Made by a program: the position numbers and the translations under genes. A model generated the notes under the pieces. It searched no databases, was not told the DNA's origin, and worked only from the letters and a program-made list of their open reading frames with translations. From Microbacterium invictum (lineage in GTDB: Bacteria; Actinomycetota; Actinomycetes; Actinomycetales; Microbacteriaceae), in contig NZ_JACIFH010000001.1 in NCBI RefSeq assembly GCF_014197265.1, positions 1,302,001 to 1,366,000 of the forward strand: a stretch of DNA of 64,000 nucleotides. The letters run 5' to 3'. Below are positions 1-64,000 of the stretch, piece after piece (within the stretch, counting starts at the first letter, position 1; every line of letters starts with the position of its first letter).

Positions 1-729
1 ATTCGCGATCGTGCGCAGCCGCGCGGCGAGCTCGTCGGGGCTCCCTTCGACCGTGTGGGTCGGCAAGGAGACGGCGAGGGATGCCATGACCCCCGGCGCC
101 CGGACCGGCACGGCCAGGCAGGTGAAGCCGATGGCGTACTCCTGGCGGTCGAGGACGGGACCGACGGGCTGCTCGAGCTGCTGCAGCAAGAGCCGGCGGT
201 CGCTGATCGTGTACGGCGTGAGCTCTTCGAGGACATGCCGCGACAGGTAGTCGTTGCGCTCGTCCTGCGACAGCTCGGCGAGGATCTGCTTGCCGAGCGC
301 GGTGGCATGCGCGCTCGAGTGCAGCCCGACCCACAACTCGACCCGCGGGCTGGACTTCGCATCGACGATGTCGACGAGATGCACCTCGCCGTCGTCGTAG
401 CGCGAGAGGTAGGCGGTCGCACCCAGGCCGTCGGCGACCTCCCGCAGCGACTCGCGCACGCGCGCGACGAAGACCCCGGAGCTCTGCTCGGGCACCCCGA
501 GGAACCGCGATCCGAGCACGAGTCCGTCGGGCTCAGCGGTGAGATACCCCTCGCGCAGCAGCGTGCGCACGAGGTTGTAGGTCGTGCCGAGCGTGAGGCC
601 CGCCACGTGCGCGAGGGATTTCGCGGTGACCGGTCGGGGTGCGTTGGCGACGATGTCGACCAGTCGCAGGGCGCGCTGAACCGAGGCGATCAGCGTCTCG
701 CCGTGCCCCCGCACATCTGAGCTCATCAT
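1..729 (-). CDS. IclR-family transcriptional regulator, truncated by the window edge
   Basis: The reverse strand reads open for 243 codons from ATG at 729 (or the adjacent ATG at 726) to the window edge, behind a GGGGGAG ribosome binding site. The first ~70 residues form a winged helix-turn-helix (LIASVQRALRLVDIVA, then SLAHVAGLTLGTTYNLVRTL), the IclR N-terminal pattern. The rest has the IclR effector-domain signature, including SSAHATALGKQILA and, near the edge, EYAIGFTCLAVPV. IclR proteins are dimeric regulators, often repressors of catabolic genes, that bind small carboxylic ligands. The C-terminal residues are missing. The target operon cannot be inferred because the nearest downstream genes lie outside the window. 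Confidence 0.85.
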   Translation of the reverse strand, partial: MMSSDVRGHGETLIASVQRALRLVDIVANAPRPVTAKSLAHVAGLTLGTTYNLVRTLLREGYLTAEPDGLVLGSRFLGVPEQSSGVFVARVRESLREVADGLGATAYLSRYDDGEVHLVDIVDAKSSPRVELWVGLHSSAHATALGKQILAELSQDERNDYLSRHVLEELTPYTISDRRLLLQQLEQPVGPVLDRQEYAIGFTCLAVPVRAPGVMASLAVSLPTHTVEGSPDELAARLRTIAN

Positions 730-922
730 CGGCTCCCCCGTGTCATCAGGATAGGGCCCCGGGCGCCGGCGCGGGAGGTCGACTTCTCATCCGGCGGCTC
801 CGCCGATCCTCCCCGGCAGGTTCGGACGCGCGCGGAGGATGTCAACCCCCGTGCGACCCGCTCCGGCAGTCCCGTACCGTGCACACGACAGCCGACCTAT
901 CGAACGGAGATGAGTGAGAACG

Positions 923-1471
923 ATGGCGACTTTGACTGGAAAGAATGTGGCGTTCCTGGCGACGAACGGGTTCGAAGACAGCGAGCTGACCTCGCCCTGG
1001 TCTGCGGTGGTGGATGCCGGTGCCACGGCGACGCTGGTCTCGCCGGCGAGCGGATCGATCGAGGGCAAGAAGGGCCACTCCCAGCAGGTCGAGCTGGCCG
1101 CCGCAGATGCGCGGGCCGACGACTTCGACGCGCTGATCCTGCCCGGTGGGGTCGTCAACGGCGACCACCTGCGGATGGATGGCGACTCGATCGCGTTCGC
1201 CAAGGCGTTCTTCGAGCAGCACAAGCCCGTCGGGGCCATCTGCCACGCCGCGTGGATCCTCGTCGAGGCGGGCGTCGTCGACGGTCGTACGATGACCAGC
1301 TATCCGAGCCTGCAGACCGACCTCCGCAATGCCGGAGCCGACTGGGTCGACGAAGAGGTGGTGGTCGACGCGGGCTTCGTCACGAGCCGGAACCCCGACG
1401 ATCTGCCGGCATTCAACGCGAAACTCGTCGAGGAGATCGCCGAGGGCCCGCATCGGGACCAGACGGCCTGA
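923..1471 (+). CDS. DJ-1/PfpI family protein (class I glutamine amidotransferase-like)
   Basis: A 182-residue single-domain protein. The start GKNVAFLATNGFEDSE is typical of the PfpI/YhbO subfamily, with a conserved acidic residue at Glu18. The nucleophile elbow is AICHAAW with Cys107 followed by His. ILPGG near residue 72 is the conserved glycine loop. The family includes intracellular proteases, deglycases and stress proteins, and the substrate cannot be read from sequence. Start is uncertain: ATG 923 gives the usual family N-terminus, while GTG at 914 has a better spaced GGAG. The gene stands alone between an IclR gene on the other strand and a small acidic ORF, so it is probably monocistronic. 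Confidence 0.88.
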   Translation: MATLTGKNVAFLATNGFEDSELTSPWSAVVDAGATATLVSPASGSIEGKKGHSQQVELAAADARADDFDALILPGGVVNGDHLRMDGDSIAFAKAFFEQHKPVGAICHAAWILVEAGVVDGRTMTSYPSLQTDLRNAGADWVDEEVVVDAGFVTSRNPDDLPAFNAKLVEEIAEGPHRDQTA

Positions 1472-1599
1472 CTCGACCACGTGCGCGCCGGTGGCGGAGA
1501 CCTCAGCCCTCTCCGCCGCCGGCGCTTTCGGTCGAACAGGAGCGGATCGACTGGGAGTGGGCGACCGCACGCCTCGGTGACGCCTGACAGGTGCGCCCG

Positions 1600-1791
1600 T
1601 CAGTGCGAGCCGTCGTCGGCCGTGCCGTCGAGCGCGAGGTCAGGATCGACGTCGGTCGACTCACCGGCGCCGAAGCCCTCTTCGGGACGATCGGGGCGCG
1701 GGGGCGTCTCGGTGTCGCCTTCATCCGGCAGCGAGGGCTCCTGGGGAAGCCCGGTATCCGGGTCGAGCGGAGTCTGGTCGGGGGTGCTCAT
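1600..1791 (-). CDS. small acidic hypothetical protein
   Basis: A 63-residue protein, strongly acidic and proline-rich (opening STPDQTPLDPDTGLPQEPSL), with no predicted membrane segment and no domain I recognise. It looks intrinsically disordered. Support for it being real comes from a good AAGGA ribosome binding site 7-8 nt before ATG 1791, and from a composition unlike out-of-frame noise in GC-rich DNA. It sits between the PfpI and LigD-type genes on the opposite strand from both. Function unknown. Confidence 0.55.
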   Translation of the reverse strand: MSTPDQTPLDPDTGLPQEPSLPDEGDTETPPRPDRPEEGFGAGESTDVDPDLALDGTADDGSH

Positions 1792-1924
1792 GCTGAGATC
1801 CTTTCGTCAGGTCCGTCGAGCGTGCGCGCCGGGGCGCGACCGGCACACGGTCTTGACGCTGCGCCGGCACGGGTGTAGCGATCGTGCGTGCGTCAACCCC
1901 GTGGCATCCATTCGACGACGCTTC

Positions 1925-1930
1925 TAAGGT
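1925..1930 (+). promoter_or_regulatory. -10 hexamer of the LigD-type polymerase gene
   Basis: TAAGGT ends 7 nt before ATG 1938, the spacing expected of a leaderless transcript. The overlapping AAGGTG could instead act as a ribosome binding site, so the two readings cannot be separated here. Confidence 0.45.
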
Positions 1931-1937
1931 GACGTGC

Positions 1938-3152
1938 ATGGCGAAAGACGATGCGGTCACACTCGATGTCGGCGACCATGAGGTGCGCATCACGCACCCC
2001 GGCAAGATCGTCTTCCGCGAGGTCGGGTTGACCAAGCGCGATCTCATCGACTACTACCTCGCGGTCGCCGATGGTGCCCTGCGCGGCGCCGCCGACCGAC
2101 CGATGGTGCTCAAGCGCTTCGTGAAGGGCATCGACCGGGAAGCCTTCTTCCAGAAGCGCGTGCCCGAGAACCACCCCGAATTCATCCAGACCGCGACGCT
2201 CGAGTACGCGTCGGGGACGAGCGCCGAAGAGACCGTGATCCGGGATGCCGCGGGCTTGGCCTGGGTCGTCAATCTCGGCTGCATCGATCTGAACCCGCAT
2301 CCGGTGCGCGCGCGGGACCTGGACCATCCCGACGAGCTGCGCATCGACCTCGACCCCATGCCGGGGGTCGACTGGGCGCAGATCGTCGACGTCGCGTTCA
2401 TCGCCCGGGATGTACTCGGCGACGTGGGGCTGGCCGGCTGGCCGAAGACGAGCGGGTCGCGCGGGATCCACATTCTCGTGCGGCTCCAGCCGGACTGGGA
2501 GTACCCGGACGTGCGGCTGGCTGCGCAGACGCTCGCGCGTGAGGTCGAGACCCGGGCGCCCGGGCTCGCGACCGCGCACTGGTGGAAGGAGGAGCGCGGC
2601 GAGAGCGTGTTCGTCGACTTCAATCAGAACGCGAAGGACCGGACGGTCGCATCCGCGTACTCGGTGCGGCCGCTGCCCGATGCGCGGGTGTCGACGCCCC
2701 TGGGGTGGGACGAGCTGCGTGAGCGCCGGCCCGAGGAGTTCACCGTGCGCACGGTGCCGGATCGGTTCGCGTCCGCGGGTGACCCGCACGCGGGGATGGA
2801 TGACGCGGCAGGGTCTCTGGACGGGCTGCTCGCGCTCGCCGCCGAGCTGGGCCCGGCCGAGCGCGCACCGCGCGGCGACGGGTCGGGCAGACGACGGTCG
2901 ACGATGCCGCTGATCGAGATCGCGCGGGCGAAGACGAAGGATGAGGCGCTGGCGGGACTGGAGCGGTGGAAACAGCGGCATCCGGATGTCGTGGACCAGC
3001 TCTCCCCCGCCGACGTCCTCGTCGACGGCATGCGCGGGTCGAGCTCGCTCTGGTACCGGATCCGCGTGAACCTGCAGCATGTGCCCGCGGGCGAGCGCCC
3101 GTCGCAGGAGCCGCTCGAGGTCGACTACGACCCGTGGGCGGGGCGCGGGTGA
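1938..3152 (+). CDS. LigD-type DNA polymerase/primase domain protein (NHEJ)
   Basis: A 404-residue stand-alone protein of the archaeo-eukaryotic primase superfamily, like the polymerase domain of bacterial LigD. Visible features are the opening ITHPGKIVFREVGLTKRDLI, the metal-binding LRIDLDPMPG around residue 135, and the nucleotide-binding SGSRGIHILV. In families of this type the enzyme adds nucleotides at double-strand breaks during non-homologous end joining. The ~100 residues after the polymerase core (past RSTMPLIEIARAKTK) are an extension often seen in actinobacterial versions. No ligase, nuclease or ku gene is adjacent, so partners would be elsewhere. The shorter start at 1938 is chosen because longer readings lack family similarity. 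Confidence 0.88.
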   Translation: MAKDDAVTLDVGDHEVRITHPGKIVFREVGLTKRDLIDYYLAVADGALRGAADRPMVLKRFVKGIDREAFFQKRVPENHPEFIQTATLEYASGTSAEETVIRDAAGLAWVVNLGCIDLNPHPVRARDLDHPDELRIDLDPMPGVDWAQIVDVAFIARDVLGDVGLAGWPKTSGSRGIHILVRLQPDWEYPDVRLAAQTLAREVETRAPGLATAHWWKEERGESVFVDFNQNAKDRTVASAYSVRPLPDARVSTPLGWDELRERRPEEFTVRTVPDRFASAGDPHAGMDDAAGSLDGLLALAAELGPAERAPRGDGSGRRRSTMPLIEIARAKTKDEALAGLERWKQRHPDVVDQLSPADVLVDGMRGSSSLWYRIRVNLQHVPAGERPSQEPLEVDYDPWAGRG

Positions 3153-3210
3153 CGGTCCCCGCACCACCCCGATCCGAACGGTCCCGACAGACCCGCGCGA
3201 ACCCGGGTAG

Positions 3211-3702
3211 TCATTGCCGGCGGCTGAAGCGGGCGAACCGCTGCCTGTCCGACTCCCTCTTGGGTGCTGTCTCGCCGCGGTCGGCGTCAGGGGTGATGTG
3301 AGTCGCACTCGCGCCGACGAACTCGCCGAGCGCGCTGGGCGTGGGCAGATCCACCCACAGCCGGATGCTCCCGGTCGCCGGGCCGACACCGTTCACGATC
3401 GCCGCGCCTCCCATCCGGTCGAGGAATGGCCCCGTCTCCCCCGCTTCGCGGGTCGGCAGATAGCCCACGCCGCGCCCGTTGGAGAATACGGCGACGTCGG
3501 CCACCTCGCGCGAACCGTCAGGCTCACGGCGAAGCACATAGGCGCGTCGCTCACGCCCCTGACGCTCGCGATCGTTCACGAGATAGTGAGTCCGCTCCAA
3601 TGCGACCGCGCGCGAGGACAGCTGCCGGAGATCGGGCAGGTCGTCATGACGCCGGATGCGCCCTGTCAGGACGTGAACGAACTCTTCCCACCATGCGGGC
3701 AT
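3211..3702 (-). CDS. HIRAN-like domain protein
   Basis: A 163-residue protein starting MPAWWEEF at ATG 3702 behind GGGGAGGG, spaced 6 nt. The middle (residues ~50-100) reads YVLRREPDGSREVADVAVFS then GRGVGYLPTREAGETGPFLD. This is the HIRAN pattern of a residue-rich loop, a buried strand, GYLP and a helix. HIRAN modules bind DNA ends or single strands and are usually fused to helicases or nucleases. Here the domain stands alone, as in many small bacterial HIRAN proteins. The C-terminus is charged and probably disordered. It is transcribed the same way as the PD-(D/E)XK-like gene upstream, with 245 nt between. The function is inferred from the domain only. Confidence 0.6.
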   Translation of the reverse strand: MPAWWEEFVHVLTGRIRRHDDLPDLRQLSSRAVALERTHYLVNDRERQGRERRAYVLRREPDGSREVADVAVFSNGRGVGYLPTREAGETGPFLDRMGGAAIVNGVGPATGSIRLWVDLPTPSALGEFVGASATHITPDADRGETAPKRESDRQRFARFSRRQ

Positions 3703-3947
3703 GAATACCCTCCCCTCGGTTGATATGCCATCACCGAGGCGGAGCACGTTCCCACTGTCTCACGCCGTGCTGTGGGAGCCCTGACCGGCGCTCTCACACC
3801 CTCGCGGCCACTTAGTTGCCGGCGAGGCGAGCAGAGCGCATCCGCGCAGACGTCATCGTTCGATGGGTTGTCCTCGATCGCATCGAAATCGATCAGAGTC
3901 ACTCATTCGGCAGGACTTCTGCGGTCGTGCGTCGCACGTGTGGCCGT
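3703..3947. other. intergenic gap without a recognised gene
   Basis: 245 nt between two minus-strand genes. I see no convincing coding frame, RNA gene or long hairpin. It presumably holds the promoter of the HIRAN-like gene. Base composition is somewhat lower in GC than the neighbouring housekeeping DNA. Confidence 0.4.
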
Positions 3948-4706
3948 TCACGTCAGAGTGGCTGCGGGCACCGTCTGAGAGATAGTGACAAGCCCAGCGA
4001 CGCGATACTGCTCGTATGCGCTCAGCTGAATCATGTGTAGGCCGCCGACCGCTTCGACCGGGATGAGATAGCACTCGAGGTCGGCGTTGATGATGAAGAA
4101 GTCGTCGATCTCGTCTGGGTCATAGGTCGTGCGTTCGCCATGCGTGGTCGACAGATACACCTGCCACTTGTCGCTTCTTCGGGACGTCGTCGTCTTCACC
4201 TGGACCCGACGCATGCCATGGACGGTGTGGACGATCAGATCGAACCGGCTCGGCTCGAGCGGCCAGGACACGTCGTGGCCCGACAGCGTGTACCAGGACG
4301 CCGCGAGCAGAGCGCCGGCACGGCCGAGACGGTGAAGATCCAGCTTGGGCGACGGACGAGCATCTGCTGGTATCGGGGTCAGGTGCGACACATCGAGCTC
4401 CAAGCGCGCGGCGTGGCCTTTGACAATGGAAACGGCCGATCGCCCGGTGAGTCCCAACGCATCGACGACTTCGGTCCAACTTGTCTCCGTGGCGACAGCT
4501 GACTGCAGCTGCTCCTCGTTCCACCGACGCTGACCTGCGAAGTGCCCATACTCGAGCCCGAGGTGATCGGCGCGGCTCCGCACAGACCTCATAGCGCCCG
4601 CGGATGTCGCGACGAGGTTCAGCTCACGCAGGACGCCTCGCCACGAGACCGACGCCGCGATCGCATCGTGCAACTGTTCATCGGTGTATGTCCGCTGTCG
4701 GGGCAT
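3948..4706 (-). CDS. PD-(D/E)XK nuclease-like protein with two N-terminal HTH-like repeats
   Basis: A 252-residue protein. Residues ~7-56 and ~62-109 are two related units: YTDEQLHDAIAASVSWRGVL with a later LGLEYGHF, and WNEEQLQSAVATETSWTEVV with a later LELDVSHL. Such units occur in DNA-binding parts of homing-type and phage endonucleases. The C-terminal half matches group I intron-type PD-(D/E)XK nucleases: an AASWYTLSGHDVSWPL strand region, Asp156 in SRFDLIV, and Gln169/Lys171 in RVQVKTTT as the (D/E/Q)xK pair. ATG 4706 is chosen because the upstream extension would be translated from tRNA sequence. The start lies ~90 bp from tRNA-Pro, a common integration target. Biological role unknown (intron or homing endonuclease relative, or defence nuclease). 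Confidence 0.65.
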   Translation of the reverse strand: MPRQRTYTDEQLHDAIAASVSWRGVLRELNLVATSAGAMRSVRSRADHLGLEYGHFAGQRRWNEEQLQSAVATETSWTEVVDALGLTGRSAVSIVKGHAARLELDVSHLTPIPADARPSPKLDLHRLGRAGALLAASWYTLSGHDVSWPLEPSRFDLIVHTVHGMRRVQVKTTTSRRSDKWQVYLSTTHGERTTYDPDEIDDFFIINADLECYLIPVEAVGGLHMIQLSAYEQYRVAGLVTISQTVPAATLT

Positions 4707-4752
4707 GCGCCGACGGTACGACGGGGTCCCGACACCGTGCACGCCAACGACG

Positions 4753-4789
4753 AAAGCCCTGGCGAGATCCTCTATCTCATCAGGGCTTT
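4753..4789 (-). terminator. hairpin terminator after tRNA-Pro
   Basis: A 9-bp stem (AAAGCCCTG against CAGGGCTTT) with an inner GAGAT/ATCTC pairing lies 5 nt past the tRNA 3' end on the minus strand. It probably ends tRNA transcription and insulates the nuclease-like gene downstream. Confidence 0.7.
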
Positions 4790-4793
4790 TCCG

Positions 4794-4867
4794 TCGGGTT
4801 GACAGGATTTGAACCTGCGACCCCCTCACCCCCAGTGAGGTGCGCTACCAAGCTGCGCCACAACCCG
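4794..4867 (-). tRNA. tRNA-Pro (anticodon GGG)
   Basis: A 74-nt cloverleaf on the minus strand. The acceptor stem CGGGTTG pairs with CAACCCG, with discriminator A. The D arm contains GCGCAGCTTGGTAGCGC. The anticodon stem CCTCA/TGAGG closes a 7-nt loop CTGGGGG whose positions 34-36 are GGG. The T arm contains GGTTCAAATCC. CCA is not encoded. It would read proline CCC (and CCU by wobble) codons. Confidence 0.95.
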
Positions 4868-4957
4868 TTGCCGTCCGCGTGCGGACAACTCCCCTATCCT
4901 ACCTGCTCGTCGACCGGCCCGCGAACCGCAGCCCTCGACGATGTCGGCGGCCGGCGC

Positions 4958-4963
4958 TACCGT
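4958..4963 (+). promoter_or_regulatory. -10 hexamer of the GNAT gene (leaderless type)
   Basis: TACCGT lies 6 nt before ATG 4970, and no Shine-Dalgarno sequence is visible. An almost identical TACCGTCG-N4-ATG block precedes the PNPOx-like gene at 35838. Confidence 0.6.
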
Positions 4964-4969
4964 CGGATC

Positions 4970-5554
4970 ATGTCTGAGATCAGGATCCGCGAAGCCTCGC
5001 CGAGCCGCTTCGCCGATATCGAGCACTCCCTCACGGGCGGGGGCGACGGCGCCTCGTGCATGTGCCAATGGTGGACGCTCACGAACGCCGAGTGGAACGA
5101 CACCGACGCCGACCAGCGTCGCGAGCTTCTCCGCGACGAAGTGGATGCCGGTCCCCCACCGGGGCTCATCGCGTACGTCGACGGCGAAGCGGCCGGCTGG
5201 GTGCGTGTGGCGCCCCGCACCGCTCAGGGCCGCATCCCGCGCATGCGCATCATCAAGGGCTCGAACGAGCCGCTCGATGACGACTCCGTCTGGGCGGTCA
5301 CCTGCTTCGTCGTGCGGCGGGAGTACCGCCGGCAGGGGCTCAACGCGGCATTACTGACCGCCGCCGTCGACTTTGCGCGACAGCACGGCGCACGCGTCGT
5401 CGAGGGCTATCCGTTCGACCTCGCGGTGAAGAAGTCTTCGGCGAACTCGCTCTTCCACGGCACCCTGTCGACCTTCGTCGACGCCGGGTTCAGCGAAGTG
5501 GCACGCACCGCTCCCCACCAGCCGATCGTCGCCCTCGCACTCGCCGAGACCTGA
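4970..5554 (+). CDS. GNAT-family N-acetyltransferase
   Basis: A 194-residue cytoplasmic protein starting SEIRIREASPSRFADIE. The N-terminal CMCQWW cluster is seen in one actinobacterial GNAT subfamily. Motif A is SVWAVTCFVVRREYRRQGLN, giving the acetyl-CoA pyrophosphate loop R/QxxG with the two following helices. Motif B includes the later GARVVEGYPFD. GNAT enzymes move an acetyl group from acetyl-CoA to an amine, and the acceptor here is not predictable. It is a single gene between the divergent tRNA-Pro and the lysoplasmalogenase gene, with an apparent leaderless promoter. Confidence 0.88.
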   Translation: MSEIRIREASPSRFADIEHSLTGGGDGASCMCQWWTLTNAEWNDTDADQRRELLRDEVDAGPPPGLIAYVDGEAAGWVRVAPRTAQGRIPRMRIIKGSNEPLDDDSVWAVTCFVVRREYRRQGLNAALLTAAVDFARQHGARVVEGYPFDLAVKKSSANSLFHGTLSTFVDAGFSEVARTAPHQPIVALALAET

Positions 5555-5624
5555 CACCGGACCGCGTACGATGGGGCAGTCCGCTTACCCGAAGCGAACC
5601 GGCCACCGGTACGAAGGAGCACCA

Positions 5625-6308
5625 GTGACACAGATCGAGACGGCACCGTCGACCCGCACGCGCACGCGCTGGTGGGGCTTCTGGCTCTACGCCGCCGTCT
5701 CGCTGTTCCACGTCGCCGCGCTCACCTTCGGCTGGAGCCCCGTCGAGTATCCGTCGAAGCTTGTTCTCATGCCGGCGCTGGCATTCGCCGTCCTCTGGGC
5801 GCTGCGCGGCACGCGCTGGTCGCTCGACGCAGCCCTCCTGCTGCTCGCCATCGGATTCTCGTGGCTCGGCGACGGCGCCGCGACCTTCTTCCCCTTCGTC
5901 GATGAGACGCTCATCCCGATGCTCGCCTGCTTCGGCATCGCCCACCTGCTCTACATCGCGCTCTTCGTGCGCCCCGCCGCCCGCCGGCCGGTTGCACGAT
6001 GGTCACTTGTCTACATCGCGTGGTGGATCGGCATGCTGATCCTGCTGTGGCCGCACCTCGGCGGGCTCGCGGTCGCCGTCGCCGTCTATGGGCTCGTACT
6101 GGGCGGCACGGCCGCGGCATCCACTCGCGGCAATCTGCTCACGACGGTCGGTGGCGCGTTCTTCCTCGCGTCCGACACGATCCTGTCGATCCGCCTGTTC
6201 TGGCCCGACCCGACCCTCTTCGCCGGAGGCTGGGTCATGCTCACCTACACGCTCGGACAGGGCCTGCTCGCGGTCGGACTCGTCACCCTGCTGAGGCGCC
6301 AGGACTGA
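5625..6308 (+). CDS. YhhN/TMEM86-family lysoplasmalogenase
   Basis: A 227-residue membrane protein with about eight hydrophobic segments. Family features include the KP/PSKLVLMPALAF helix near residues 45-55, FSWLGDGAATFF around residue 85, and FLASDTILSIRLF around residue 190 with the conserved Asp. Lysoplasmalogenases cleave the vinyl-ether bond of lysoplasmalogens in the membrane. In bacteria without plasmalogens the true substrate is uncertain. GTG 5625 is chosen for its GAAGGAG ribosome binding site 5 nt upstream. The stop overlaps the next start by one base (TGATG), so it is cotranscribed with the S4 gene. A TACGAT hexamer just upstream is a plausible -10. Confidence 0.85.
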   Translation: MTQIETAPSTRTRTRWWGFWLYAAVSLFHVAALTFGWSPVEYPSKLVLMPALAFAVLWALRGTRWSLDAALLLLAIGFSWLGDGAATFFPFVDETLIPMLACFGIAHLLYIALFVRPAARRPVARWSLVYIAWWIGMLILLWPHLGGLAVAVAVYGLVLGGTAAASTRGNLLTTVGGAFFLASDTILSIRLFWPDPTLFAGGWVMLTYTLGQGLLAVGLVTLLRRQD

Positions 6309-6664
6309 TGGACAGCGCCCGCGTCGATGCGTGGCTGTGGGCCGTGCGGATCTACAAGACCCGTTCCGCAGCGACGACGGCCTGCCGCGCCGGCCACGTG
6401 CGCGTGAACGGCGAGCGCGCGAAGGCCGCGCAGCCCGTGCGCATCGGCGATGAGCTGCGCGTGCGCATCGCCGGGTTCGACCGGATCCTCGTGGTCAAGA
6501 AGCTCCTCATCAAACGCGTGGGCGCGCCCGTCGCGGCCGAGGCCATGGAAGACCGCACTCCGGTGCGCGAGCCGACCGCGAAGCTCGCGGTCCGCGATCG
6601 CGGGGCCGGTCGGCCCACGAAGCGCGAGCGCCGCGACATCGACCGTCTCCGCGGGCGCGACTGA
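6308..6664 (+). CDS. S4-domain RNA-binding protein (Hsp15/HslR-like)
   Basis: A 118-residue basic protein. The S4 fold fills the first half: RVDAWLWAVRIYKTRSAATT followed by CRAGHVRVNGERAK and VRIGDELRVRI. The tail is rich in Lys and Arg (GRPTKRERRDIDRLRGRD), as in the HslR family. HslR of E. coli binds 50S subunits carrying stalled nascent chains and helps recycle them, so a ribosome-rescue role is plausible here but not shown. The start overlaps the stop of the lysoplasmalogenase gene by one base. Confidence 0.88.
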   Translation: MDSARVDAWLWAVRIYKTRSAATTACRAGHVRVNGERAKAAQPVRIGDELRVRIAGFDRILVVKKLLIKRVGAPVAAEAMEDRTPVREPTAKLAVRDRGAGRPTKRERRDIDRLRGRD

Positions 6665-6738
6665 AGCGCACGCCCACTGCGGCATACGGGCGTCTGAACC
6701 ACGGGCAGCGGGTGACCCGGAGCCCGCACCGTCTCACG

Positions 6739-7158
6739 TCACCGCGAGCGGACCGCGGCGACCCGACGCGCGGCCAGGTCGAGCACCACAAGCCCGACCG
6801 CCGCAGCCGTGTAGACGAGCAGGTCGCGGGGATCGAAGACCGTGCCGAGCACGAGCATGATCGGCCAGAACACCGCACCCCACGCCTCCGGCAGGCCGGT
6901 CAGCTGGAACAGCTCCACCGCGATGCACCAGACGGCGGTGAGCACTCCGATCCAGAGTGGATGCCAGCGGGGCGCACACACGGCGATGAACAGGTACACG
7001 GCGACGACGTAGAGCACGTCGCCCGCGATGTCGCTGCCGGCCGTGTCCGGCAGCACGAAGTGCACCAGCATCCCCGCAGCCACCGTGACGACGATGCCGC
7101 AGACCGCGACCAGGCGACGGCGCGAGGTGGGACGTCCGACGACGGCGCCCCCGCTCAT
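6739..7158 (-). CDS. DUF2809-family small membrane protein
   Basis: A 139-residue protein with four predicted membrane spans: LVAVCGIVVTVAAGMLVHF, GDVLYVVAVYLFIAVCA, LWIGVLTAVWCIAVELFQL and a C-terminal DLLVYTAAAVGLVVLDLAAR. The GDVLY, CIAVELFQ and GTVFDPRDLLVYTA motifs match DUF2809. The family has no established function. ATG 7158 is used, but GTG at 7164 is equally possible because the ribosome binding site is weak. It lies 19 nt after the stop of the NUDIX-NYN gene on the same strand, so the two may be cotranscribed. Confidence 0.75.
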   Translation of the reverse strand: MSGGAVVGRPTSRRRLVAVCGIVVTVAAGMLVHFVLPDTAGSDIAGDVLYVVAVYLFIAVCAPRWHPLWIGVLTAVWCIAVELFQLTGLPEAWGAVFWPIMLVLGTVFDPRDLLVYTAAAVGLVVLDLAARRVAAVRSR

Positions 7159-7177
7159 CGGCACACCGTGCAGGTGT

Positions 7178-8074
7178 TCACAGCTGCTCGCGCAGCCACG
7201 ACACCGGCCGCGCCTGAGCGCCGAGGGCGGTCACCCGCTCGGTCAACTCGCGGTCGCTCGTGACCACGGTGACCTCGCGTCCCGCGGCCGAAGCCGCCTC
7301 GGCGTCGGCGACGATCGCGTCGTCGCCGTGCCCCTGAGCACGCACCACCTTCACACCGGTCACGTCCGCCGCATCGCGCGCCGCACCTTCGACCACCACG
7401 TGGAACTCGGGGAACCACGTGTCGGCCGGAAGGCCGAGCCCACCGGCATCCATCCCCCGCGCGGCGAGCGTCGCGACACCAGCGAGCAGCCGCGCCGCGG
7501 CACCGGCCCGGTCACGCCACCAGCCATCCGGCACCGAGCCGACGACGTTCGCGGCGTCGACCACGACCACGGGCCGCACCGTCAGCAGCTCGCGCAGACC
7601 AGGCCACGCCGCGGCGAACCCGGGGTGCAGCGGATACTCGTCGATCCGATCGGCCGGTACCCACGCGAGCTCGCGGCTCTCGGGGTCGCTGATGACGGGC
7701 TCGAACGGCACCGTCACGTCGGAGACGACGGTCGCATAGGTCCACACGTCGAGGTCGAGCACGCTGATGAAGCGCGGCGTCACAGCGTCGCGCGGCACCC
7801 CCGCCTCTTCGGCCGACTCGCGCAATGCGCCCTCGCACGCCGACTCGCCCTCATGCCGCGCGCCGCCGGGCAGTGCCCACGTGTCGCCGAAGTGACTCCA
7901 CGACACGCGATGCTGCAGCAGGACGCCGCGGTTCGGGTCCAGTGCCAGCAGGCCGGCCGCACCGAACCGCCCCCAGTACCGTGTGCCGTCCTCGGCGACG
8001 ACCCACGCGTCCCCCGGATCACGCGGCCCGAGCGGACGCCGCGGCTCGCCGGGAGCGGGGGGAACGATCGTCAC
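7178..8074 (-). CDS. NUDIX hydrolase fused to a NYN/PIN-like nuclease domain
   Basis: A 298-residue two-domain protein. Residues ~25-160 form a NUDIX hydrolase, with the Nudix box from Gly70 (PGGARHEGES) through RESAEEAGV at 85-93. From ~165 to the end the pattern is that of YacP/NYN PIN-like nucleases: VVVVDAANVVG with the first acidic residue, GHGDDAIVADAEA in the middle, and VVTSDRELTERV near the end. NUDIX enzymes cleave nucleoside diphosphates linked to other groups, and NYN domains cleave RNA. The pairing suggests a role in RNA 5'-end or nucleotide-adduct processing, which is inference. The GTG start has GAGTCT 6 nt upstream, a weak leaderless -10. Confidence 0.75.
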   Translation of the reverse strand: MTIVPPAPGEPRRPLGPRDPGDAWVVAEDGTRYWGRFGAAGLLALDPNRGVLLQHRVSWSHFGDTWALPGGARHEGESACEGALRESAEEAGVPRDAVTPRFISVLDLDVWTYATVVSDVTVPFEPVISDPESRELAWVPADRIDEYPLHPGFAAAWPGLRELLTVRPVVVVDAANVVGSVPDGWWRDRAGAAARLLAGVATLAARGMDAGGLGLPADTWFPEFHVVVEGAARDAADVTGVKVVRAQGHGDDAIVADAEAASAAGREVTVVTSDRELTERVTALGAQARPVSWLREQL

Positions 8075-8199
8075 CCGTCCAGACTCTCACACGGTCGCCG
8101 CGCCGGCCCTACACCCGCTGCAAGAAATGACATCGCACGACACGCGAGGCTGTACACCCTCACAAAGCGACCGTCCTTCATGGATTTTCCACGTGGGCG

Positions 8200-8215
8200 C
8201 ACCCTACATATAGGT
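8200..8215. promoter_or_regulatory. NrdR-like box 1
   Basis: CACCCTACATATAGGT resembles the NrdR consensus acaCwAtATaTwGtgt. Its TACATATAG core is repeated exactly 31 bp downstream in box 2, which puts both on one face of the DNA. NrdR represses ribonucleotide reductase genes according to the ATP/dATP ratio. Confidence 0.75.
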
Positions 8216-8231
8216 TTCCCAAGCGCAACGA

Positions 8232-8247
8232 CCACTACATATAGTGG
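8232..8247. promoter_or_regulatory. NrdR-like box 2
   Basis: CCACTACATATAGTGG is close to palindromic and shares TACATATAG with box 1. It lies ~58 bp before the nrdD start, overlapping where the promoter should be. Confidence 0.8.
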
Positions 8248-8304
8248 TCACGCGTACCGGTGGTCGGAAGAACGCAGCCAGCCCGAACCCTCAAGGAGAA
8301 CACC

Positions 8305-10122
8305 ATGCGCACACCGGAATCCCAGCCCCAACCGCGGACGGTCGCGGTCGGAGCGACCGTGAACGAGTACCTCTCGCGTGGCGATTGGCGCGTCAACGCG
8401 AACGCCAACCAGGGCTACTCACTGGGCGGCCTCATCCTCAACTCGGCGGGCAAGCTCATCGCCAATTACTGGCTCGACGAGGTCTACGCACCCGAAGCGG
8501 GCGTCGCGCACCGCGAGGGCGACCTGCACATCCACGACCTCGACATGTTCGCCGGCTACTGCGCCGGCTGGTCGCTGCGCATGGTTCTCGAACAGGGCTT
8601 CAACGGCGCCCCCGGCAAGATCGCCTCATCCCCGCCGAAGCACCTCACCAGCGCCCTCGGCCAGATGGTCAACTTCCTCGGCACGCTGCAGAACGAGTGG
8701 GCCGGAGCCCAGGCGTTCAGCTCGTTCGACACGTACCTCGCGCCGTTCGTCCGGCTCGACTCGCTCAGTCACGCGCAGGTCGAACAGGCCATCCAGGAGT
8801 TCGTGTTCAACCTCAACGTGCCCTCCCGCTGGGGCACCCAGACGCCGTTCACCAATCTCACCTTCGACTGGACCGTGCCCGACGACCTCGCCGACCAGCA
8901 TCCACTCATCGGGGGCACCGTGTGCGACTTCACCTACGGCGACCTGACCGAGGAGATGGCCGTCATCAACCGCGCATTCATCGCGGTGATGAGTCAGGGC
9001 GACGCGGACGGCCGCTCGTTCACCTTCCCGATCCCGACCTACAACATCACGAAGGACTTCGACTGGGACGGCCCGCTCACAGACGGGCTGTTCGCGATGA
9101 CCGCGGAGTACGGACTGCCCTACTTCCAGAACTTCGTGAACTCCGACCTCGACCCGCACATGATCCGGTCGATGTGCTGCCGGCTGCAGCTCGACCTCAC
9201 CGAGCTCCTCAAGCGCGGCAACGGCCTGTTCGGCTCGGCCGAGCAGACCGGCTCGCTGGGGGTCGTCACCATCAACTGCGCGCGCCTCGGCTTCGTGCAT
9301 TCCGGAGACGAGGATGCCGTGTACCGGCGCCTCGACGAGCTGCTCGAGATCGCGCGCGACACCCTCGAGGCAAAGCGCCGCATCATCGACCTGCACATCG
9401 ACGGCGGCCTGTTCCCGTACACGAAGCGGTATCTCGGCAGCCTCGACAACCATTTCTCCACGATCGGTGTGAACGGCCTCAACGAGTTCGTGCGCAATTT
9501 CACCCGGGATGCCGCGGACATCACCTCCCCGGCCGGACGTGAGCTCGTCGGGCGACTGCTCGACCACGTGCGTGCGCGGATGGTCGAGTTCCAAGAGGCC
9601 ACCGGCAACATGTACAACCTCGAGGCGAGCCCCGCCGAAGGCGCCACCTACCGCCTCGCGAAGTCCGACATCGCCCGGTTCGGCGCGGCCATCGTCCACG
9701 CCGGCACCGACGCGAACCCGTACTACACGAACTCTTCGCAGCTGCCCGTCGGCTACACCGACGACCCGTTCGAGGCCATGGAGCTGCAGGAGGCGCTGCA
9801 GGGCAAGTACACCGGCGGCACGGTGCTGCATCTGTATATGGGTGAGGCCATGGTCTCGGCCCGCGCCTGCAAGACGCTCGTGCGGCGCTCGCTCGAGGGC
9901 TTCCGCCTGCCGTACATCACGGTCACCCCGACGTTCTCGATCTGCCCGCAGCACGGGTACGTATCGGGGCATCACGAGCAGTGCCCCGACTGCGGGTCGG
10001 AGTGCGAGGTGTGGACACGCGTGATGGGCTACTTCCGGCCGATCTCGTCGTTCAACATCGGCAAGAAGGGCGAAGCGGCCGAGCGACTGTACTTCGACCA
10101 GGCTGCCGTGCTGTCGTCATGA
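8305..10122 (+). CDS. nrdD: anaerobic ribonucleoside-triphosphate reductase (class III)
   Basis: A 605-residue oxygen-sensitive glycyl-radical enzyme that reduces ribonucleoside triphosphates to dNTPs. It lacks a long N-terminal ATP-cone. DLHIHDLDMFAGYCAGWSL is the conserved N-terminal signature. SMCCRLQLD near residue 290 carries candidate active-site cysteines. A C-terminal zinc ribbon (CPQHG, later CPDCGSEC) precedes the glycyl radical loop RVMGY, with Gly575. The start has AAGGAG 6 nt upstream. The stop overlaps nrdG as ATGA, giving a two-gene operon under two NrdR-like boxes. It implies DNA precursor synthesis under oxygen limitation in a lineage usually described as aerobic. Confidence 0.95.
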   Translation: MRTPESQPQPRTVAVGATVNEYLSRGDWRVNANANQGYSLGGLILNSAGKLIANYWLDEVYAPEAGVAHREGDLHIHDLDMFAGYCAGWSLRMVLEQGFNGAPGKIASSPPKHLTSALGQMVNFLGTLQNEWAGAQAFSSFDTYLAPFVRLDSLSHAQVEQAIQEFVFNLNVPSRWGTQTPFTNLTFDWTVPDDLADQHPLIGGTVCDFTYGDLTEEMAVINRAFIAVMSQGDADGRSFTFPIPTYNITKDFDWDGPLTDGLFAMTAEYGLPYFQNFVNSDLDPHMIRSMCCRLQLDLTELLKRGNGLFGSAEQTGSLGVVTINCARLGFVHSGDEDAVYRRLDELLEIARDTLEAKRRIIDLHIDGGLFPYTKRYLGSLDNHFSTIGVNGLNEFVRNFTRDAADITSPAGRELVGRLLDHVRARMVEFQEATGNMYNLEASPAEGATYRLAKSDIARFGAAIVHAGTDANPYYTNSSQLPVGYTDDPFEAMELQEALQGKYTGGTVLHLYMGEAMVSARACKTLVRRSLEGFRLPYITVTPTFSICPQHGYVSGHHEQCPDCGSECEVWTRVMGYFRPISSFNIGKKGEAAERLYFDQAAVLSS

Positions 10123-10856
10123 CCGCGCAGCACACCGGCGCGGCGGCCTGTCTGAAGGTCGCGGGGATGTCGCGCATGTCGAGCGTCGACTGGCCGGACA
10201 GGCTGGTGACCACCGTGTTCCTGCAGGGATGCCCGTGGGACTGCTTCTACTGCCACAACCCCGCGCTCATCGACCCGCGCGCTGCCGGTGCGCTGCCGTG
10301 GTCCGAGGTGTGGGCGCACCTGACCAGGCGCGTGGGCCTGCTCGACGGTGTCGTCTTCTCCGGCGGCGAGCCGACCACGCAGCACGCGCTGCTGCCGGCC
10401 GTGACGGCGGTGCGCGAGCTCGGGTTCGGTATCGGGCTGCACACCGGCGGCGCCTACCCGAACCGGCTCGCCCCGCTGCTGCCGCTCGTGGACTGGATCG
10501 GCTTCGACATCAAGGCCACCGCCACCGGCTACGCGCACGTCGTCGGGCGGCCGGGCGCGGCCGACCGTGCGTGGCGCAGCCTCGAGCTCGTCCTGGCCGA
10601 GCAGGCGCGTCGCGCCGGCACGCCGACGCCGCTCGAGTTCGAGGTGCGCACGACGGTGCACTCGGCCGCTGTCGACGAGGACGATCTCACCGAGCTCTCA
10701 TCCCGGCTGGTGGATGCCGGAGTCCGCACCTGGGCGCTGCAGCGCTTCCGCGACACCGGCACCCGCGATGCGATGCCCCGTGTCACCGCGCCCGGGCGGC
10801 GCGTCGACTTCGGCGGCGTGCCGACCGACCGGTTCGAACGCGTGATCGTCCGCTGA
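10119..10856 (+). CDS. nrdG: anaerobic ribonucleotide reductase-activating protein (radical SAM)
   Basis: A 245-residue radical SAM enzyme that makes the glycyl radical on NrdD. Cys38, Cys42 and Cys45 in GCPWDCFYCHN bind the [4Fe-4S] cluster. FSGGEPTTQ is the SAM-binding GGE motif, and WIGFDIKA follows later. The length and C-terminal part (ALQRFRDTGTRDAMPRV) fit the longer actinobacterial and archaeal NrdG/PFL-activase-like type rather than the short E. coli form. The start overlaps the nrdD stop by four bases, so translation is probably coupled. Confidence 0.92.
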   Translation: MTAQHTGAAACLKVAGMSRMSSVDWPDRLVTTVFLQGCPWDCFYCHNPALIDPRAAGALPWSEVWAHLTRRVGLLDGVVFSGGEPTTQHALLPAVTAVRELGFGIGLHTGGAYPNRLAPLLPLVDWIGFDIKATATGYAHVVGRPGAADRAWRSLELVLAEQARRAGTPTPLEFEVRTTVHSAAVDEDDLTELSSRLVDAGVRTWALQRFRDTGTRDAMPRVTAPGRRVDFGGVPTDRFERVIVR

Positions 10857-10923
10857 CAGCGCCGTCACCGGCCGCGGCGCCGGACGCCGACCCCCGCGGT
10901 GCCCGGCGCCGCACCCCCAGACC

Positions 10924-10957
10924 CCCTCGCCGTGCGCGACCACCCGCACGGCGAGGG
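10924..10957. terminator. perfect 13-bp hairpin between convergent nrdG and der
   Basis: CCCTCGCCGTGCG pairs with CGCACGGCGAGGG around an 8-nt loop, without a clear U-tract. It is placed to stop transcription from both sides. Confidence 0.6.
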
Positions 10958-11036
10958 TCACAGACTCCGAGCGAGGGAGAGCCGGGCACGCCCCGCAGGG
11001 CCGCGCGCCGGGGTACAAAAGGATGGGCCGGATGGT

Positions 11037-11065
11037 GATGGATGCCGGAAGCACCGGCATCCATC
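11037..11065. terminator. 12-bp hairpin made of two inverted GGATGCC words
   Basis: GATGGATGCCGG pairs with CCGGCATCCATC around AAGCA. It ends 2 nt before the der stop codon and probably serves as its terminator. The arms are inverted copies of the window-wide word GGATGCC. Confidence 0.55.
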
Positions 11066-11067
11066 GC

Positions 11068-12591
11068 CTACCGCTGGCGGCGCTCGCGGACCCGCATGTT
11101 GGTGATGATCGGCGTGCCCTCGAACCCGAACAGCTCGCGCAGCCGCCGCTGGATGAACCGGCGGTAGCCGGGGTCGAGGAACCCGGTGGTGAACAGCACG
11201 AACGTCGGCGGACGGGTCGAGGCCTGCGTGCCGAACAGGATGCGCGGCTGCTTGCCGCCGCGCACCGGGTGCGGGTGCTCGGCGACCAGCTCGGCCAGGA
11301 ACGCGTTGAACTTGCCCGTCGAGATGCGCTGGTCCCACGATGCGAGCGCGGTCTCCAGCGCCGGGACGAGCTTGTCGAGGTGGCGTCCGGTGCGGGCCGA
11401 GAGGTTGACGCGGGGCGCCCACGCGACGTGCGCGAGGTCCTGCTCGATCTCTCGCTCGAGGTACCGGCGCCGGTCCATGTTCTCCATGTCGTCGTCGTTC
11501 AGGCGATCCCATTTGTTGAACGCGAGCACGAGAGCTCGGCCCGACTCGAGCACGAGATCGATGATGCGCACGTCCTGCTCACTGAGCGGCTCGCTCACAT
11601 CGAGGACGACGACGGCGACCTCCGCCTTCTCGAGAGCGGCCGAGGTGCGCAGCGAGGCGTAGAAGTCGGCACCCTGCTGCAGGTGGACGCGGCGACGGAT
11701 GCCGGCGGTGTCGACCAGCCGCCACAGCTTGCCGCCCAGCTCGACGATCTCGTCCACCGGGTCGCGCGTGGTGCCGGCCAGATCGTTGACGACGACCCGC
11801 TCCTCGCCGGCCGCCTTGTTCAGCAGCGACGATTTGCCGACGTTGGGACGACCGAGGATCGCCACGCGGCGCGGACCGCCGAGCTCGTTCTTGGCGACGG
11901 CCGAGACCTCGGGCAGCACCTTCATGATCTCGTCGAGGAGGTCGGCGACACCACGACCGTGGATCGCCGAGACCGGGTGCGGCTCGCCGAGTCCGAGGTT
12001 CCACAGAGCCGCGGCCTCGGGCTCGTGGCGCTGGTCGTCGATCTTGTTCGCGACGAGGAAGACAGGTTTGCCGCTCTTGCGCAGCAGCCGCACGACCTGC
12101 TCGTCGGTCGAGGTGGCGCCGACCATCGCGTCGACGACGAACAGCACGACGTCGCACAGGTCGATCGCGACCTCGGCCTGCAGCGCCACGGACTTGTCGA
12201 TGCCGCGGGCATCGGGCTCCCAGCCGCCCGTGTCGACGAGGGTGAAGGAGCGGTCCATCCACTCGGCCTTGTATGTCACGCGGTCGCGGGTCACGCCCGG
12301 GGTGTCTTCGACGACGGCCTCCCGGCGGCCGAGGATGCGGTTCACGAGCGCGGACTTGCCCACGTTCGGGCGTCCGACGATCGCGACGACCGGCAGCGCC
12401 GGCAGCACCTCGACGACCTCTCCCCCGGCGGTGAGGCCCGCGAGCAGCTCGGCGTCTTCCTCATCGAGGTCGTAGTCCGAGAGCGAGCTGCGCAGAGCCG
12501 CGGCACGCTGCTCGGCGAGCGTCTCGTCGAGCTCGGCCATCTTCTCTTCGAGGCGGTCGGGGCCGCCTTCGTACTCTTGTTCACCGGTCAC
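11068..12591 (-). CDS. der: ribosome biogenesis GTPase Der (EngA)
   Basis: A 507-residue essential GTPase with two tandem G domains followed by a KH-like C-terminal domain, acting in 50S subunit assembly. The two G1 loops are [12 protein letters not shown] and [12 protein letters not shown]. The G3 motifs are VDTGGWEP and VDTAGIRR. The G4 motifs are NKID and NKWD. An acidic N-terminal extension of ~65 residues before the first G domain is common in actinobacteria. GTG 12591 is chosen because AGGAGC lies 7 nt upstream and no earlier start fits. It overlaps the end of cmk by 11 nt, and is the last gene of the long minus-strand run. Confidence 0.95.
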
Positions 12592-13273
12592 GGTGCGCTC
12601 CTGTCCCCGCACGGACGACGTCGAGGACGGCGTCCACGGTCTGTGCGAAATCTAGTTCGGTGGAATCCACCACGGTCACGCCGGGTGCGGCGTTGAGGAA
12701 GTCGACGACTTTCGCGTCGGAGGCGTCGCGCTGGTGCAGTGCGGCGGCGACCGCGCCGGCGTCCTCGCCGGACAGTTCGGCGCTGCGACGTGCCGCGCGC
12801 ACCTCGGGGGCGGCGGTCAGCAGGATCCGCACCGGCGCGTCGGGCAGGACGACGGTCGTGATGTCGCGACCCTCGACGATGACGCCGGGGGCATCGGCGG
12901 CCGCGACGAGTGAGCGGAACAGCGCGTTGACCGCCTCGCGCACCTCGGGCACGCGTGCCACCCCGCTGACGGCTGCGGAAACCCGCGGCTCACGGATGGC
13001 GTCTGTGACGTCGGTCTCGCCGACGCGCACCCAATAGCGGTCGGGGTCGAGCGAGATCGCATAGTCGAAGTCCTCGGTGGCGGCGACCACGACGTCGGCG
13101 TCCGCGGTCTCGGCCCCGCGGCTCAGCACGTGCCAGGCCAGCGCGCGGTACGCCGCGCCGGTGTCGAGATAGCCGTAACCGAGGCGGCGCGCGGCCTGCT
13201 TGGAGACGCTCGATTTGCCGCTGCCGGCGGGGCCGTCGATCGCGACGGCGACCGGTTCACGTGAGTCAGTCAA
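12581..13273 (-). CDS. cmk: cytidylate kinase
   Basis: A 230-residue kinase that phosphorylates CMP and dCMP with [17 protein letters not shown] is the P-loop, [14 protein letters not shown] binds the nucleotide, and [16 protein letters not shown] is the conserved central motif. The best start is TTG 13273 (encoding [15 protein letters not shown]), which overlaps the tyrA stop by 8 nt. No ATG or GTG lies nearby, and longer frames have no family similarity. The neighbours tyrA and der are the usual actinobacterial partners. Confidence 0.93.
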
Positions 13274-14390
13274 CAGTGGTGCTCGCAATCTTCCAGCCGC
13301 GGGCCTCGAGTCCCTCGACGGCGTGGCGGACGGTGCTCGGGACGACACTGATCTCGGCCAGGCCGAACTGCGCCCCCGGCGAGTGCTCCAGGCGCAGGTC
13401 TTCGACGTTGACCTCGAGCTCGCCGAGCTCGCCGAACAGACGCCCCAGCTGGCCGGGGGTGTCGTCGATCATCACGACGATGGTCTCGAAGCGGCGGTTC
13501 TGGCCGTGCTTGCCGGGCAGGCGCTCTACGCCCTCGTTGCCGCGGCGGATCGTGTCGGCCACCGCGCGGCGCGCGCCGGGGCTGTCGGGTGCGCGCAGTG
13601 CGGACGAGACCACGCGTAGGTCGTCGGCGAGAGCGCCCAGGACGTCGACGACCGGCTCTGCGTTGGCCCCGAGGATCTGCACCCACAGTTCGGGGGCGGA
13701 TGCCGCGATCCTGGTCGTGTCGCGCAGGCCCTGCCCGGTGAGACGCAGCGACCCGTCGGGGGCGTCGACGAGCCGGGCCGCGAGCAGCGAGGCCACCAGC
13801 TGCGGCACGTGCGAGACGAGCGCCACCGACCGGTCGTGCTCTTCGGGCGTCATCTCCAGCGGCGTCGCGCCGAGGTCGAGCGCGAGCCCTTCGACGAGCG
13901 CCAGATCGGATGCCGGGGTCTCGTGGTCGCGACAGACGACCCACGGCCGCCCGACGAACAGATCGGCGCGGGCGGCGATCGCTCCGCCCCGCTCGCGACC
14001 GGCCATCGGATGCGAGCCGATGTAGTGCGTCAGGTCGACCCCGCGCGCACGCAGGGCGTGGAGCGGCTCGAGCTTGACCGATGCGACGTCGGTGACGACG
14101 GCATCCGGAAACGCCCTGAGCTCGCGCTCGACGACATCGGCGATGACATCCGGCGGCACGGCGACGACGATCAGGACGGGCCGGTCGTCGTCGCGGGCGG
14201 CACGGCCGGCGCCGTAGTCGATCGCGAGCCGCAGCTGCGAGGGCGACGCGTCGGCGAGGGCGACGTCGACGCCGAGCTGTCCGAGCGCGTGGCCGATGCT
14301 CGAGCCGAGCAGGCCCGCGCCGACGACCCGCACCACACCGCTGGTGCGTGCGGCGCGCGTGCGCACCGAGGTGTCGGTCGATTCGGTCAC
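13266..14390 (-). CDS. tyrA: prephenate dehydrogenase with C-terminal ACT domain
   Basis: A 374-residue enzyme oxidising prephenate to 4-hydroxyphenylpyruvate with NAD(P)+, for tyrosine synthesis. [16 protein letters not shown] is the dinucleotide-binding loop. [12 protein letters not shown] is the prephenate-binding signature, and [20 protein letters not shown] near residue 315 opens an ACT domain, which usually gives amino acid feedback control. GTG 14390 has GGAG 5 nt upstream. The stop overlaps the start of cmk. Confidence 0.93.
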
Positions 14391-14404
14391 GGTTTCTCCG
14401 CGGA

Positions 14405-15187
14405 TCAGGGCTGGGGGTCGGCACCGGGCGAGGGCGCGTCGCGGCGTGCCAGAGTCAGCAGAGCGCCGCGTTCCACTGTAGTCAACTCGCGGGCCCTCCC
14501 CGCCGGGAGCGTTCCCAGGTGGAGCGGCCCGAACTGGCGGCGCACGAGCTCACGGACGGGGTGCCCGACGGCGGCCATCATGCGCCGCACGATCCGGTTG
14601 CGGCCGGAGTGCAGGGTGAGCTCGACGAGACTCGACTGCCCGGATGCGTCGAGCAGGCGCGCCTTGTCGGCGGCGATCGGTCCGTCGTCCAGTTCGATGC
14701 CGGCGGTGAGCTTGGCGATCGTCTGCGGCGTCACCCGGTCCTCCACCTTCGCGATGTACACCTTCGTGACGCCGAACGAGGGGTGGGCGAGCACGTGCGC
14801 GAGTCCGCCGTCGTTGGTCAAAACCAGCAGACCGCTCGTCTCGGCATCCAATCGCCCGACGTTGTACAGCCGCTCGGGCCAGTCCTTCGTGAACCGGCGC
14901 AGATCCGGCCGGCCCTGATCGTCCTTCATCGACGAGACGACGCCGGTGGGCTTGTTCAGCATGACGTAGCGCTTGGTCGCATCGAGCTGGATGGCGGTTC
15001 CGTCCACGTCGACGAGATCGGATTCCGGGTCGACACGCGTGCCCAGCTCGGTCACGACCACGCCGTTGACCCGGACCCGGCCCGCGACGATGTAGTCCTC
15101 GCAAACGCGCCGCGAGGCGACACCCGCGTTCGCGAGCACCTTCTGCAACCGCTGCCGGCCTTCGTCCTGGAAACCGCTGTCACTCAT
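14405..15187 (-). CDS. 23S rRNA pseudouridine synthase, RluB/RsuA family
   Basis: A 260-residue enzyme that isomerises uridine to pseudouridine in rRNA. An S4 domain (RLQKVLANAGVASRRVCEDY) is followed by the catalytic domain: MLNKPTGVVSS, NVGRLDAETSGLLVLTNDG with the catalytic Asp in GRLDAETSG, and LHSGRNRIVRRMM. The position of modification (2605-type is usual for RluB) cannot be proved here. It starts within the end of scpB as ATGA, the standard actinobacterial order after scpAB. Confidence 0.92.
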   Translation of the reverse strand: MSDSGFQDEGRQRLQKVLANAGVASRRVCEDYIVAGRVRVNGVVVTELGTRVDPESDLVDVDGTAIQLDATKRYVMLNKPTGVVSSMKDDQGRPDLRRFTKDWPERLYNVGRLDAETSGLLVLTNDGGLAHVLAHPSFGVTKVYIAKVEDRVTPQTIAKLTAGIELDDGPIAADKARLLDASGQSSLVELTLHSGRNRIVRRMMAAVGHPVRELVRRQFGPLHLGTLPAGRARELTTVERGALLTLARRDAPSPGADPQP

Positions 15188-15801
15188 CGGAGCACCTCAC
15201 TGTCGAATCCGTCTGCGCCGTCGTCGAGCAGCGGCGAGATGTGCGGCAGCTCGTCGAGCGAGTTGATGCCCAGGTGGGTCAGCAGCGCATCGGTGGTCTT
15301 GTAGTTGATCGCCCCGGTCTCGGAGTCGGTGAACGCCTCGGTGATCAGGCCCCGCGCCACGAGCGTGCGCACGACCGAGTCGACGTTCACGGCGCGGATC
15401 GAGGCGACCTGGCTGCGGCTCACGGGCTGCTTGTAGGCGATGACCGCGAGGGTCTCCAGCGCCGCCTGCGAGAGGCGTGACGGGGCCTGCGAATTGACGA
15501 ACTCCGACACGAGGTCATCGTTCTCCTCGCGCACATACAGGCGCCAGCCGCCGCCGACCTCACGCAGCTCGAAGCCGCGGCGCGGCCCACCGGTCTCACC
15601 GTCGTAGTCGGCGACGAGGCCCTCGATCGCCTGGCGCACCGCGGGAACGGGTGCGGCGACCGCGGTGGCGAGGGCGACGAGGCTCTGCGGCTCGTCCACC
15701 ACCAGCAGGATCGCTTCGAGTCGCCGGGCGACGTCGACCGGTTCGGCCGGCGGTGCGAGGCCGGCCTCGTCGTCGTCGAGGGATGCGTCGTCAGTGGTCA
15801 T
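15184..15801 (-). CDS. scpB: segregation and condensation protein B
   Basis: A 205-residue winged-helix kleisin-associated protein that dimerises and binds ScpA in the SMC-ScpAB complex that compacts and segregates chromosomes. LSQAALETLAVIAYKQPVSR and VNVDSVVRTLVARGLI are the family signatures. The first ~20 residues are acidic and likely disordered. It overlaps scpA upstream by 11 nt and the pseudouridine synthase downstream by 4 nt. Confidence 0.94.
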   Translation of the reverse strand: MTTDDASLDDDEAGLAPPAEPVDVARRLEAILLVVDEPQSLVALATAVAAPVPAVRQAIEGLVADYDGETGGPRRGFELREVGGGWRLYVREENDDLVSEFVNSQAPSRLSQAALETLAVIAYKQPVSRSQVASIRAVNVDSVVRTLVARGLITEAFTDSETGAINYKTTDALLTHLGINSLDELPHISPLLDDGADGFDSEVLR

Positions 15802-16636
15802 AGTCAGCTCCCAGGGTGGCGAGGTTCTCTTCCGACCACCGTTCGGCGGTCCAGCGCAGGGTGAGCTCGCCCAGCGGCTCGAGCTGTTCGAACGACAGGG
15901 CGGCGTGGCGGTACAGCTCGAGGACGGCGAGGAACCGCGCCACCACGATGCCCGGCTGCGCGACCCCGGCGATCAGCTCACGGAAGTTGAGGCTTCCGGC
16001 ATCACGCAGCAGCGTCACCACGACCGCGGCCTGCTCTCGGATCGACACGAGCGGCGCGTGCAGGTGGTCCAGCCCGACATGCGGGATCTCCTTCGGCGTG
16101 AAGGCGAGCAGGGCGATCGCGGCGAAGTCCTCTTTCGACAGCGTCCACACGAGCTCGGGCACGGCACGACGGTACTTCTCGTCGAGGCGCACCGCGCGGA
16201 CGTGCCGGCGATCCTCCCGCTCGAGGCAGCGGGCGAACCACACCGACACCTCCTTGAACGCGCGGTACTGCAGCAGCCGCGCGAACAGCAGGTCACGGGC
16301 TTCGAGCAGCGCCACCGATTCTGCGTCGACGAGCTCGCCCTGGGGCAGGAGGCCCGCGACCTTCATGTCGAGCAGGGTCGCGGCGACCACGAGGAATTCG
16401 GAGGCCTGGTCGAGGTCTGCTTCGTCGTCGAGACCCCGCAGGTACGAGATGAACTCGTCGGTGACCTTGCTCAGCGACACCTCGGTGATGTCGAGCTCGT
16501 GCTGCGATATGAGACTCAGCAGCAGGTCGAACGGGCCGTCGAAGTTGCCGATCGAGACCTGGAATCCGGATGCCGGTGCGTCGGGCGTCGGGGCTTCCTC
16601 GGGCGGGCGCGCCTCGTCGTCAGGCGACGGCGCCAC
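15791..16636 (-). CDS. scpA: segregation and condensation protein A (kleisin)
   Basis: A 281-residue kleisin of the SMC-ScpAB condensin. The N-terminal FQVSIGNFDGPFDLLLSLIS contacts the SMC neck. Residues near 80-120 (LVVAATLLDMKVAGLLP) are the conserved helix, and the C-terminal winged helix (VARFLAVLELYRHAALSFEQ) binds the SMC head. About 23 disordered residues precede the domain. It overlaps the parA stop by 17 nt. Confidence 0.94.
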   Translation of the reverse strand: MAPSPDDEARPPEEAPTPDAPASGFQVSIGNFDGPFDLLLSLISQHELDITEVSLSKVTDEFISYLRGLDDEADLDQASEFLVVAATLLDMKVAGLLPQGELVDAESVALLEARDLLFARLLQYRAFKEVSVWFARCLEREDRRHVRAVRLDEKYRRAVPELVWTLSKEDFAAIALLAFTPKEIPHVGLDHLHAPLVSIREQAAVVVTLLRDAGSLNFRELIAGVAQPGIVVARFLAVLELYRHAALSFEQLEPLGELTLRWTAERWSEENLATLGADYDH

Positions 16637-17525
16637 GAGCGACCAGCTCCCGCGCCAGCCGCAGGTAGGCCTGGGCGGCCGGATGCTCGGGCGCGAACTT
16701 CGTGATCGGGACCCCCGACACCGAGGCGTCCGGGAACTTGACGGTGCGACCGATCACGGTCTCGAGCACGTCGTCGCCGAACGCGTCGACGACCCGCTCG
16801 AGCACCTCGCGCGAGTGCAGCGTGCGCGCGTCGTACATCGTGGCCAGCACGCCGTCGAGCTTGATCGACGGGTTCAACCGGTCGCGGACCTTGTCGATGG
16901 TCTCGATCAGCAGCGCAACGCCGCGCAGGGCGAAGAACTCGCACTCGAGCGGGATGAGCACGCCGTGGCTGGCGGTGAGTGCGTTGACGGTGAGCAGGCC
17001 CAGTGACGGCTGGCAGTCGATCAGGATGACGTCGTAGTCGTTCGCCACCTTGCGCAGCACCCGGGCGAGGATCGTCTCTCTGGCGACCTCGTTGACGAGG
17101 TGCACTTCGGATGCCGACAGGTCGATGTTCGCCGGGAGGATGTCGAGATTCTCGACCGCGGTGCTGACGACGACCTCCTGCGGATCGCGCTTGGAGTCCA
17201 GCAGCAGGTCGTAGATCGTCGGGATGTCGTGGGTGGCGATGCCGAGTCCGGCCGACAGCGCGCCCTGCGGGTCGAAGTCGACCGCGAGCACCTTGCGCCC
17301 GTACTGCGCGAGCGAGGCGGCCAGGTTGATGGTGGTCGTCGTCTTGCCGACGCCGCCCTTCTGGTTGCACAGCGCGATGATACGCGCGGGGCCGTGACCG
17401 TTCAGCTTCGGCGGGGTGGGGAACCCGTGATACGGACGCCCTGTGGGTCCGATCGGGGTGTCACCCTCTGCGGGCTTCTTCGCGCCCTGCTTGCTGCCCG
17501 CCACCGGCTCTCCTGCCTTCACCAT
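16620..17525 (-). CDS. ParA/Soj-family ATPase in the xerD-scpA cluster
   Basis: A 301-residue deviant Walker ATPase. CNQKGGVGKTTTTINLAASL is the P-loop, DFDPQGALSAGLG is switch I, and LIDCQPSLGLLTVNAL is switch II. The first ~50 residues are disordered. It is the orphan ParA typical of actinobacterial scpA clusters, with no parB partner beside it, so it is not necessarily the main chromosome-partition ATPase. The start is uncertain: ATG 17525 and GTG 17546 are in frame and neither has a strong ribosome binding site. Confidence 0.88.
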   Translation of the reverse strand: MVKAGEPVAGSKQGAKKPAEGDTPIGPTGRPYHGFPTPPKLNGHGPARIIALCNQKGGVGKTTTTINLAASLAQYGRKVLAVDFDPQGALSAGLGIATHDIPTIYDLLLDSKRDPQEVVVSTAVENLDILPANIDLSASEVHLVNEVARETILARVLRKVANDYDVILIDCQPSLGLLTVNALTASHGVLIPLECEFFALRGVALLIETIDKVRDRLNPSIKLDGVLATMYDARTLHSREVLERVVDAFGDDVLETVIGRTVKFPDASVSGVPITKFAPEHPAAQAYLRLARELVARGAVA

Positions 17526-17595
17526 CTCGCCACTGATTCTAGTCACGACGCGCTCAGGCCCGTCGGCGGCGCTTCGACAGCTGGGAAATCCGTTC

Positions 17596-18515
17596 TCACC
17601 GGGCCCGTGGGTGGGAAGTGGCATACACGTCGCGCAGGGCGTCGACGGTGACGTGGGTGTAGATCTGCGTGGTGGCCACCGACGCGTGCCCGAGCAGCTC
17701 CTGCACCACGCGCACGTCGGCGCCGCCCTGCAGCAGATGGGTCGCGAACGAATGGCGCAGCGTGTGCGGTGACACGTGTGCGGTGAGCTTCGCACGTTCA
17801 GCGGCCTGCTGGATGATCAGCCACGCGCTCTGCCGCGACAGCGCCGCTCCGCGCGCCCCGAGGAACAGGCGCGGCGTGGCCTTCCCCCCGCGCGCCAGCT
17901 CGGGACGCACGCGCGCCAGATAGGCCGACACCGCCGCCTGCGCGTACGTCCCGACGGGGATGATCCGCTCCTTCGAGCCCTTGCCCCGCACCCGCACCAC
18001 ATCGCCGTGCGCGAGATCGTCCACGTCGAGTTGGATGACCTCGGACACCCGGGCGCCGGTGGCATAGAGCAGTTCGAGCAGCGCGCGGTCGCGCAGACGC
18101 AGGGGCTCGGCGTCGACGGCATCGCCGGGCTCGGGGCCGGCGGCGGCGAGCAGGGCCATGACCTGCTCGATCGTGAGAGCCTTGGGCAGCCGCTGCGGAG
18201 TCTTGGGCGGGCGCAGCCGGCCGGTGGGGTCATCGGCGGTGATCCCCTCGCGCACGAGGAAGCGGTGCAACCCGCGCACCGAGGACTGCAGCCGTGCGAG
18301 GGACGTGGCCGCCGGTGCGGGCTGTGCCGATGCGCGCTCGGCGGCGAATTCCGCCACGAGCGGCTGCGACACGGCATCCACGTCATCGATGTCGCGACTG
18401 GCCAGCCACTGCGCATACCCCGCGAGATCGCGCCGGTACGCCTCGACGGTGTGCTCCGACAGCCCGCGCTCGATCGAGATGTGCCGCAGGTAGGCGTCGA
18501 TCGCGCGGTCGAGCT

Positions 18516-18519
<4 letters not shown>
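17596..18519 (-). CDS. xerD: tyrosine recombinase XerD
   Basis: A 307-residue site-specific recombinase that resolves chromosome dimers at dif with XerC. The N-terminal SAM-like core-binding region opens with AIDAYLRHISIERGLSEHTV. Catalytic residues are Arg157 (ATGARVSE), Lys183 (GKGSKER), His252 and Arg255 (HTLRHSF), His278 (LGHAS) and Tyr287 (IYTHV). The C-terminus ends 20 residues past the tyrosine, fitting XerD rather than a phage integrase. GTG 18519 overlaps the stop of the NUDIX gene (GTGA). Confidence 0.94.
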
Positions 18520-20862
<2,343 letters not shown>

Positions 20863-22566
20863 TCATCCTATCAGTCGTGGAGAGCCGAGGCTGAGCAGCT
20901 CCCGGGCATGTTCCAGGGCGGTGTCCGAATCGCTGAGTCCCGACAGCAGGCGCGCCATCTCGGCTTCACGATCAGGACCGTCGAGCACGCGAACACTGGA
21001 TGCCGTGACCGAACCGTCCCCGGCCTTGACCACGCTGAGGTGGTTGTTCGCGAACGCGGCGACCTGCGCGAGGTGGGTGACGGCGATGACCTGGCTGGAT
21101 CGTGCCAGCTGCGCGAGCCGCCGGCCGACCTCGATGGCCGCGGCGCCGCCGATACCGGCATCCACTTCGTCGAACACGAACGTCGGCACCGGATCGGTCG
21201 CGGCGATCACGACCTCGATGGCGAGCATGACGCGGCTGAGCTCGCCGCCGGAGGCCCCGCGCGCGACCGGCCGCGGATCGGCGCCGGGATGCGGCGACAG
21301 CAGGATCGTCACGTCGTCGCGGCCGGCGGCGGTCTCGGTGCCCGGCTCGACGGTCACCACGACTCGCGCATCGGGCAAGGCGAGGTGGCGCAGCTCGGCG
21401 GTGACCTGCTCCCCCAACTGTGCGGCGGCGGCGGTGCGGGCCGCGGTGAGGGCGGCTGCCGCCTCGTCGAGTATGGATGCCGCGGTCTCGGTCTGTTCGG
21501 TCAGCCGTTCGATGCGGTCGGAGTCGTCGTCGAGGTCGGCCAGCCGGAGTGCACCGGTCTCGCGCACGGCGATGGCCGCGTCGAGCGTTCCGTGGGCACG
21601 GATGATGCCGCTCAGCGCGGCACGACGCTCCTCGACGGCGGCCAGCTCGTGCGGACCGGACTCGTCGAGGTCGGCGAGGTAGCCGCTCAGCTCGCCGGCG
21701 ACATCGGCGACGCGGTAGCCGAGCTCTTCCAGCGTCGCGGCGAACCCGCCGAGGACTTCGTCGCTGTGGGCGGCGCGTTCGAGCACCCGGCGGGCCTCGC
21801 CGAGCAGCGCCTGCACGTCGGGCTGATCGTTCTCGCTCGACAGCGCCTCGTGCGCGAGGGCCGCAGCCTGCCGGAGCTCCTCGGCGTTCGCGAGGCGCTC
21901 GGCCCGCTGCGCGAGTTCGACGTCCTCGCCCGGCTGAGGGTCGAGCTGCTCGAGCTCCTCCAGCGCGGCGCGCAGGTCTTCGGCCTCCCGGGCACGGGCA
22001 TCGCGTTCGCCGGAGAGGATGCGGAGCTCTTCGGTCACGGCGCGCCAGTGCGCGTGCGCGGTGCGATAGGTCTCGATCACTGCGGCGATCGTGTCGCCGC
22101 CGAACCGGTCGAGGGCGTCGCGCTGGGCGGCGGCCGATTTCAGCCGCAGCTGGTCGGACTGGCCGTGGACGACCACGAGCTGATCGGCAAGGTCGGCGAG
22201 CACGCCCGCCGGGGCGGTGCGTCCGCCCACGGTGGCGCGGCTGCGTCCCTCGCTGGACAGCATCCGGCCGAGGTAGAGCTCGGCGCGGCCGTCGCCGACG
22301 GGCTCGACTTCTCCCCCGGCATCCTGCACCCGCTCGGCGACCGCCCCGTGCTCGGGGACGAGCCAGACCCCGTCGACGGCAGCCTGCGCCGCACCGGAGC
22401 GCACGGCGCCGGAGTCGGCGCGCTGGCCGAGCAGCAGGCCGAGCCCGGTGACCACCATGGTCTTGCCCGCGCCCGTCTCGCCCGTGATGGCAGTGAATCC
22501 GGGGCCGATCGGCAGGGTGGCCTCGGCGATCACCCCGAGGTCGCGCAGCCGGATCTGCTCGATCAC
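20863..22566 (-). CDS. recN: DNA repair protein RecN
   Basis: A 567-residue SMC-like ATPase that acts early at double-strand breaks. GETGAGKTMVVTGLGLLLG is the Walker A region. The middle ~150-400 is Glu/Ala-rich coiled coil (EAEDLRAALEELEQLD). ASGGELSRVMLAIEVV is the ABC signature, and TFVFDEVDAGIGG is Walker B. The N-terminus is the standard MIEQIRLRDLGVIAEA. GTG 22566 overlaps the nadK stop (GTGA), so the two are translationally coupled. Confidence 0.95.
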   Translation of the reverse strand: MIEQIRLRDLGVIAEATLPIGPGFTAITGETGAGKTMVVTGLGLLLGQRADSGAVRSGAAQAAVDGVWLVPEHGAVAERVQDAGGEVEPVGDGRAELYLGRMLSSEGRSRATVGGRTAPAGVLADLADQLVVVHGQSDQLRLKSAAAQRDALDRFGGDTIAAVIETYRTAHAHWRAVTEELRILSGERDARAREAEDLRAALEELEQLDPQPGEDVELAQRAERLANAEELRQAAALAHEALSSENDQPDVQALLGEARRVLERAAHSDEVLGGFAATLEELGYRVADVAGELSGYLADLDESGPHELAAVEERRAALSGIIRAHGTLDAAIAVRETGALRLADLDDDSDRIERLTEQTETAASILDEAAAALTAARTAAAAQLGEQVTAELRHLALPDARVVVTVEPGTETAAGRDDVTILLSPHPGADPRPVARGASGGELSRVMLAIEVVIAATDPVPTFVFDEVDAGIGGAAAIEVGRRLAQLARSSQVIAVTHLAQVAAFANNHLSVVKAGDGSVTASSVRVLDGPDREAEMARLLSGLSDSDTALEHARELLSLGSPRLIG

Positions 22567-23525
22567 GGGGCGGCCTCCGCGCGCTTCTGCGCCGCGATGG
22601 TGCGAATGGCCGTGGTGGGTGTGCCGGGTCCTCGCCACCCCTCGACCGGCAGGTGGAACTTGCCGACGAGCCGGTCGGTGAACGCGGCCGGGTGCAGGCG
22701 GGCGAGGCGCACGGGACGTTCCGAACGGCGAACGACGACACGGGCGCCCGGCGGCAGGTCGTGCGAACGACGCCCGTCGCACCACAGGATGCCGGCGGTC
22801 ATGTTGCGCTCCAGCAACTCGATCGCGACCGCATGCTCGGGTCCGACCACGAGGGGCTTGGCGAACAGGGCGTGCGCCGACAGCGGAACCACCGAGATCG
22901 CCTGCACCGTCGGCCAGATGACCGGACCGCCGGCGGAGAAGTTGTACGCCGTGGAGCCGGTCGGCGTGGACACGACGACGCCGTCGGCCCCGAAGGTCGA
23001 CAGCGGGCGACCGTCCACCTCGATGACGAGCTCGAGCATGCGCTCACGACTGGCCTTCTCGACAGTGGCCTCGTTCAGCGCCCAGGTCTCATAGACGATG
23101 GCATCCGCCGCATCCTTCACCCGCACCTGCAGCGCGAGACGCTCTTCGACCTCATAGTCGCGCGCGATCACACGGTGGACGGCGGCGTCCATGTCATCGC
23201 GTTCGATCTCGGCGAGGAAGCCGACGTGGCCCATGTTGATGCCGAGCACCGGCGCAGTGCCCTCGCGCACCAGCTCGGCCGCGCGCAGGATCGTGCCGTC
23301 GCCGCCGAGGACGATCGCCGCTTCGATGTCGGCGATGGCCACATCGGCGCCGAGGAGGGCGGCACCGAGACCGGCGACGGCCTCGAGCAGAGCCGGGTCG
23401 TCGGACGGCACCACCGGGCATGCCCCGGCGGCGTGCAGCGCCGTGATGACGCGGCGCGCGGCGTCGACGGTGTCCTCGCGATGCGCGTGCGCCACCACGA
23501 GGATGTTGCGAGGGGCACTGGTCAT
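22563..23525 (-). CDS. nadK: NAD kinase
   Basis: A 320-residue kinase making NADP+ from NAD+ with ATP or polyphosphate. IVLGGDGTILRAAEL is the GGDG motif. NMGHVGFLAEIE, TWALNEATVEK and STPTGSTAYNFSAGGPV are the other conserved motifs. The order tlyA-nadK-recN is standard in actinobacteria. ATG 23525 overlaps the tlyA stop. Confidence 0.95.
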   Translation of the reverse strand: MTSAPRNILVVAHAHREDTVDAARRVITALHAAGACPVVPSDDPALLEAVAGLGAALLGADVAIADIEAAIVLGGDGTILRAAELVREGTAPVLGINMGHVGFLAEIERDDMDAAVHRVIARDYEVEERLALQVRVKDAADAIVYETWALNEATVEKASRERMLELVIEVDGRPLSTFGADGVVVSTPTGSTAYNFSAGGPVIWPTVQAISVVPLSAHALFAKPLVVGPEHAVAIELLERNMTAGILWCDGRRSHDLPPGARVVVRRSERPVRLARLHPAAFTDRLVGKFHLPVEGWRGPGTPTTAIRTIAAQKRAEAAP

Positions 23526-24334
23526 GGAGCTCCTGCCAGTCGGTTCACCGTGCTCACCCATTCTGTCGGATTGCCGGCGTCTTCGTCCGCGCGCTGTGAA
23601 CGAAACCACGCCACGAACTCGGCGTTGCCATGGGTGCCGACGATCGGCGAGGCGATCACCCCGTACGTGCCGAGCCCGACGTCCCACGCCGACCACAGCA
23701 CGCCGGCGACGGCGTCGGCGCGACGGGTCGGGTGGGTGACCAGCCCCTCGCGGACGCCGGTGCGCCCGACCTCGAACTGCGGCTTGATCAGCAGTACGAT
23801 CTCGGTGCCTGGTGCTGAGACGGCCGCGACGGCCGGCAGCACGTGTGCGAGCGAGATGAAGGACAGGTCCCCGGTGATCACGCGCGGTGCTCCGGTGATG
23901 CCGGCCGCCTCGGCCAGGCTCTCGGGTGTCATGTAGCGGACGTTGAAGCCCTCGACGGCGATGACCCCTCGGTCCCCGGCGACGGGACCTGCCAGCTGTC
24001 CGTGCCCGACGTCGACGGCGATCACCGGATCGGCGCCCCGCTCGCGCAGCACCTGCGTGAACCCGCCCGTCGACGCGCCCATGTCCAGCGCCAGGCGGCC
24101 CGAGACATCGATCTCGAAGCTGTCGAGACCGGCGATGAGCTTGTGTGCGGCGCGGCTGACGTAGTGGTCGGATGCCGCGACCTCGATCACCGCATCGTCG
24201 GCCACCCGCGCCGAAGCCTTGACGATCGCCGTCCCGTCGACGCTCACGACGCCCGCGTCGATGAGCTGCGCAGCATGGGTCCGTGATCGCGCCAGGCCGC
24301 GTGCGGCGACGGCAGCATCGAGGCGGGTCGTCAT
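23522..24334 (-). CDS. tlyA: TlyA-family 16S/23S rRNA 2'-O-methyltransferase
   Basis: A 270-residue protein with an N-terminal S4 domain (TRLDAAVAARGLARSRTHAA) and a C-terminal FtsJ-like SAM domain. LALDMGASTGGFTQVLRERG binds SAM. The catalytic K-D-K-E set is probably in HKLIAG, DLSFIS, LLIKPQFE and the following acidic residue. TlyA methylates C1409 of 16S and C1920 of 23S rRNA, and its loss gives capreomycin resistance. The old hemolysin name is misleading. It overlaps both neighbours by 4 nt. Confidence 0.93.
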   Translation of the reverse strand: MTTRLDAAVAARGLARSRTHAAQLIDAGVVSVDGTAIVKASARVADDAVIEVAASDHYVSRAAHKLIAGLDSFEIDVSGRLALDMGASTGGFTQVLRERGADPVIAVDVGHGQLAGPVAGDRGVIAVEGFNVRYMTPESLAEAAGITGAPRVITGDLSFISLAHVLPAVAAVSAPGTEIVLLIKPQFEVGRTGVREGLVTHPTRRADAVAGVLWSAWDVGLGTYGVIASPIVGTHGNAEFVAWFRSQRADEDAGNPTEWVSTVNRLAGAP

Positions 24335-24489
24335 GCGGGCAGGTCGCGGGGCCCGGACTCGAGGCGGCGGGCCAGTTCGTCGTGAAGCGCGGCATACGCG
24401 GACGCACGTTCGCCCAGGGGCTGTCCCTCGATCACCTCGAGCGCGGACAGCAGATCTTCGCGGCGCTCGTCCGAGCCGGCGGCATCCAT
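24331..24489 (-). CDS. small acidic protein upstream of tlyA
   Basis: A 52-residue protein, MDAAGSDERREDLLSALEVI then EGQPLGERASAYAALHDELA and a short tail. It looks like two amphipathic helices. The start at 24489 places GGAGG 8 nt upstream, while ATG 24495 would leave almost no spacing. The stop overlaps tlyA as ATGA, strong evidence that it is translated. Small proteins at this place are common in Microbacteriaceae from general knowledge. No function is known. Confidence 0.7.
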   Translation of the reverse strand: MDAAGSDERREDLLSALEVIEGQPLGERASAYAALHDELARRLESGPRDLPA

Positions 24490-24591
24490 CGACATGCCCT
24501 CCACGATACGCGGGCTCGTGGGCAGAACTGCCCATTCACGCGGGGTTGCGTGCCCCCTAGCCTGGCGACGCCACCACCGATCGGAGGAATC

Positions 24592-25614
24592 ATGAAGACC
24601 GGCACAACCACGCGGAAACTGGTCGCCATAGGCGCGGCTCTGACTCTCGCACTCACGCTCGCCCCCACGGCGGCGTCGGCGGCCAACTACAAGGAGAGCG
24701 ACTACCCCAAGGCGGTCATGACCTACCGGGCTCATCCCGCCGGTTTCAACGATGCCGCCGAGGTGACCACGCCCGGCCCGCGCTGCAGCATCACCACGAC
24801 GGTGGTCTCTGCGGGCGGCGTCCGCGTGTCCGTGCGCAACGAGCTCGCCTCTCTCGTGCGCGAGCTACTCGCCCGCACGAAGCAGATGGGGTACACCATG
24901 GAGGCGGCGAGCACGGGCGGTTACAACTGCCGCTACATCGGCGGCACGACCACGCCCTCGAACCACGCGTACGGCCGTGCCGTCGACATCAACTGGAACC
25001 AGAACCCGCACAGCTACACCTTTCGCAGCACGATCCCGCCGGCAGTGGTGAAAATGTGGATGAACGCGGGCTTCTACTGGGGCGGCCATTACGCGAAGCA
25101 CGACACGATGCACTTCGAGTACGTCGGGGCCAAGAGCGCGATCGGCACGTACTACAAGAAGCTCACCGGCCAGTCCGTGCCCACTCCCCCCACGCCGCCC
25201 GCAGCCACCGAGACGTCGTTCCCGTCCCTGAAGCAGGGCAGCACCAACACGGCCGCGGTCCGCACGCTGCAGTACGGGCTCACCGCGCGCGGGTACAGCC
25301 TGACCGCTGATGGCGTGTTCGGCGCCAAGACGAAGGCCGCGCTGGTCAAGTTCCAGAAGGCCAAGGGCCTCGCGGCCGACGGCATCGCGGGCGCCAAGAC
25401 CTGGCCGGCTGTCCTGCCGACGGTCAAGTCGGGTTCGACGGGGGCCGCGGTGAAGGCGCTCCAGACCGAGCTGCGAGCCGCGGGCTATTCGCTGACCGTC
25501 GACGGGTCGTTCGGGGCCAAGACCAAGGCCGCGGTCGTCGCCTACCAGAAGGCCCAGCGCCTCACCGCCGACGGCATCGTCGGAGCGAAGACCTGGGGGT
25601 CGCTGGTCGACTGA
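24592..25614 (+). CDS. secreted M15-family peptidase with two peptidoglycan-binding domains
   Basis: A 340-residue exported protein. A Sec signal peptide with hydrophobic core LVAIGAALTLALTLAPTA is cut probably after ASA near residue 28. The M15 (VanY/carboxypeptidase-like) domain has TTPSNHAYGRAVDIN with the zinc-binding SxHxxGxAxD pattern and DTMHFEY with the third ligand. A Pro/Thr linker (VPTPPTPPAATE) leads to two PG_binding_1 repeats, each with GYSLTxDGxFGAKTKAAxV. It probably trims or cross-modifies wall peptides. A CGGAGG ribosome binding site precedes ATG 24592. It is the only plus-strand gene inside an otherwise conserved minus-strand block. Confidence 0.9.
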   Translation: MKTGTTTRKLVAIGAALTLALTLAPTAASAANYKESDYPKAVMTYRAHPAGFNDAAEVTTPGPRCSITTTVVSAGGVRVSVRNELASLVRELLARTKQMGYTMEAASTGGYNCRYIGGTTTPSNHAYGRAVDINWNQNPHSYTFRSTIPPAVVKMWMNAGFYWGGHYAKHDTMHFEYVGAKSAIGTYYKKLTGQSVPTPPTPPAATETSFPSLKQGSTNTAAVRTLQYGLTARGYSLTADGVFGAKTKAALVKFQKAKGLAADGIAGAKTWPAVLPTVKSGSTGAAVKALQTELRAAGYSLTVDGSFGAKTKAAVVAYQKAQRLTADGIVGAKTWGSLVD

Positions 25615-25628
25615 GCACGCAGGCCGCT

Positions 25629-25662
25629 GGCGGCTGCGACGGCACGATGCGTCGCAGCCGCC
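25629..25662. terminator. perfect 13-bp hairpin between convergent genes
   Basis: GGCGGCTGCGACG pairs with CGTCGCAGCCGCC around an 8-nt loop, followed by TTCTG on the plus strand. It separates the M15 peptidase from the HAD gene and probably acts in both directions. Confidence 0.7.
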
Positions 25663-25673
25663 TTCTGCGCGTT

Positions 25674-26705
25674 TCAGGGGCGGTGGAACGGATCCGCGTA
25701 GAGACGTTCCGGAACGCGGAACCCGTAGATCGCGCGACCGGAGTTCCAGATCGCGGCCGCGCCGGCGCGCACGAGGTCGATCGGGCGGTTGCCTTCGGAG
25801 ACGATGTGCAGATCGGCGCCGTCGATGCGAACCGCCGCGCCGCCCACGGTGGTCGTATCGCCCTTGACGATCGTCTCGGGATAGGGCTCATGCAGCTCGC
25901 GCAGGTCGCCGACGATGAAAGTCGGGCGCGACGTCGACGGAGCCGCGAGCACGTGCTTGGGCCGGTCGACGCCGGTGAGCACGAGCACGGATGGCATGCC
26001 GGCGGCCTGCGCCCCGGCGATGTCGGTGTCGAGGCGGTCGCCGATGAACAATGGATGCCGGGCCTCGAACCGCGCGACCGCGACATCGAAGATGGGACGT
26101 TCTGGCTTGCCTGCGACCACGGCCAAGCGGCCGACCGCGGTGTGCACGGCGGAGACGAGCGTGCCGTTTCCCGGGGCCATGCCCCGCGCCTGCGGAATGG
26201 TCCAGTCGGTGTTGGTGGCGATCCAGGGGATACCGCCCTCGTCCTCCGGCGTCGCAAGGGCGTACGCTGCTTCGGCCAGGTGCTCCCAGCCGACTTCCGG
26301 TGCGAAGCCCTGCACGACGGCCGCGGGGCTGTCGTCGGCGCTGCGGGTCACCGAATAGCCGGCACGCTCAGCCTCGAACACGAGCCCGTCTCCGCCGACG
26401 ATGAGGATGGTGGCACCGACCGGTACGCGCTCGCGCAGGAGTCGCATCGCTGCTTGCGGGCTGGTCACCACGTCACCGGGCTCCGTGCGCAGGCCAAGCT
26501 CACGCAGGTGGGCGGCGACGGTCGCGTCTCGACGCGAAGCGTTGTTGGTGATGTAGGCCAGCCGCGCATTCTCGGCAGCCCGGTTCAGGCTGTCGACGGC
26601 GTACGGAAGCGCGCCCGGTCCCGCATAGACGACCCCGTCGAGGTCGGCGAGCACCAGGTCGATGCCCGCCAGCGGGGTCGGCAGGCTACGCGAGAACAGC
26701 GCCAT
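25674..26705 (-). CDS. HAD-IIA family hydrolase (NagD/phosphoglycolate phosphatase-like)
   Basis: A 343-residue phosphatase of the haloacid dehalogenase superfamily. LVLADLDGVVYAGPGALPYA contains the nucleophile DxD. ITNNASR is motif II, VAGKPERPIFDVA carries the motif III lysine, and LFIGDRLDTDIAGAQAAGMP is motif IV. A C2-type cap lies between motifs II and III. The substrate is unknown. The C-terminal ~80 residues are an extra actinobacterial extension (VPERLYADPFHRP end). ATG 26705 overlaps the stop of the repeat protein gene by one base, so the two are cotranscribed. Confidence 0.88.
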   Translation of the reverse strand: MALFSRSLPTPLAGIDLVLADLDGVVYAGPGALPYAVDSLNRAAENARLAYITNNASRRDATVAAHLRELGLRTEPGDVVTSPQAAMRLLRERVPVGATILIVGGDGLVFEAERAGYSVTRSADDSPAAVVQGFAPEVGWEHLAEAAYALATPEDEGGIPWIATNTDWTIPQARGMAPGNGTLVSAVHTAVGRLAVVAGKPERPIFDVAVARFEARHPLFIGDRLDTDIAGAQAAGMPSVLVLTGVDRPKHVLAAPSTSRPTFIVGDLRELHEPYPETIVKGDTTTVGGAAVRIDGADLHIVSEGNRPIDLVRAGAAAIWNSGRAIYGFRVPERLYADPFHRP

Positions 26706-28441
26706 CAGTCCTCGTCCTCCGCGCCCCCGGGCTCTGCAGCAGGGGACGTGTCGGACTCAGACTCGTCCGTCTCGCCGAGGAGTTCGGCGACCTCGGCCTC
26801 GATGGCCGCGGCTTCACTCAGCTCTACGACCTCGGCCTCGACAGGCGCATCGTCCACCGACTCCACGTCGGCAGGCTCGATACCGGGCACGTCCTCGTCT
26901 TGCACCGTCTCAGCCGCGTCGTCGAGGGGCTCGGCCACGACGTCGATCGGCTCATCTTCGCCGTCCACGGGCTGGACCTCATCGTCGACGGACTGAACCT
27001 CATCGCCGACGAGATGGTCTTCGTCATCGATGAGCTCTTCGATCTCGTCGACCTCAATGGTCTCGAGGTCAGCGTCGACGTCGCCCAGCGCGGCCTCAGC
27101 CACGACGGCGCGACGCTGCCACTGCTGTGCTTCATCGTCGCGGCCGAGCTCCTCGAGCACAGCTGCGCGTGCGGCGAACAGACCGGGGCTCCAAGAGAAG
27201 GCGCGGTCAGGATCGAGCTCGGGGATGTCGAGCTCCTGGAGCGCACGCTCGGTCTCGCCGAGGTCGAGCCGCGCTCCCGACATCGCGATGGCCAGTTCGA
27301 CGCGCACTTCGATCGGCAACGTGGCGCGATCGACACCGCGTCCCACCTCGAGTGCACGGTCGGGCCGGCCGACACCACGCTCGCTGTCCACCAGGAGCGC
27401 GATCTGATCATCACTGCCCGAGATTCGGCGGTACGTGCGCGCCTCACGGAGGGCGAGCGCATAGTCCCCGACGGCGTACGCGGTGATGGCCACAGTCTCG
27501 CGGACGACTCCGACGCGTCCCGCGCTGCGCGACGCAGCGAGCGCGTGCTCGTGCGCCTGGGCGGGATCGTCGTTGATGAGGCGCGCGACCATCGCCAGGT
27601 GGCGAGCGACCTGCTCTGCGTTCTCCTTGGAGAGCGTCTTGAGTTCGTTGCGTGCAGCACCGTGCAGATCGCGGGGCGTCACATCATCCGGAATGATCGG
27701 TCCGGACGGCTGCTGCCGACGCTCGGCATCCTGCGGCGGACGCGACGAGCGGCGGTCGCCGCCGCCATCACGCTTGGCGTACGGCTTGCGGTCACCGTCA
27801 CGCTGGTACGGCTTACGCTCACCATCACGGTTCCCGTAGGGCTTCCGCTCTCCATCGCGCTGGTACGGCTTGCGGTCGCCATCACGGCTTCCGTGGGGCT
27901 TCCGCTCTCCATCACGCTGGTACGGCTTGCGGTCGCCATCGCGGCTCCCGTAGGGCTTCCGCTCGCCATCACGCTGATACGGCTTCCGCTCACCATCACG
28001 CTGATACGGTTTCCGCTCACCATCGCGCTGGTACGGCTTGCGGTCGCCATCACGGCTTGCGTGGGGCCTGCGGTCACCATCGCGCTGGTACGGCTTGCGC
28101 TCACCATCACGGCTTCCGTAGGGCTTTCGTTCCCCATCGCGCTGGTACGGCTTCCGCTCACCATCACGCTGATACGGCTTGCGCTCACCATCACGGCTCC
28201 CGTGAGGCTTACGATCGCCATCAGGCTGATACGGCTTCCGCTCACCATCACGCTGATACGGCTTGCGGTCACCGTCACGGCTTGCGTGGGGCTTGCGGTC
28301 ACCATCGCGCTTTGCGTGTGGCGTGCGGTCGCCCTGCTTGGCCGGCGGTTTCCGCTCGCCGTGACGCTCCGAGCGGCCGTGCGAGTTCCCCGATGAGGGA
28401 CGCTGCGCACCCTCAGAACGGGAACGATCGTCTTCTGTCAT
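26705..28441 (-). CDS. three-part protein: basic nonapeptide repeats, TPR-like core, acidic tail
   Basis: A 578-residue protein. Residues 27-224 are 21 tandem units of 9 or 10 residues built on DGERKPYQR and DGDRKPHGSR, rich in Arg, Lys and Tyr and surely disordered. Residues ~240-450 are helical and TPR-like (NAEQVARHLAMVARLINDDP, then VAITAYAVGDYALALREART). The last ~120 residues are almost entirely acidic and valine-rich (DEVQSVDDEVQPVDGEDEPI). Related helical cores occur in actinobacterial TPR proteins near rRNA or HAD-tlyA genes, but I know no function. AGAGGA lies 8 nt before ATG 28441. It starts 32 bp after the rRNA terminator and overlaps the HAD gene. An RNA-binding or ribosome-linked role is inference. 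Confidence 0.85.
   Translation of the reverse strand: MTEDDRSRSEGAQRPSSGNSHGRSERHGERKPPAKQGDRTPHAKRDGDRKPHASRDGDRKPYQRDGERKPYQPDGDRKPHGSRDGERKPYQRDGERKPYQRDGERKPYGSRDGERKPYQRDGDRRPHASRDGDRKPYQRDGERKPYQRDGERKPYQRDGERKPYGSRDGDRKPYQRDGERKPHGSRDGDRKPYQRDGERKPYGNRDGERKPYQRDGDRKPYAKRDGGGDRRSSRPPQDAERRQQPSGPIIPDDVTPRDLHGAARNELKTLSKENAEQVARHLAMVARLINDDPAQAHEHALAASRSAGRVGVVRETVAITAYAVGDYALALREARTYRRISGSDDQIALLVDSERGVGRPDRALEVGRGVDRATLPIEVRVELAIAMSGARLDLGETERALQELDIPELDPDRAFSWSPGLFAARAAVLEELGRDDEAQQWQRRAVVAEAALGDVDADLETIEVDEIEELIDDEDHLVGDEVQSVDDEVQPVDGEDEPIDVVAEPLDDAAETVQDEDVPGIEPADVESVDDAPVEAEVVELSEAAAIEAEVAELLGETDESESDTSPAAEPGGAEDED
27770..28363 (-). repeat. in-frame tandem repeats of 27 and 30 bp (21 units)
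   Basis: Twelve 9-codon and nine 10-codon units follow one another without breaks. Units are near-identical at DNA level, with most changes confined to GAG/GAC and CAG/GGA-AGC positions. That pattern suggests recent unit duplication and makes copy number variable or assembly-sensitive. Confidence 0.9.
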
Positions 28442-28473
28442 CGGCTGGATCCTCTCACAAAGCGCGTTAACGA

Positions 28474-28505
28474 GAAATGGCCACCCATCAATGGGTGGCC
28501 ATTTC
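28474..28505 (-). terminator. rRNA operon terminator
   Basis: A 14-bp perfect stem, GAAATGGCCACCCA with TGGGTGGCCATTTC, and a 4-nt loop, lies ~10 nt past the 5S rRNA end. The 3' side runs into TTTCTCGTT on the minus strand. Confidence 0.85.
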
Positions 28506-28515
28506 ACGAAAGAAG

Positions 28516-28632
28516 TCCGGCGGTGTCCTACTCTCCCACAGGGTCCCCCCTGCAGTACCATCGGCGCTGAGAGGCTTAGCTTCCGGGTTCGGAATGTAAC
28601 CGGGCGTTTCCCTCTCGCTATGGCCGCCGAAA
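28516..28632 (-). rRNA. rrf: 5S rRNA
   Basis: About 117 nt on the minus strand. It opens GTTTCGGCGGCCATAGCGAG, holds CCGAACCCGGAAGCTAAG and ends GAGAGTAGGACACCGCCGGA. Ends GGCGG and CCGCC pair as helix I. Boundaries are good to a few bases. Confidence 0.95.
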
Positions 28633-28678
28633 CACTATTGATGTTTCAAATCGTGCATAACAAAGTCATTGTCATGCG

Positions 28679-28711
28679 GTTCTCGACCGTACATCGAGAA
28701 CCACTCAGTGG
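28679..28711 (-). promoter_or_regulatory. 23S-5S spacer hairpin with GAGAAC arms
   Basis: GGTTCTCGA pairs with TCGAGAACC across a 7-nt loop, followed on the plus strand by ACTCAGTGG. It is the third copy of a GAGAAC-containing motif placed before each rRNA. It is probably a processing signal. Confidence 0.5.
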
Positions 28712-28738
28712 ACGCAAGCACCAAAAACGGTGTGTTAT

Positions 28739-33759
<5,021 letters not shown>

Positions 33760-34023
33760 AAGAATTTTGCTACGTCAGCCGGAATATGGCCGAGGCAGCG
33801 AGTTTGATCTGACCAAAGGGATGTCATTGCTGACTATCCGTGGACAGCCATCACTGACTATCCGTTGCCGGCCCGAAGGCCGGTCTTTGATCCAAAGGAA
33901 TCTCTTCCAGCCGAAGCTGGAACGAGGTTATTTGGCATTTGACAAGTGCACGCTGTTGAGTTCTCAAGGATCGGATGCTCCTGCTGCTCAGCCTCTCGGC
34001 CTTGCCCGCAGGGCAACTTCTCA
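33760..34023 (-). other. 16S rRNA leader
   Basis: Transcribed leader between promoter P2 and 16S rRNA. At 33949-33969 it carries TTGAGAACTCAACAGCGTGC, the antitermination/processing-type motif repeated before 23S. Two 17-bp direct repeats (CATTGCTGACTATCCGT at 33825 and CATCACTGACTATCCGT at 33849, plus strand) match at 15 of 17 positions. The hairpin CCGGCCCGAAGGCCGG-like element lies at ~33870. No gene. Confidence 0.65.
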
Positions 34024-34051
34024 ATCTTATTCGTGGTGATCCGTTTGTCAA
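34024..34051 (-). promoter_or_regulatory. rRNA promoter P2
   Basis: On the minus strand, TTGACA (34051-34046) and TAAGAT (34029-34024) are separated by 16 nt. The block starts CGATTTGACA and continues TAAGATTGAGAAGTTGCCC, shared with P1 142 bp upstream. Confidence 0.85.
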
Positions 34052-34165
34052 ATCGGCGCTTTTCGGCTGGAAGCCGGCTGGCATTCGACGTTGACCCGTC
34101 TCACCAAGAGAGATCCGCTACCCGCTCTCCCGACCGATCCGGCCGAGTCGCTGGGCAACTTCTCT

Positions 34166-34193
34166 ATCTTATCCCTCTCGCTCAGCTTGTCAA
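34166..34193 (-). promoter_or_regulatory. rRNA promoter P1
   Basis: TTGACA (34193-34188), a 16-nt spacer and TAAGAT (34171-34166) on the minus strand. The spacer differs from that of P2, while both hexamers and the flanks CGATTTGACA and GAGAAGTTGCCC are the same. Confidence 0.85.
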
Positions 34194-34508
34194 ATCGGCT
34201 GTCCGTGACTGTTTCAGCGTCTCCGGCAGCACTCTTCGACAGCTTCGAGGAGTGGGAACCTCCATCCTAGACCAGAAGGTCACGACACTCAATGAAGAGT
34301 GTTGATCAGATGGGGGGTTGGTTCTCCGCTTGAGGGGGCGAGGCCTTCCGGCCCTTCGCTCTTCCCTGTGGGGCGAACAAGTAATAAGTTACGTGGCTCC
34401 CGGGGATCGGGCAAATCCGGCCCGCATCCCGGGCGTGTCGCGAGTGCAAGCCGCGTATTTTCGCGGGTGGGGTCTTCAGGGACCTCGCGCGCACGTCGCC
34501 CTGGCGCG
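34194..34508. other. intergenic region between rRNA promoters and the CoA-transferase gene
   Basis: 315 nt without a convincing gene. The part nearest P1 would be the upstream activation region of the rRNA promoters. I see no third TTGACA/TAAGAT pair. Confidence 0.45.
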
Positions 34509-34514
34509 TACGGT
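34509..34514 (+). promoter_or_regulatory. -10 hexamer of the CoA-transferase gene (leaderless type)
   Basis: TACGGT ends 6 nt before ATG 34521, and no Shine-Dalgarno sequence lies between them. Confidence 0.6.
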
Positions 34515-34520
34515 TCGGAC

Positions 34521-35816
34521 ATGTCCGTGCCACGCGTCGTACCGCTGCCCGCACGCACTGACGTGGGCTCCCTCGCGTGGTCGAGCGTCGTGGCCGCGTC
34601 GCGCGCTGCGTCAGAACTGGCCGGCGCGCCCGAACCCCGGCTCGACCCCGCCCGGATCGCCGTCGCGTACTCGAGCGAGCGCTGGCTCCGCATTGCCGGC
34701 GCGCGTCCTGTCGCGTTCGCTCCTCTGTCCGGTTTCTTCCGGACGGCGGACGGCTGGGTGCGCACCCACGGCAACTACTCGCACCATGCCGACGCGCTCC
34801 GCCGTGCACTCTCACTCGATCTTGAGGCGGATCGGGATGCCGTCGCCGCGGCGCTCTCGGCTCGCCCGACAGGCGAGGCGATCACATCCGTCGACGCGCG
34901 CGGCGGACTCTGCGTCCGGGTCGATCGCGAGCGCCCGGAGGCGGATGCCGCCCTGCGCGAGTCGGAACTCGTCGAGGTGACGCGCCTCGGCGCCGCTCCC
35001 CCGTCTTCGCGCCCGGACGGTCCGCGCCATGCCCCGCTGCACGGCGTCCGCGTCCTCGACCTCACGCGTGTGATCGCCGGACCGGTCGCCACCCGCACCC
35101 TCGCGCTGCTCGGAGCCGACGTCCTGCGCGTCGACCCGCCGCAGCCGACCGAGATCGCCGTCCAGCACCTGGACACCGGTCACGGAAAGCGGTCCACGCT
35201 GCTTGACTTGACGGCATCCACCGCTCGCACCCGGTTCGACGCACTCCTGGAGACAGCCGATATCGTCGCCCTCGGCTATCGGCCCGCCGGTCTCGATCGG
35301 CTCGGCCTCTCACCCGCCACGCTCGCCGCGCGGCGCCCCGGACTGATCGTCCTGCAGCTCTCGGCCTGGGGTGCGTCCGGCCGCCGCGGCTTCGACAGCC
35401 TGGTGCAGGCAGAGTCCGGCATCGCCTGGCTCGAGTCGGTGGATGGCGAGACGCCCGGCGTGCTCCCGGCGCAAGCCCTGGATCACAGCGCCGGCTACCT
35501 CCTGGCGGCCGCGGTGCTCCAGCTGCTCGCGCGGCGGGCGGTCGAGGGCGGGTCATGGCTCGCCGAGACGTCGCTGCGCCGGGTGGCTGCCGACCTGCTG
35601 GGACGGCCCCGGACCGCCGGGCCCGAGCCCACGGCATCCATCGCCGATGCATCGGCGCACGTACAGGAGTTCTCCGTCGCCGGCATCGACCTCACCACGG
35701 CCGCCCCCGCGCTCGCCTACCCGGGTGGCCCGCGCGCGTTCGCCGCGCCTCGACCGTGGGGTGGCGACCGTCCGGTGTGGCGGGACCGCGTCACCGGACA
35801 ACCCGAAGCTGTCTGA
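34521..35816 (+). CDS. CaiB/BaiF-family CoA-transferase (class III)
   Basis: A 431-residue protein. The family fold begins in earnest at residue ~170: LHGVRVLDLTRVIAGPVATR, then LGADVLRVDPPQ, GKRSTLLDLT, and LIVLQLSAWGASGRRGFDSL followed by VQAESGIAW. Class III enzymes move CoA between carboxylates using a catalytic Asp that normally sits in the region of GxxLLDL-NxxxPx. I cannot place that Asp with confidence here because the aligned region reads VQHLDTGHGKRSTLLDLTAS. The N-terminal ~165 residues (HADALRRALSLD, TGEAITSVDARGG) look like a partial second copy of the fold, as in fused or degenerate members. Substrate unknown. Confidence 0.78.
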   Translation: MSVPRVVPLPARTDVGSLAWSSVVAASRAASELAGAPEPRLDPARIAVAYSSERWLRIAGARPVAFAPLSGFFRTADGWVRTHGNYSHHADALRRALSLDLEADRDAVAAALSARPTGEAITSVDARGGLCVRVDRERPEADAALRESELVEVTRLGAAPPSSRPDGPRHAPLHGVRVLDLTRVIAGPVATRTLALLGADVLRVDPPQPTEIAVQHLDTGHGKRSTLLDLTASTARTRFDALLETADIVALGYRPAGLDRLGLSPATLAARRPGLIVLQLSAWGASGRRGFDSLVQAESGIAWLESVDGETPGVLPAQALDHSAGYLLAAAVLQLLARRAVEGGSWLAETSLRRVAADLLGRPRTAGPEPTASIADASAHVQEFSVAGIDLTTAAPALAYPGGPRAFAAPRPWGGDRPVWRDRVTGQPEAV

Positions 35817-35825
35817 CCCGGGCGC

Positions 35826-35831
35826 TACCGT
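35826..35831 (+). promoter_or_regulatory. -10 hexamer of the PNPOx-like gene (leaderless type)
   Basis: TACCGT sits 6 nt before ATG 35838, only 10 nt after the CoA-transferase stop. The gene can therefore be transcribed separately from its neighbour. Confidence 0.55.
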
Positions 35832-35837
35832 CGAAAC

Positions 35838-36953
35838 ATGAGCGGTCGGCAGTGGATCACGGCAGATGACATCGCGAAAGCGCGGCAGGACTTCATCGAC
35901 GCGATCCCCGGGTGGCGCGCGCCGACAGCCCACGGCGTCGCGTTCGTGCCCGGCGGTGGCCAGGCGATCGCGCCCGGGCATTTTCCGCTCGTGAACACTG
36001 CGGAGCACCTGCTGCCCGCCGCGGTTCTCGCCACCGTCGTCGGGCACACGGCGGGATCCGCCGCCTACGCGCTCACCCCACAGCAGCTCGACGAGGCGAT
36101 CGCGCTCATCGAACCGGCCGAGGCGTCGACCGTATACGAGCATCCCAACCTCTGGCGATGGCGCGATCACATCCGTCCCGCGTGGCAGCGGGACCCCGAC
36201 GCCCAGGTCATCGCGGTCTACATCGGCGACGATGCCGTCCGAGCAGACGACCACCCCGCCGTGACCGCGCTGCGCTCGGCGGCCGCGGAGCGCGCGCTGC
36301 CCTGGCGACAGAGGCTGCGTGCGCTGCCCACCTTCGACGGCCCGCTCCCCCGGTTCACCCCCGAAGCCGCGCCCGACGATCCGCGCGCGCTGTTCGACAC
36401 ATGGCTGCGCGCGGCGATCGCCGAGGGCGTCCACGCACCCCACGCCGCGACGCTCGCGACCGCCGACGCCGGGGGCGGAGTCAGCGCCCGCACACTGGTC
36501 CTGAAGGACGTCGACGAACGGGGTTGGTGGTTCGCGTCACGCACCGACGGACGCAAGGCGCGGGATGTGCGATCGAACCCGCGCGCGGCGATGACGTTCT
36601 TCTGGCGCGAGCACGGCCGGCAGGTCCGACTGTCGGGCCGGGTGATGGATGCCGGGAGAGCGGCCGCCGACGCCGACTTCCTCGCCCGCCCCGTCCACTC
36701 GCGCGCAGCCGCCATCATCGGCGAGCAGAGCACCCCATTGCCCTCGCGCGCCGAGTACGTGTCGGCGTTCGACTCGGCCCAGGCGGATGTGGCCGCCCAC
36801 CCCGACCGGACCAGCGACACGTGGGCGGCGTTCATCCTGCAGCCGCTCGTCGTCGAGTTCTGGGCCACGACCGCCGACACCGGTCATGTCCGCCTCGAGT
36901 ACCGGCGCAACGAGACCGCCGACCCCTGGCGGCGCGGCCTACTGTGGCCGTGA
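35838..36953 (+). CDS. PNPOx-like oxidase with an extra N-terminal domain
   Basis: A 371-residue protein in two parts. Residues ~165-371 resemble PdxH, the FMN enzyme oxidising pyridoxine/pyridoxamine 5'-phosphate: ALFDTWLRAAIAEGVHAPHA, ATLATADAGGGVSARTLVLK, ARDVRSNPRAAMTFFW, SRAAAIIGEQSTPL, and a C-terminal VRLEYRRNETADPWRRGLLW that matches the PdxH RLP-type ending. The first ~155 residues (ITADDIAKARQDFIDAIPGW, then HFPLVNTAEHLLPAAVLATV) belong to no domain I recognise. Whether it makes PLP is inference, since many PNPOx-fold proteins bind F420 or heme instead. It overlaps the next, convergent gene by 15 bp. Confidence 0.72.
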   Translation: MSGRQWITADDIAKARQDFIDAIPGWRAPTAHGVAFVPGGGQAIAPGHFPLVNTAEHLLPAAVLATVVGHTAGSAAYALTPQQLDEAIALIEPAEASTVYEHPNLWRWRDHIRPAWQRDPDAQVIAVYIGDDAVRADDHPAVTALRSAAAERALPWRQRLRALPTFDGPLPRFTPEAAPDDPRALFDTWLRAAIAEGVHAPHAATLATADAGGGVSARTLVLKDVDERGWWFASRTDGRKARDVRSNPRAAMTFFWREHGRQVRLSGRVMDAGRAAADADFLARPVHSRAAAIIGEQSTPLPSRAEYVSAFDSAQADVAAHPDRTSDTWAAFILQPLVVEFWATTADTGHVRLEYRRNETADPWRRGLLWP

Positions 36954-37760
36954 GCGGCGACGGGCACGCGCGACCTGGACGAGCACGCACAGCACGAGCG
37001 TGATCACGCCCCAGACCGCACACGCGGGTGGGAGCACGAGGTACGCCAGATGCGGCGGGGTCCACCCCGCCGTGAACGGACCGTGGGCGGCCATGCCCGC
37101 GAGCCACGCGACGACCAGGATGCCCGGCAGTGACAGCCACCAGGCCCAGCGCACCCAGGCAGGCAGCACACCGCCGACGGACGCTGCCGGGGCGCGCCGG
37201 ATCAGCCAGACCAGGGCCCAGACCGCGATGATGACGAGCCCGCCGATGCTCGAGCCGTACTGCAGCCACTTGTAGCCCGGCAACGGCCCCCACGACTCGG
37301 TCAATGCGGGGAAGACGTCGAGTCCCCAGCGCCCCTCGTGCGTGAACGCATCCCAGACGACATGCGAGATCACCCCGATCAGCAGCGAGATGGCCAGCAG
37401 TGCGGCAAAGACGCCCCCGTCACGCCAGACCGGATTCCGCGCGCCGGGCCGCGGCCGGTGCACCGTCTCGACGATGTCGAGGCCGACGGCGTCCCAGTCC
37501 TCCGGAAGGCGCACCGACAGCCACCTGGGGCCGAGTTCACGCACCGCGGGGCGCAGTACCGCCCACCACACCAGCAGGAGCACGAGAGCGACGAGTGCGG
37601 TGAGGACGACGTTCGCGTGGGTGGCGCTGTACGTCAGCGGCGTGCCGCGCAGGAAGAGCGGCACGTCAGGCGTCATCGCGCCGACCGCGATCGCCGCCGG
37701 GATCAGCGGCGTGCGGACGAACGGCAGTGCGACGACCGCGTGCGACGGCGTGAACGGCAC
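36939..37760 (-). CDS. DUF4184-family membrane protein
   Basis: A 273-residue integral membrane protein with about six spans. The N-terminus MPFTPSHAVVALPF and the later GAMTPDVPLFL are the DUF4184 signature. SHVVWDAFTHEGRWG is a second conserved motif whose His and Asp residues recall metal-dependent hydrolases of the YdjM type. Function unknown. It starts 10 nt after tyrS ends on the same strand, so it is probably cotranscribed. Its 3' end overlaps the convergent PNPOx-like gene. Confidence 0.82.
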   Translation of the reverse strand: MPFTPSHAVVALPFVRTPLIPAAIAVGAMTPDVPLFLRGTPLTYSATHANVVLTALVALVLLLVWWAVLRPAVRELGPRWLSVRLPEDWDAVGLDIVETVHRPRPGARNPVWRDGGVFAALLAISLLIGVISHVVWDAFTHEGRWGLDVFPALTESWGPLPGYKWLQYGSSIGGLVIIAVWALVWLIRRAPAASVGGVLPAWVRWAWWLSLPGILVVAWLAGMAAHGPFTAGWTPPHLAYLVLPPACAVWGVITLVLCVLVQVARARRRSRPQ

Positions 37761-37770
37761 GGGGTCACGC

Positions 37771-39072
37771 TCAGCCGACGAAGACGCCGGCGAGCGTCTT
37801 CTTGCCGCGGCGCAGCACCGACACCCCGCCCGGCAGTCCCCCGGTCACCACCGCCGAGTCATCCTCGACGCGTACTCCGTCGAGCGAGACACCGCCCTGG
37901 GCGATGGCGCGGCGCGCCTCGCTGAGGCTCGCCACCAGGCCGCTGTCGACGAGGCCCTGCACCACCGGCGTTCCCGGGGCGACGTTCACGTTCGGGAGCT
38001 CCTCCAGCGCGGTACGCAGAGTCGCGGCATCCAGCTTCGTCAGATCGCCCTGCCCGAACAGCGCTTCGGATGCCGCGATGACGGCCGCCGTGGACTGAGG
38101 TCCGTGCACGGTGGTGGTCACTTCGAGCGCGAGCCGCTTCTGGGCCGCCCGGCGGAACGGCTCGGTGTCGACGAGCTGCTCGTACTCCTCGATCTGCGCG
38201 CGCGTCAGGAACGTGAACACTTTGAGCCGGTCGATCACGTCGCCGTCGTCGGTGTTGAGCCAGAACTGGTACATGCGGTAGGGGCTGCACATCGCCGGAT
38301 CGAGCCAGATGGCGTTGCCCTCGCTCTTGCCGAACTTGGTGCCGTCGCTGTTCGTGATCAGCGGTGTGCCGATCGCGTGCGCCGAGACCCCCTCCACGCG
38401 GTGGATCAGGTCGGTGCCGCTGGTGAGGTTGCCCCACTGGTCGGACCCGCCCGTCTGCAGCACGCAGTCGTACTGCCGGTACAGCTCGAGGAAGTCCATG
38501 CCCTGCAGGATCTGGTAGCTGAACTCGGTGTAGCTGATGCCCGCATCCGAGTTGAGGCGCGCGGCGACGGCATCCTTCTTCAGCATCGTGCCGACGCGGT
38601 AGTGCTTGCCGATCTCACGCAGGAAGTCGATCGCGGACAGCGGCGCGGTCCAATCGAGGTTGTTGACGAGCCGCGCGGCGCTGTCGCCCTCGAAACTCAG
38701 GAAGCGCTCGACCTGAGAGCGGAGGTAGCCCACCCACTCGGCGACGGTGTCCTTGGTGTTGAGGGTGCGCTCGGCAGAGGGTCGCGGATCGCCGATGAGG
38801 CCCGTCGAGCCGCCGACGAGTCCGAGCGGCTTGTGGCCCGCCAGCTGCAGCCGGCGCAGCAGGAGGAGCTGGACCAGGTTTCCCAAGTGGAGGCTGGGGG
38901 CCGTCGGATCGAAGCCGCAGTAGTACGTGATCGGGTCCCCGGACAGCAGCGCGCGCAGCGCTTCCTGGTCGGTGGACACGTGCACCAGGCCTCGCCAGAC
39001 GATCTCGTCCCACACGTTCTCGAACGTGGGATCGTTGGCGGGCGCGAGGGCGCTCACGACGGTTTCAGACAC
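37771..39072 (-). CDS. tyrS: tyrosyl-tRNA synthetase
   Basis: A 433-residue class Ic synthetase that charges tRNA-Tyr. The HIGH-type motif is PTAPSLHLGNLVQL, the KMSKS-type motif is GTKFGKSEGN, and FSYQILQGMDFLELYRQYDC with GGSDQWGN forms the tyrosine site. The C-terminal S4 domain contains SEARRAIAQGGVSLDGVRV. GTG 39072 has a -10-like TAGCCT 7 nt upstream that overlaps a GGAG, so either a leaderless or a very short leader is possible. Confidence 0.96.
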   Translation of the reverse strand: MSETVVSALAPANDPTFENVWDEIVWRGLVHVSTDQEALRALLSGDPITYYCGFDPTAPSLHLGNLVQLLLLRRLQLAGHKPLGLVGGSTGLIGDPRPSAERTLNTKDTVAEWVGYLRSQVERFLSFEGDSAARLVNNLDWTAPLSAIDFLREIGKHYRVGTMLKKDAVAARLNSDAGISYTEFSYQILQGMDFLELYRQYDCVLQTGGSDQWGNLTSGTDLIHRVEGVSAHAIGTPLITNSDGTKFGKSEGNAIWLDPAMCSPYRMYQFWLNTDDGDVIDRLKVFTFLTRAQIEEYEQLVDTEPFRRAAQKRLALEVTTTVHGPQSTAAVIAASEALFGQGDLTKLDAATLRTALEELPNVNVAPGTPVVQGLVDSGLVASLSEARRAIAQGGVSLDGVRVEDDSAVVTGGLPGGVSVLRRGKKTLAGVFVG

Positions 39073-39079
39073 GCGCTCC

Positions 39080-39085
39080 AGGCTA
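39080..39085 (-). promoter_or_regulatory. -10 hexamer of tyrS
   Basis: TAGCCT on the minus strand, 7 nt before GTG 39072. Confidence 0.5.
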
Positions 39086-39197
39086 TCAGCGGGGCAGCCA
39101 CGGCTCCTTCACGCGGGCCCGTCCGTCCGTGTCGCAACCATGTTGCCTCGCGGTGTCGCACGGGTGCCGTGTCGGCGGTGCGTGCCACACTGGCCCC

Positions 39198-39782
39198 ATG
39201 GTGCCGGATGTGATGCTGACCGCGATGCTGTCGATCTTCCTCTTCCTGGTGCTGTGCGGTGCCCTGGTGCTCGCGGTCGTGAGTCTGCGCAAGCCCACGA
39301 CGCTGCCCCTCGCGGCCGCCGCCGGTCTGCTCGTGCTGGCGACCACCGTCGCCGCCGTCTCGCCGGTCAACGTCCCGACGATCATGGGGCTCATCGTGGC
39401 GGTGCTCGGCATCACCGTCGCCGTGATCGGCGGCAATCCGCTCACCCGGCAGGTGCTCGACATCGCGACCGGTGGTCGGGTCCGTGAGACGCCGGACGGC
39501 GGCATCCTGCTACCGTCCTCGCGCCCGAACCACGAAGCGGGCGAGATGGAGCCGCTGCTGCGCGGCGGCACCACCATCGGCTATCTCGAGCGTCTCGGCG
39601 TCGCGATCGGCATCATCGCGGGCTATCCCGAGGCGATCGCGGTCGTGGTGGCCGTCAAGGGCATCGGCCGGTTCTCGGAGCTCGCCGCGGCAGAGGCGCG
39701 CGAGCGCTTCATCATCGGCACGCTCGCGAGTCTGCTGTGGGCGTGCATCGCCGGAGGGCTGGTGCGGCTCGCGATCTGGTGA
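39198..39782 (+). CDS. predicted integral membrane protein
   Basis: A 194-residue protein with about five hydrophobic segments: MLSIFLFLVLCGALVLAVVS, LAAAAGLLVLATTVAAVS, IMGLIVAVLGITVAVIGG, LGVAIGIIAGYPEAIAVVVA and the final LASLLWACIAGGLVRLAIW. The stretch KGIGRFSELAAAEARERFII between the last two spans is conserved in a family of bacterial membrane proteins of unknown function. The start is not certain: ATG 39198 has CACACT 6 nt upstream and no ribosome binding site, and ATG 39213 is an alternative. It is convergent with the SatD-family gene. Confidence 0.7.
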   Translation: MVPDVMLTAMLSIFLFLVLCGALVLAVVSLRKPTTLPLAAAAGLLVLATTVAAVSPVNVPTIMGLIVAVLGITVAVIGGNPLTRQVLDIATGGRVRETPDGGILLPSSRPNHEAGEMEPLLRGGTTIGYLERLGVAIGIIAGYPEAIAVVVAVKGIGRFSELAAAEARERFIIGTLASLLWACIAGGLVRLAIW

Positions 39783-39807
39783 GTCACGTGCCGGTGGGCC
39801 GGTCGCG

Positions 39808-40476
39808 TCAGCGACTCACGTGCAGCTGCTGGAAGCCCTCGACGATCGCCGAGGCACCTCCGGTGGCGAGTGCCTGAGACACCGCCGACTGGGTGATCTC
39901 TTCCTGCGCGGCGAGCTCGCGCTGGGTCACGCCGAGGCAGCGCCCGTAGGTGAGCCGGCGTGTCCGCTCACTCATCGTGACCACGAGCTCGTCACGTGCA
40001 AGCAGGTACGCGTTCGCCAGGCGTACGGCCCGGTGGATCTCGTCGCCGAGCTCAGTGGATGCCGCGATCCACGTCCGCGCACGCGGAGCGCGGCGCTGCT
40101 GCAGCGCGTGCAGATGGTCGATGGCGTCGCGGGCCGCCCACCAGCCGGGGCCCTCGGCGATGTCGCCGCCGACGGCTTCGACGACGCCGATGGCGCCGAT
40201 GCCCAGGCCGAAGCGGCACTCGATGCCGTCGGGCAGCGCGAGCTGGAGCAGGAGCAGCGCCGCGAGCGCTTCGTCGAGACCCGGATAGACCCCCTGCTGC
40301 TCATCCCCCACCGTGGGCCGCAGCGGCCGGATCGCGAGCGGAAGGTCGCGCTCGACGCGGGCGATCGCCTCATCGAGCGTGCGCTGGGCGACCGTCCGGT
40401 CCACGAGCTGTCGCGAGCCGATGATGTCGGCTGTCACAGCGACCGGGCCCATCTGGGTGGTGCCTGCTGAACTCAT
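39808..40476 (-). CDS. SatD-family protein with C-terminal HTH
   Basis: A 222-residue protein. The first part (VAVTADIIGSRQL, then RPTVGDEQQGVY) is the SatD signature with a nucleotide-cyclase-like fold. ECRFGLGIGAIGVVEAVGGD follows. The C-terminal ~60 residues (RLTYGRCLGVTQRELAAQEE, ITQSAVSQALATGG) are a helix-turn-helix. SatD-type genes are often paired with a DUF3307 membrane protein, which is not present here. The ATG has a -10-like hexamer 6 nt upstream, inside a 37-bp dyad that could be its own operator. Confidence 0.8.
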   Translation of the reverse strand: MSSAGTTQMGPVAVTADIIGSRQLVDRTVAQRTLDEAIARVERDLPLAIRPLRPTVGDEQQGVYPGLDEALAALLLLQLALPDGIECRFGLGIGAIGVVEAVGGDIAEGPGWWAARDAIDHLHALQQRRAPRARTWIAASTELGDEIHRAVRLANAYLLARDELVVTMSERTRRLTYGRCLGVTQRELAAQEEITQSAVSQALATGGASAIVEGFQQLHVSR

Positions 40477-40482
40477 GACATG

Positions 40483-40488
40483 AGCTTA
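40483..40488 (-). promoter_or_regulatory. -10 hexamer of the SatD-family gene (leaderless type)
   Basis: TAAGCT on the minus strand, 6 nt before ATG 40476, embedded in the dyad at 40484-40520. Confidence 0.6.
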
Positions 40489-40520
40489 TCACTGATGTTT
40501 TGTAAATATCAGTCTTAAGC
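40484..40520. promoter_or_regulatory. 37-bp dyad operator before the SatD-family gene
   Basis: GCTTA-nn-ACTGAT, then 11 nt, then ATCAGT-nn-TAAGC: a symmetric dyad with both parts of each half-site matching exactly. It is AT-rich in GC-rich surroundings and covers the -10 and spacer region of the promoter, as expected of a repressor site. Confidence 0.7.
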
Positions 40521-40551
40521 TTATTTGTCGGGCCGATCAGCTGTGGCCGTG

Positions 40552-41994
<1,443 letters not shown>

Positions 41995-42015
41995 GCCCGG
42001 CGGGCCCGCGCGGGT

Positions 42016-42071
42016 TCATCCGGCCCGACCTGCCCCCATCCCGCCGCATGGCGACACGTCGCGACAGACGA
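42016..42071. repeat. 56-nt element, copy A (divergent)
   Basis: TCATCCGGCC at the left end, GCGAC at positions 46-50, and CAGACGA at the right end where other copies have CGGATGA. It is 84 bp before copy B. The length is exactly 56 nt. Confidence 0.65.
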
Positions 42072-42099
42072 GTGTCGCCGCCCGGGACAGCCGCACCGT

Positions 42100-42155
42100 T
42101 CATCCGGCCGAAGTTGCCATTGGGTCGACCGATAGCGGCGCTCTGCGACGGATGA
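42100..42155. repeat. 56-nt element, copy B
   Basis: Left end TCATCCGGCC, right end GCGACGGATGA. The terminal 7 bases form the inverted repeat TCATCCG/CGGATGA. The centre differs from copies C and D. Confidence 0.8.
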
Positions 42156-42325
42156 GCGGGGTGGGTGGCTCGGAGAGGTCACAGACGGATGCCGGGATAC
42201 GGCGCCCGGCGTGGGCGACGCACCCGCATCCGCCGCCTCCTCCACATCCGATGATGATCGCGAAGCTGTCCACAGACGCCGAGCGCGGAGGCGACGCCGG
42301 CTCTGGGGCGGGCATGCTCACAGGC

Positions 42326-43366
42326 ATGGCCCGCAGACCTCGACCACTCCCGGACGCTCTGGGTGACGCCTTCTCGGTGGAGCAGGCGCGAGTCGCAGGG
42401 GTCAGCTCGGGACGGCTTCGCGGCTCCGATCTGCTCCGCCCGTTCCGCGGCACGAGGATGCGTCCGATCTGCGTCGACGACGACACGTCGGACGACGATG
42501 TGAGCCCGATGATGCGGGAAGCCAACGCCTTGCAGGCTGAGATCGGGCGTCGTGCACAGGCTCTCGCGACGGTCGCACCGCCGGCCTGGGTGTTCACCCA
42601 TGCCACCGCGGCCGTGCTGTGGGGGCTGCCGATGCCCCTCCACCTGCTGAGACTCGTGCTCGACGGTGAGCCGCGGGCAGCGATTCCACCCCGGGGCCTC
42701 GATATCGCCACCCTCGATGCGCGTCGAGCGCCGCGAGGCTCGGGCATGTGCGGCCATCAGCTGAAGTCCACGATGGTCTCCGTACGGTCCCGCCATGGTT
42801 TGCGCGTGGCCGACCCCGCCGGAGTGTGGGCACAACTCGCGCCGCTGCTCACCATCGATGAGCTGATCGCGATCGGCGACGCAATCGTGCACATCCCGCG
42901 CCGCCGCGGCATGAAGCGCGGTACGAGTCGCGACGCGCTGGGGACGCCGGCGGAGCTCGCTGCCGCCCTCGTCGCCGGACGCCGCGAGGGCATAGGGAAG
43001 CTGCGGGAAGCACTCCCCCGGATAAGAGTCGGCAGTGCGTCACCGGGCGAGACGCGGATCCGTCTCGCGGTCGTACGTGCAGGGCTTCCCGAGCCCGACC
43101 TGGATGTCGACGTGGTCGCCGCGGACGGCACCCCGATCGGATACACCGAGCTGGCCTACCCGCGCTGGCGCCTGCTGGTGGAGTACGAGGGCGACCATCA
43201 CCGCGTGAGCCGGGCACAGTGGAATCGCGACATCGAAAAGCACGCGGCGTGTGCGGCCGAAGGACTGACGGTGATTCGTCTGACCTCGGCACATGCGTAT
43301 CCGAGCACAGGGCCGGCCGTGCGCCGCATTCGTGATGCACTTCAGCGCGCCGGCTGGCATCCGTGA
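42326..43366 (+). CDS. AbiEi-like protein with C-terminal DUF559/Vsr-type nuclease-like domain
   Basis: A 346-residue protein. The N-terminus (FSVEQARVAGVSSGRLRGSD, LLRPFRGTRM) is the winged-helix opening seen in AbiEi-like antitoxin proteins. VFTHATAAVLWGLPMPLHLL is the second AbiEi-like motif. Residues ~280-340 match DUF559: RLLVEYEGDHHRVSRAQWNR, KHAACAAEGLTVIRLTSAHA. That places Glu-Tyr-Glu and a Trp-x-Arg-Asp in the family positions of a PD-(D/E)XK/Vsr-like fold. No abiEii toxin gene is next to it. The start is uncertain (ATG 42326 or 42314), and ATG 42152 lies in repeat copy B. Function unknown. The gene is bracketed by four 56-nt elements and sits between argH and a DUF418-like gene. 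Confidence 0.72.
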   Translation: MARRPRPLPDALGDAFSVEQARVAGVSSGRLRGSDLLRPFRGTRMRPICVDDDTSDDDVSPMMREANALQAEIGRRAQALATVAPPAWVFTHATAAVLWGLPMPLHLLRLVLDGEPRAAIPPRGLDIATLDARRAPRGSGMCGHQLKSTMVSVRSRHGLRVADPAGVWAQLAPLLTIDELIAIGDAIVHIPRRRGMKRGTSRDALGTPAELAAALVAGRREGIGKLREALPRIRVGSASPGETRIRLAVVRAGLPEPDLDVDVVAADGTPIGYTELAYPRWRLLVEYEGDHHRVSRAQWNRDIEKHAACAAEGLTVIRLTSAHAYPSTGPAVRRIRDALQRAGWHP

Positions 43367-43389
43367 GACCCGGGTCGTCGCGGCACCCG

Positions 43390-43445
43390 TCATCCGGCCG
43401 GAACTGCCGCCGACCGGGCCGGTGACGACAAGACGCGACGGATGA
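43390..43445. repeat. 56-nt element, copy C
   Basis: TCATCCGGCCGGAACTGCCG at the left end and GACGACAAGACGCGACGGA-TGA at the right. It is nearly the same as copy D, and differs from it only in the centre (positions ~23-33). Confidence 0.9.
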
Positions 43446-43472
43446 ACCGCCGCCGCTCGCCGGCGGCATCCC

Positions 43473-43528
43473 TCATCCGGCCGGAACTGCCGCCACCGGG
43501 CGCCGTGACGACAAGACGCGACGGATGA
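43473..43528. repeat. 56-nt element, copy D
   Basis: The same orientation and length as copy C, 83 bp downstream of it, with the same first 22 and last 24 bases. A GC-rich 27-nt stretch lies between them. Confidence 0.9.
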
Positions 43529-43544
43529 ACCCAGCCCAGAGGGG

Positions 43545-44603
43545 TCAGCGCGGCGCGACGATGCGGCATACCCAGGCGGTCAGGCGCTCGAGCGGGCCGC
43601 GGCCGAGCAGCAGCGCCCACGCGGTGCACGCGATCAGGGTGACGATCGTGAAGGGCCAGAACGGCTCCAGCGCACGGAAGCCGGGCAGGTCGCCGGTGTC
43701 GCCGAGGATGATCGCCGCCATCACGGCCCAGACCACGAGCTGGCCGACGTAGGCGGTGAACGGCATGGAGCCGACGGCGCGCAATGGCAGTGCCACCCAG
43801 GTGAGGGGCGTGCGGCACAGCAGCAGGCACGCCCCGATGGTGGCGAGCGCGAAGCCGCCCGAGCCGATCACCTCGAGCAGTCCGCCGGTGTGCGGTCCGC
43901 TCGCCCAGACCTCGGCGAGATAGGTGTCCGGGGGCGCCGCGAACGTGGCATCCATCGCCATCGCCAGCACCGCCGCACCGGCACCGGACAGCAGCAGCCC
44001 CCGCGAGGTGGCACTGCGCCGCAGGTCCGACCGGCCGGCGGCGAGCCCGGCGACCAGGAAGGCAACCCACAGCGTGAAGGGATAGTGCCAGCCCAGCACC
44101 AGCGACAGGGAGCCGCCGGTCGCGCCCTCCCACACCGGCAGTGCGTTCAGCAGCGGCTGGACCCACGGCATGACGAGCGCGAGCACGGCGGCGATGATCC
44201 AGAGTGTGCGCGCACGCAGCTGCACGAGCGGCAGGGCGAGCAAGAAGAGCACCCCGTAGGCGGGCAGGATGACGTACACCGGCACTCCGGTCGCGATCAG
44301 CGCGATGCCGAACAGCCAGAGCATCGCGGCGCGCACCGCGATGCGGCGCCGTGCCAGGCCGAGGGCGGACCTGCCCAGCGGGCGCGGGCCACCGGTGATC
44401 AGGGCGATCGACACGCCCGCGAGCACCGCGAACAGGATCGACGAGCGCCCGTTGGCCAGGTCGATCCACGTGAGCGGGTCGGCCGCGACGAACTCCGGGG
44501 TGACCAGCAGATGCGCGCCGAACATGCCCAGCACCGCGAGTCCGCGAGCCAGGTCCACGCCCTGCAGCCGGCCGGGGCCGTTCAGGGCGCGCGCGAACGT
44601 CAC
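43545..44603 (-). CDS. DUF418/HGSNAT-like multi-pass membrane protein
   Basis: A 352-residue membrane protein with about ten spans. The N-terminal LQGVDLARGLAVLGMFGAHL is the conserved motif of heparan-alpha-glucosaminide N-acetyltransferase-like proteins. IDLANGRSSILFAVLAGVSI and, near the C-terminus, GSMPFTAYVGQLVVWAVMA match the DUF418 family. Such proteins are thought to acetylate a cell-surface substrate across the membrane, but the substrate is unknown. GTG 44603 overlaps the argF stop, so it is probably the last gene of argCJBDF. No link to arginine is known. Confidence 0.8.
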   Translation of the reverse strand: MTFARALNGPGRLQGVDLARGLAVLGMFGAHLLVTPEFVAADPLTWIDLANGRSSILFAVLAGVSIALITGGPRPLGRSALGLARRRIAVRAAMLWLFGIALIATGVPVYVILPAYGVLFLLALPLVQLRARTLWIIAAVLALVMPWVQPLLNALPVWEGATGGSLSLVLGWHYPFTLWVAFLVAGLAAGRSDLRRSATSRGLLLSGAGAAVLAMAMDATFAAPPDTYLAEVWASGPHTGGLLEVIGSGGFALATIGACLLLCRTPLTWVALPLRAVGSMPFTAYVGQLVVWAVMAAIILGDTGDLPGFRALEPFWPFTIVTLIACTAWALLLGRGPLERLTAWVCRIVAPR

Positions 44604-45523
44604 TGCTGACGCAGCAGCCACACCAGCAGGGCCTTCTGGGCGTGGAGCCGGTTCTCCGCCTCGTCCCAGACGACGCTCTGCGGCCCGTCGATCACCTCGG
44701 CGTCGACCTCATAGCCGCGGTCGGCGGGCAGACAGTGGATGAAGATCGCATCGTCCTGGGCCTGCGCCATGATCTCGGTGGTGACCTTGTAGCCGCCGAG
44801 GTCGCGGAGGCGCGTGGCCTTCTCCTCCTCCTTGCCCATCGACACCCACGTGTCGGTCACCACGACGTCCGCCCCGGCTGCCGCCTCGTTCGGGTCGGTG
44901 TAGAGCGTCACCGAGCCGCCGGTGGTCTGGCCGATCGTGTCGGCGTCGGCGATCACGTCCTCGCGCGGCGCATACGCCTCGGGGGACGCGACGCGCACGT
45001 GCATGCCGGCGGTGACGCAGGCCAGCACGTAGGAGTGGCCCATGTTGCACCGGCCGTCGCCGAAGAAAGCAAGGGTGAGGCCCTTCAGATCGCCCTTGTG
45101 CTCACGGATGGTGAGCAGATCGGCCAGCAGCTGACACGGGTGGAAGTCGTCGCTGAGCGCATTGATCACGGGGACCGTGGTCCCCGCTGCCATCTGCTCG
45201 AGGCCCGCCTGCGCATACGTACGCCACACGATCGCGGCGACCTGGCGCTCGAGCACCCGCGCCGTGTCGGCGGGGGTCTCCTTGCCGCCGAGCTGGCTGT
45301 TCGCGGTGGAGATGATCAGCGGCGACCCACCCAGGTCGGCGATGCCGACGGCGAACGAGACCCGGGTGCGGGTCGAGGACTTGTCGAAGATGACCGCCAC
45401 CGTCTGCGGACCCTCGAGGGGCTTGAGCTTCCAGCGGTCCTTCTTCAATGAGAGGGCGAGATCGAGGATCTCATCCTGCTCGGCGGTGCTCAGGTCGTCG
45501 TCGCGGAGCAGATGGCGGGTCAT
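44600..45523 (-). CDS. argF: ornithine carbamoyltransferase
   Basis: A 307-residue enzyme making citrulline from ornithine and carbamoyl phosphate. DKSSTRTRVSFAVGIADLGG binds carbamoyl phosphate, DFHPCQLLADLLTIREHKG is the central motif, and FIHCLPADRGYEVDAEVIDG holds the ornithine-binding Cys. Full length. It overlaps argD by four bases (ATGA) and is the fifth gene of the argCJBDF unit. Confidence 0.95.
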   Translation of the reverse strand: MTRHLLRDDDLSTAEQDEILDLALSLKKDRWKLKPLEGPQTVAVIFDKSSTRTRVSFAVGIADLGGSPLIISTANSQLGGKETPADTARVLERQVAAIVWRTYAQAGLEQMAAGTTVPVINALSDDFHPCQLLADLLTIREHKGDLKGLTLAFFGDGRCNMGHSYVLACVTAGMHVRVASPEAYAPREDVIADADTIGQTTGGSVTLYTDPNEAAAGADVVVTDTWVSMGKEEEKATRLRDLGGYKVTTEIMAQAQDDAIFIHCLPADRGYEVDAEVIDGPQSVVWDEAENRLHAQKALLVWLLRQQ

Positions 45524-46773
45524 GCGGGGGCCTCCGTGGGGGTGTGGTCGAGCAGCATCGCGCTCTCGACGGTGTGCAGTGCCCTGCCGAACTTGTCCTG
45601 GAACTCGTCGATCTCGACGTCGCCGATGGTCAGCGGGGGCGCGAGCCGGATGGTCGATTCGTTCGCGGCGTTGATGATCAGGCCGTGCTCCTGGGCCGCG
45701 GCGACGACCGCGCCGGCGAGTGGATGCCGGAGTGCGACGCCGATGAGCAGCCCCATCCCACGCGTGCCTTCGACCAGCCCGGAGCCGATCGCGTCGACTG
45801 CGTCGCGCACCTGTACGCCGCGCGTGGTAGCGGCCTCCACGAGCCCCGCCCGCTCGACCTCCTCGAGCACCGCGCCGGCGACGGCGGTCGCGAGCGCGTT
45901 GCCCCCGAAGGTCGAGCCGTGCGTACCCGGATAGAACAGTTCGCTGGCTGCCCCGAAGGTGATGAGCGCCCCGATCGGGAAGCCGTTGCCGATGCCCTTG
46001 GCCACCGTGATGGCGTCGGGCGTGATGCCGGCGTGCTGGAACGCGAACCACGCGCCGGTGCGCGCGGCACCGGTCTGGATCTCGTCGACGATCAGCAGCG
46101 CGCCGTGCCGGGCGGTGATTTCGCGCGCCGCCTGCAGGTATCCCTCGGGCAATTCGAGCACGCCCGCCTCGCCCTTGATCGGCTCGACGAACAGGGCGGC
46201 GACGCGGTCGTCCATCGCCGCTTCGAGCGCCTCGACGGTCGAGTCGATGAACTCGACACCGGGCACCATCGGCTCGAACGGCTCCTGCATCGCGGGCTTG
46301 CCGGTGAGGGCGAGGGTGCCCATCGTGCGGCCGTGGAATGCGCCGGTGAGCGCGAGGATGCGGGGCCGGCCGGGCTTGCCGTCGCCCGCGAGCCCGTGCA
46401 GCCGCGCGAGCTTGAACGCGGCCTCGTTGGCCTCGGCGCCCGAGTTGCCGAAGTAGACGCGGCCGTCCGGGCCTGTGCCGGCGAGGCGCTTCAGCCGTGC
46501 GGCGAGCGCGAGCTGCGGCGGGGTGGCGAAGTAGTTCGACACGTGCGCGAGGGTGGCCGCCTGGGTCGCCACCGCGTCGACGAACACCGGATGGGCGTGA
46601 CCGAGCGAGACGACGGCGATGCCGGCGAGGAAGTCGAGGTAGCGCTTGCCGTTCTCGTCCCAGACGTAGGCGCCCTCACCGCGGGTGAGCATCTCGTAGC
46701 GGTCGCCCGCACTGCGCACCAGATCCCGCGATGCGTCGTTCCGCCAGTCCTCGACTGATTCTGCCGTGCTCAC
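45520..46773 (-). CDS. argD: acetylornithine aminotransferase
   Basis: A 417-residue PLP-dependent class III aminotransferase that converts N-acetylglutamate semialdehyde to acetylornithine. [20 protein letters not shown] precedes the PLP lysine in [19 protein letters not shown]. The substrate-binding ends [13 protein letters not shown] and [13 protein letters not shown] are also conserved. GTG 46773 overlaps the argB stop (GTGA). Confidence 0.94.
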
Positions 46774-47672
46774 CGTGCCACCACTTCCGTTCCGATTCCC
46801 TGTTCTGTGAAGATCTCCACCAGCACCGAATGCGGCTGACGTCCGTCGATGATCGCCGCCGTGTCGACGCCGCCGTCGACGGCATCCAGGCACGCCTGCA
46901 TCTTCGGGATCATGCCCGACTCGAGCGTCGGCAGCAGCGCACGCAGCTCGGTCGCCGTCAGGTGCGAGACGAGCGAGTCGCGGTTGGGCCAGTCCGCGTA
47001 CAGTCCCGGCACATCGGTCAGCACCACGAGCTTCGTGGCGTTCAGCGCGACTGCGAGGGCCGCGGCCGCGGCATCCGCGTTCACGTTCAGCGACTGCCCC
47101 TGATTGTCGAGATCGGGAGCGATCGACGACACCACGGGGATGCGGCCGGCCGCGAGCTGGTCGAGGACCGGCTGCGGATCGACCTCGACCACGTCGCCGA
47201 CGTTGCCCAGATCATGCTCGGCGCCGTCGACGATCACGCCGCGGCGACGGCCGCCGAAGAGTCCGGCATCCTCCCCCGACAGCCCGGTCGCGAGCGGCCC
47301 GTAGGCGTTGATCCGCGCGACCAGCTGCGGGTTGATCTGCCCGGTGAGCACCATCCGCACGACGCTGATGGCCTCGGTGCTGGTGACCCGGTAGCCGCCC
47401 TTGAACTCGCTGGGGATCGACAGCCGGTCGAGCATCTGCGAGATCTGCGGTCCGCCGCCGTGCACGACGACCGGCTGCACGCCGACGAAGCGGAGGTAGG
47501 CGATGTCCTGCGCGAACGCCTGCTGCAGCTCCTCTGAGACCATGGCGTTGCCGCCGTACTTGATGACGACGATCTGGTCGCGGAAGCGCTGCAGCCAGGG
47601 CAGCGACTCGATGAGGACGGCGGCCTTCTCGGCGGCCTCCTCGGGCGTGGTGTGCTGGATCTTGTCGGTCAT
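46770..47672 (-). CDS. argB: acetylglutamate kinase
   Basis: A 300-residue amino acid kinase that phosphorylates N-acetylglutamate. It is usually the feedback-controlled step in organisms with a cyclic pathway. [20 protein letters not shown] is the N-terminal motif, [17 protein letters not shown] is the glycine loop, and [16 protein letters not shown] is conserved. The N-terminal ~25 residues ([20 protein letters not shown]) form the extra helix of arginine-sensitive kinases, which suggests arginine inhibition. Confidence 0.95.
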
Positions 47673-48826
47673 GACGAATACGCGCTGTTCTCGTGCACGT
47701 AGTCGTGCGTCAGATCGTTGGTGAGGATCGTCGCTTCGGCGTCGCCGACCTTGAGGTCGATCAGGATGCCGGTGGCGCGCGGCGTCAGGTCGACTTCTTC
47801 GCGCGGGCGGTCGGGGCCGCCGGCGGTGCACACGCGCACCCCGTTGAACCAGACGTCGACGTCATACGGGTCGAAGCGGGCGTCGGTCGTGCCGATCGCG
47901 GCGAGCACCCGGCCCCAGTTGGGGTCGTTGCCGAAGATCGCGGCCTTGAACAGGTTGTTGCGGGCCACCGACCGGCCGACGGCGACAGCCTCTTCATCGC
48001 TCGCGGCGTGCACGACCTGGATGCTGATGTTGTGGCTCGCGCCCTCCGCATCGGCCTGCAGCTGCTGCGCGAGATCCTGGCAGACCTCGGTGAGCGCCAT
48101 CGTGAAGGCGCTGTGATCGGGGTGGATGCCGGTGGCTCCGGATGCCAGGAGAGTGACCTGGTCGTTGGTCGACATGCACCCATCCGAGTCGAGCCGGTCG
48201 AAGGTGAGGTGGGTGGCCGTGCGGAGCGCCCTGTCGGCTTCGCCGGCGTCGAGCACTGCGTCTGTGGTGATGACGACGAGCATCGTCGCGAGACCCGGCG
48301 CGAGCATGCCGGCGCCCTTGGCCATGCCGCCGATGGTCCAGCCGTGGCGGCTCACGACGGCCCGCTTGGGCTGCGTGTCGGTGGTCATGATCGCCTCGCT
48401 GGCCGCATCGCCGCCGTCGGGTCCGAGCCCGGCGATTGCAGCGGTGGTGCCGGCGAGCACCTTGCCGCGGAAGACCTCGTCGCCGGTACCGATCAGGCCC
48501 GTCGAGCACACGAGGATGTCACCGGCGCTGACATCGAGCAGTTCGGCGGCCTTCTCGGCGGTCTGGTGGGTCGTCTGGAAGCCGAAGCTGCCGGTGAAGC
48601 AGTTGGCGCCGCCGGAGTTGAGGACGACGGCCTCGACGACGCCGTCGCTGACCGCCTGCTGCGACCACAGGATCGGGTTCGCCTTGGCGCGGTTGCTCGT
48701 GAAGACGGCCGCGCCGACCTTGAGCGGGCCGCGGTTGACGACGACCGCGACGTCCTTGTTGCCGGTGGACTTCAGGCCTGCGACGACGCCGGCCGCCTCG
48801 AATCCCTGGGCTGCGGTGACGCTCAC
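47669..48826 (-). CDS. argJ: bifunctional glutamate N-acetyltransferase/amino-acid acetyltransferase
   Basis: A 385-residue N-terminal nucleophile enzyme that recycles the acetyl group from acetylornithine to glutamate. It may also use acetyl-CoA. The self-cleavage site is around [10 protein letters not shown], with the threonine in the conserved MLxxxxTD motif. GGANCFTG and [17 protein letters not shown] are further conserved motifs. Its presence implies a cyclic arginine pathway. GTG 48826 overlaps the argC stop (GTGA). Confidence 0.94.
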
Positions 48827-49866
48827 GGCGCGACTCCGTTCACGGTCAGGCCCGTGGTCTCTTCGAGGCCGAGGGCGATGTTCATCGACTGGACGGCGGC
48901 ACCGGCGGTGCCCTTGGCCAGGTTGTCGACCGCGGTGACGACCACGACGCGGTTCGCGTTGCGGTCGATCGCGAGGCCGATCAGCGCCGTGTTGGCGCCG
49001 AGCACGTCGGCGGTGCGTGGGAAGTGACCCTCGGGCAGCAGCTGCACGAACGTCTCGTCGCCGTAGGCGTCTTCCCACGCGGCGCGGATCTGGGCGTCGG
49101 TCACCCCCGGGGCGATCGGCGCGGTGGAGGTGGCCAAGATGCCCCGGGACATGGGCACGAGCACGGGAGTGAACGAGAGGCGGATGTCGGTGCCGCCCGC
49201 GCCCGCGAGGGCCTGCTGGATCTCGGGGATGTGCCGGTGCGTGCCGCCGACGGCGTAGGGGTTCGCGGTGCCGAGGATCTCGGATGCCAGCAGGTTGGGC
49301 TTGAGGCTCTTGCCGGCGCCCGAGGGCCCGACGGCGAGGACGCTCACGATGTCGCCCGGGTCGATGACGCCGGCGGCGACGCCGGGTGCGAGGCTCAGGC
49401 TGACCGTGGACGCGTTGCAGCCGGGCGCGGCGATGCGGGTCGCGCCGACGAGGTGCTCGCGCTGCTTGCGGCCGCCGACCAGGAGCTCGGGGACGCCGTA
49501 CGTCCACGGCTCGTGGAAGTGCCCGCCGTAGAACTGCTCCCACGCCTGATCGGACGTGAGCCGGTGGTCGGCGCCCGCGTCGATGACGAGCGGCACAGCG
49601 CCGAGCGCGTCGGTGTACTGCCCGGACTGCCCGTGCGGCAGCGCGAGGAAGACGATGTCGTGACCGGCGAGGATCTCGGGCGTCGTGTCCTGCAGGGTGA
49701 GGTGCCGCAGCGAGCGCAGATGGGGCTGGTGGTCGATGAGAGGCTGTCCGGCGTTCGAGTGCGCGGTGACGGTGCGGATCTCGATGTCGGGATGGGCGGC
49801 GAGCAGGCGCAGGATCTCGCCGCCGGCATAGCCGGAAGCGCCGGAGACGGCGACCGAATAGGTCAT
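48823..49866 (-). CDS. argC: N-acetyl-gamma-glutamyl-phosphate reductase
   Basis: A 347-residue NADPH-dependent enzyme. [20 protein letters not shown] is the dinucleotide loop, [17 protein letters not shown] carries the catalytic Cys, and [15 protein letters not shown] has the conserved HRH. It is the first gene of argCJBDF. ATG 49866 has TAAGGT 6 nt upstream and only a weak AGG, so its mRNA may be leaderless. I saw no clear ArgR box in the 223 nt upstream. Confidence 0.95.
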
Positions 49867-49872
49867 GGTTCA

Positions 49873-49878
49873 ACCTTA
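49873..49878 (-). promoter_or_regulatory. -10 hexamer of argC (leaderless type)
   Basis: TAAGGT on the minus strand, 6 nt before ATG 49866. A matching -35 is not evident. Confidence 0.6.
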
Positions 49879-50089
49879 TTGTCTGAGGAACGGGGGCCGG
49901 GGACGGCGACACCGGCGGCTCGACCCGCCGCCGGCGGGGAGCTCGCAGGGTCGCCTAGAGTCGGCGGCCGGTGTTCAGACGTCGGCGCGCGCGAAACACC
50001 GTCGAAACGGTGCGGATCGCGGCCGAAGGCATGCCGCGACGATATCGCCGCCCACCCCTTCGCCGCAAATCGCCGTGGCGCGCGAGCGG

Positions 50090-51064
50090 CTACAGGTCGG
50101 CGATGATCCCCCGTTCCTCGGCGCGCGTCAGGCCGGCCTGGCGGTCGCGGTCGAGCCCACGCGTCCGCTCATCGGCGAGCACGCGCGCCGCGGTCTCCTC
50201 GAGTGGACGGATGCGACCGCCGGCCGCTCGATAGGCGGTGCCGTCGTGGGCGGCGAAGCCTGGCATGTCCGGCGGGAGCCACAGCGGCAGCGAGCGCGGA
50301 CCTGCCCAGTAGGCGACGTCGTGGGCGAGGAGCTGGTCCGGGGATGCCGGGACCTGCGGCCCCGTGTGACCGGCCACCGCGCGGATGACGGCCAGGGTGT
50401 CGGCCAGCGGCCGGGTGGGGCTGATCGCGTTGACCGTTCCCGTCCACGCGCGCGCTCCGGCATCCACGATGAAGGCGGCCACATCGTCGACGTCGATGAC
50501 CTGCGAGGCGAGTCCGTCGCCGACCGGCACCAGGACAGGCTCCTCACCGGCGAGCGCGAAGCGGGCAGGCCAGTAGCCGAAGCGGTCGCTCGGGTCGCCG
50601 GGACCGACGATGAGCCCGGGCCGGATGATCGCGACGCGGTCGTCGCCCAGGGTGCGGACGGCGCGCTCGGCAGCAGACTTGGCACGCGAGTAGTCGTACT
50701 CGTCACCCGGCTCGGCCGGTGCCGCGAGCGGGGCCGATTCGTCGGCGCCGATGACATCGCTGTGGGCGTAGACGGACAGGCTGGAGACGTAGCTCCAGTG
50801 CGCGGCGCGGTCGCCGAGCGCGGAGACGGCGGCTTCGACCGCGGCGGGATCCGACGAGATGTCGACGACCTCGTCCCAGTCGCGGTCGGCGAGCGCGGCG
50901 TAGGCGCCGGGCCGGGTCCGGTCGCCGCCGACGAGCCGTGCGCCCTCCGGCGCGGGACGTCCGCCCCGGGCGAGGCAGGTGACAGCAGCTCCGGCATCCA
51001 GCCAGTGACGGGCGATGCGCCCGCTCACCCAGCCGGTGCCGCCGAGGATCAGAACGTCGGTCAT
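50090..51064 (-). CDS. NAD-dependent epimerase/dehydratase (extended SDR)
   Basis: A 324-residue extended short-chain dehydrogenase. TDVLILGGTGWVSGRIARHW is the NAD(P)-binding GxxGxxG. The catalytic pattern is Ser in HWSYVSSLSVYA and YDYSRAKSAAER with the YxxxK pair. It resembles NAD-dependent epimerases and mRNA-binding-like reductases of unknown substrate. It is a single gene upstream of argC on the same strand, with 223 nt between, so it is probably not part of the arg operon. Confidence 0.82.
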   Translation of the reverse strand: MTDVLILGGTGWVSGRIARHWLDAGAAVTCLARGGRPAPEGARLVGGDRTRPGAYAALADRDWDEVVDISSDPAAVEAAVSALGDRAAHWSYVSSLSVYAHSDVIGADESAPLAAPAEPGDEYDYSRAKSAAERAVRTLGDDRVAIIRPGLIVGPGDPSDRFGYWPARFALAGEEPVLVPVGDGLASQVIDVDDVAAFIVDAGARAWTGTVNAISPTRPLADTLAVIRAVAGHTGPQVPASPDQLLAHDVAYWAGPRSLPLWLPPDMPGFAAHDGTAYRAAGGRIRPLEETAARVLADERTRGLDRDRQAGLTRAEERGIIADL

Positions 51065-51190
51065 GCGGGCTATCTCAGCACAGCCCGACGCACGTGCACA
51101 GGCATGTTCACTCGCGGCGGACGCGCGACATAGGCGCGGACGCCAGACGCACGCGCTCGAGGTGAGACACGCGCGCTCGAGGCAAGGGGG

Positions 51191-52771
51191 TCAGGTGGGG
51201 AAGGCCTTGATCCGGGCAAGCAGGTCGGGGCCGCTCCGGTCCAGGGTGCGGCCGCCGATGATCACCCCGCCGACGATGACGACGCCACCCCAGAGCACAC
51301 CGACCAGCAGGGCGGCGACGCCGAGCGGCGACGACTGCGTGTTCAGCGCCATGATCCCGAGCACGAGCGCGGGCAGGGCGAGCACCGTGCACGCGCCCCA
51401 CACCAGGAACACGAGCAGACCGCTGAGGAAGGTCTGGCCCGGCACGCTCTTGAACGGGCTGTCGCCGGCTGCGGCCACCGGCACCACGATCAGCGACGAC
51501 GAGATGGCCGAGACGCCGTAGCCCACCAGCAGCAGCCCCCACGCCGTGCCCAGCACGGCGGGAAGCTGCGCCCACGAGTCTGCGAGCGCGGCGGTGGCCA
51601 CGGCGACGATCCCCACTGCCGGCACACCGACGGTGGCGGCGCCCAGCACGCGTCCCCAGCGGTCGGCCCGTCCGCGCACGCCCGCCGAGAGCACCGAGGC
51701 GAAGGCGGTGCCGTCGTAGGAGATGTCGGCATACCCGCCGATGGCGAGGATGAAGGCGACGACGACCGCCGACGCGGCGAAGAAGAAGCCGTCGACGCCA
51801 CCCGTGAAGGCGAACAGTGCGGGGAACAGCGGCACGAAGATCAGCTGCCGCAGGTACCGGGGGTCGCGCAGCCACGCGGTGAGAGACCGCGCCCACGTCG
51901 CGCCCACGCCGCCGGTCGGCATCGCGCCGAACAGGCCCAGCGCGCCCGCCTTCACCGCGCGGGTGGCCTGTCGCGGCAGGGTGGATGCCGAGGCCTCGAG
52001 CACCCGGGCCCACACCACCCACAGCACCACGAGCGTCGCGGCGGCGATCAGGAACTTGGCGAGCGCGGGCAGCCACGCCCCGGCGGCGACGTCGCCGGGC
52101 ACGGCCCAGGCCGCCCCGATCGGCGTCCATCCCAGGATCCCGCCGATCTGCACGAACCGTGAAGCCGCATCGTCGCCGAGGTCGAGCAGGCTCACGATGC
52201 CGGTGATGATCGGACCCGTCATGATGAGCGCGGCGAGCACCACGGTTCCGATGATCTCGCGCCCGCGGCGGTTGCCGCCGAGCCCGCGGGAGAGAGTCGC
52301 GACCAGCCGGCTCGCCACGACGCACGTGGCGATCGCCACGAGGGCCGTCGGAAGTGCGACCACGGCCGCGGCCGGCCACCGCACCCAGAGGATGATCGTC
52401 GCCAGGCCCGCCAGCGTGGTGGCGATGCCGGGGATGCCGGTCAGTCCGGCTCCGGCCAGGGCGAGCATGAGCTGCCGGGTGGTCAGCGGGAAGGGTGCGA
52501 GCTGTGCGGCATCCACCGTCGAATCGGTGCCGGCGATCAGCAGCGGCCCGATCACCCAGCCGAGGATGAGCGCCGCGCCGCCGACGATCGCGACCGCGCG
52601 CGAGAGGCCCAGGTCGTCGACGAAGCTCAGCGCGACCAGACCCGCAACGACCATCCCGAGTATCCACAGCGCACCGAGCATGCCGAAGCAGAAGCCGACC
52701 AGCTGCCAGGGCCGGCGGACCAGTGTGTTGCCGAGGACGCGGTAGCGCAGGCTCAGGACTGTCGCAACCAC
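51191..52771 (-). CDS. ABC-2-type transporter permease
   Basis: A 526-residue membrane protein with about 12 hydrophobic segments, for example GALWILGMVVAGLVALSFV, AVAIVGGAALILGWVIGPLL, and later FFFAASAVVVAFILAIGGYA. It lacks an ATPase domain, and is the membrane half of an exporter with the ATPase gene upstream. GTG 52771 lies 18 nt inside the ATPase gene and has GGAAGG 6 nt before it. The substrate is unknown. Confidence 0.85.
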   Translation of the reverse strand: MVATVLSLRYRVLGNTLVRRPWQLVGFCFGMLGALWILGMVVAGLVALSFVDDLGLSRAVAIVGGAALILGWVIGPLLIAGTDSTVDAAQLAPFPLTTRQLMLALAGAGLTGIPGIATTLAGLATIILWVRWPAAAVVALPTALVAIATCVVASRLVATLSRGLGGNRRGREIIGTVVLAALIMTGPIITGIVSLLDLGDDAASRFVQIGGILGWTPIGAAWAVPGDVAAGAWLPALAKFLIAAATLVVLWVVWARVLEASASTLPRQATRAVKAGALGLFGAMPTGGVGATWARSLTAWLRDPRYLRQLIFVPLFPALFAFTGGVDGFFFAASAVVVAFILAIGGYADISYDGTAFASVLSAGVRGRADRWGRVLGAATVGVPAVGIVAVATAALADSWAQLPAVLGTAWGLLLVGYGVSAISSSLIVVPVAAAGDSPFKSVPGQTFLSGLLVFLVWGACTVLALPALVLGIMALNTQSSPLGVAALLVGVLWGGVVIVGGVIIGGRTLDRSGPDLLARIKAFPT

Positions 52772-53583
52772 TGCGGGCCTTCCGAGGTGTGTCGGCCGCC
52801 GACGAGCGAGATGAACCGCTCCTGCAGGCTCTCGCCCGCGCGCACGTCGTCGACGGTGCCGGCCGCGAGCACCCGCCCGGCGGCGATCACGGCGACGTGG
52901 TCGCACATGCGCTGGACGAGGTCCATCGAATGGCTCGAGACGATGACGGTGCCGCCCGAGCCGGTGTAGCTGCGCAGCACGTCTTCGATGTTGGCCGCGG
53001 AGACCGGGTCGACCGACTCGAACGGCTCGTCGAGGACGAGCAGCCGGGGCGCGTGCACGAGCGCGCACGCCAGCGCAATCTTCTTCGTCATGCCGGCCGA
53101 GTAGTCGGCGACGATGGTTCCGGCCGCCTCGCGCAGATCCATCAGCTCGAGCAGGTCGGCCACCCGCTGGGCGATGTCGGGCCGCGGGAGGCCGAACATC
53201 ATGGCCGTGTAGGTGATCAGCTGCTCACCGGTCAGACGGTCGAACAGGCGCACGCCGTCGGCGAGGTTGCCGATGATCCGCTTCGCATCGACGGGCTGAC
53301 GCCACACGTCGATCCCGTAGACCGAGGCCGTGCCGGCATCGGGACGCAGCAGCCCGGTCGCCATCGACAGCGTCGTGGTCTTGCCGGCGCCGTTGGGGCC
53401 GACGAGGCCGAAGAACGACCCCGCCGGCACCTCGAGGTCGATGCCCGCCACGGCGAGCTTGTCGCCGAAGCGCTTGACCAGTCCGGTCAGCTGGAGGGCC
53501 GGCGCGTGCGACGCGGCGGCGGGCACGGCCGGTGCGGGGCTGGGCGCAGGCATGTACGCCGGGATGGCGGGGGTGTCACTCAC
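52753..53583 (-). CDS. ABC-2-type transporter ATPase
   Basis: A 276-residue ATPase with a ~28-residue Ala/Pro-rich disordered start. GPNGAGKTTTLSMATGLL is Walker A, and VADYSAGMTKKIALACALVH is the signature (YSAGM instead of LSGGQ, a normal variant in this class). LLVLDEPFESVDP is Walker B, and VSSHSMDLVQRM carries the switch His. It pairs with the downstream permease. GTG 53583 has TAGGCT 6 nt upstream. Confidence 0.9.
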   Translation of the reverse strand: MSDTPAIPAYMPAPSPAPAVPAAASHAPALQLTGLVKRFGDKLAVAGIDLEVPAGSFFGLVGPNGAGKTTTLSMATGLLRPDAGTASVYGIDVWRQPVDAKRIIGNLADGVRLFDRLTGEQLITYTAMMFGLPRPDIAQRVADLLELMDLREAAGTIVADYSAGMTKKIALACALVHAPRLLVLDEPFESVDPVSAANIEDVLRSYTGSGGTVIVSSHSMDLVQRMCDHVAVIAAGRVLAAGTVDDVRAGESLQERFISLVGGRHTSEGPQWLRQS

Positions 53584-53589
53584 GAGGCG

Positions 53590-53595
53590 AGCCTA
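53590..53595 (-). promoter_or_regulatory. -10 hexamer of the ABC-2 ATPase gene (leaderless type)
   Basis: TAGGCT on the minus strand, 6 nt before GTG 53583. Confidence 0.6.
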
Positions 53596-53632
53596 ACGGG
53601 CCGGTTGCTCGGGGCGCACACCACGTGCGCTC

Positions 53633-56197
53633 CTACTCGCGCAGGGTCGCACCGAACCGCTCGGCGGCCACCGCGACACCGGCGAGCTTGGCCTCGGTGG
53701 CCTCGGCTGCGGTGAGCGTGCGGTCGCCGGCGCGGAAGCGCAATGCGTACGTCAGGCTCTTCGCGCCCTCGGGCAGTCCCTGTCCGCGGTAGTCGTCGAC
53801 GAGGCGCAGCGACTCGAGCAGCGCGCCGGCGCCATCGAGCAGCGCGCCGCGCACGGCGGCGGCCGGCACTTCGGCGTCGACGACGAGCGAGACGTCCTGT
53901 GTCGCGGCGGGGTATCCCGAGAGGGATGCCGCGACGACGCGCTCGCCGGCAAGCGACAGCACGAGGTCGAGATCCAGTTCGGCGACGATCACGCGGCCGG
54001 GGATGTCGGCATCCGCCGACACCGCCGGCAGCACCTCGCCGACGTACCCGACCTCGACGGCGGCACCCGAGGCGGCGTCGGCGACCGACAACACGCCGGT
54101 GCGCCCGGGGTGCAGCGCAGCGCGCCGGCCCTGTTCGACGTCGATGGTCACGCCCGCCGCGAACGCGATCGTCCGGACGGCGTCGAGCGCATCGCCGAGG
54201 CCGGCCGGCACGGCGGCCTGGCCTGGCTGCTTGGCGACGAGGCTGCCCGTCAGCAGCACCGCGACGTGGCGTGGCTGCGGCGGGATCGACCCGTCCAGTG
54301 CGGCCAAGGTGGCGGCATCCGGTCGCACCGCCAGCGGCGGGACCTGCGGCGTGCCGTACGTGACACCCGGCTCGGGGAGGAAGACCACTCCGGTCTCGAA
54401 CAGCACCAGATCGGTGAAGCCGCGCGCGATGTTGCGGTGTGCTGCCTGCAGCAGCCCCGGGATCAGCGAGCGGCGCAGGAAGGGCGCCTGGCCGTCGAGC
54501 GGGTTGGCCAGCTTCACGGAGGGAAGACGCTCCCCCGACTCCGACCCGTGCAGGTCGTTGAGCTCCTCGGTGACGAACGGGAACGATGGGGTCTCGACGT
54601 AGCCGGCGGCGGCGAGCGCGTTGGCGATGCGGCGGCGACCCTGCTGCGCGGCCGTGTGCCCGCGGCCCGACGGCGGGACGGGCAGGACGGACGGGATCCG
54701 GTCGTAGCCCGTGATGCGGGCGACCTCTTCGGCCAGCGTCCACTTGTCGGTCAGGTCGGGGCGCCACGTCGGCGGGGTGACCCACCACTGCTCCGCATCG
54801 GCCTCATCGCCCAGGTCCGAGATCTCGCATCCGATCATCTCGAGTGACCCGGTGATCTCGGCCTCGGTGTAGTCGACGCCGATGAGTGCGGGCACGAACG
54901 GCTTCGGCAGCGCGATCGCGTCCTGCTCGACGGTTGCGAACAGCGCGCCGCCCACCTCGGTGTCGAGGGTCCCGCCGGCGTACTCGACCATGAGATCAGC
55001 GACCCGCCGTGCGGCCACGAACGGGATGAGCGGGTCGACGCCGCGCTCGAAGCGCCGCGATGCCTCGCTGGGCAGCTTGTGCCGCCGGGCGGTGCGGGCG
55101 ATGGACACGGTGTCGAAGATCGCCGCTTCGATGAGGACGTTGCGGGTGGTGCCCGACATCTCGGTCGTGCCGCCGCCCATGACGCCGGCCAGCCCGATCG
55201 GGCCCGACTCGTCGGTGATCAGCAGGTCTTCGGTGCTGAGCGTGCGCTCCTTGTCGTCGAGCGTCGTGAGCTTCTCGCCCTCGCGCGCGCGACGGACGGT
55301 GATCCCGCCCGTCAGCTTGTCGAGGTCGTACCCGTGGATGGGGTTGCCGAGCTCGAGCATCACGTAGTTGGTGATGTCGATGAGGATGCCGAGGGAGCGG
55401 ATGCCGGCGAGGGTCAGCCGCGCCACCATCCACGCCGGGGTGGGCTTGCCCGGGTCGACGTCGCGCACGATGCGCACGACGAACTCGCTCGCACCCACGG
55501 TGCCGCGGATCGGCGACTGATCATCGACGACGACGCTGAAGCCCTCGGCGGGCTGCTGCAGCTCGCCCCACTCGCGGTCGCCCGGGTCGCGGAAGGCCGC
55601 TCCGGTCGCGTGCGCGTACTCGCGGGCGACGCCGCGCAGCGACAGCGCATAGCCGCGGTCGGGCGTCACGTTGATCTCGATCGCGACGTCGTCGAGACCG
55701 AGCAATGCGATCGCGTCGGTGCCGACGGGTGCGTCGATGCCGAGCTCGACCAGCCGCAGGATACCGTTGTGCTCCTCGCCCAGGCCCAGCTCCTTCGCCG
55801 AGGCGATCATGCCGTCCGAGACATGCCCGTAGGTCTTGCGCGCGGCGATCGGGAACGGGCCGGGCAGCACCGCTCCCGGCAGCGTCACCACGACCTTGTC
55901 GCCCTCGAAGAAGTTGCGGGCGCCGCACACGATGCCGTGCACCGCGTCACCGCCGTCCGCGGCGGTCTCACCCTCGGGCGCGACCCGCACCTGGCACCAG
56001 CGGATCGTCTTGCCGTTGGACTGCGGCTCTTCGACGAACTCGAGCACTTCGCCCACGACGATCGGGCCGGTCAGCCCGAAGGTGTGCACGTCCTCCTCTT
56101 CGAAGCCGACCGACACCAGCGCCGCGAGGACGTCTTCGGGCGTGGCCGTCTGCGGCACGTCGACGTACTCACGCAGCCATGAGAGTGGGACGCGCAT
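53633..56197 (-). CDS. pheT: phenylalanyl-tRNA synthetase beta subunit
   Basis: An 854-residue subunit of the alpha2-beta2 enzyme. MRVPLSWLREYVDVPQTATP is the standard start. An OB/tRNA-binding domain follows (FGLTGPIVVGEVLEFVEE). Core B3/B4 and B5 regions include LGNPIHGYDLDKLTGGITVR and SRRFERGVDP. The C-terminal anticodon-binding ferredoxin fold ends in the last ~90 residues (SGYPAATQDVSLVVDAEVPA). It overlaps pheS by one base (TGATG), the usual coupled arrangement. Confidence 0.95.
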   Translation of the reverse strand: MRVPLSWLREYVDVPQTATPEDVLAALVSVGFEEEDVHTFGLTGPIVVGEVLEFVEEPQSNGKTIRWCQVRVAPEGETAADGGDAVHGIVCGARNFFEGDKVVVTLPGAVLPGPFPIAARKTYGHVSDGMIASAKELGLGEEHNGILRLVELGIDAPVGTDAIALLGLDDVAIEINVTPDRGYALSLRGVAREYAHATGAAFRDPGDREWGELQQPAEGFSVVVDDQSPIRGTVGASEFVVRIVRDVDPGKPTPAWMVARLTLAGIRSLGILIDITNYVMLELGNPIHGYDLDKLTGGITVRRAREGEKLTTLDDKERTLSTEDLLITDESGPIGLAGVMGGGTTEMSGTTRNVLIEAAIFDTVSIARTARRHKLPSEASRRFERGVDPLIPFVAARRVADLMVEYAGGTLDTEVGGALFATVEQDAIALPKPFVPALIGVDYTEAEITGSLEMIGCEISDLGDEADAEQWWVTPPTWRPDLTDKWTLAEEVARITGYDRIPSVLPVPPSGRGHTAAQQGRRRIANALAAAGYVETPSFPFVTEELNDLHGSESGERLPSVKLANPLDGQAPFLRRSLIPGLLQAAHRNIARGFTDLVLFETGVVFLPEPGVTYGTPQVPPLAVRPDAATLAALDGSIPPQPRHVAVLLTGSLVAKQPGQAAVPAGLGDALDAVRTIAFAAGVTIDVEQGRRAALHPGRTGVLSVADAASGAAVEVGYVGEVLPAVSADADIPGRVIVAELDLDLVLSLAGERVVAASLSGYPAATQDVSLVVDAEVPAAAVRGALLDGAGALLESLRLVDDYRGQGLPEGAKSLTYALRFRAGDRTLTAAEATEAKLAGVAVAAERFGATLRE

Positions 56198-57237
56198 CAG
56201 ACCACCATTCCGAACTGTTCGCTGAAGCGGACATCGCCCTCGGCCATGTCGCGCATGTCCTTCACGTCGCTGCGGAACATGAGCGTCCGCTCGATGCCCA
56301 TGCCGAACGCGAAGCCCGAGTACTCCTCGGGGTCGATTCCGGCGGCGCGCAGCACGTTCGGGTTCACCATGCCGCAGCCGCCCCACTCGATCCAGCGCGC
56401 GCCGCCCTTGAAGGTCGGATGCCAGAGGTCCAGCTCGGCGGACGGCTCGGTGAACGGGAAGAAGTTCGCACGGAAGCGCGTCTTGGCCTCGGGACCGAAC
56501 AGCTGGCGGGCGACGTGATCGAGCGTGCCCTTCAGGTGCGCCATCGTGATGCCCTTGTCGATGACGAGACCCTCGAACTGGCTGAACACCGGCAGATGGG
56601 TCGCATCGAACTCGTCGGTGCGGTAGACCCGGCCCGGGCAGATGACGTAGATCGGCAGGTCGCGTTCGAGCATCGAGCGCACCTGGACGGGGCTCGTGTG
56701 GGTGCGCAGCACCAGGTGACGGTCGACGGGGTCGACGAAGAACGTGTCCTGCATCTGCCGCGCGGGGTGGTCGACGTCGAAGTTGAGGGCGTCGAAGTTG
56801 AACCACTCGTGCTCGAGCTCGGGACCCTCCGCGATCTCCCACCCCATGCCGACGAAGATGTCGCCGATCTGGTCCTGGAGCAGGGTGAGCGGATGCCGGG
56901 CGCCGACGCGCGCGTGCGACGCGAGTGCGGTGATGTCGACGCGCTCGGCCTCGAGCCGGGCGGCCGTCTCGGCGGCCGCGAGCTCCTCCTCGCGCGCCGC
57001 GAGCGCCTGGGCGACCCGGCCGCGGGCCTGTCCGACGAGCTTGCCGAACTCGGCCTTGCGCTCGTTCGGGACGCTGCGCAGCTGCGCGTTCAGCTGGGCG
57101 AGGGTCGAGCCCTCGCCGCCGTGCGCGGCGCGAGCCGTCTTGAGGTCGCCGGTGGTGCCGGCGGCGGTGATGGCATCCAGTGCGGCCGCGACGGCGGCAT
57201 CCACTGCCTCAGGGGAGATTTCGGGTGCGTCAGACAC
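56197..57237 (-). CDS. pheS: phenylalanyl-tRNA synthetase alpha subunit
   Basis: A 346-residue catalytic subunit. The N-terminal helical hairpin binds tRNA-Phe. GARHPLTLLQDQIGDIFVGM begins the catalytic core. Motif 2 is in RTHTSPVQVRSM and PGRVYRTDEFDATHLPVFSQ, and motif 3 is GFAFGMGIERTLMFRSDVKD. The gly/ala-specificity loop includes WIEWGGCGMVNPNVL. GTG 57237 has TAGACT 8 nt upstream. Confidence 0.95.
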   Translation of the reverse strand: MSDAPEISPEAVDAAVAAALDAITAAGTTGDLKTARAAHGGEGSTLAQLNAQLRSVPNERKAEFGKLVGQARGRVAQALAAREEELAAAETAARLEAERVDITALASHARVGARHPLTLLQDQIGDIFVGMGWEIAEGPELEHEWFNFDALNFDVDHPARQMQDTFFVDPVDRHLVLRTHTSPVQVRSMLERDLPIYVICPGRVYRTDEFDATHLPVFSQFEGLVIDKGITMAHLKGTLDHVARQLFGPEAKTRFRANFFPFTEPSAELDLWHPTFKGGARWIEWGGCGMVNPNVLRAAGIDPEEYSGFAFGMGIERTLMFRSDVKDMRDMAEGDVRFSEQFGMVV

Positions 57238-57245
57238 GAGAGATG

Positions 57246-57251
57246 AGTCTA
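57246..57251 (-). promoter_or_regulatory. -10 hexamer of pheS
   Basis: TAGACT on the minus strand, 8 nt before GTG 57237. It touches the edge of the hairpin at 57251-57275. Confidence 0.5.
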
Positions 57252-57275
57252 CCGGGGGCCGGTGACGCCCCCGGT
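57251..57275 (-). terminator. short hairpin after the gluD-like gene
   Basis: ACCGGGGG pairs with CCCCCGGT around a 9-nt loop, between the gluD-like stop and pheS. No U-tract is visible. It abuts the pheS -10, so termination and initiation may be linked. Confidence 0.45.
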
Positions 57276-57285
57276 CGTGCCCTCG

Positions 57286-58206
57286 CTATGCGGAACCGCC
57301 TCTGTCGTCGTGCTTTCCGGCGCGCACGCGCAGCGCGATCGACTCGGTCTTGGTCGCCGGATCCAGTCCGGCGCCGTCTGTGGGTTCGAGCCCGGTCGCC
57401 TTGTCGGAGCGCCGCAGCCCCTTCTCCACCCGATAGGCGAGGTAGGACAGGGCCAGGCACATGGCGATGTAGATCGAACCGGCGACGATCGCCGACGGAA
57501 TGAGCGGCGAACCGAACTGGGCGTTGGAGCCGAGCGTCTTGGCGTAATAGAGCAGCTCGGGGTAGGTGATGATGAATCCGAGTGCGGTGTCCTTCAGCGT
57601 GACGACCAGCTGGGCGATGATGACGGGCATCATCGCGCGGATCGCCTGAGGCATGAGGATGAGTCGCATCACGCCGGACTTGCGCAGCCCGATGGCGTAC
57701 CCGGCCTCCTTCTGGCCTCGCGGCAGGGACTCGACTCCGGCGCGCAGCACCTCGGCGAGCACCGAGCCGTTGTACGCGATCAGCGCGATCACGACCGCCC
57801 AGTACGACGGCAGCCGGACGCCGAGCACGGGCAGGCCGTAGTACAGCAGGATCATGAAGACGAGGACCGGGACGGCGCGCAGCACCTCGATGATCCATAC
57901 GGCCGGGACCCGCACCCAGGCGTGGTCGCTGAGCCGCGCGATCGCCAGCAGGAAGCCGAGGATCGGCGCACCGACGCCGGCGACCGCAAAGGCTGCCAGG
58001 GTGCGCAGTGTCGCCTGGCCGAAGCCCTGCCAGATGGCGCCGTAGCTGAAGACCTGCCACTTCTGGGCGGAGAACTGGCCGGCCTCGGCCATCCGCCAGA
58101 TGACGAATCCGATCGCGCCGAGGACGACGAGGACGGTGACCACACCCAGGATGCGGTTGCGAAGCACCGCGCGGGGGCCGGGGACGTCGTAGAGCACAGA
58201 AGTCAT
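57286..58206 (-). CDS. gluD: polar amino acid ABC transporter permease (GluD-like)
   Basis: A 306-residue permease of the His/Glu/Gln class. Hydrophobic spans include GVVTVLVVLGAIGFVIW, and the EAA loop is EAGYAIGLRKSGVMRLILMP with the conserved xxxRLIxxP. LPSYWAVVIALIAYNGSVLA and LKDTALGFIITYPELLYYAK are family motifs. It is the last gene of gluABCD, overlapping gluC by ATGA. Naming as gluD follows the corynebacterial operon order, and the substrate (glutamate) is inferred. Confidence 0.88.
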   Translation of the reverse strand: MTSVLYDVPGPRAVLRNRILGVVTVLVVLGAIGFVIWRMAEAGQFSAQKWQVFSYGAIWQGFGQATLRTLAAFAVAGVGAPILGFLLAIARLSDHAWVRVPAVWIIEVLRAVPVLVFMILLYYGLPVLGVRLPSYWAVVIALIAYNGSVLAEVLRAGVESLPRGQKEAGYAIGLRKSGVMRLILMPQAIRAMMPVIIAQLVVTLKDTALGFIITYPELLYYAKTLGSNAQFGSPLIPSAIVAGSIYIAMCLALSYLAYRVEKGLRRSDKATGLEPTDGAGLDPATKTESIALRVRAGKHDDRGGSA

Positions 58207-58850
58207 CGCGCGACCCTCCACTTGTTCTCGAGGATGCGTTGCAGCCACGCCAGGAGGAGCACCATCACGACGAACGCGACCATCACCCACAGGATCGTGA
58301 TCATCTGGTTCTCACCGTTCTCACTCATCTCGGCGCGGATGTTCCCCAGGTTCAGGACGGAGAAGCCGGAGGCAACCGTCGTGTTCTTCAGCAGCGCGAT
58401 GAGCACGCTCATCATGGGCGGGATGACCGAGCGCGACGCCTGCGGCAGGACCACGAGCGACATGACCTGGCCGAAGGTGAGCCCGAGCGCGCGTGCGGCC
58501 TCTGCTTGACCGACCGGCACCGTGTTGATGCCCGACCGGATCGTCTCGGCGACATATGTGGCGGTGTAGATGCCCAGCGCCCAGATCGCCAGCACCGTGA
58601 AATCGACCCGGAAGTCCACCAGCAGTGGGATGCCGAAGGCGAAGAAGAAGAAGATCAGGGTGAGGGGCGTGTTGCGCACCGTGTTGACGTACACCGCGCC
58701 CACAGCACGCGCGATCGGCACCGGCGAGACTCGCATCGCCGCGACCAGCAGCCCGAGCACGAGAGCGATCACACCGCCCGCGACGAACAGCAGCAGCGTG
58801 CCCCACAGCGCGTCGAGCCAGAGGTCGGGGTAGTCGAAGATCTGGTTCAC
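58203..58850 (-). CDS. gluC: polar amino acid ABC transporter permease (GluC-like)
   Basis: A 215-residue permease with about five spans (LWGTLLLFVAGGVIALVLGL at the N-terminus). The EAA loop is AEAARALGLTFGQVMSLVVL followed by PQASRSVIPPMM. VYVNTVRNTPLTLIFFFFAF is the family's conserved periplasmic-side motif. GTG 58850 has AAGGAG 4 nt upstream. A 13-bp hairpin separates it from gluB upstream in the mRNA. Confidence 0.9.
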   Translation of the reverse strand: MNQIFDYPDLWLDALWGTLLLFVAGGVIALVLGLLVAAMRVSPVPIARAVGAVYVNTVRNTPLTLIFFFFAFGIPLLVDFRVDFTVLAIWALGIYTATYVAETIRSGINTVPVGQAEAARALGLTFGQVMSLVVLPQASRSVIPPMMSVLIALLKNTTVASGFSVLNLGNIRAEMSENGENQMITILWVMVAFVVMVLLLAWLQRILENKWRVAR

Positions 58851-58887
58851 TGAGCTCCTTCGCGGGCTTCGGAAAGCGGGGACGGAA

Positions 58888-58919
58888 GGTGACGGCGCCA
58901 CCGGGATGGCGCCGTCACC
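58888..58919 (-). terminator. hairpin between gluB and gluC
   Basis: GGTGACGGCGCCA pairs with TGGCGCCGTCACC around a 6-nt loop, 6 nt after the gluB stop. It probably acts as a partial terminator or 3'-end stabiliser, leaving more binding-protein mRNA than permease mRNA. Confidence 0.65.
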
Positions 58920-58925
58920 GCCGCA

Positions 58926-59831
58926 TCAGCCGATCGGGTCGACCGCGGGCTGCTCCGCGGTCACACCGGACGCGCCCAGGTTGTTGTCGAAGATGGCCTG
59001 CCAGATGTCGCCGCCATCGGTGAGCGTCGTGTTCAGGTGCTCCTGGAGGGCGGTGTCACCCTTGGGGATGCCGATGCCGTAGCGCTCCTCGCTGAAGACG
59101 TCGCCGACGACCTTGAGGTTGTCCGGGTCTCCGGCCGCGTAGCCGATGAGGATCGCCTCGTCGGTCGTCACGGCGTCGACCTGGCCGGCGTTGAGCTGCT
59201 CGACGCACTGCGAGTAGGTGTCGAACTCCTCCGTGTCTGCCTCGGGGTGCTCGTCCTTGATCCGCTGGATCGACGTCGAACCGGTCGCCGAGCAGACCAC
59301 CTTGCCATCGAGCGTGTCGACGCCCGTGATGTCGCTGTCGGCGGCGACCAGCAGCCCCTGACCGGTGATGAAGTACGGGCCTGCGAAGGAGATCTGCTCC
59401 TTGCGGTTGTCGGTGATCGAGTACGTGCCGACGTACAGGTCGATGTCGCCGTTGATGAGCGCCTGCTCGCGGTTGGCCGACGGGATGGTCGTGAACTCGA
59501 TGTCGTCCTCGTCGAAGCCGAGGGATGCCGCCATCCAGCGTGCGATGTCGACGTCGAAGCCGGTCCGCTCGTTCGTGGTGGGGTCGAGATAGCCGAGACC
59601 GGGCTGGTCCTCCTTGACACCGATGTTGATCTGGCCGCGCGATGTCATCGCGTCGAACGTGTCGCTGCCCTCGAGCGAGACGTCGGTGGCGACCGTCCAC
59701 GGCGTCTCGCTCGTGCCGTCACCGTCGGTGTCACCGGGGTCCGCGCCGGGGGTGCCGCTGTTGCAGCCGGCGAGGGCGAGTGCCGCGATCGCGATTCCGG
59801 CGAGCGCGCCGCCGATCCGTGTCTTGCGCAT
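58926..59831 (-). CDS. gluB: glutamate-type substrate-binding lipoprotein (GluB-like)
   Basis: A 301-residue periplasm-equivalent binding protein. A signal peptide ends in the lipobox LALAGC with lipidated Cys23, followed by a Gly/Asp linker (GTPGADPGDTDGDG). The SBP_bac_3 fold shows NIGVKEDQPGLGYLDP, TGFDVDIARWMAASLGFDED, SANREQALINGDIDLYVGTY and SITDNRKEQISFAGPYF. The binding protein captures the amino acid for GluC/GluD. GGAGG lies 5 nt before ATG 59831. Confidence 0.92.
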   Translation of the reverse strand: MRKTRIGGALAGIAIAALALAGCNSGTPGADPGDTDGDGTSETPWTVATDVSLEGSDTFDAMTSRGQINIGVKEDQPGLGYLDPTTNERTGFDVDIARWMAASLGFDEDDIEFTTIPSANREQALINGDIDLYVGTYSITDNRKEQISFAGPYFITGQGLLVAADSDITGVDTLDGKVVCSATGSTSIQRIKDEHPEADTEEFDTYSQCVEQLNAGQVDAVTTDEAILIGYAAGDPDNLKVVGDVFSEERYGIGIPKGDTALQEHLNTTLTDGGDIWQAIFDNNLGASGVTAEQPAVDPIG

Positions 59832-59864
59832 GTGATCCTCCAAGTTCGGGGTCTTCTTCGGTTG

Positions 59865-59885
59865 CCGCGCCGTTATGCGGCGCGG
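59865..59885 (-). terminator. short hairpin between gluA and gluB
   Basis: CCGCGCCG pairs with CGGCGCGG around TTATG in the 59-nt gap. It may attenuate transcription, or only space the two genes. Confidence 0.4.
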
Positions 59886-59890
59886 ACGTC

Positions 59891-60682
59891 TCAGTGGGTG
59901 AGGAGCTTCGAGAGGAAGTCCTTCGCGCGGGAGCTCTTCGGGTTGGTGAAGAACTCCTCGGGCGTCTCCTCTTCGACGATCTGCCCGTCGGCCATGAACA
60001 CGACGCGGTCCGCCGCCTTGCGGGCGAATCCCATCTCGTGCGTGACGACGACCATCGTCATGCCGTCCTGCGCGAGCCCGACCATGACGTCGAGCACCTC
60101 GTTGATCATCTCGGGGTCGAGGGCGCTGGTCGGCTCGTCGAACAGCATCACCTTCGGCTGCATGGCGAGGGCCCGGGCGATCGCGACGCGCTGCTGCTGG
60201 CCGCCCGACAGCTGCGCGGGCAGTTTCGCGGCCTGCTGTCCGACACCGACGCGATCAAGCAGTTGCTTTGCGAGCGCATCGGCATCCGCCTTCTTCATGC
60301 CCTTCACCTTGATGGGACCCAGCGTCACGTTCTCGAGGATCGTCAGGTGGGCGAACAGATTGAAGGACTGGAAGACCATGCCCACGTCGGCGCGCAGCGC
60401 CGCGAGGGCCTTGCCCTCCTTCGGCAGCTCCTTGCCGTCGATCGAGATCGTGCCGCTGGTGATCGTCTCGAGTCGGTTGATCGTGCGGCACAGCGTCGAC
60501 TTTCCTGAGCCGGACGGGCCGATCACGACGACCACCTCACCGCGGTTGACGGTCAGATTGATGTCTTTGAGCGCCTGGAAGTCGCCGTAGTGCTTCTGCA
60601 CATCCGAGACCACGACGAGCGGATCGCCGCGGCGCACGTTGATGTTCGATGTCTTCGGTGCGGCATCGTCGGGTGTCGTCAT
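59891..60682 (-). CDS. gluA: polar amino acid ABC transporter ATPase (GluA-like)
   Basis: A 263-residue ATPase. [18 protein letters not shown] is Walker [19 protein letters not shown] is the signature, [15 protein letters not shown] is Walker B, and VVTHEMGF carries the switch His. Q-loop [18 protein letters not shown] matches the glutamate/glutamine class. ATG 60682 has TAGTGT 7 nt upstream and CTGACA 18 nt before that, a full promoter of the leaderless type and presumably the start of the gluABCD mRNA. Confidence 0.92.
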
Positions 60683-60689
60683 AAGCGAA

Positions 60690-60719
60690 ACACTAGGAGT
60701 CCGCACCGACATCTGTCAG
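60690..60719 (-). promoter_or_regulatory. promoter of the gluABCD-type operon
   Basis: On the minus strand, CTGACA (60719-60714), 18 nt, then TAGTGT (60695-60690), 7 nt before ATG 60682. Confidence 0.6.
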
Positions 60720-60764
60720 CGCCTGGCCGTCACCTTTACCGACTTGTAACAGGAACGGAACGGC

Positions 60765-61571
60765 TCAGGAGGCGTCTCCGGCTCGCTGCGCGAAGGCGGT
60801 CTCGTACAGGCACACGCTGGCGGCAGTGGCCAGATTCAGCGATTCCGCGGAGCCGTAGATGGGCAGCCGCAGGGCGAGATCGACCTGTCCGAGGGTGTCG
60901 TCGTCGAGCCCGCGCGCCTCGTTGCCGAACAGCCACGCCGTCGGCTCGGCGAGCAGATGACGGGAGTCGAGGAAGTCCTCTCCCCCGACATCGGCGGCGA
61001 TGACCCGGATGCCGGCAGTATGGGCCTTCTCGATCGCGGCGGACAGATCGACCCCGACCGCGATCGGCAGGTGGAAGAGCGACCCGGTCGTCGCCCGGAC
61101 GACCTTCGGGTTGTACGGGTCGACGGTGCGCCCGGTGAGCACGACCGCATCGGCGCCGGCCGCGTCGGCGGCGCGGATGATCGTGCCGAGGTTGCCCGGA
61201 TCGCGCACTTCCTCGCAGATGGCCACGAGCCGCGGCGACGCCGCGAACACCTCGCGTACTGAGGTCGGTGACTGCCGGGCGACCGCGACGATCCCCTGCG
61301 GCGTCACCGTGTCGGCCATCGCGTCGAGCACCGACTCAGAGGTGAACACGACCTCGATGCCGGCGTCCCGTGCCGCATCGCGGACATCCTGATGCTTGTC
61401 CATCGCCGTCGGCGTCGCGAACAGCTCGACGAGGGTGTCGGGGCGGAACCTGAGCGCCTCGCGCGCGGCTTGCGGACCCTCGAGAAGGAACAGTCCGGTC
61501 TCATGGCGGGCGCTGCGCTTGCTCAGCTTGGCGACGGCGCGCACGCGCGGCGAACGGGGGTTCTCGAGCAC
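60765..61571 (-). CDS. TrmH/SpoU-family RNA methyltransferase
   Basis: A 268-residue SPOUT 2'-O-methyltransferase. An N-terminal substrate-binding domain (LENPRSPRVRAVAKLSKRSA, LFLLEGPQAAREALRF) precedes motif 1 in RDPGNLGTIIRAADAAGADA, motif 2 in WLFGNEARGLDDD, and motif 3 in IPIYG-type LRLPIYGSAESLNLATAAS. The knot is intact. Members methylate G2251-like positions or others in 23S rRNA, and the target is unknown. GTG 61571 has TACACT 6 nt upstream. Confidence 0.9.
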   Translation of the reverse strand: MLENPRSPRVRAVAKLSKRSARHETGLFLLEGPQAAREALRFRPDTLVELFATPTAMDKHQDVRDAARDAGIEVVFTSESVLDAMADTVTPQGIVAVARQSPTSVREVFAASPRLVAICEEVRDPGNLGTIIRAADAAGADAVVLTGRTVDPYNPKVVRATTGSLFHLPIAVGVDLSAAIEKAHTAGIRVIAADVGGEDFLDSRHLLAEPTAWLFGNEARGLDDDTLGQVDLALRLPIYGSAESLNLATAASVCLYETAFAQRAGDAS

Positions 61572-61577
61572 GCCTCC

Positions 61578-61583
61578 AGTGTA
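61578..61583 (-). promoter_or_regulatory. -10 hexamer of the TrmH-family gene (leaderless type)
   Basis: TACACT on the minus strand, 6 nt before GTG 61571. GGAGG also lies here but would leave only 1 nt of spacing. Confidence 0.6.
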
Positions 61584-61624
61584 GGGGGCACGGCTCTGCG
61601 CCTCACCGCGAAAGAACAACCGGA

Positions 61625-61659
61625 CGCCGAGAGAACGGTCGGCGCCCGTTCTCTCGGCG
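61625..61659. repeat. intergenic palindrome with GAGAGAAC arms
   Basis: CGCCGAGAGAACG pairs with CGTTCTCTCGGCG around a 9-nt loop. A further GTTCTCTCGCCG follows at 61667-61678 and AAGAAC lies just upstream. It may be a terminator-like or repeated extragenic palindrome. Confidence 0.6.
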
Positions 61660-61709
61660 CCGTAGTGTTCTCTCGCCGATGGAGCGGGAGTCCGTGGCGG
61701 GGGCATGCG

Positions 61710-61742
61710 GAAGGGGCGCCCTCCGGTGGAGGACGCCCCTTC
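61710..61742 (-). terminator. rplT terminator
   Basis: A 15-bp stem (one G-U pair), GAAGGGGCGCCCTCC with GGAGGACGCCCCTTC, and a 3-nt loop, 15 nt past the rplT stop. Confidence 0.75.
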
Positions 61743-61757
61743 GGGCAGTGCGTGAGG

Positions 61758-62141
61758 TCAGGACGCCTTGGGCGCGTTGACGTCGGCCGGGAGTGCCTTC
61801 TTCGCGGTCTCGACGAGGCTCGCGAACACCGCGGGCTCGTTCACCGCGAGTTCGGCCAGCATGCGCCGGTCGACCTGCACACCCGCGAGGCCGAGGCCCT
61901 GGATGAAGCGGTTGTAGGTGATGCCGTTCTGGCGGGCAGCGGCGTTGATGCGCTGGATCCAGAGGCGGCGGAAGTCGCCCTTGCGCTTGCGACGGTCGCG
62001 GTACGCGTAGACGAGGGAGTGGGTGACCTGCTCCTTCGCCTTGCGGTACAGGCGCGAACGCTGTCCGCGGTAACCGGAGGCGCGCTCGAGGATGACGCGA
62101 CGCTTCTTGTGGGCGTTTACTGCCCGCTTGACTCTAGCCAT
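61758..62141 (-). CDS. rplT: 50S ribosomal protein L20
   Basis: A 127-residue basic protein that binds 23S rRNA early in assembly. [40 protein letters not shown] and [20 protein letters not shown] are conserved. Last gene of infC-rpmI-rplT, 45 nt after rpmI. Confidence 0.97.
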
Positions 62142-62186
62142 TTCTTCTGTTTCCTAGCTTGTCTTGAACTCAGTGTGCGTCGGCGC

Positions 62187-62381
62187 TCAGCGACCGAGGA
62201 GCTTCTTGGCGACCTTCGCGTCACCGGGAGCGAGGACCTGCTCGCCGTTGAGGCGGCGCTTGCGCTTGCTGGCCTTGCCCTCGAGGTTGTGGCGCATGCC
62301 GGCCTGCTGCTTCATGAGCTTGCCGCTACCGGTGGCCTTGAAGCGCTTCTTGGCACCCGAGTGGGTCTTCTGCTTCGGCAT
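62187..62381 (-). CDS. rpmI: 50S ribosomal protein L35
   Basis: A 64-residue basic protein with [20 protein letters not shown] and [15 protein letters not shown]. Second gene of the operon, 82 nt after infC. Confidence 0.97.
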
Positions 62382-62463
62382 TTCTCTTCCTTCGTTGTGG
62401 TTCCCGCGGGGCGGGAGTCTGCGGGGCGTCTACTCGGAGGGAGCAGTCGCGGGTTCGGCACCG

Positions 62464-63054
62464 TCAGCGGGAGCTGTGCGGGCCCTGGCGAGCGGCTTCC
62501 TTGTTCGCCGCGCGGGCGGCGTTTTGTTCCGTCTTCACCTCGGACTTGTTCTTGTGCGGTCCGATCACCATCACCATGTTGCGGCCGTCGATCGTCGGGT
62601 TGGACTCGACGCTGCCGAACTCGGCGACATCCTCGGCGAACTTGCGGAGCAGGCGCACACCCTGCTCGGGCTTCTGCTGCTCGCGACCGCGGAACAGGAT
62701 CATGGCCTTGACCTTGTCACCGGATTTGAGGAAGCCCTCAGCGCGCTTGCGCTTGGTCTGGTAGTCGTGGGCGTCGATCTTGAGCCGGAACCGGACCTCC
62801 TTGAGGACCGTGTTCGCCTGGTTGCGTCGCGCTTCCTTGGCCTTCTGCGCTGCCTCGTACTTGAACTTCCCGTAGTCCATGATCTTGACCACGGGGGGCT
62901 TCGAGTTGGGGGCAACCTCGACCAGGTCGAGCTCGGCCTCCTGGGCAAGACGCAGGGCGGCTTCGATGCGTACGACGCCGACCTGCTCTCCGTTGGGACC
63001 CACGAGGCGGACCTCGGGGACGCGGATGCGCTCATTGGTGCGGGGATCGCTGAT
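62464..63054 (-). CDS. infC: translation initiation factor IF-3, apparent ATC start
   Basis: A 196-residue factor that checks the initiator tRNA-codon match on 30S. It opens [19 protein letters not shown], the N-domain. [20 protein letters not shown] is the linker, and [20 protein letters not shown] starts the C-domain. There is no ATG, GTG or TTG at the family N-terminus. AGGAG sits exactly 6 nt before ATC 63054, so the start codon is ATC. IF-3 rejects non-standard starts, giving negative autoregulation, as with AUU in E. coli. The long leader (63055-63310) contains a 16-bp palindrome. The C-terminal ~25 residues ([16 protein letters not shown]) are a species-type basic tail. Confidence 0.93.
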
Positions 63055-63310
63055 GCGGAACTCCTCTTCGTGCGGGAACGGCCACCGGGACACAGGGCTG
63101 CATCTCGGGCGGAAGAGAGTCACGTCCACCCCGCACGATGCGCGCGCATCGGCATAAAGTGTTCTGCACCCTGGCTACCCCGGACGCATGACGGCCGGGG
63201 CGGAGTGCATAACCCGGTAGCCTGGAACGGCAAGCGCGGGTGGGATGTGATCCTCTTTCGATCCGGAGTAGAACACTCCGGTGCCCGCATAGTCTATCAG
63301 AGAGCAGCAC
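63055..63310. other. infC leader and divergent promoter region
   Basis: 256 nt between infC and the DUF1844 gene. It contains the perfect 16-nt palindrome CGATGCGCGCGCATCG at 63136-63151, AGGAG for infC at 63060-63064, and TAGTCT (63289-63294 region) with GAGAG for the plus-strand gene. A leader that senses L20 is possible but no clear pseudoknot was recognised. Confidence 0.5.
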
Positions 63311-63706
63311 GTGGACACGATCTCCCCTTCCCCCGGTCCGGACGACGAGCGCCAGGCTCGCTGGGAAGAACAGGAGAAGGCCTCCGAGGCGGCCACACGC
63401 GACATCGCGGACGTTCCCGCGGTCGAGGTGATCACCACCACGGCCGTGCACCTGATGAGTGCGGCGGCGGTCAAGCTCGGCCTGGCCGACGATCCCGACG
63501 CGCAGATCGACCTCGACGAGGCGCGCAAGCTCATCAACGCGCTCGCGGGACTCATCACCGCGGGTGCCCCGGAGATCAGCAGTGCGCATGCCTCGCCGCT
63601 GCGCGACGGGCTGCGATCGTTGCAGCTGGCGTTCCGGGAGGCCTCGGTCATCCCCGACCCGATCGGCAAGGGGCCGGGCGAGAAGTGGACCGGGCCCGTC
63701 AACTGA
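63311..63706 (+). CDS. DUF1844-domain protein
   Basis: A 131-residue protein with [20 protein letters not shown] and [20 protein letters not shown], the DUF1844 signature. Helical, soluble, N-terminus acidic. The family is found near infC-rpmI-rplT in actinobacteria, and its function is unknown. GTG 63311 is chosen for the GAGAG 7-8 nt upstream. It is divergent from infC. Confidence 0.85.
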
Positions 63707-63740
63707 CTCCGGGTTCCGGGCTCCGAGGGCCGGGCTCCGG

Positions 63741-63801
63741 GATTGTCGTTTTCGGCCAAGAGCGGGGACCCCTGCACCCCGATTGTCCGAAAACGACAAT
63801 C
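63741..63801. terminator. 15-bp perfect palindrome with long loop
   Basis: GATTGTCGTTTTCGG pairs with CCGAAAACGACAATC around a 31-nt loop that holds another GATTGT. It sits between the convergent DUF1844 gene and the partial gene at the right edge. The TTTT on either strand suits bidirectional termination. Confidence 0.6.
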
Positions 63802-63837
63802 CCTCCGCCCTCGCGGCGTCGGTGAAGCGGGCGGGGG

Positions 63838-64000
63838 TTACGGGGCGTCGCGGAGGAGTTTCACGGTCAGGGAGTCGACCAGGACGGCGATGCGGTCGTC
63901 GGCGGCCCAGCGGGCCGCAAGGCGCTGCAGCACGGCATCCAACTCCTCCTTGTCGAGTCCGTCGATCAGGTGCAGCCGCACGATGAGCTCGGGGCCGCGC
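63838..64000 (-). CDS. C-terminus of a possible SseB-family protein, truncated by the window edge
   Basis: 54 codons ending TAA at 63838. The visible end (RGPELIVRLHLIDGLDKEEL, then WAADDRIAVLVDSLTVKLLR) resembles the SseB C-terminal domain of actinobacterial SseB-family proteins that occur beside DUF1844. The assignment rests on this short piece and needs the rest of the gene. Confidence 0.45.
   Translation of the reverse strand, partial: RGPELIVRLHLIDGLDKEELDAVLQRLAARWAADDRIAVLVDSLTVKLLRDAP

Follow-up and report, generated by a model that had tools for sequence, protein, structure and literature searches.

To our knowledge, the bacterial palindromic repeats that come with a dedicated enzyme are those of REP/RAYT and its kin. 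The parts of two papers considered here describe REP/REPIN–RAYT systems as intergenic palindromes that occur in singlets and doublets and bracket the gene of their enzyme; the pairing of gene and repeat is family-specific, and decay leaves orphan repeats (PMC3733652, PMC3116915). AbiEi binds two 23-bp inverted repeats that lie 3 bp apart and span 49 bp, and the sites of Rv2827c, with a gap of 13 bp within pairs and 4 bp between pairs, span 59 bp (both from part of PMC7319586). According to the portion of a review used here, I-Bth0305I, an EDxHD enzyme, forms a dimer on a target site of nearly 60 bp (PMC3943268). Here, we describe a locus of Microbacterium invictum in which a nuclease-like gene is bracketed by palindromic elements, and we compare it with these systems.

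Elements and gene at the argH site

The window, by which we mean the whole 64,000-nucleotide stretch of M. invictum DNA that was analysed, carries the following features at this site.

40552..41982, minus strand: argH (the name is that of the earlier note), left border of the site
42016..42071, plus strand: element A, 56-bp dyad with a degenerate right end (two mismatches)
42100..42155, plus strand: element B, 56-bp dyad with exact ends
42326..43366, plus strand: nuclease-like gene (346 aa), AbiEi-like N-terminal region (family-level match) and C-terminal EDxHD/Vsr-like domain (MTES_1575/DUF559 family)
43390..43445, plus strand: element C, 56-bp dyad with exact ends
43473..43528, plus strand: element D, 56-bp dyad with exact ends
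43545..44621, minus strand: membrane-protein gene, presumably DUF418-like, right border; it adjoins argH in relatives without the insert

The four 56-nt elements claimed in an earlier note on this DNA, made from the sequence alone, are all present where it placed them. Each of the four begins with TCATCCGGCC, and B, C, and D end with GCGACGGATGA; element A instead ends with CAGACGA, which is CGGATGA with two mismatches. The start-to-start distance is 84 bp from A to B and 83 bp from C to D. Within the window, the pattern TCATCCG-N36..50-CGGATGA has three matches, against 0.01 expected from dinucleotide shuffles. The elements do share one orientation, as had been pointed out, but this means little for elements that are near-palindromic. 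We took ATG 42326 as the start of the gene because the family alignment begins there; a longer open reading frame from 42152 would overlap element B.

Bracketing of homologous genes

A first scan of relatives yielded 29 loci. At L047 (Microbacterium sp. 70-16), one of the two closest, the gene is flanked on either side by TCATCCG elements of 57 bp. With a palindrome scan that was blind to sequence, other homologs were found to be bracketed by palindromes of different sequence. For example, a locus in Agromyces (L071) has the layout of the window: a pair of 56-bp elements stands on each side of the gene, the spacing within a pair is 83 bp, and the ends are of the type AGACCCGTCAAG. At E 1e-12 or better, homologs occur in 59 of 119 genomes of the order (our own genome included). 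All 114 matches outside the own genome were fetched from this search and, with three further homologs (paralogs) in the own genome, the 29 first-scan loci, and the window, they make up a set of 147 loci, no two of whose genes are identical.

A gene was counted as bracketed when two palindromes of 44–65 bp with matching ends lay no more than 600 bp from it. By this measure 76 of the 147 genes are bracketed, 67 of them on both sides, while among neighbouring genes in the same loci, counted as predicted ORFs, the figure is 1 of 117, and none on both sides. Distal windows gave 4 of 267 and shuffled flanks 0 of 147. The link between gene and palindrome proposed from the single locus is supported for the gene family, and the association is real and wider than was supposed. 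We rejected a chance origin of the elements on the excess in the window, this neighbouring-gene control, and the empty reversed control in the genome search described below. The order set contributes 56 bracketed genes out of 114, the first scan 18 out of 29, and the own genome two out of four; at least one is present in 40 of the 58 order genomes other than our own. They occur in 12 of the 13 families that have homologs, some of these families being represented by one or two loci. At the threshold used, 71 of the 147 genes have no pair. Some of these are misses, since inspection by eye shows an element at L220 and five tandem downstream copies at L048. Element sequence is private to each locus.

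Several loci are of interest in their own right. Nine elements surround one gene at L105 (genome G075), three before and six after it, in steps of ~105 and 94–96 bp. Three loci of genome G136 (L032, L041, and L046) have shorter palindromes of 46–47 bp with the same ends, TCATCCGTCACG..CGTGACGGATGA, and at L041 these form two pairs, 63 and 62 bp apart, or about six helical turns. The homolog at L063 lies on a 6.4-kb contig labelled Stenotrophomonas maltophilia P13 and groups inside Microbacterium, so contamination is likely.

The placement of the elements bears on one alternative, in which the protein is an AbiEi-like autorepressor, the upstream elements are its operator, and the copies behind the gene or dispersed in the genome serve as further sites for regulation or titration; the nuclease would act elsewhere, for example in defence, and would neither cut nor spread the elements. 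Of the 70 loci with an upstream element, 56 have it ending no more than 161 bp from the start codon, as would suit such an operator, and the promoters of AbiEi and Rv2827c contain paired 23-bp repeats that are bound by the proteins themselves (as given in part of PMC7319586). However, the downstream element is equally regular, starting within 96 bp of the stop codon in 62 of the 72 loci that have one. We consider it unlikely that the elements are operators alone.

The protein family

Of the 147 proteins, 136 passed a filter for clean ORFs of 250–400 aa, and 86 of these were picked by hand for the alignment, with Microbacteriaceae and bracketed loci favoured. D185, S239, E242, R246, and H292 (window numbering) are invariant in the 86 members and D302 nearly so. 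The EDxHD residues of the window protein are E242, E275, H292, and D302; position 275 is D in most homologs and E in the clade of the window. Matches at E <= 0.01 to MTES_1575 were found for 68 of the 86 members and to DUF559 for 41, whereas the window protein by itself lies below the Pfam cut-offs for both. The family profile matches PDB entries 3hrl (7.8e-6) and 3r3p (0.006); the latter is named "Mobile intron protein" and is, we assume, I-Bth0305I. From these motifs and matches, an EDxHD/Vsr-like catalytic domain is predicted for the family, and the protein is likely a DNA-binding nuclease.

The N-terminal part is conserved less than the nuclease domain (0.47 versus 0.66 in 15 pairs). The best of the PADLOC AbiEi models matches 26 of the 86 members and the others fewer, with a best E of 6e-11; Pfam AbiEi_4 matches one of 86, and none of the AbiEi models matches the window protein. 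No matches were found in PHROGs (three proteins tried) or NCBIfam (six proteins tried). The three own-genome paralogs are 43–46% identical to the window protein and have no TCATCCG element within 1.5 kb. Protein searches also returned three plasmid records and one phage record at 30–36% identity. Viral contigs gave eight stretches; none has the gene, and we judged them to be chance.

Dispersed copies

The own genome (3.58 Mb) was searched for TCATCCG-N30..56-CGGATGA, which permits total lengths of 44–70 bp. There are 27 matching places, every one exactly 56 bp long, and the reversed pattern has none in the whole genome. With length fixed and up to two end mismatches allowed, 49 places were found across the genome versus three in the reversed control, and four of the 22 extra places were accepted by eye (129175, 1836336, 1344016, which is element A, and 3500049). 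The own-genome family therefore comprises 31 copies, 27 with exact ends and four near copies, in 13 clusters when the argH site is counted as one; pairs or larger groups predominate. We fetched 11 clusters besides the argH site, leaving out the single copy at 129175. They lie between predicted ORFs, although two overlap the uncertain 5' end of one, and no homolog of the gene was found near the copies in these 11 stretches of ~10 kb. Many dispersed copies stand at gene 3' ends or between convergent genes, which argues against a purely operator role. In both arms, positions 1–7, 9, 17, and mostly 20 are conserved and the others vary, as counted over 28 of the 31 copies with three near-identical ones left out. 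The drift in the centres of A and B that had been singled out is present, but it is general among the own-genome copies. To the right of one element pair (L022; G000:C1:1727643-1727782) there are several tandem fragments ending GCGAAGCGACGGATGAAC, which look as if the right ends of elements had been repeated alone.

Other genomes also have dispersed copies. Cognate elements, with those beside the gene included, number 20 in Microbacterium SZ1 (49-bp core), 12 in Microbacterium 1.5R (49 bp), and 8 in M. fluvii (50 bp), in a search that permitted 44–60. Outside the family, genomes G161, G179, and G226 have five, nine, and four cognate copies, all with 48-bp cores, where 40–54 was permitted. The cognate element is thus present in 4–20 copies in six other genomes, with one core length per genome. 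The L221 family of the own genome has local copies alone, at three places in the genome; in Leucobacter (L055), two copies are confined to the gene flanks, and G149 has two matches to its cognate pattern. Three of the eight genomes in the search that permitted 44–60 have no matches, and the pattern may not fit them. Dispersal of cognate elements is frequent, not general. Across 149 genomes of the genus, a loose element pattern matches in 111, versus three in the reversed control, and most of these matches vary in length and resemble chance hits in coding sequence. A tighter pattern matched in nine of 15 genomes that were searched again, and by eye we judged the elements to be real in G137, G080, G079, G050, G133, and, at 46–47 bp, G136.

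Intergenic palindromes in singlets and doublets recall the layout of REPs (compare the part of PMC3733652 considered here), and the elements could in principle be REPs moved by a Y1 (HUH) transposase whose gene lies elsewhere, with the nuclease gene a bystander. That reading is largely refuted, and we hold it to be exceedingly improbable. Y1_Tnp (PF01797) has no match in the own genome while five of 14 control genomes match, which rules out RAYT/REP proper; the brackets stand round this gene family, not round neighbouring genes; and the elements measure 44–65 bp, against 20–40 bp for REPs in the sections of the literature considered. The comparison with RAYT/REP drawn in the earlier note is apt as an analogy, but in a genome with no Y1 transposase the system is not RAYT/REP itself.

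Geometry, symmetry, and folding

Tandem elements on one side of a gene are spaced near 63, 73, 84, 94, and 105 bp, with R 0.79 at a period of 10.5 bp (p ~5e-8, n=27 loci). This test keeps one spacing per locus; of 56 same-side spacings, seven outside 55–130 bp were dropped (40 three times, 139, 205, 733, and 1027). Spacings of 142 and 141 in the own genome match no whole number of helical turns. In the dispersed Microbacterium families, both arms are conserved at the same positions, and the arms do not covary. The counts of interior pairs are 237 of 504 in the own family versus 254.7 after shuffling, 199 of 280 versus 201.8 in SZ1, 122 of 168 versus 116.7 in 1.5R, and 63 of 120 versus 66.5 in M. 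fluvii. Since helical register is combined with symmetric conservation in the absence of covariation, the elements appear to be duplex sites for a symmetric (dyadic) protein. Register and dyad symmetry would also fit the sites of a cooperative repressor, in favour of the operator-only alternative.

The lack of covariation between the arms speaks against hairpin maintenance in the dispersed Microbacterium families. In addition, shuffled sequences fold as well as the window elements do (z -0.92 to +0.40), so the suggestion that they form a folded RNA or DNA was not borne out. Many elements follow gene ends, and some families have hairpins, as would be expected of transcription terminators or structured RNAs that are common at gene ends by convergence. 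We nevertheless consider such an origin very improbable: besides the folding result, an Rfam search of 41900-43650 gave no match at E <= 1, and the fixed length, the locus-specific sequence, the upstream partners, and the near-absence of brackets round neighbouring genes do not suit it. The picture is different in other families: L138 and L178 each have one element that forms a perfect hairpin stem. Upstream and downstream elements paired across 69 loci show 60 double complementary changes versus 7.3 expected, a count from elements chosen partly for palindromy. Covariation is weak in G161, G179, and G226 when these three families are mixed in one pool (170 of 234 interior pairs versus 155.4, reached by nine of 5000 shuffles), and we give this mixed set no weight. 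The near-perfect hairpins and paired upstream and downstream changes in some other families would fit a hairpin substrate there.

History of the argH site and turnover of the elements

Across the genus, argH and the membrane-protein gene are adjacent. Our survey of the site drew on 30 loci from best matches and 20 regions chosen by the gap seen, and is not random; 45 of 49 argH-site loci gave both borders, from 42 genomes. The gap between the two genes is 0–99 bp in 28 genomes, 171–523 bp in nine, and 1303–1772 bp in five, proportions that should not be read as frequencies. The five genomes with a long gap all hold the gene, four with TCATCCG elements of 56–57 bp and the fifth, G011 (apparently M. 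aoyamense), with elements of another sequence. Two elements surround a remnant of the gene in G080, G383 has a remnant without elements, and in G137 the site is empty and elements persist. Such orphan copies, where the gene is absent or a remnant, count against elements that are solely operators.

The seven Microbacterium genes from the argH site that were placed in the tree group as a single clade with support of 100, so that one old insertion is enough. We read the site as one old insertion that was probably followed by loss, decay, and element turnover, and the recent mobility of the unit that had been suggested for this locus is not upheld. Two further kinds of sequence were seen at the site. 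In L253 and L254 (G317 and G079), the gene matches the window protein over residues 1–322 alone and its last part differs; the frame continues to a stop after 354 residues, and the gene end may be altered. The intergenic stretches of L236, L242, L245, and L250 (190–277 bp) contain, by eye, a longer palindrome of the GTGCCGAACTCCGGA..TCCGGAGTTCGGCAC type, and these palindromes are perhaps orphans of another family.

The presence of empty, occupied, and decayed states at one site, the patchy distribution of the gene in the order (59 of 119 genomes, as above), and a nuclease domain like that of EDxHD homing endonucleases could all suggest a selfish unit of gene and elements that cuts sites bearing elements and then inserts a copy of itself there. 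We find this improbable. Apart from the single clade at argH, other homologs also occupy syntenic sites common to different species, which speaks for vertical descent, and the own genome has no second gene of the TCATCCG type, its three other homologs being as distant as noted above.

Likeness among elements tracks likeness among proteins (Mantel r 0.33, 0 of 2000 permutations, 71 loci). At orthologous sites, an element resembles the one on the other side of its own gene (0.86) more than its counterpart at the other locus (0.62) in 15 of 16 pairs; the p value of 0.0006 for this test is optimistic, as loci recur among the 16 pairs. These sequence comparisons indicate that the elements diverge along with the protein and that they are replaced on both flanks while the gene itself keeps its place. 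The earlier note had expected its proposal to fail if elements lay at random with no link to such genes, or if relatives had the gene without any element. Half of this is seen: own-genome copies lie away from such genes in 11 stretches, and M. aoyamense has another element sequence at the same site. In our view, these observations weigh less than brackets that are conserved and co-diverge across 12 of the 13 families with homologs.

Proposed mechanism

We favour, with modest confidence, a one-gene, element-bracketed nuclease system as the explanation of the locus and the family. The protein would consist of an AbiEi-type DNA-binding part joined to an EDxHD/Vsr-like nuclease domain and would recognise its own ~56-bp dyad elements in duplex form. 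Each element would probably be occupied by two protomers, one on each arm with its outer and inner box, and adjacent elements held on one face of the helix would allow the complexes to contact each other. The elements before the gene are probably also its operator. If elements were nicked or cut and then repaired by recombination, the two sides would stay alike while their common sequence drifted with the protein; tandem arrays and occasional REP-like copies in other intergenic regions would also result, and orphan copies would outlive the gene.

The steps of this model differ in strength. Given the link between gene and palindrome, a nuclease that recognises the elements, one of the possibilities first raised for this locus, is the best reading, and we think it probable that the protein binds them. 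On whether it cuts them our judgement is evenly divided, and that it spreads them is possible but somewhat doubtful. Bracketing, locus-specific sequence, dispersal in several genomes, fixed length, and helical register are shown, as are dyad conservation without covariation (in the Microbacterium families), co-divergence, two-sided turnover, and empty and remnant-bearing sites. Several points count against such a system: the 71 homologs with no pair, the families whose elements are not dispersed, the empty argH site of G137 with its persisting elements, and the hairpins of some other families. Moreover, the catalytic D is E in the clade of the window, and an active nuclease with many chromosomal sites would need restraint.

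More broadly, we tentatively propose an undescribed class of self-bracketing nucleases in Actinomycetota, in which each AbiEi–EDxHD protein would read a private dyad family as duplex DNA in helical register and keep it homogeneous and spreading by cutting and repair. Such a class would parallel REP/RAYT independently, with a hydrolytic nuclease as its basis and a specificity that changes rapidly and jointly on the two flanks of the gene. Our literature search found no description of the gene–repeat association in titles or the starts of abstracts, most subscription papers and all preprints being outside its scope. The bracketing of many relatives of the gene, each by elements of its own sequence, points to an undescribed gene-and-repeat system. 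If true, this would be a second, unrelated type of enzyme with the REP/RAYT architecture, which would make the origin and spread of short palindromes testable. It would also suggest a role for many actinobacterial proteins that are now named "DUF559 domain" or hypothetical, and would provide numerous nucleases naturally paired with long target sites that diverge, in which the evolution of specificity in DNA recognition could be followed.

Comparison with known systems

Part of the family (up to 26 of 86 members) has an N-terminal region that resembles, by profile match, AbiEi of the AbiE type IV toxin–antitoxin systems, and the paired inverted half-sites are of similar span. Two pairs of Rv2827c sites would lie 63 bp from centre to centre, a distance that we computed from the portion of the source considered and that equals the smallest spacing class here. 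Unlike AbiE operators, the system described here has a nuclease domain fused to the protein, and its sites also stand behind the gene and round the genome; the neighbours of the window gene are argH and the membrane-protein gene. The likeness to I-Bth0305I lies in the E-D-H-D pattern, the profile match to 3r3p, and a dimer target that is nearly 60 bp in the review excerpt used here. In contrast to EDxHD homing endonucleases, no intron was seen between the window gene and its neighbours, the gene does not interrupt its own target but has intact elements on both sides, and inheritance at the argH site is vertical. The system resembles both AbiE operators and EDxHD targets and corresponds in full to the definition of neither.

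The likeness to REPtrons goes further in layout: the palindromes are intergenic and occur singly or as doublets, the enzyme gene is dedicated and bracketed, the repeats are gene-specific, and there are orphan repeats. Dispersed extragenic palindromes that are cognate to a bracketed gene belong to this likeness as well, although not for the L221 family of the own genome or for L055. The differences concern the elements, which are 44–65 bp long, stand in direct tandem and in helical register, and in the dispersed Microbacterium families appear to behave as duplex dyads rather than hairpins, and the enzyme, which is an EDxHD/Vsr-like nuclease with an AbiEi-like part instead of a Y1 HUH transposase. 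The system works like REP/RAYT, but with a different enzyme in the place of the one by which REP/RAYT is defined.
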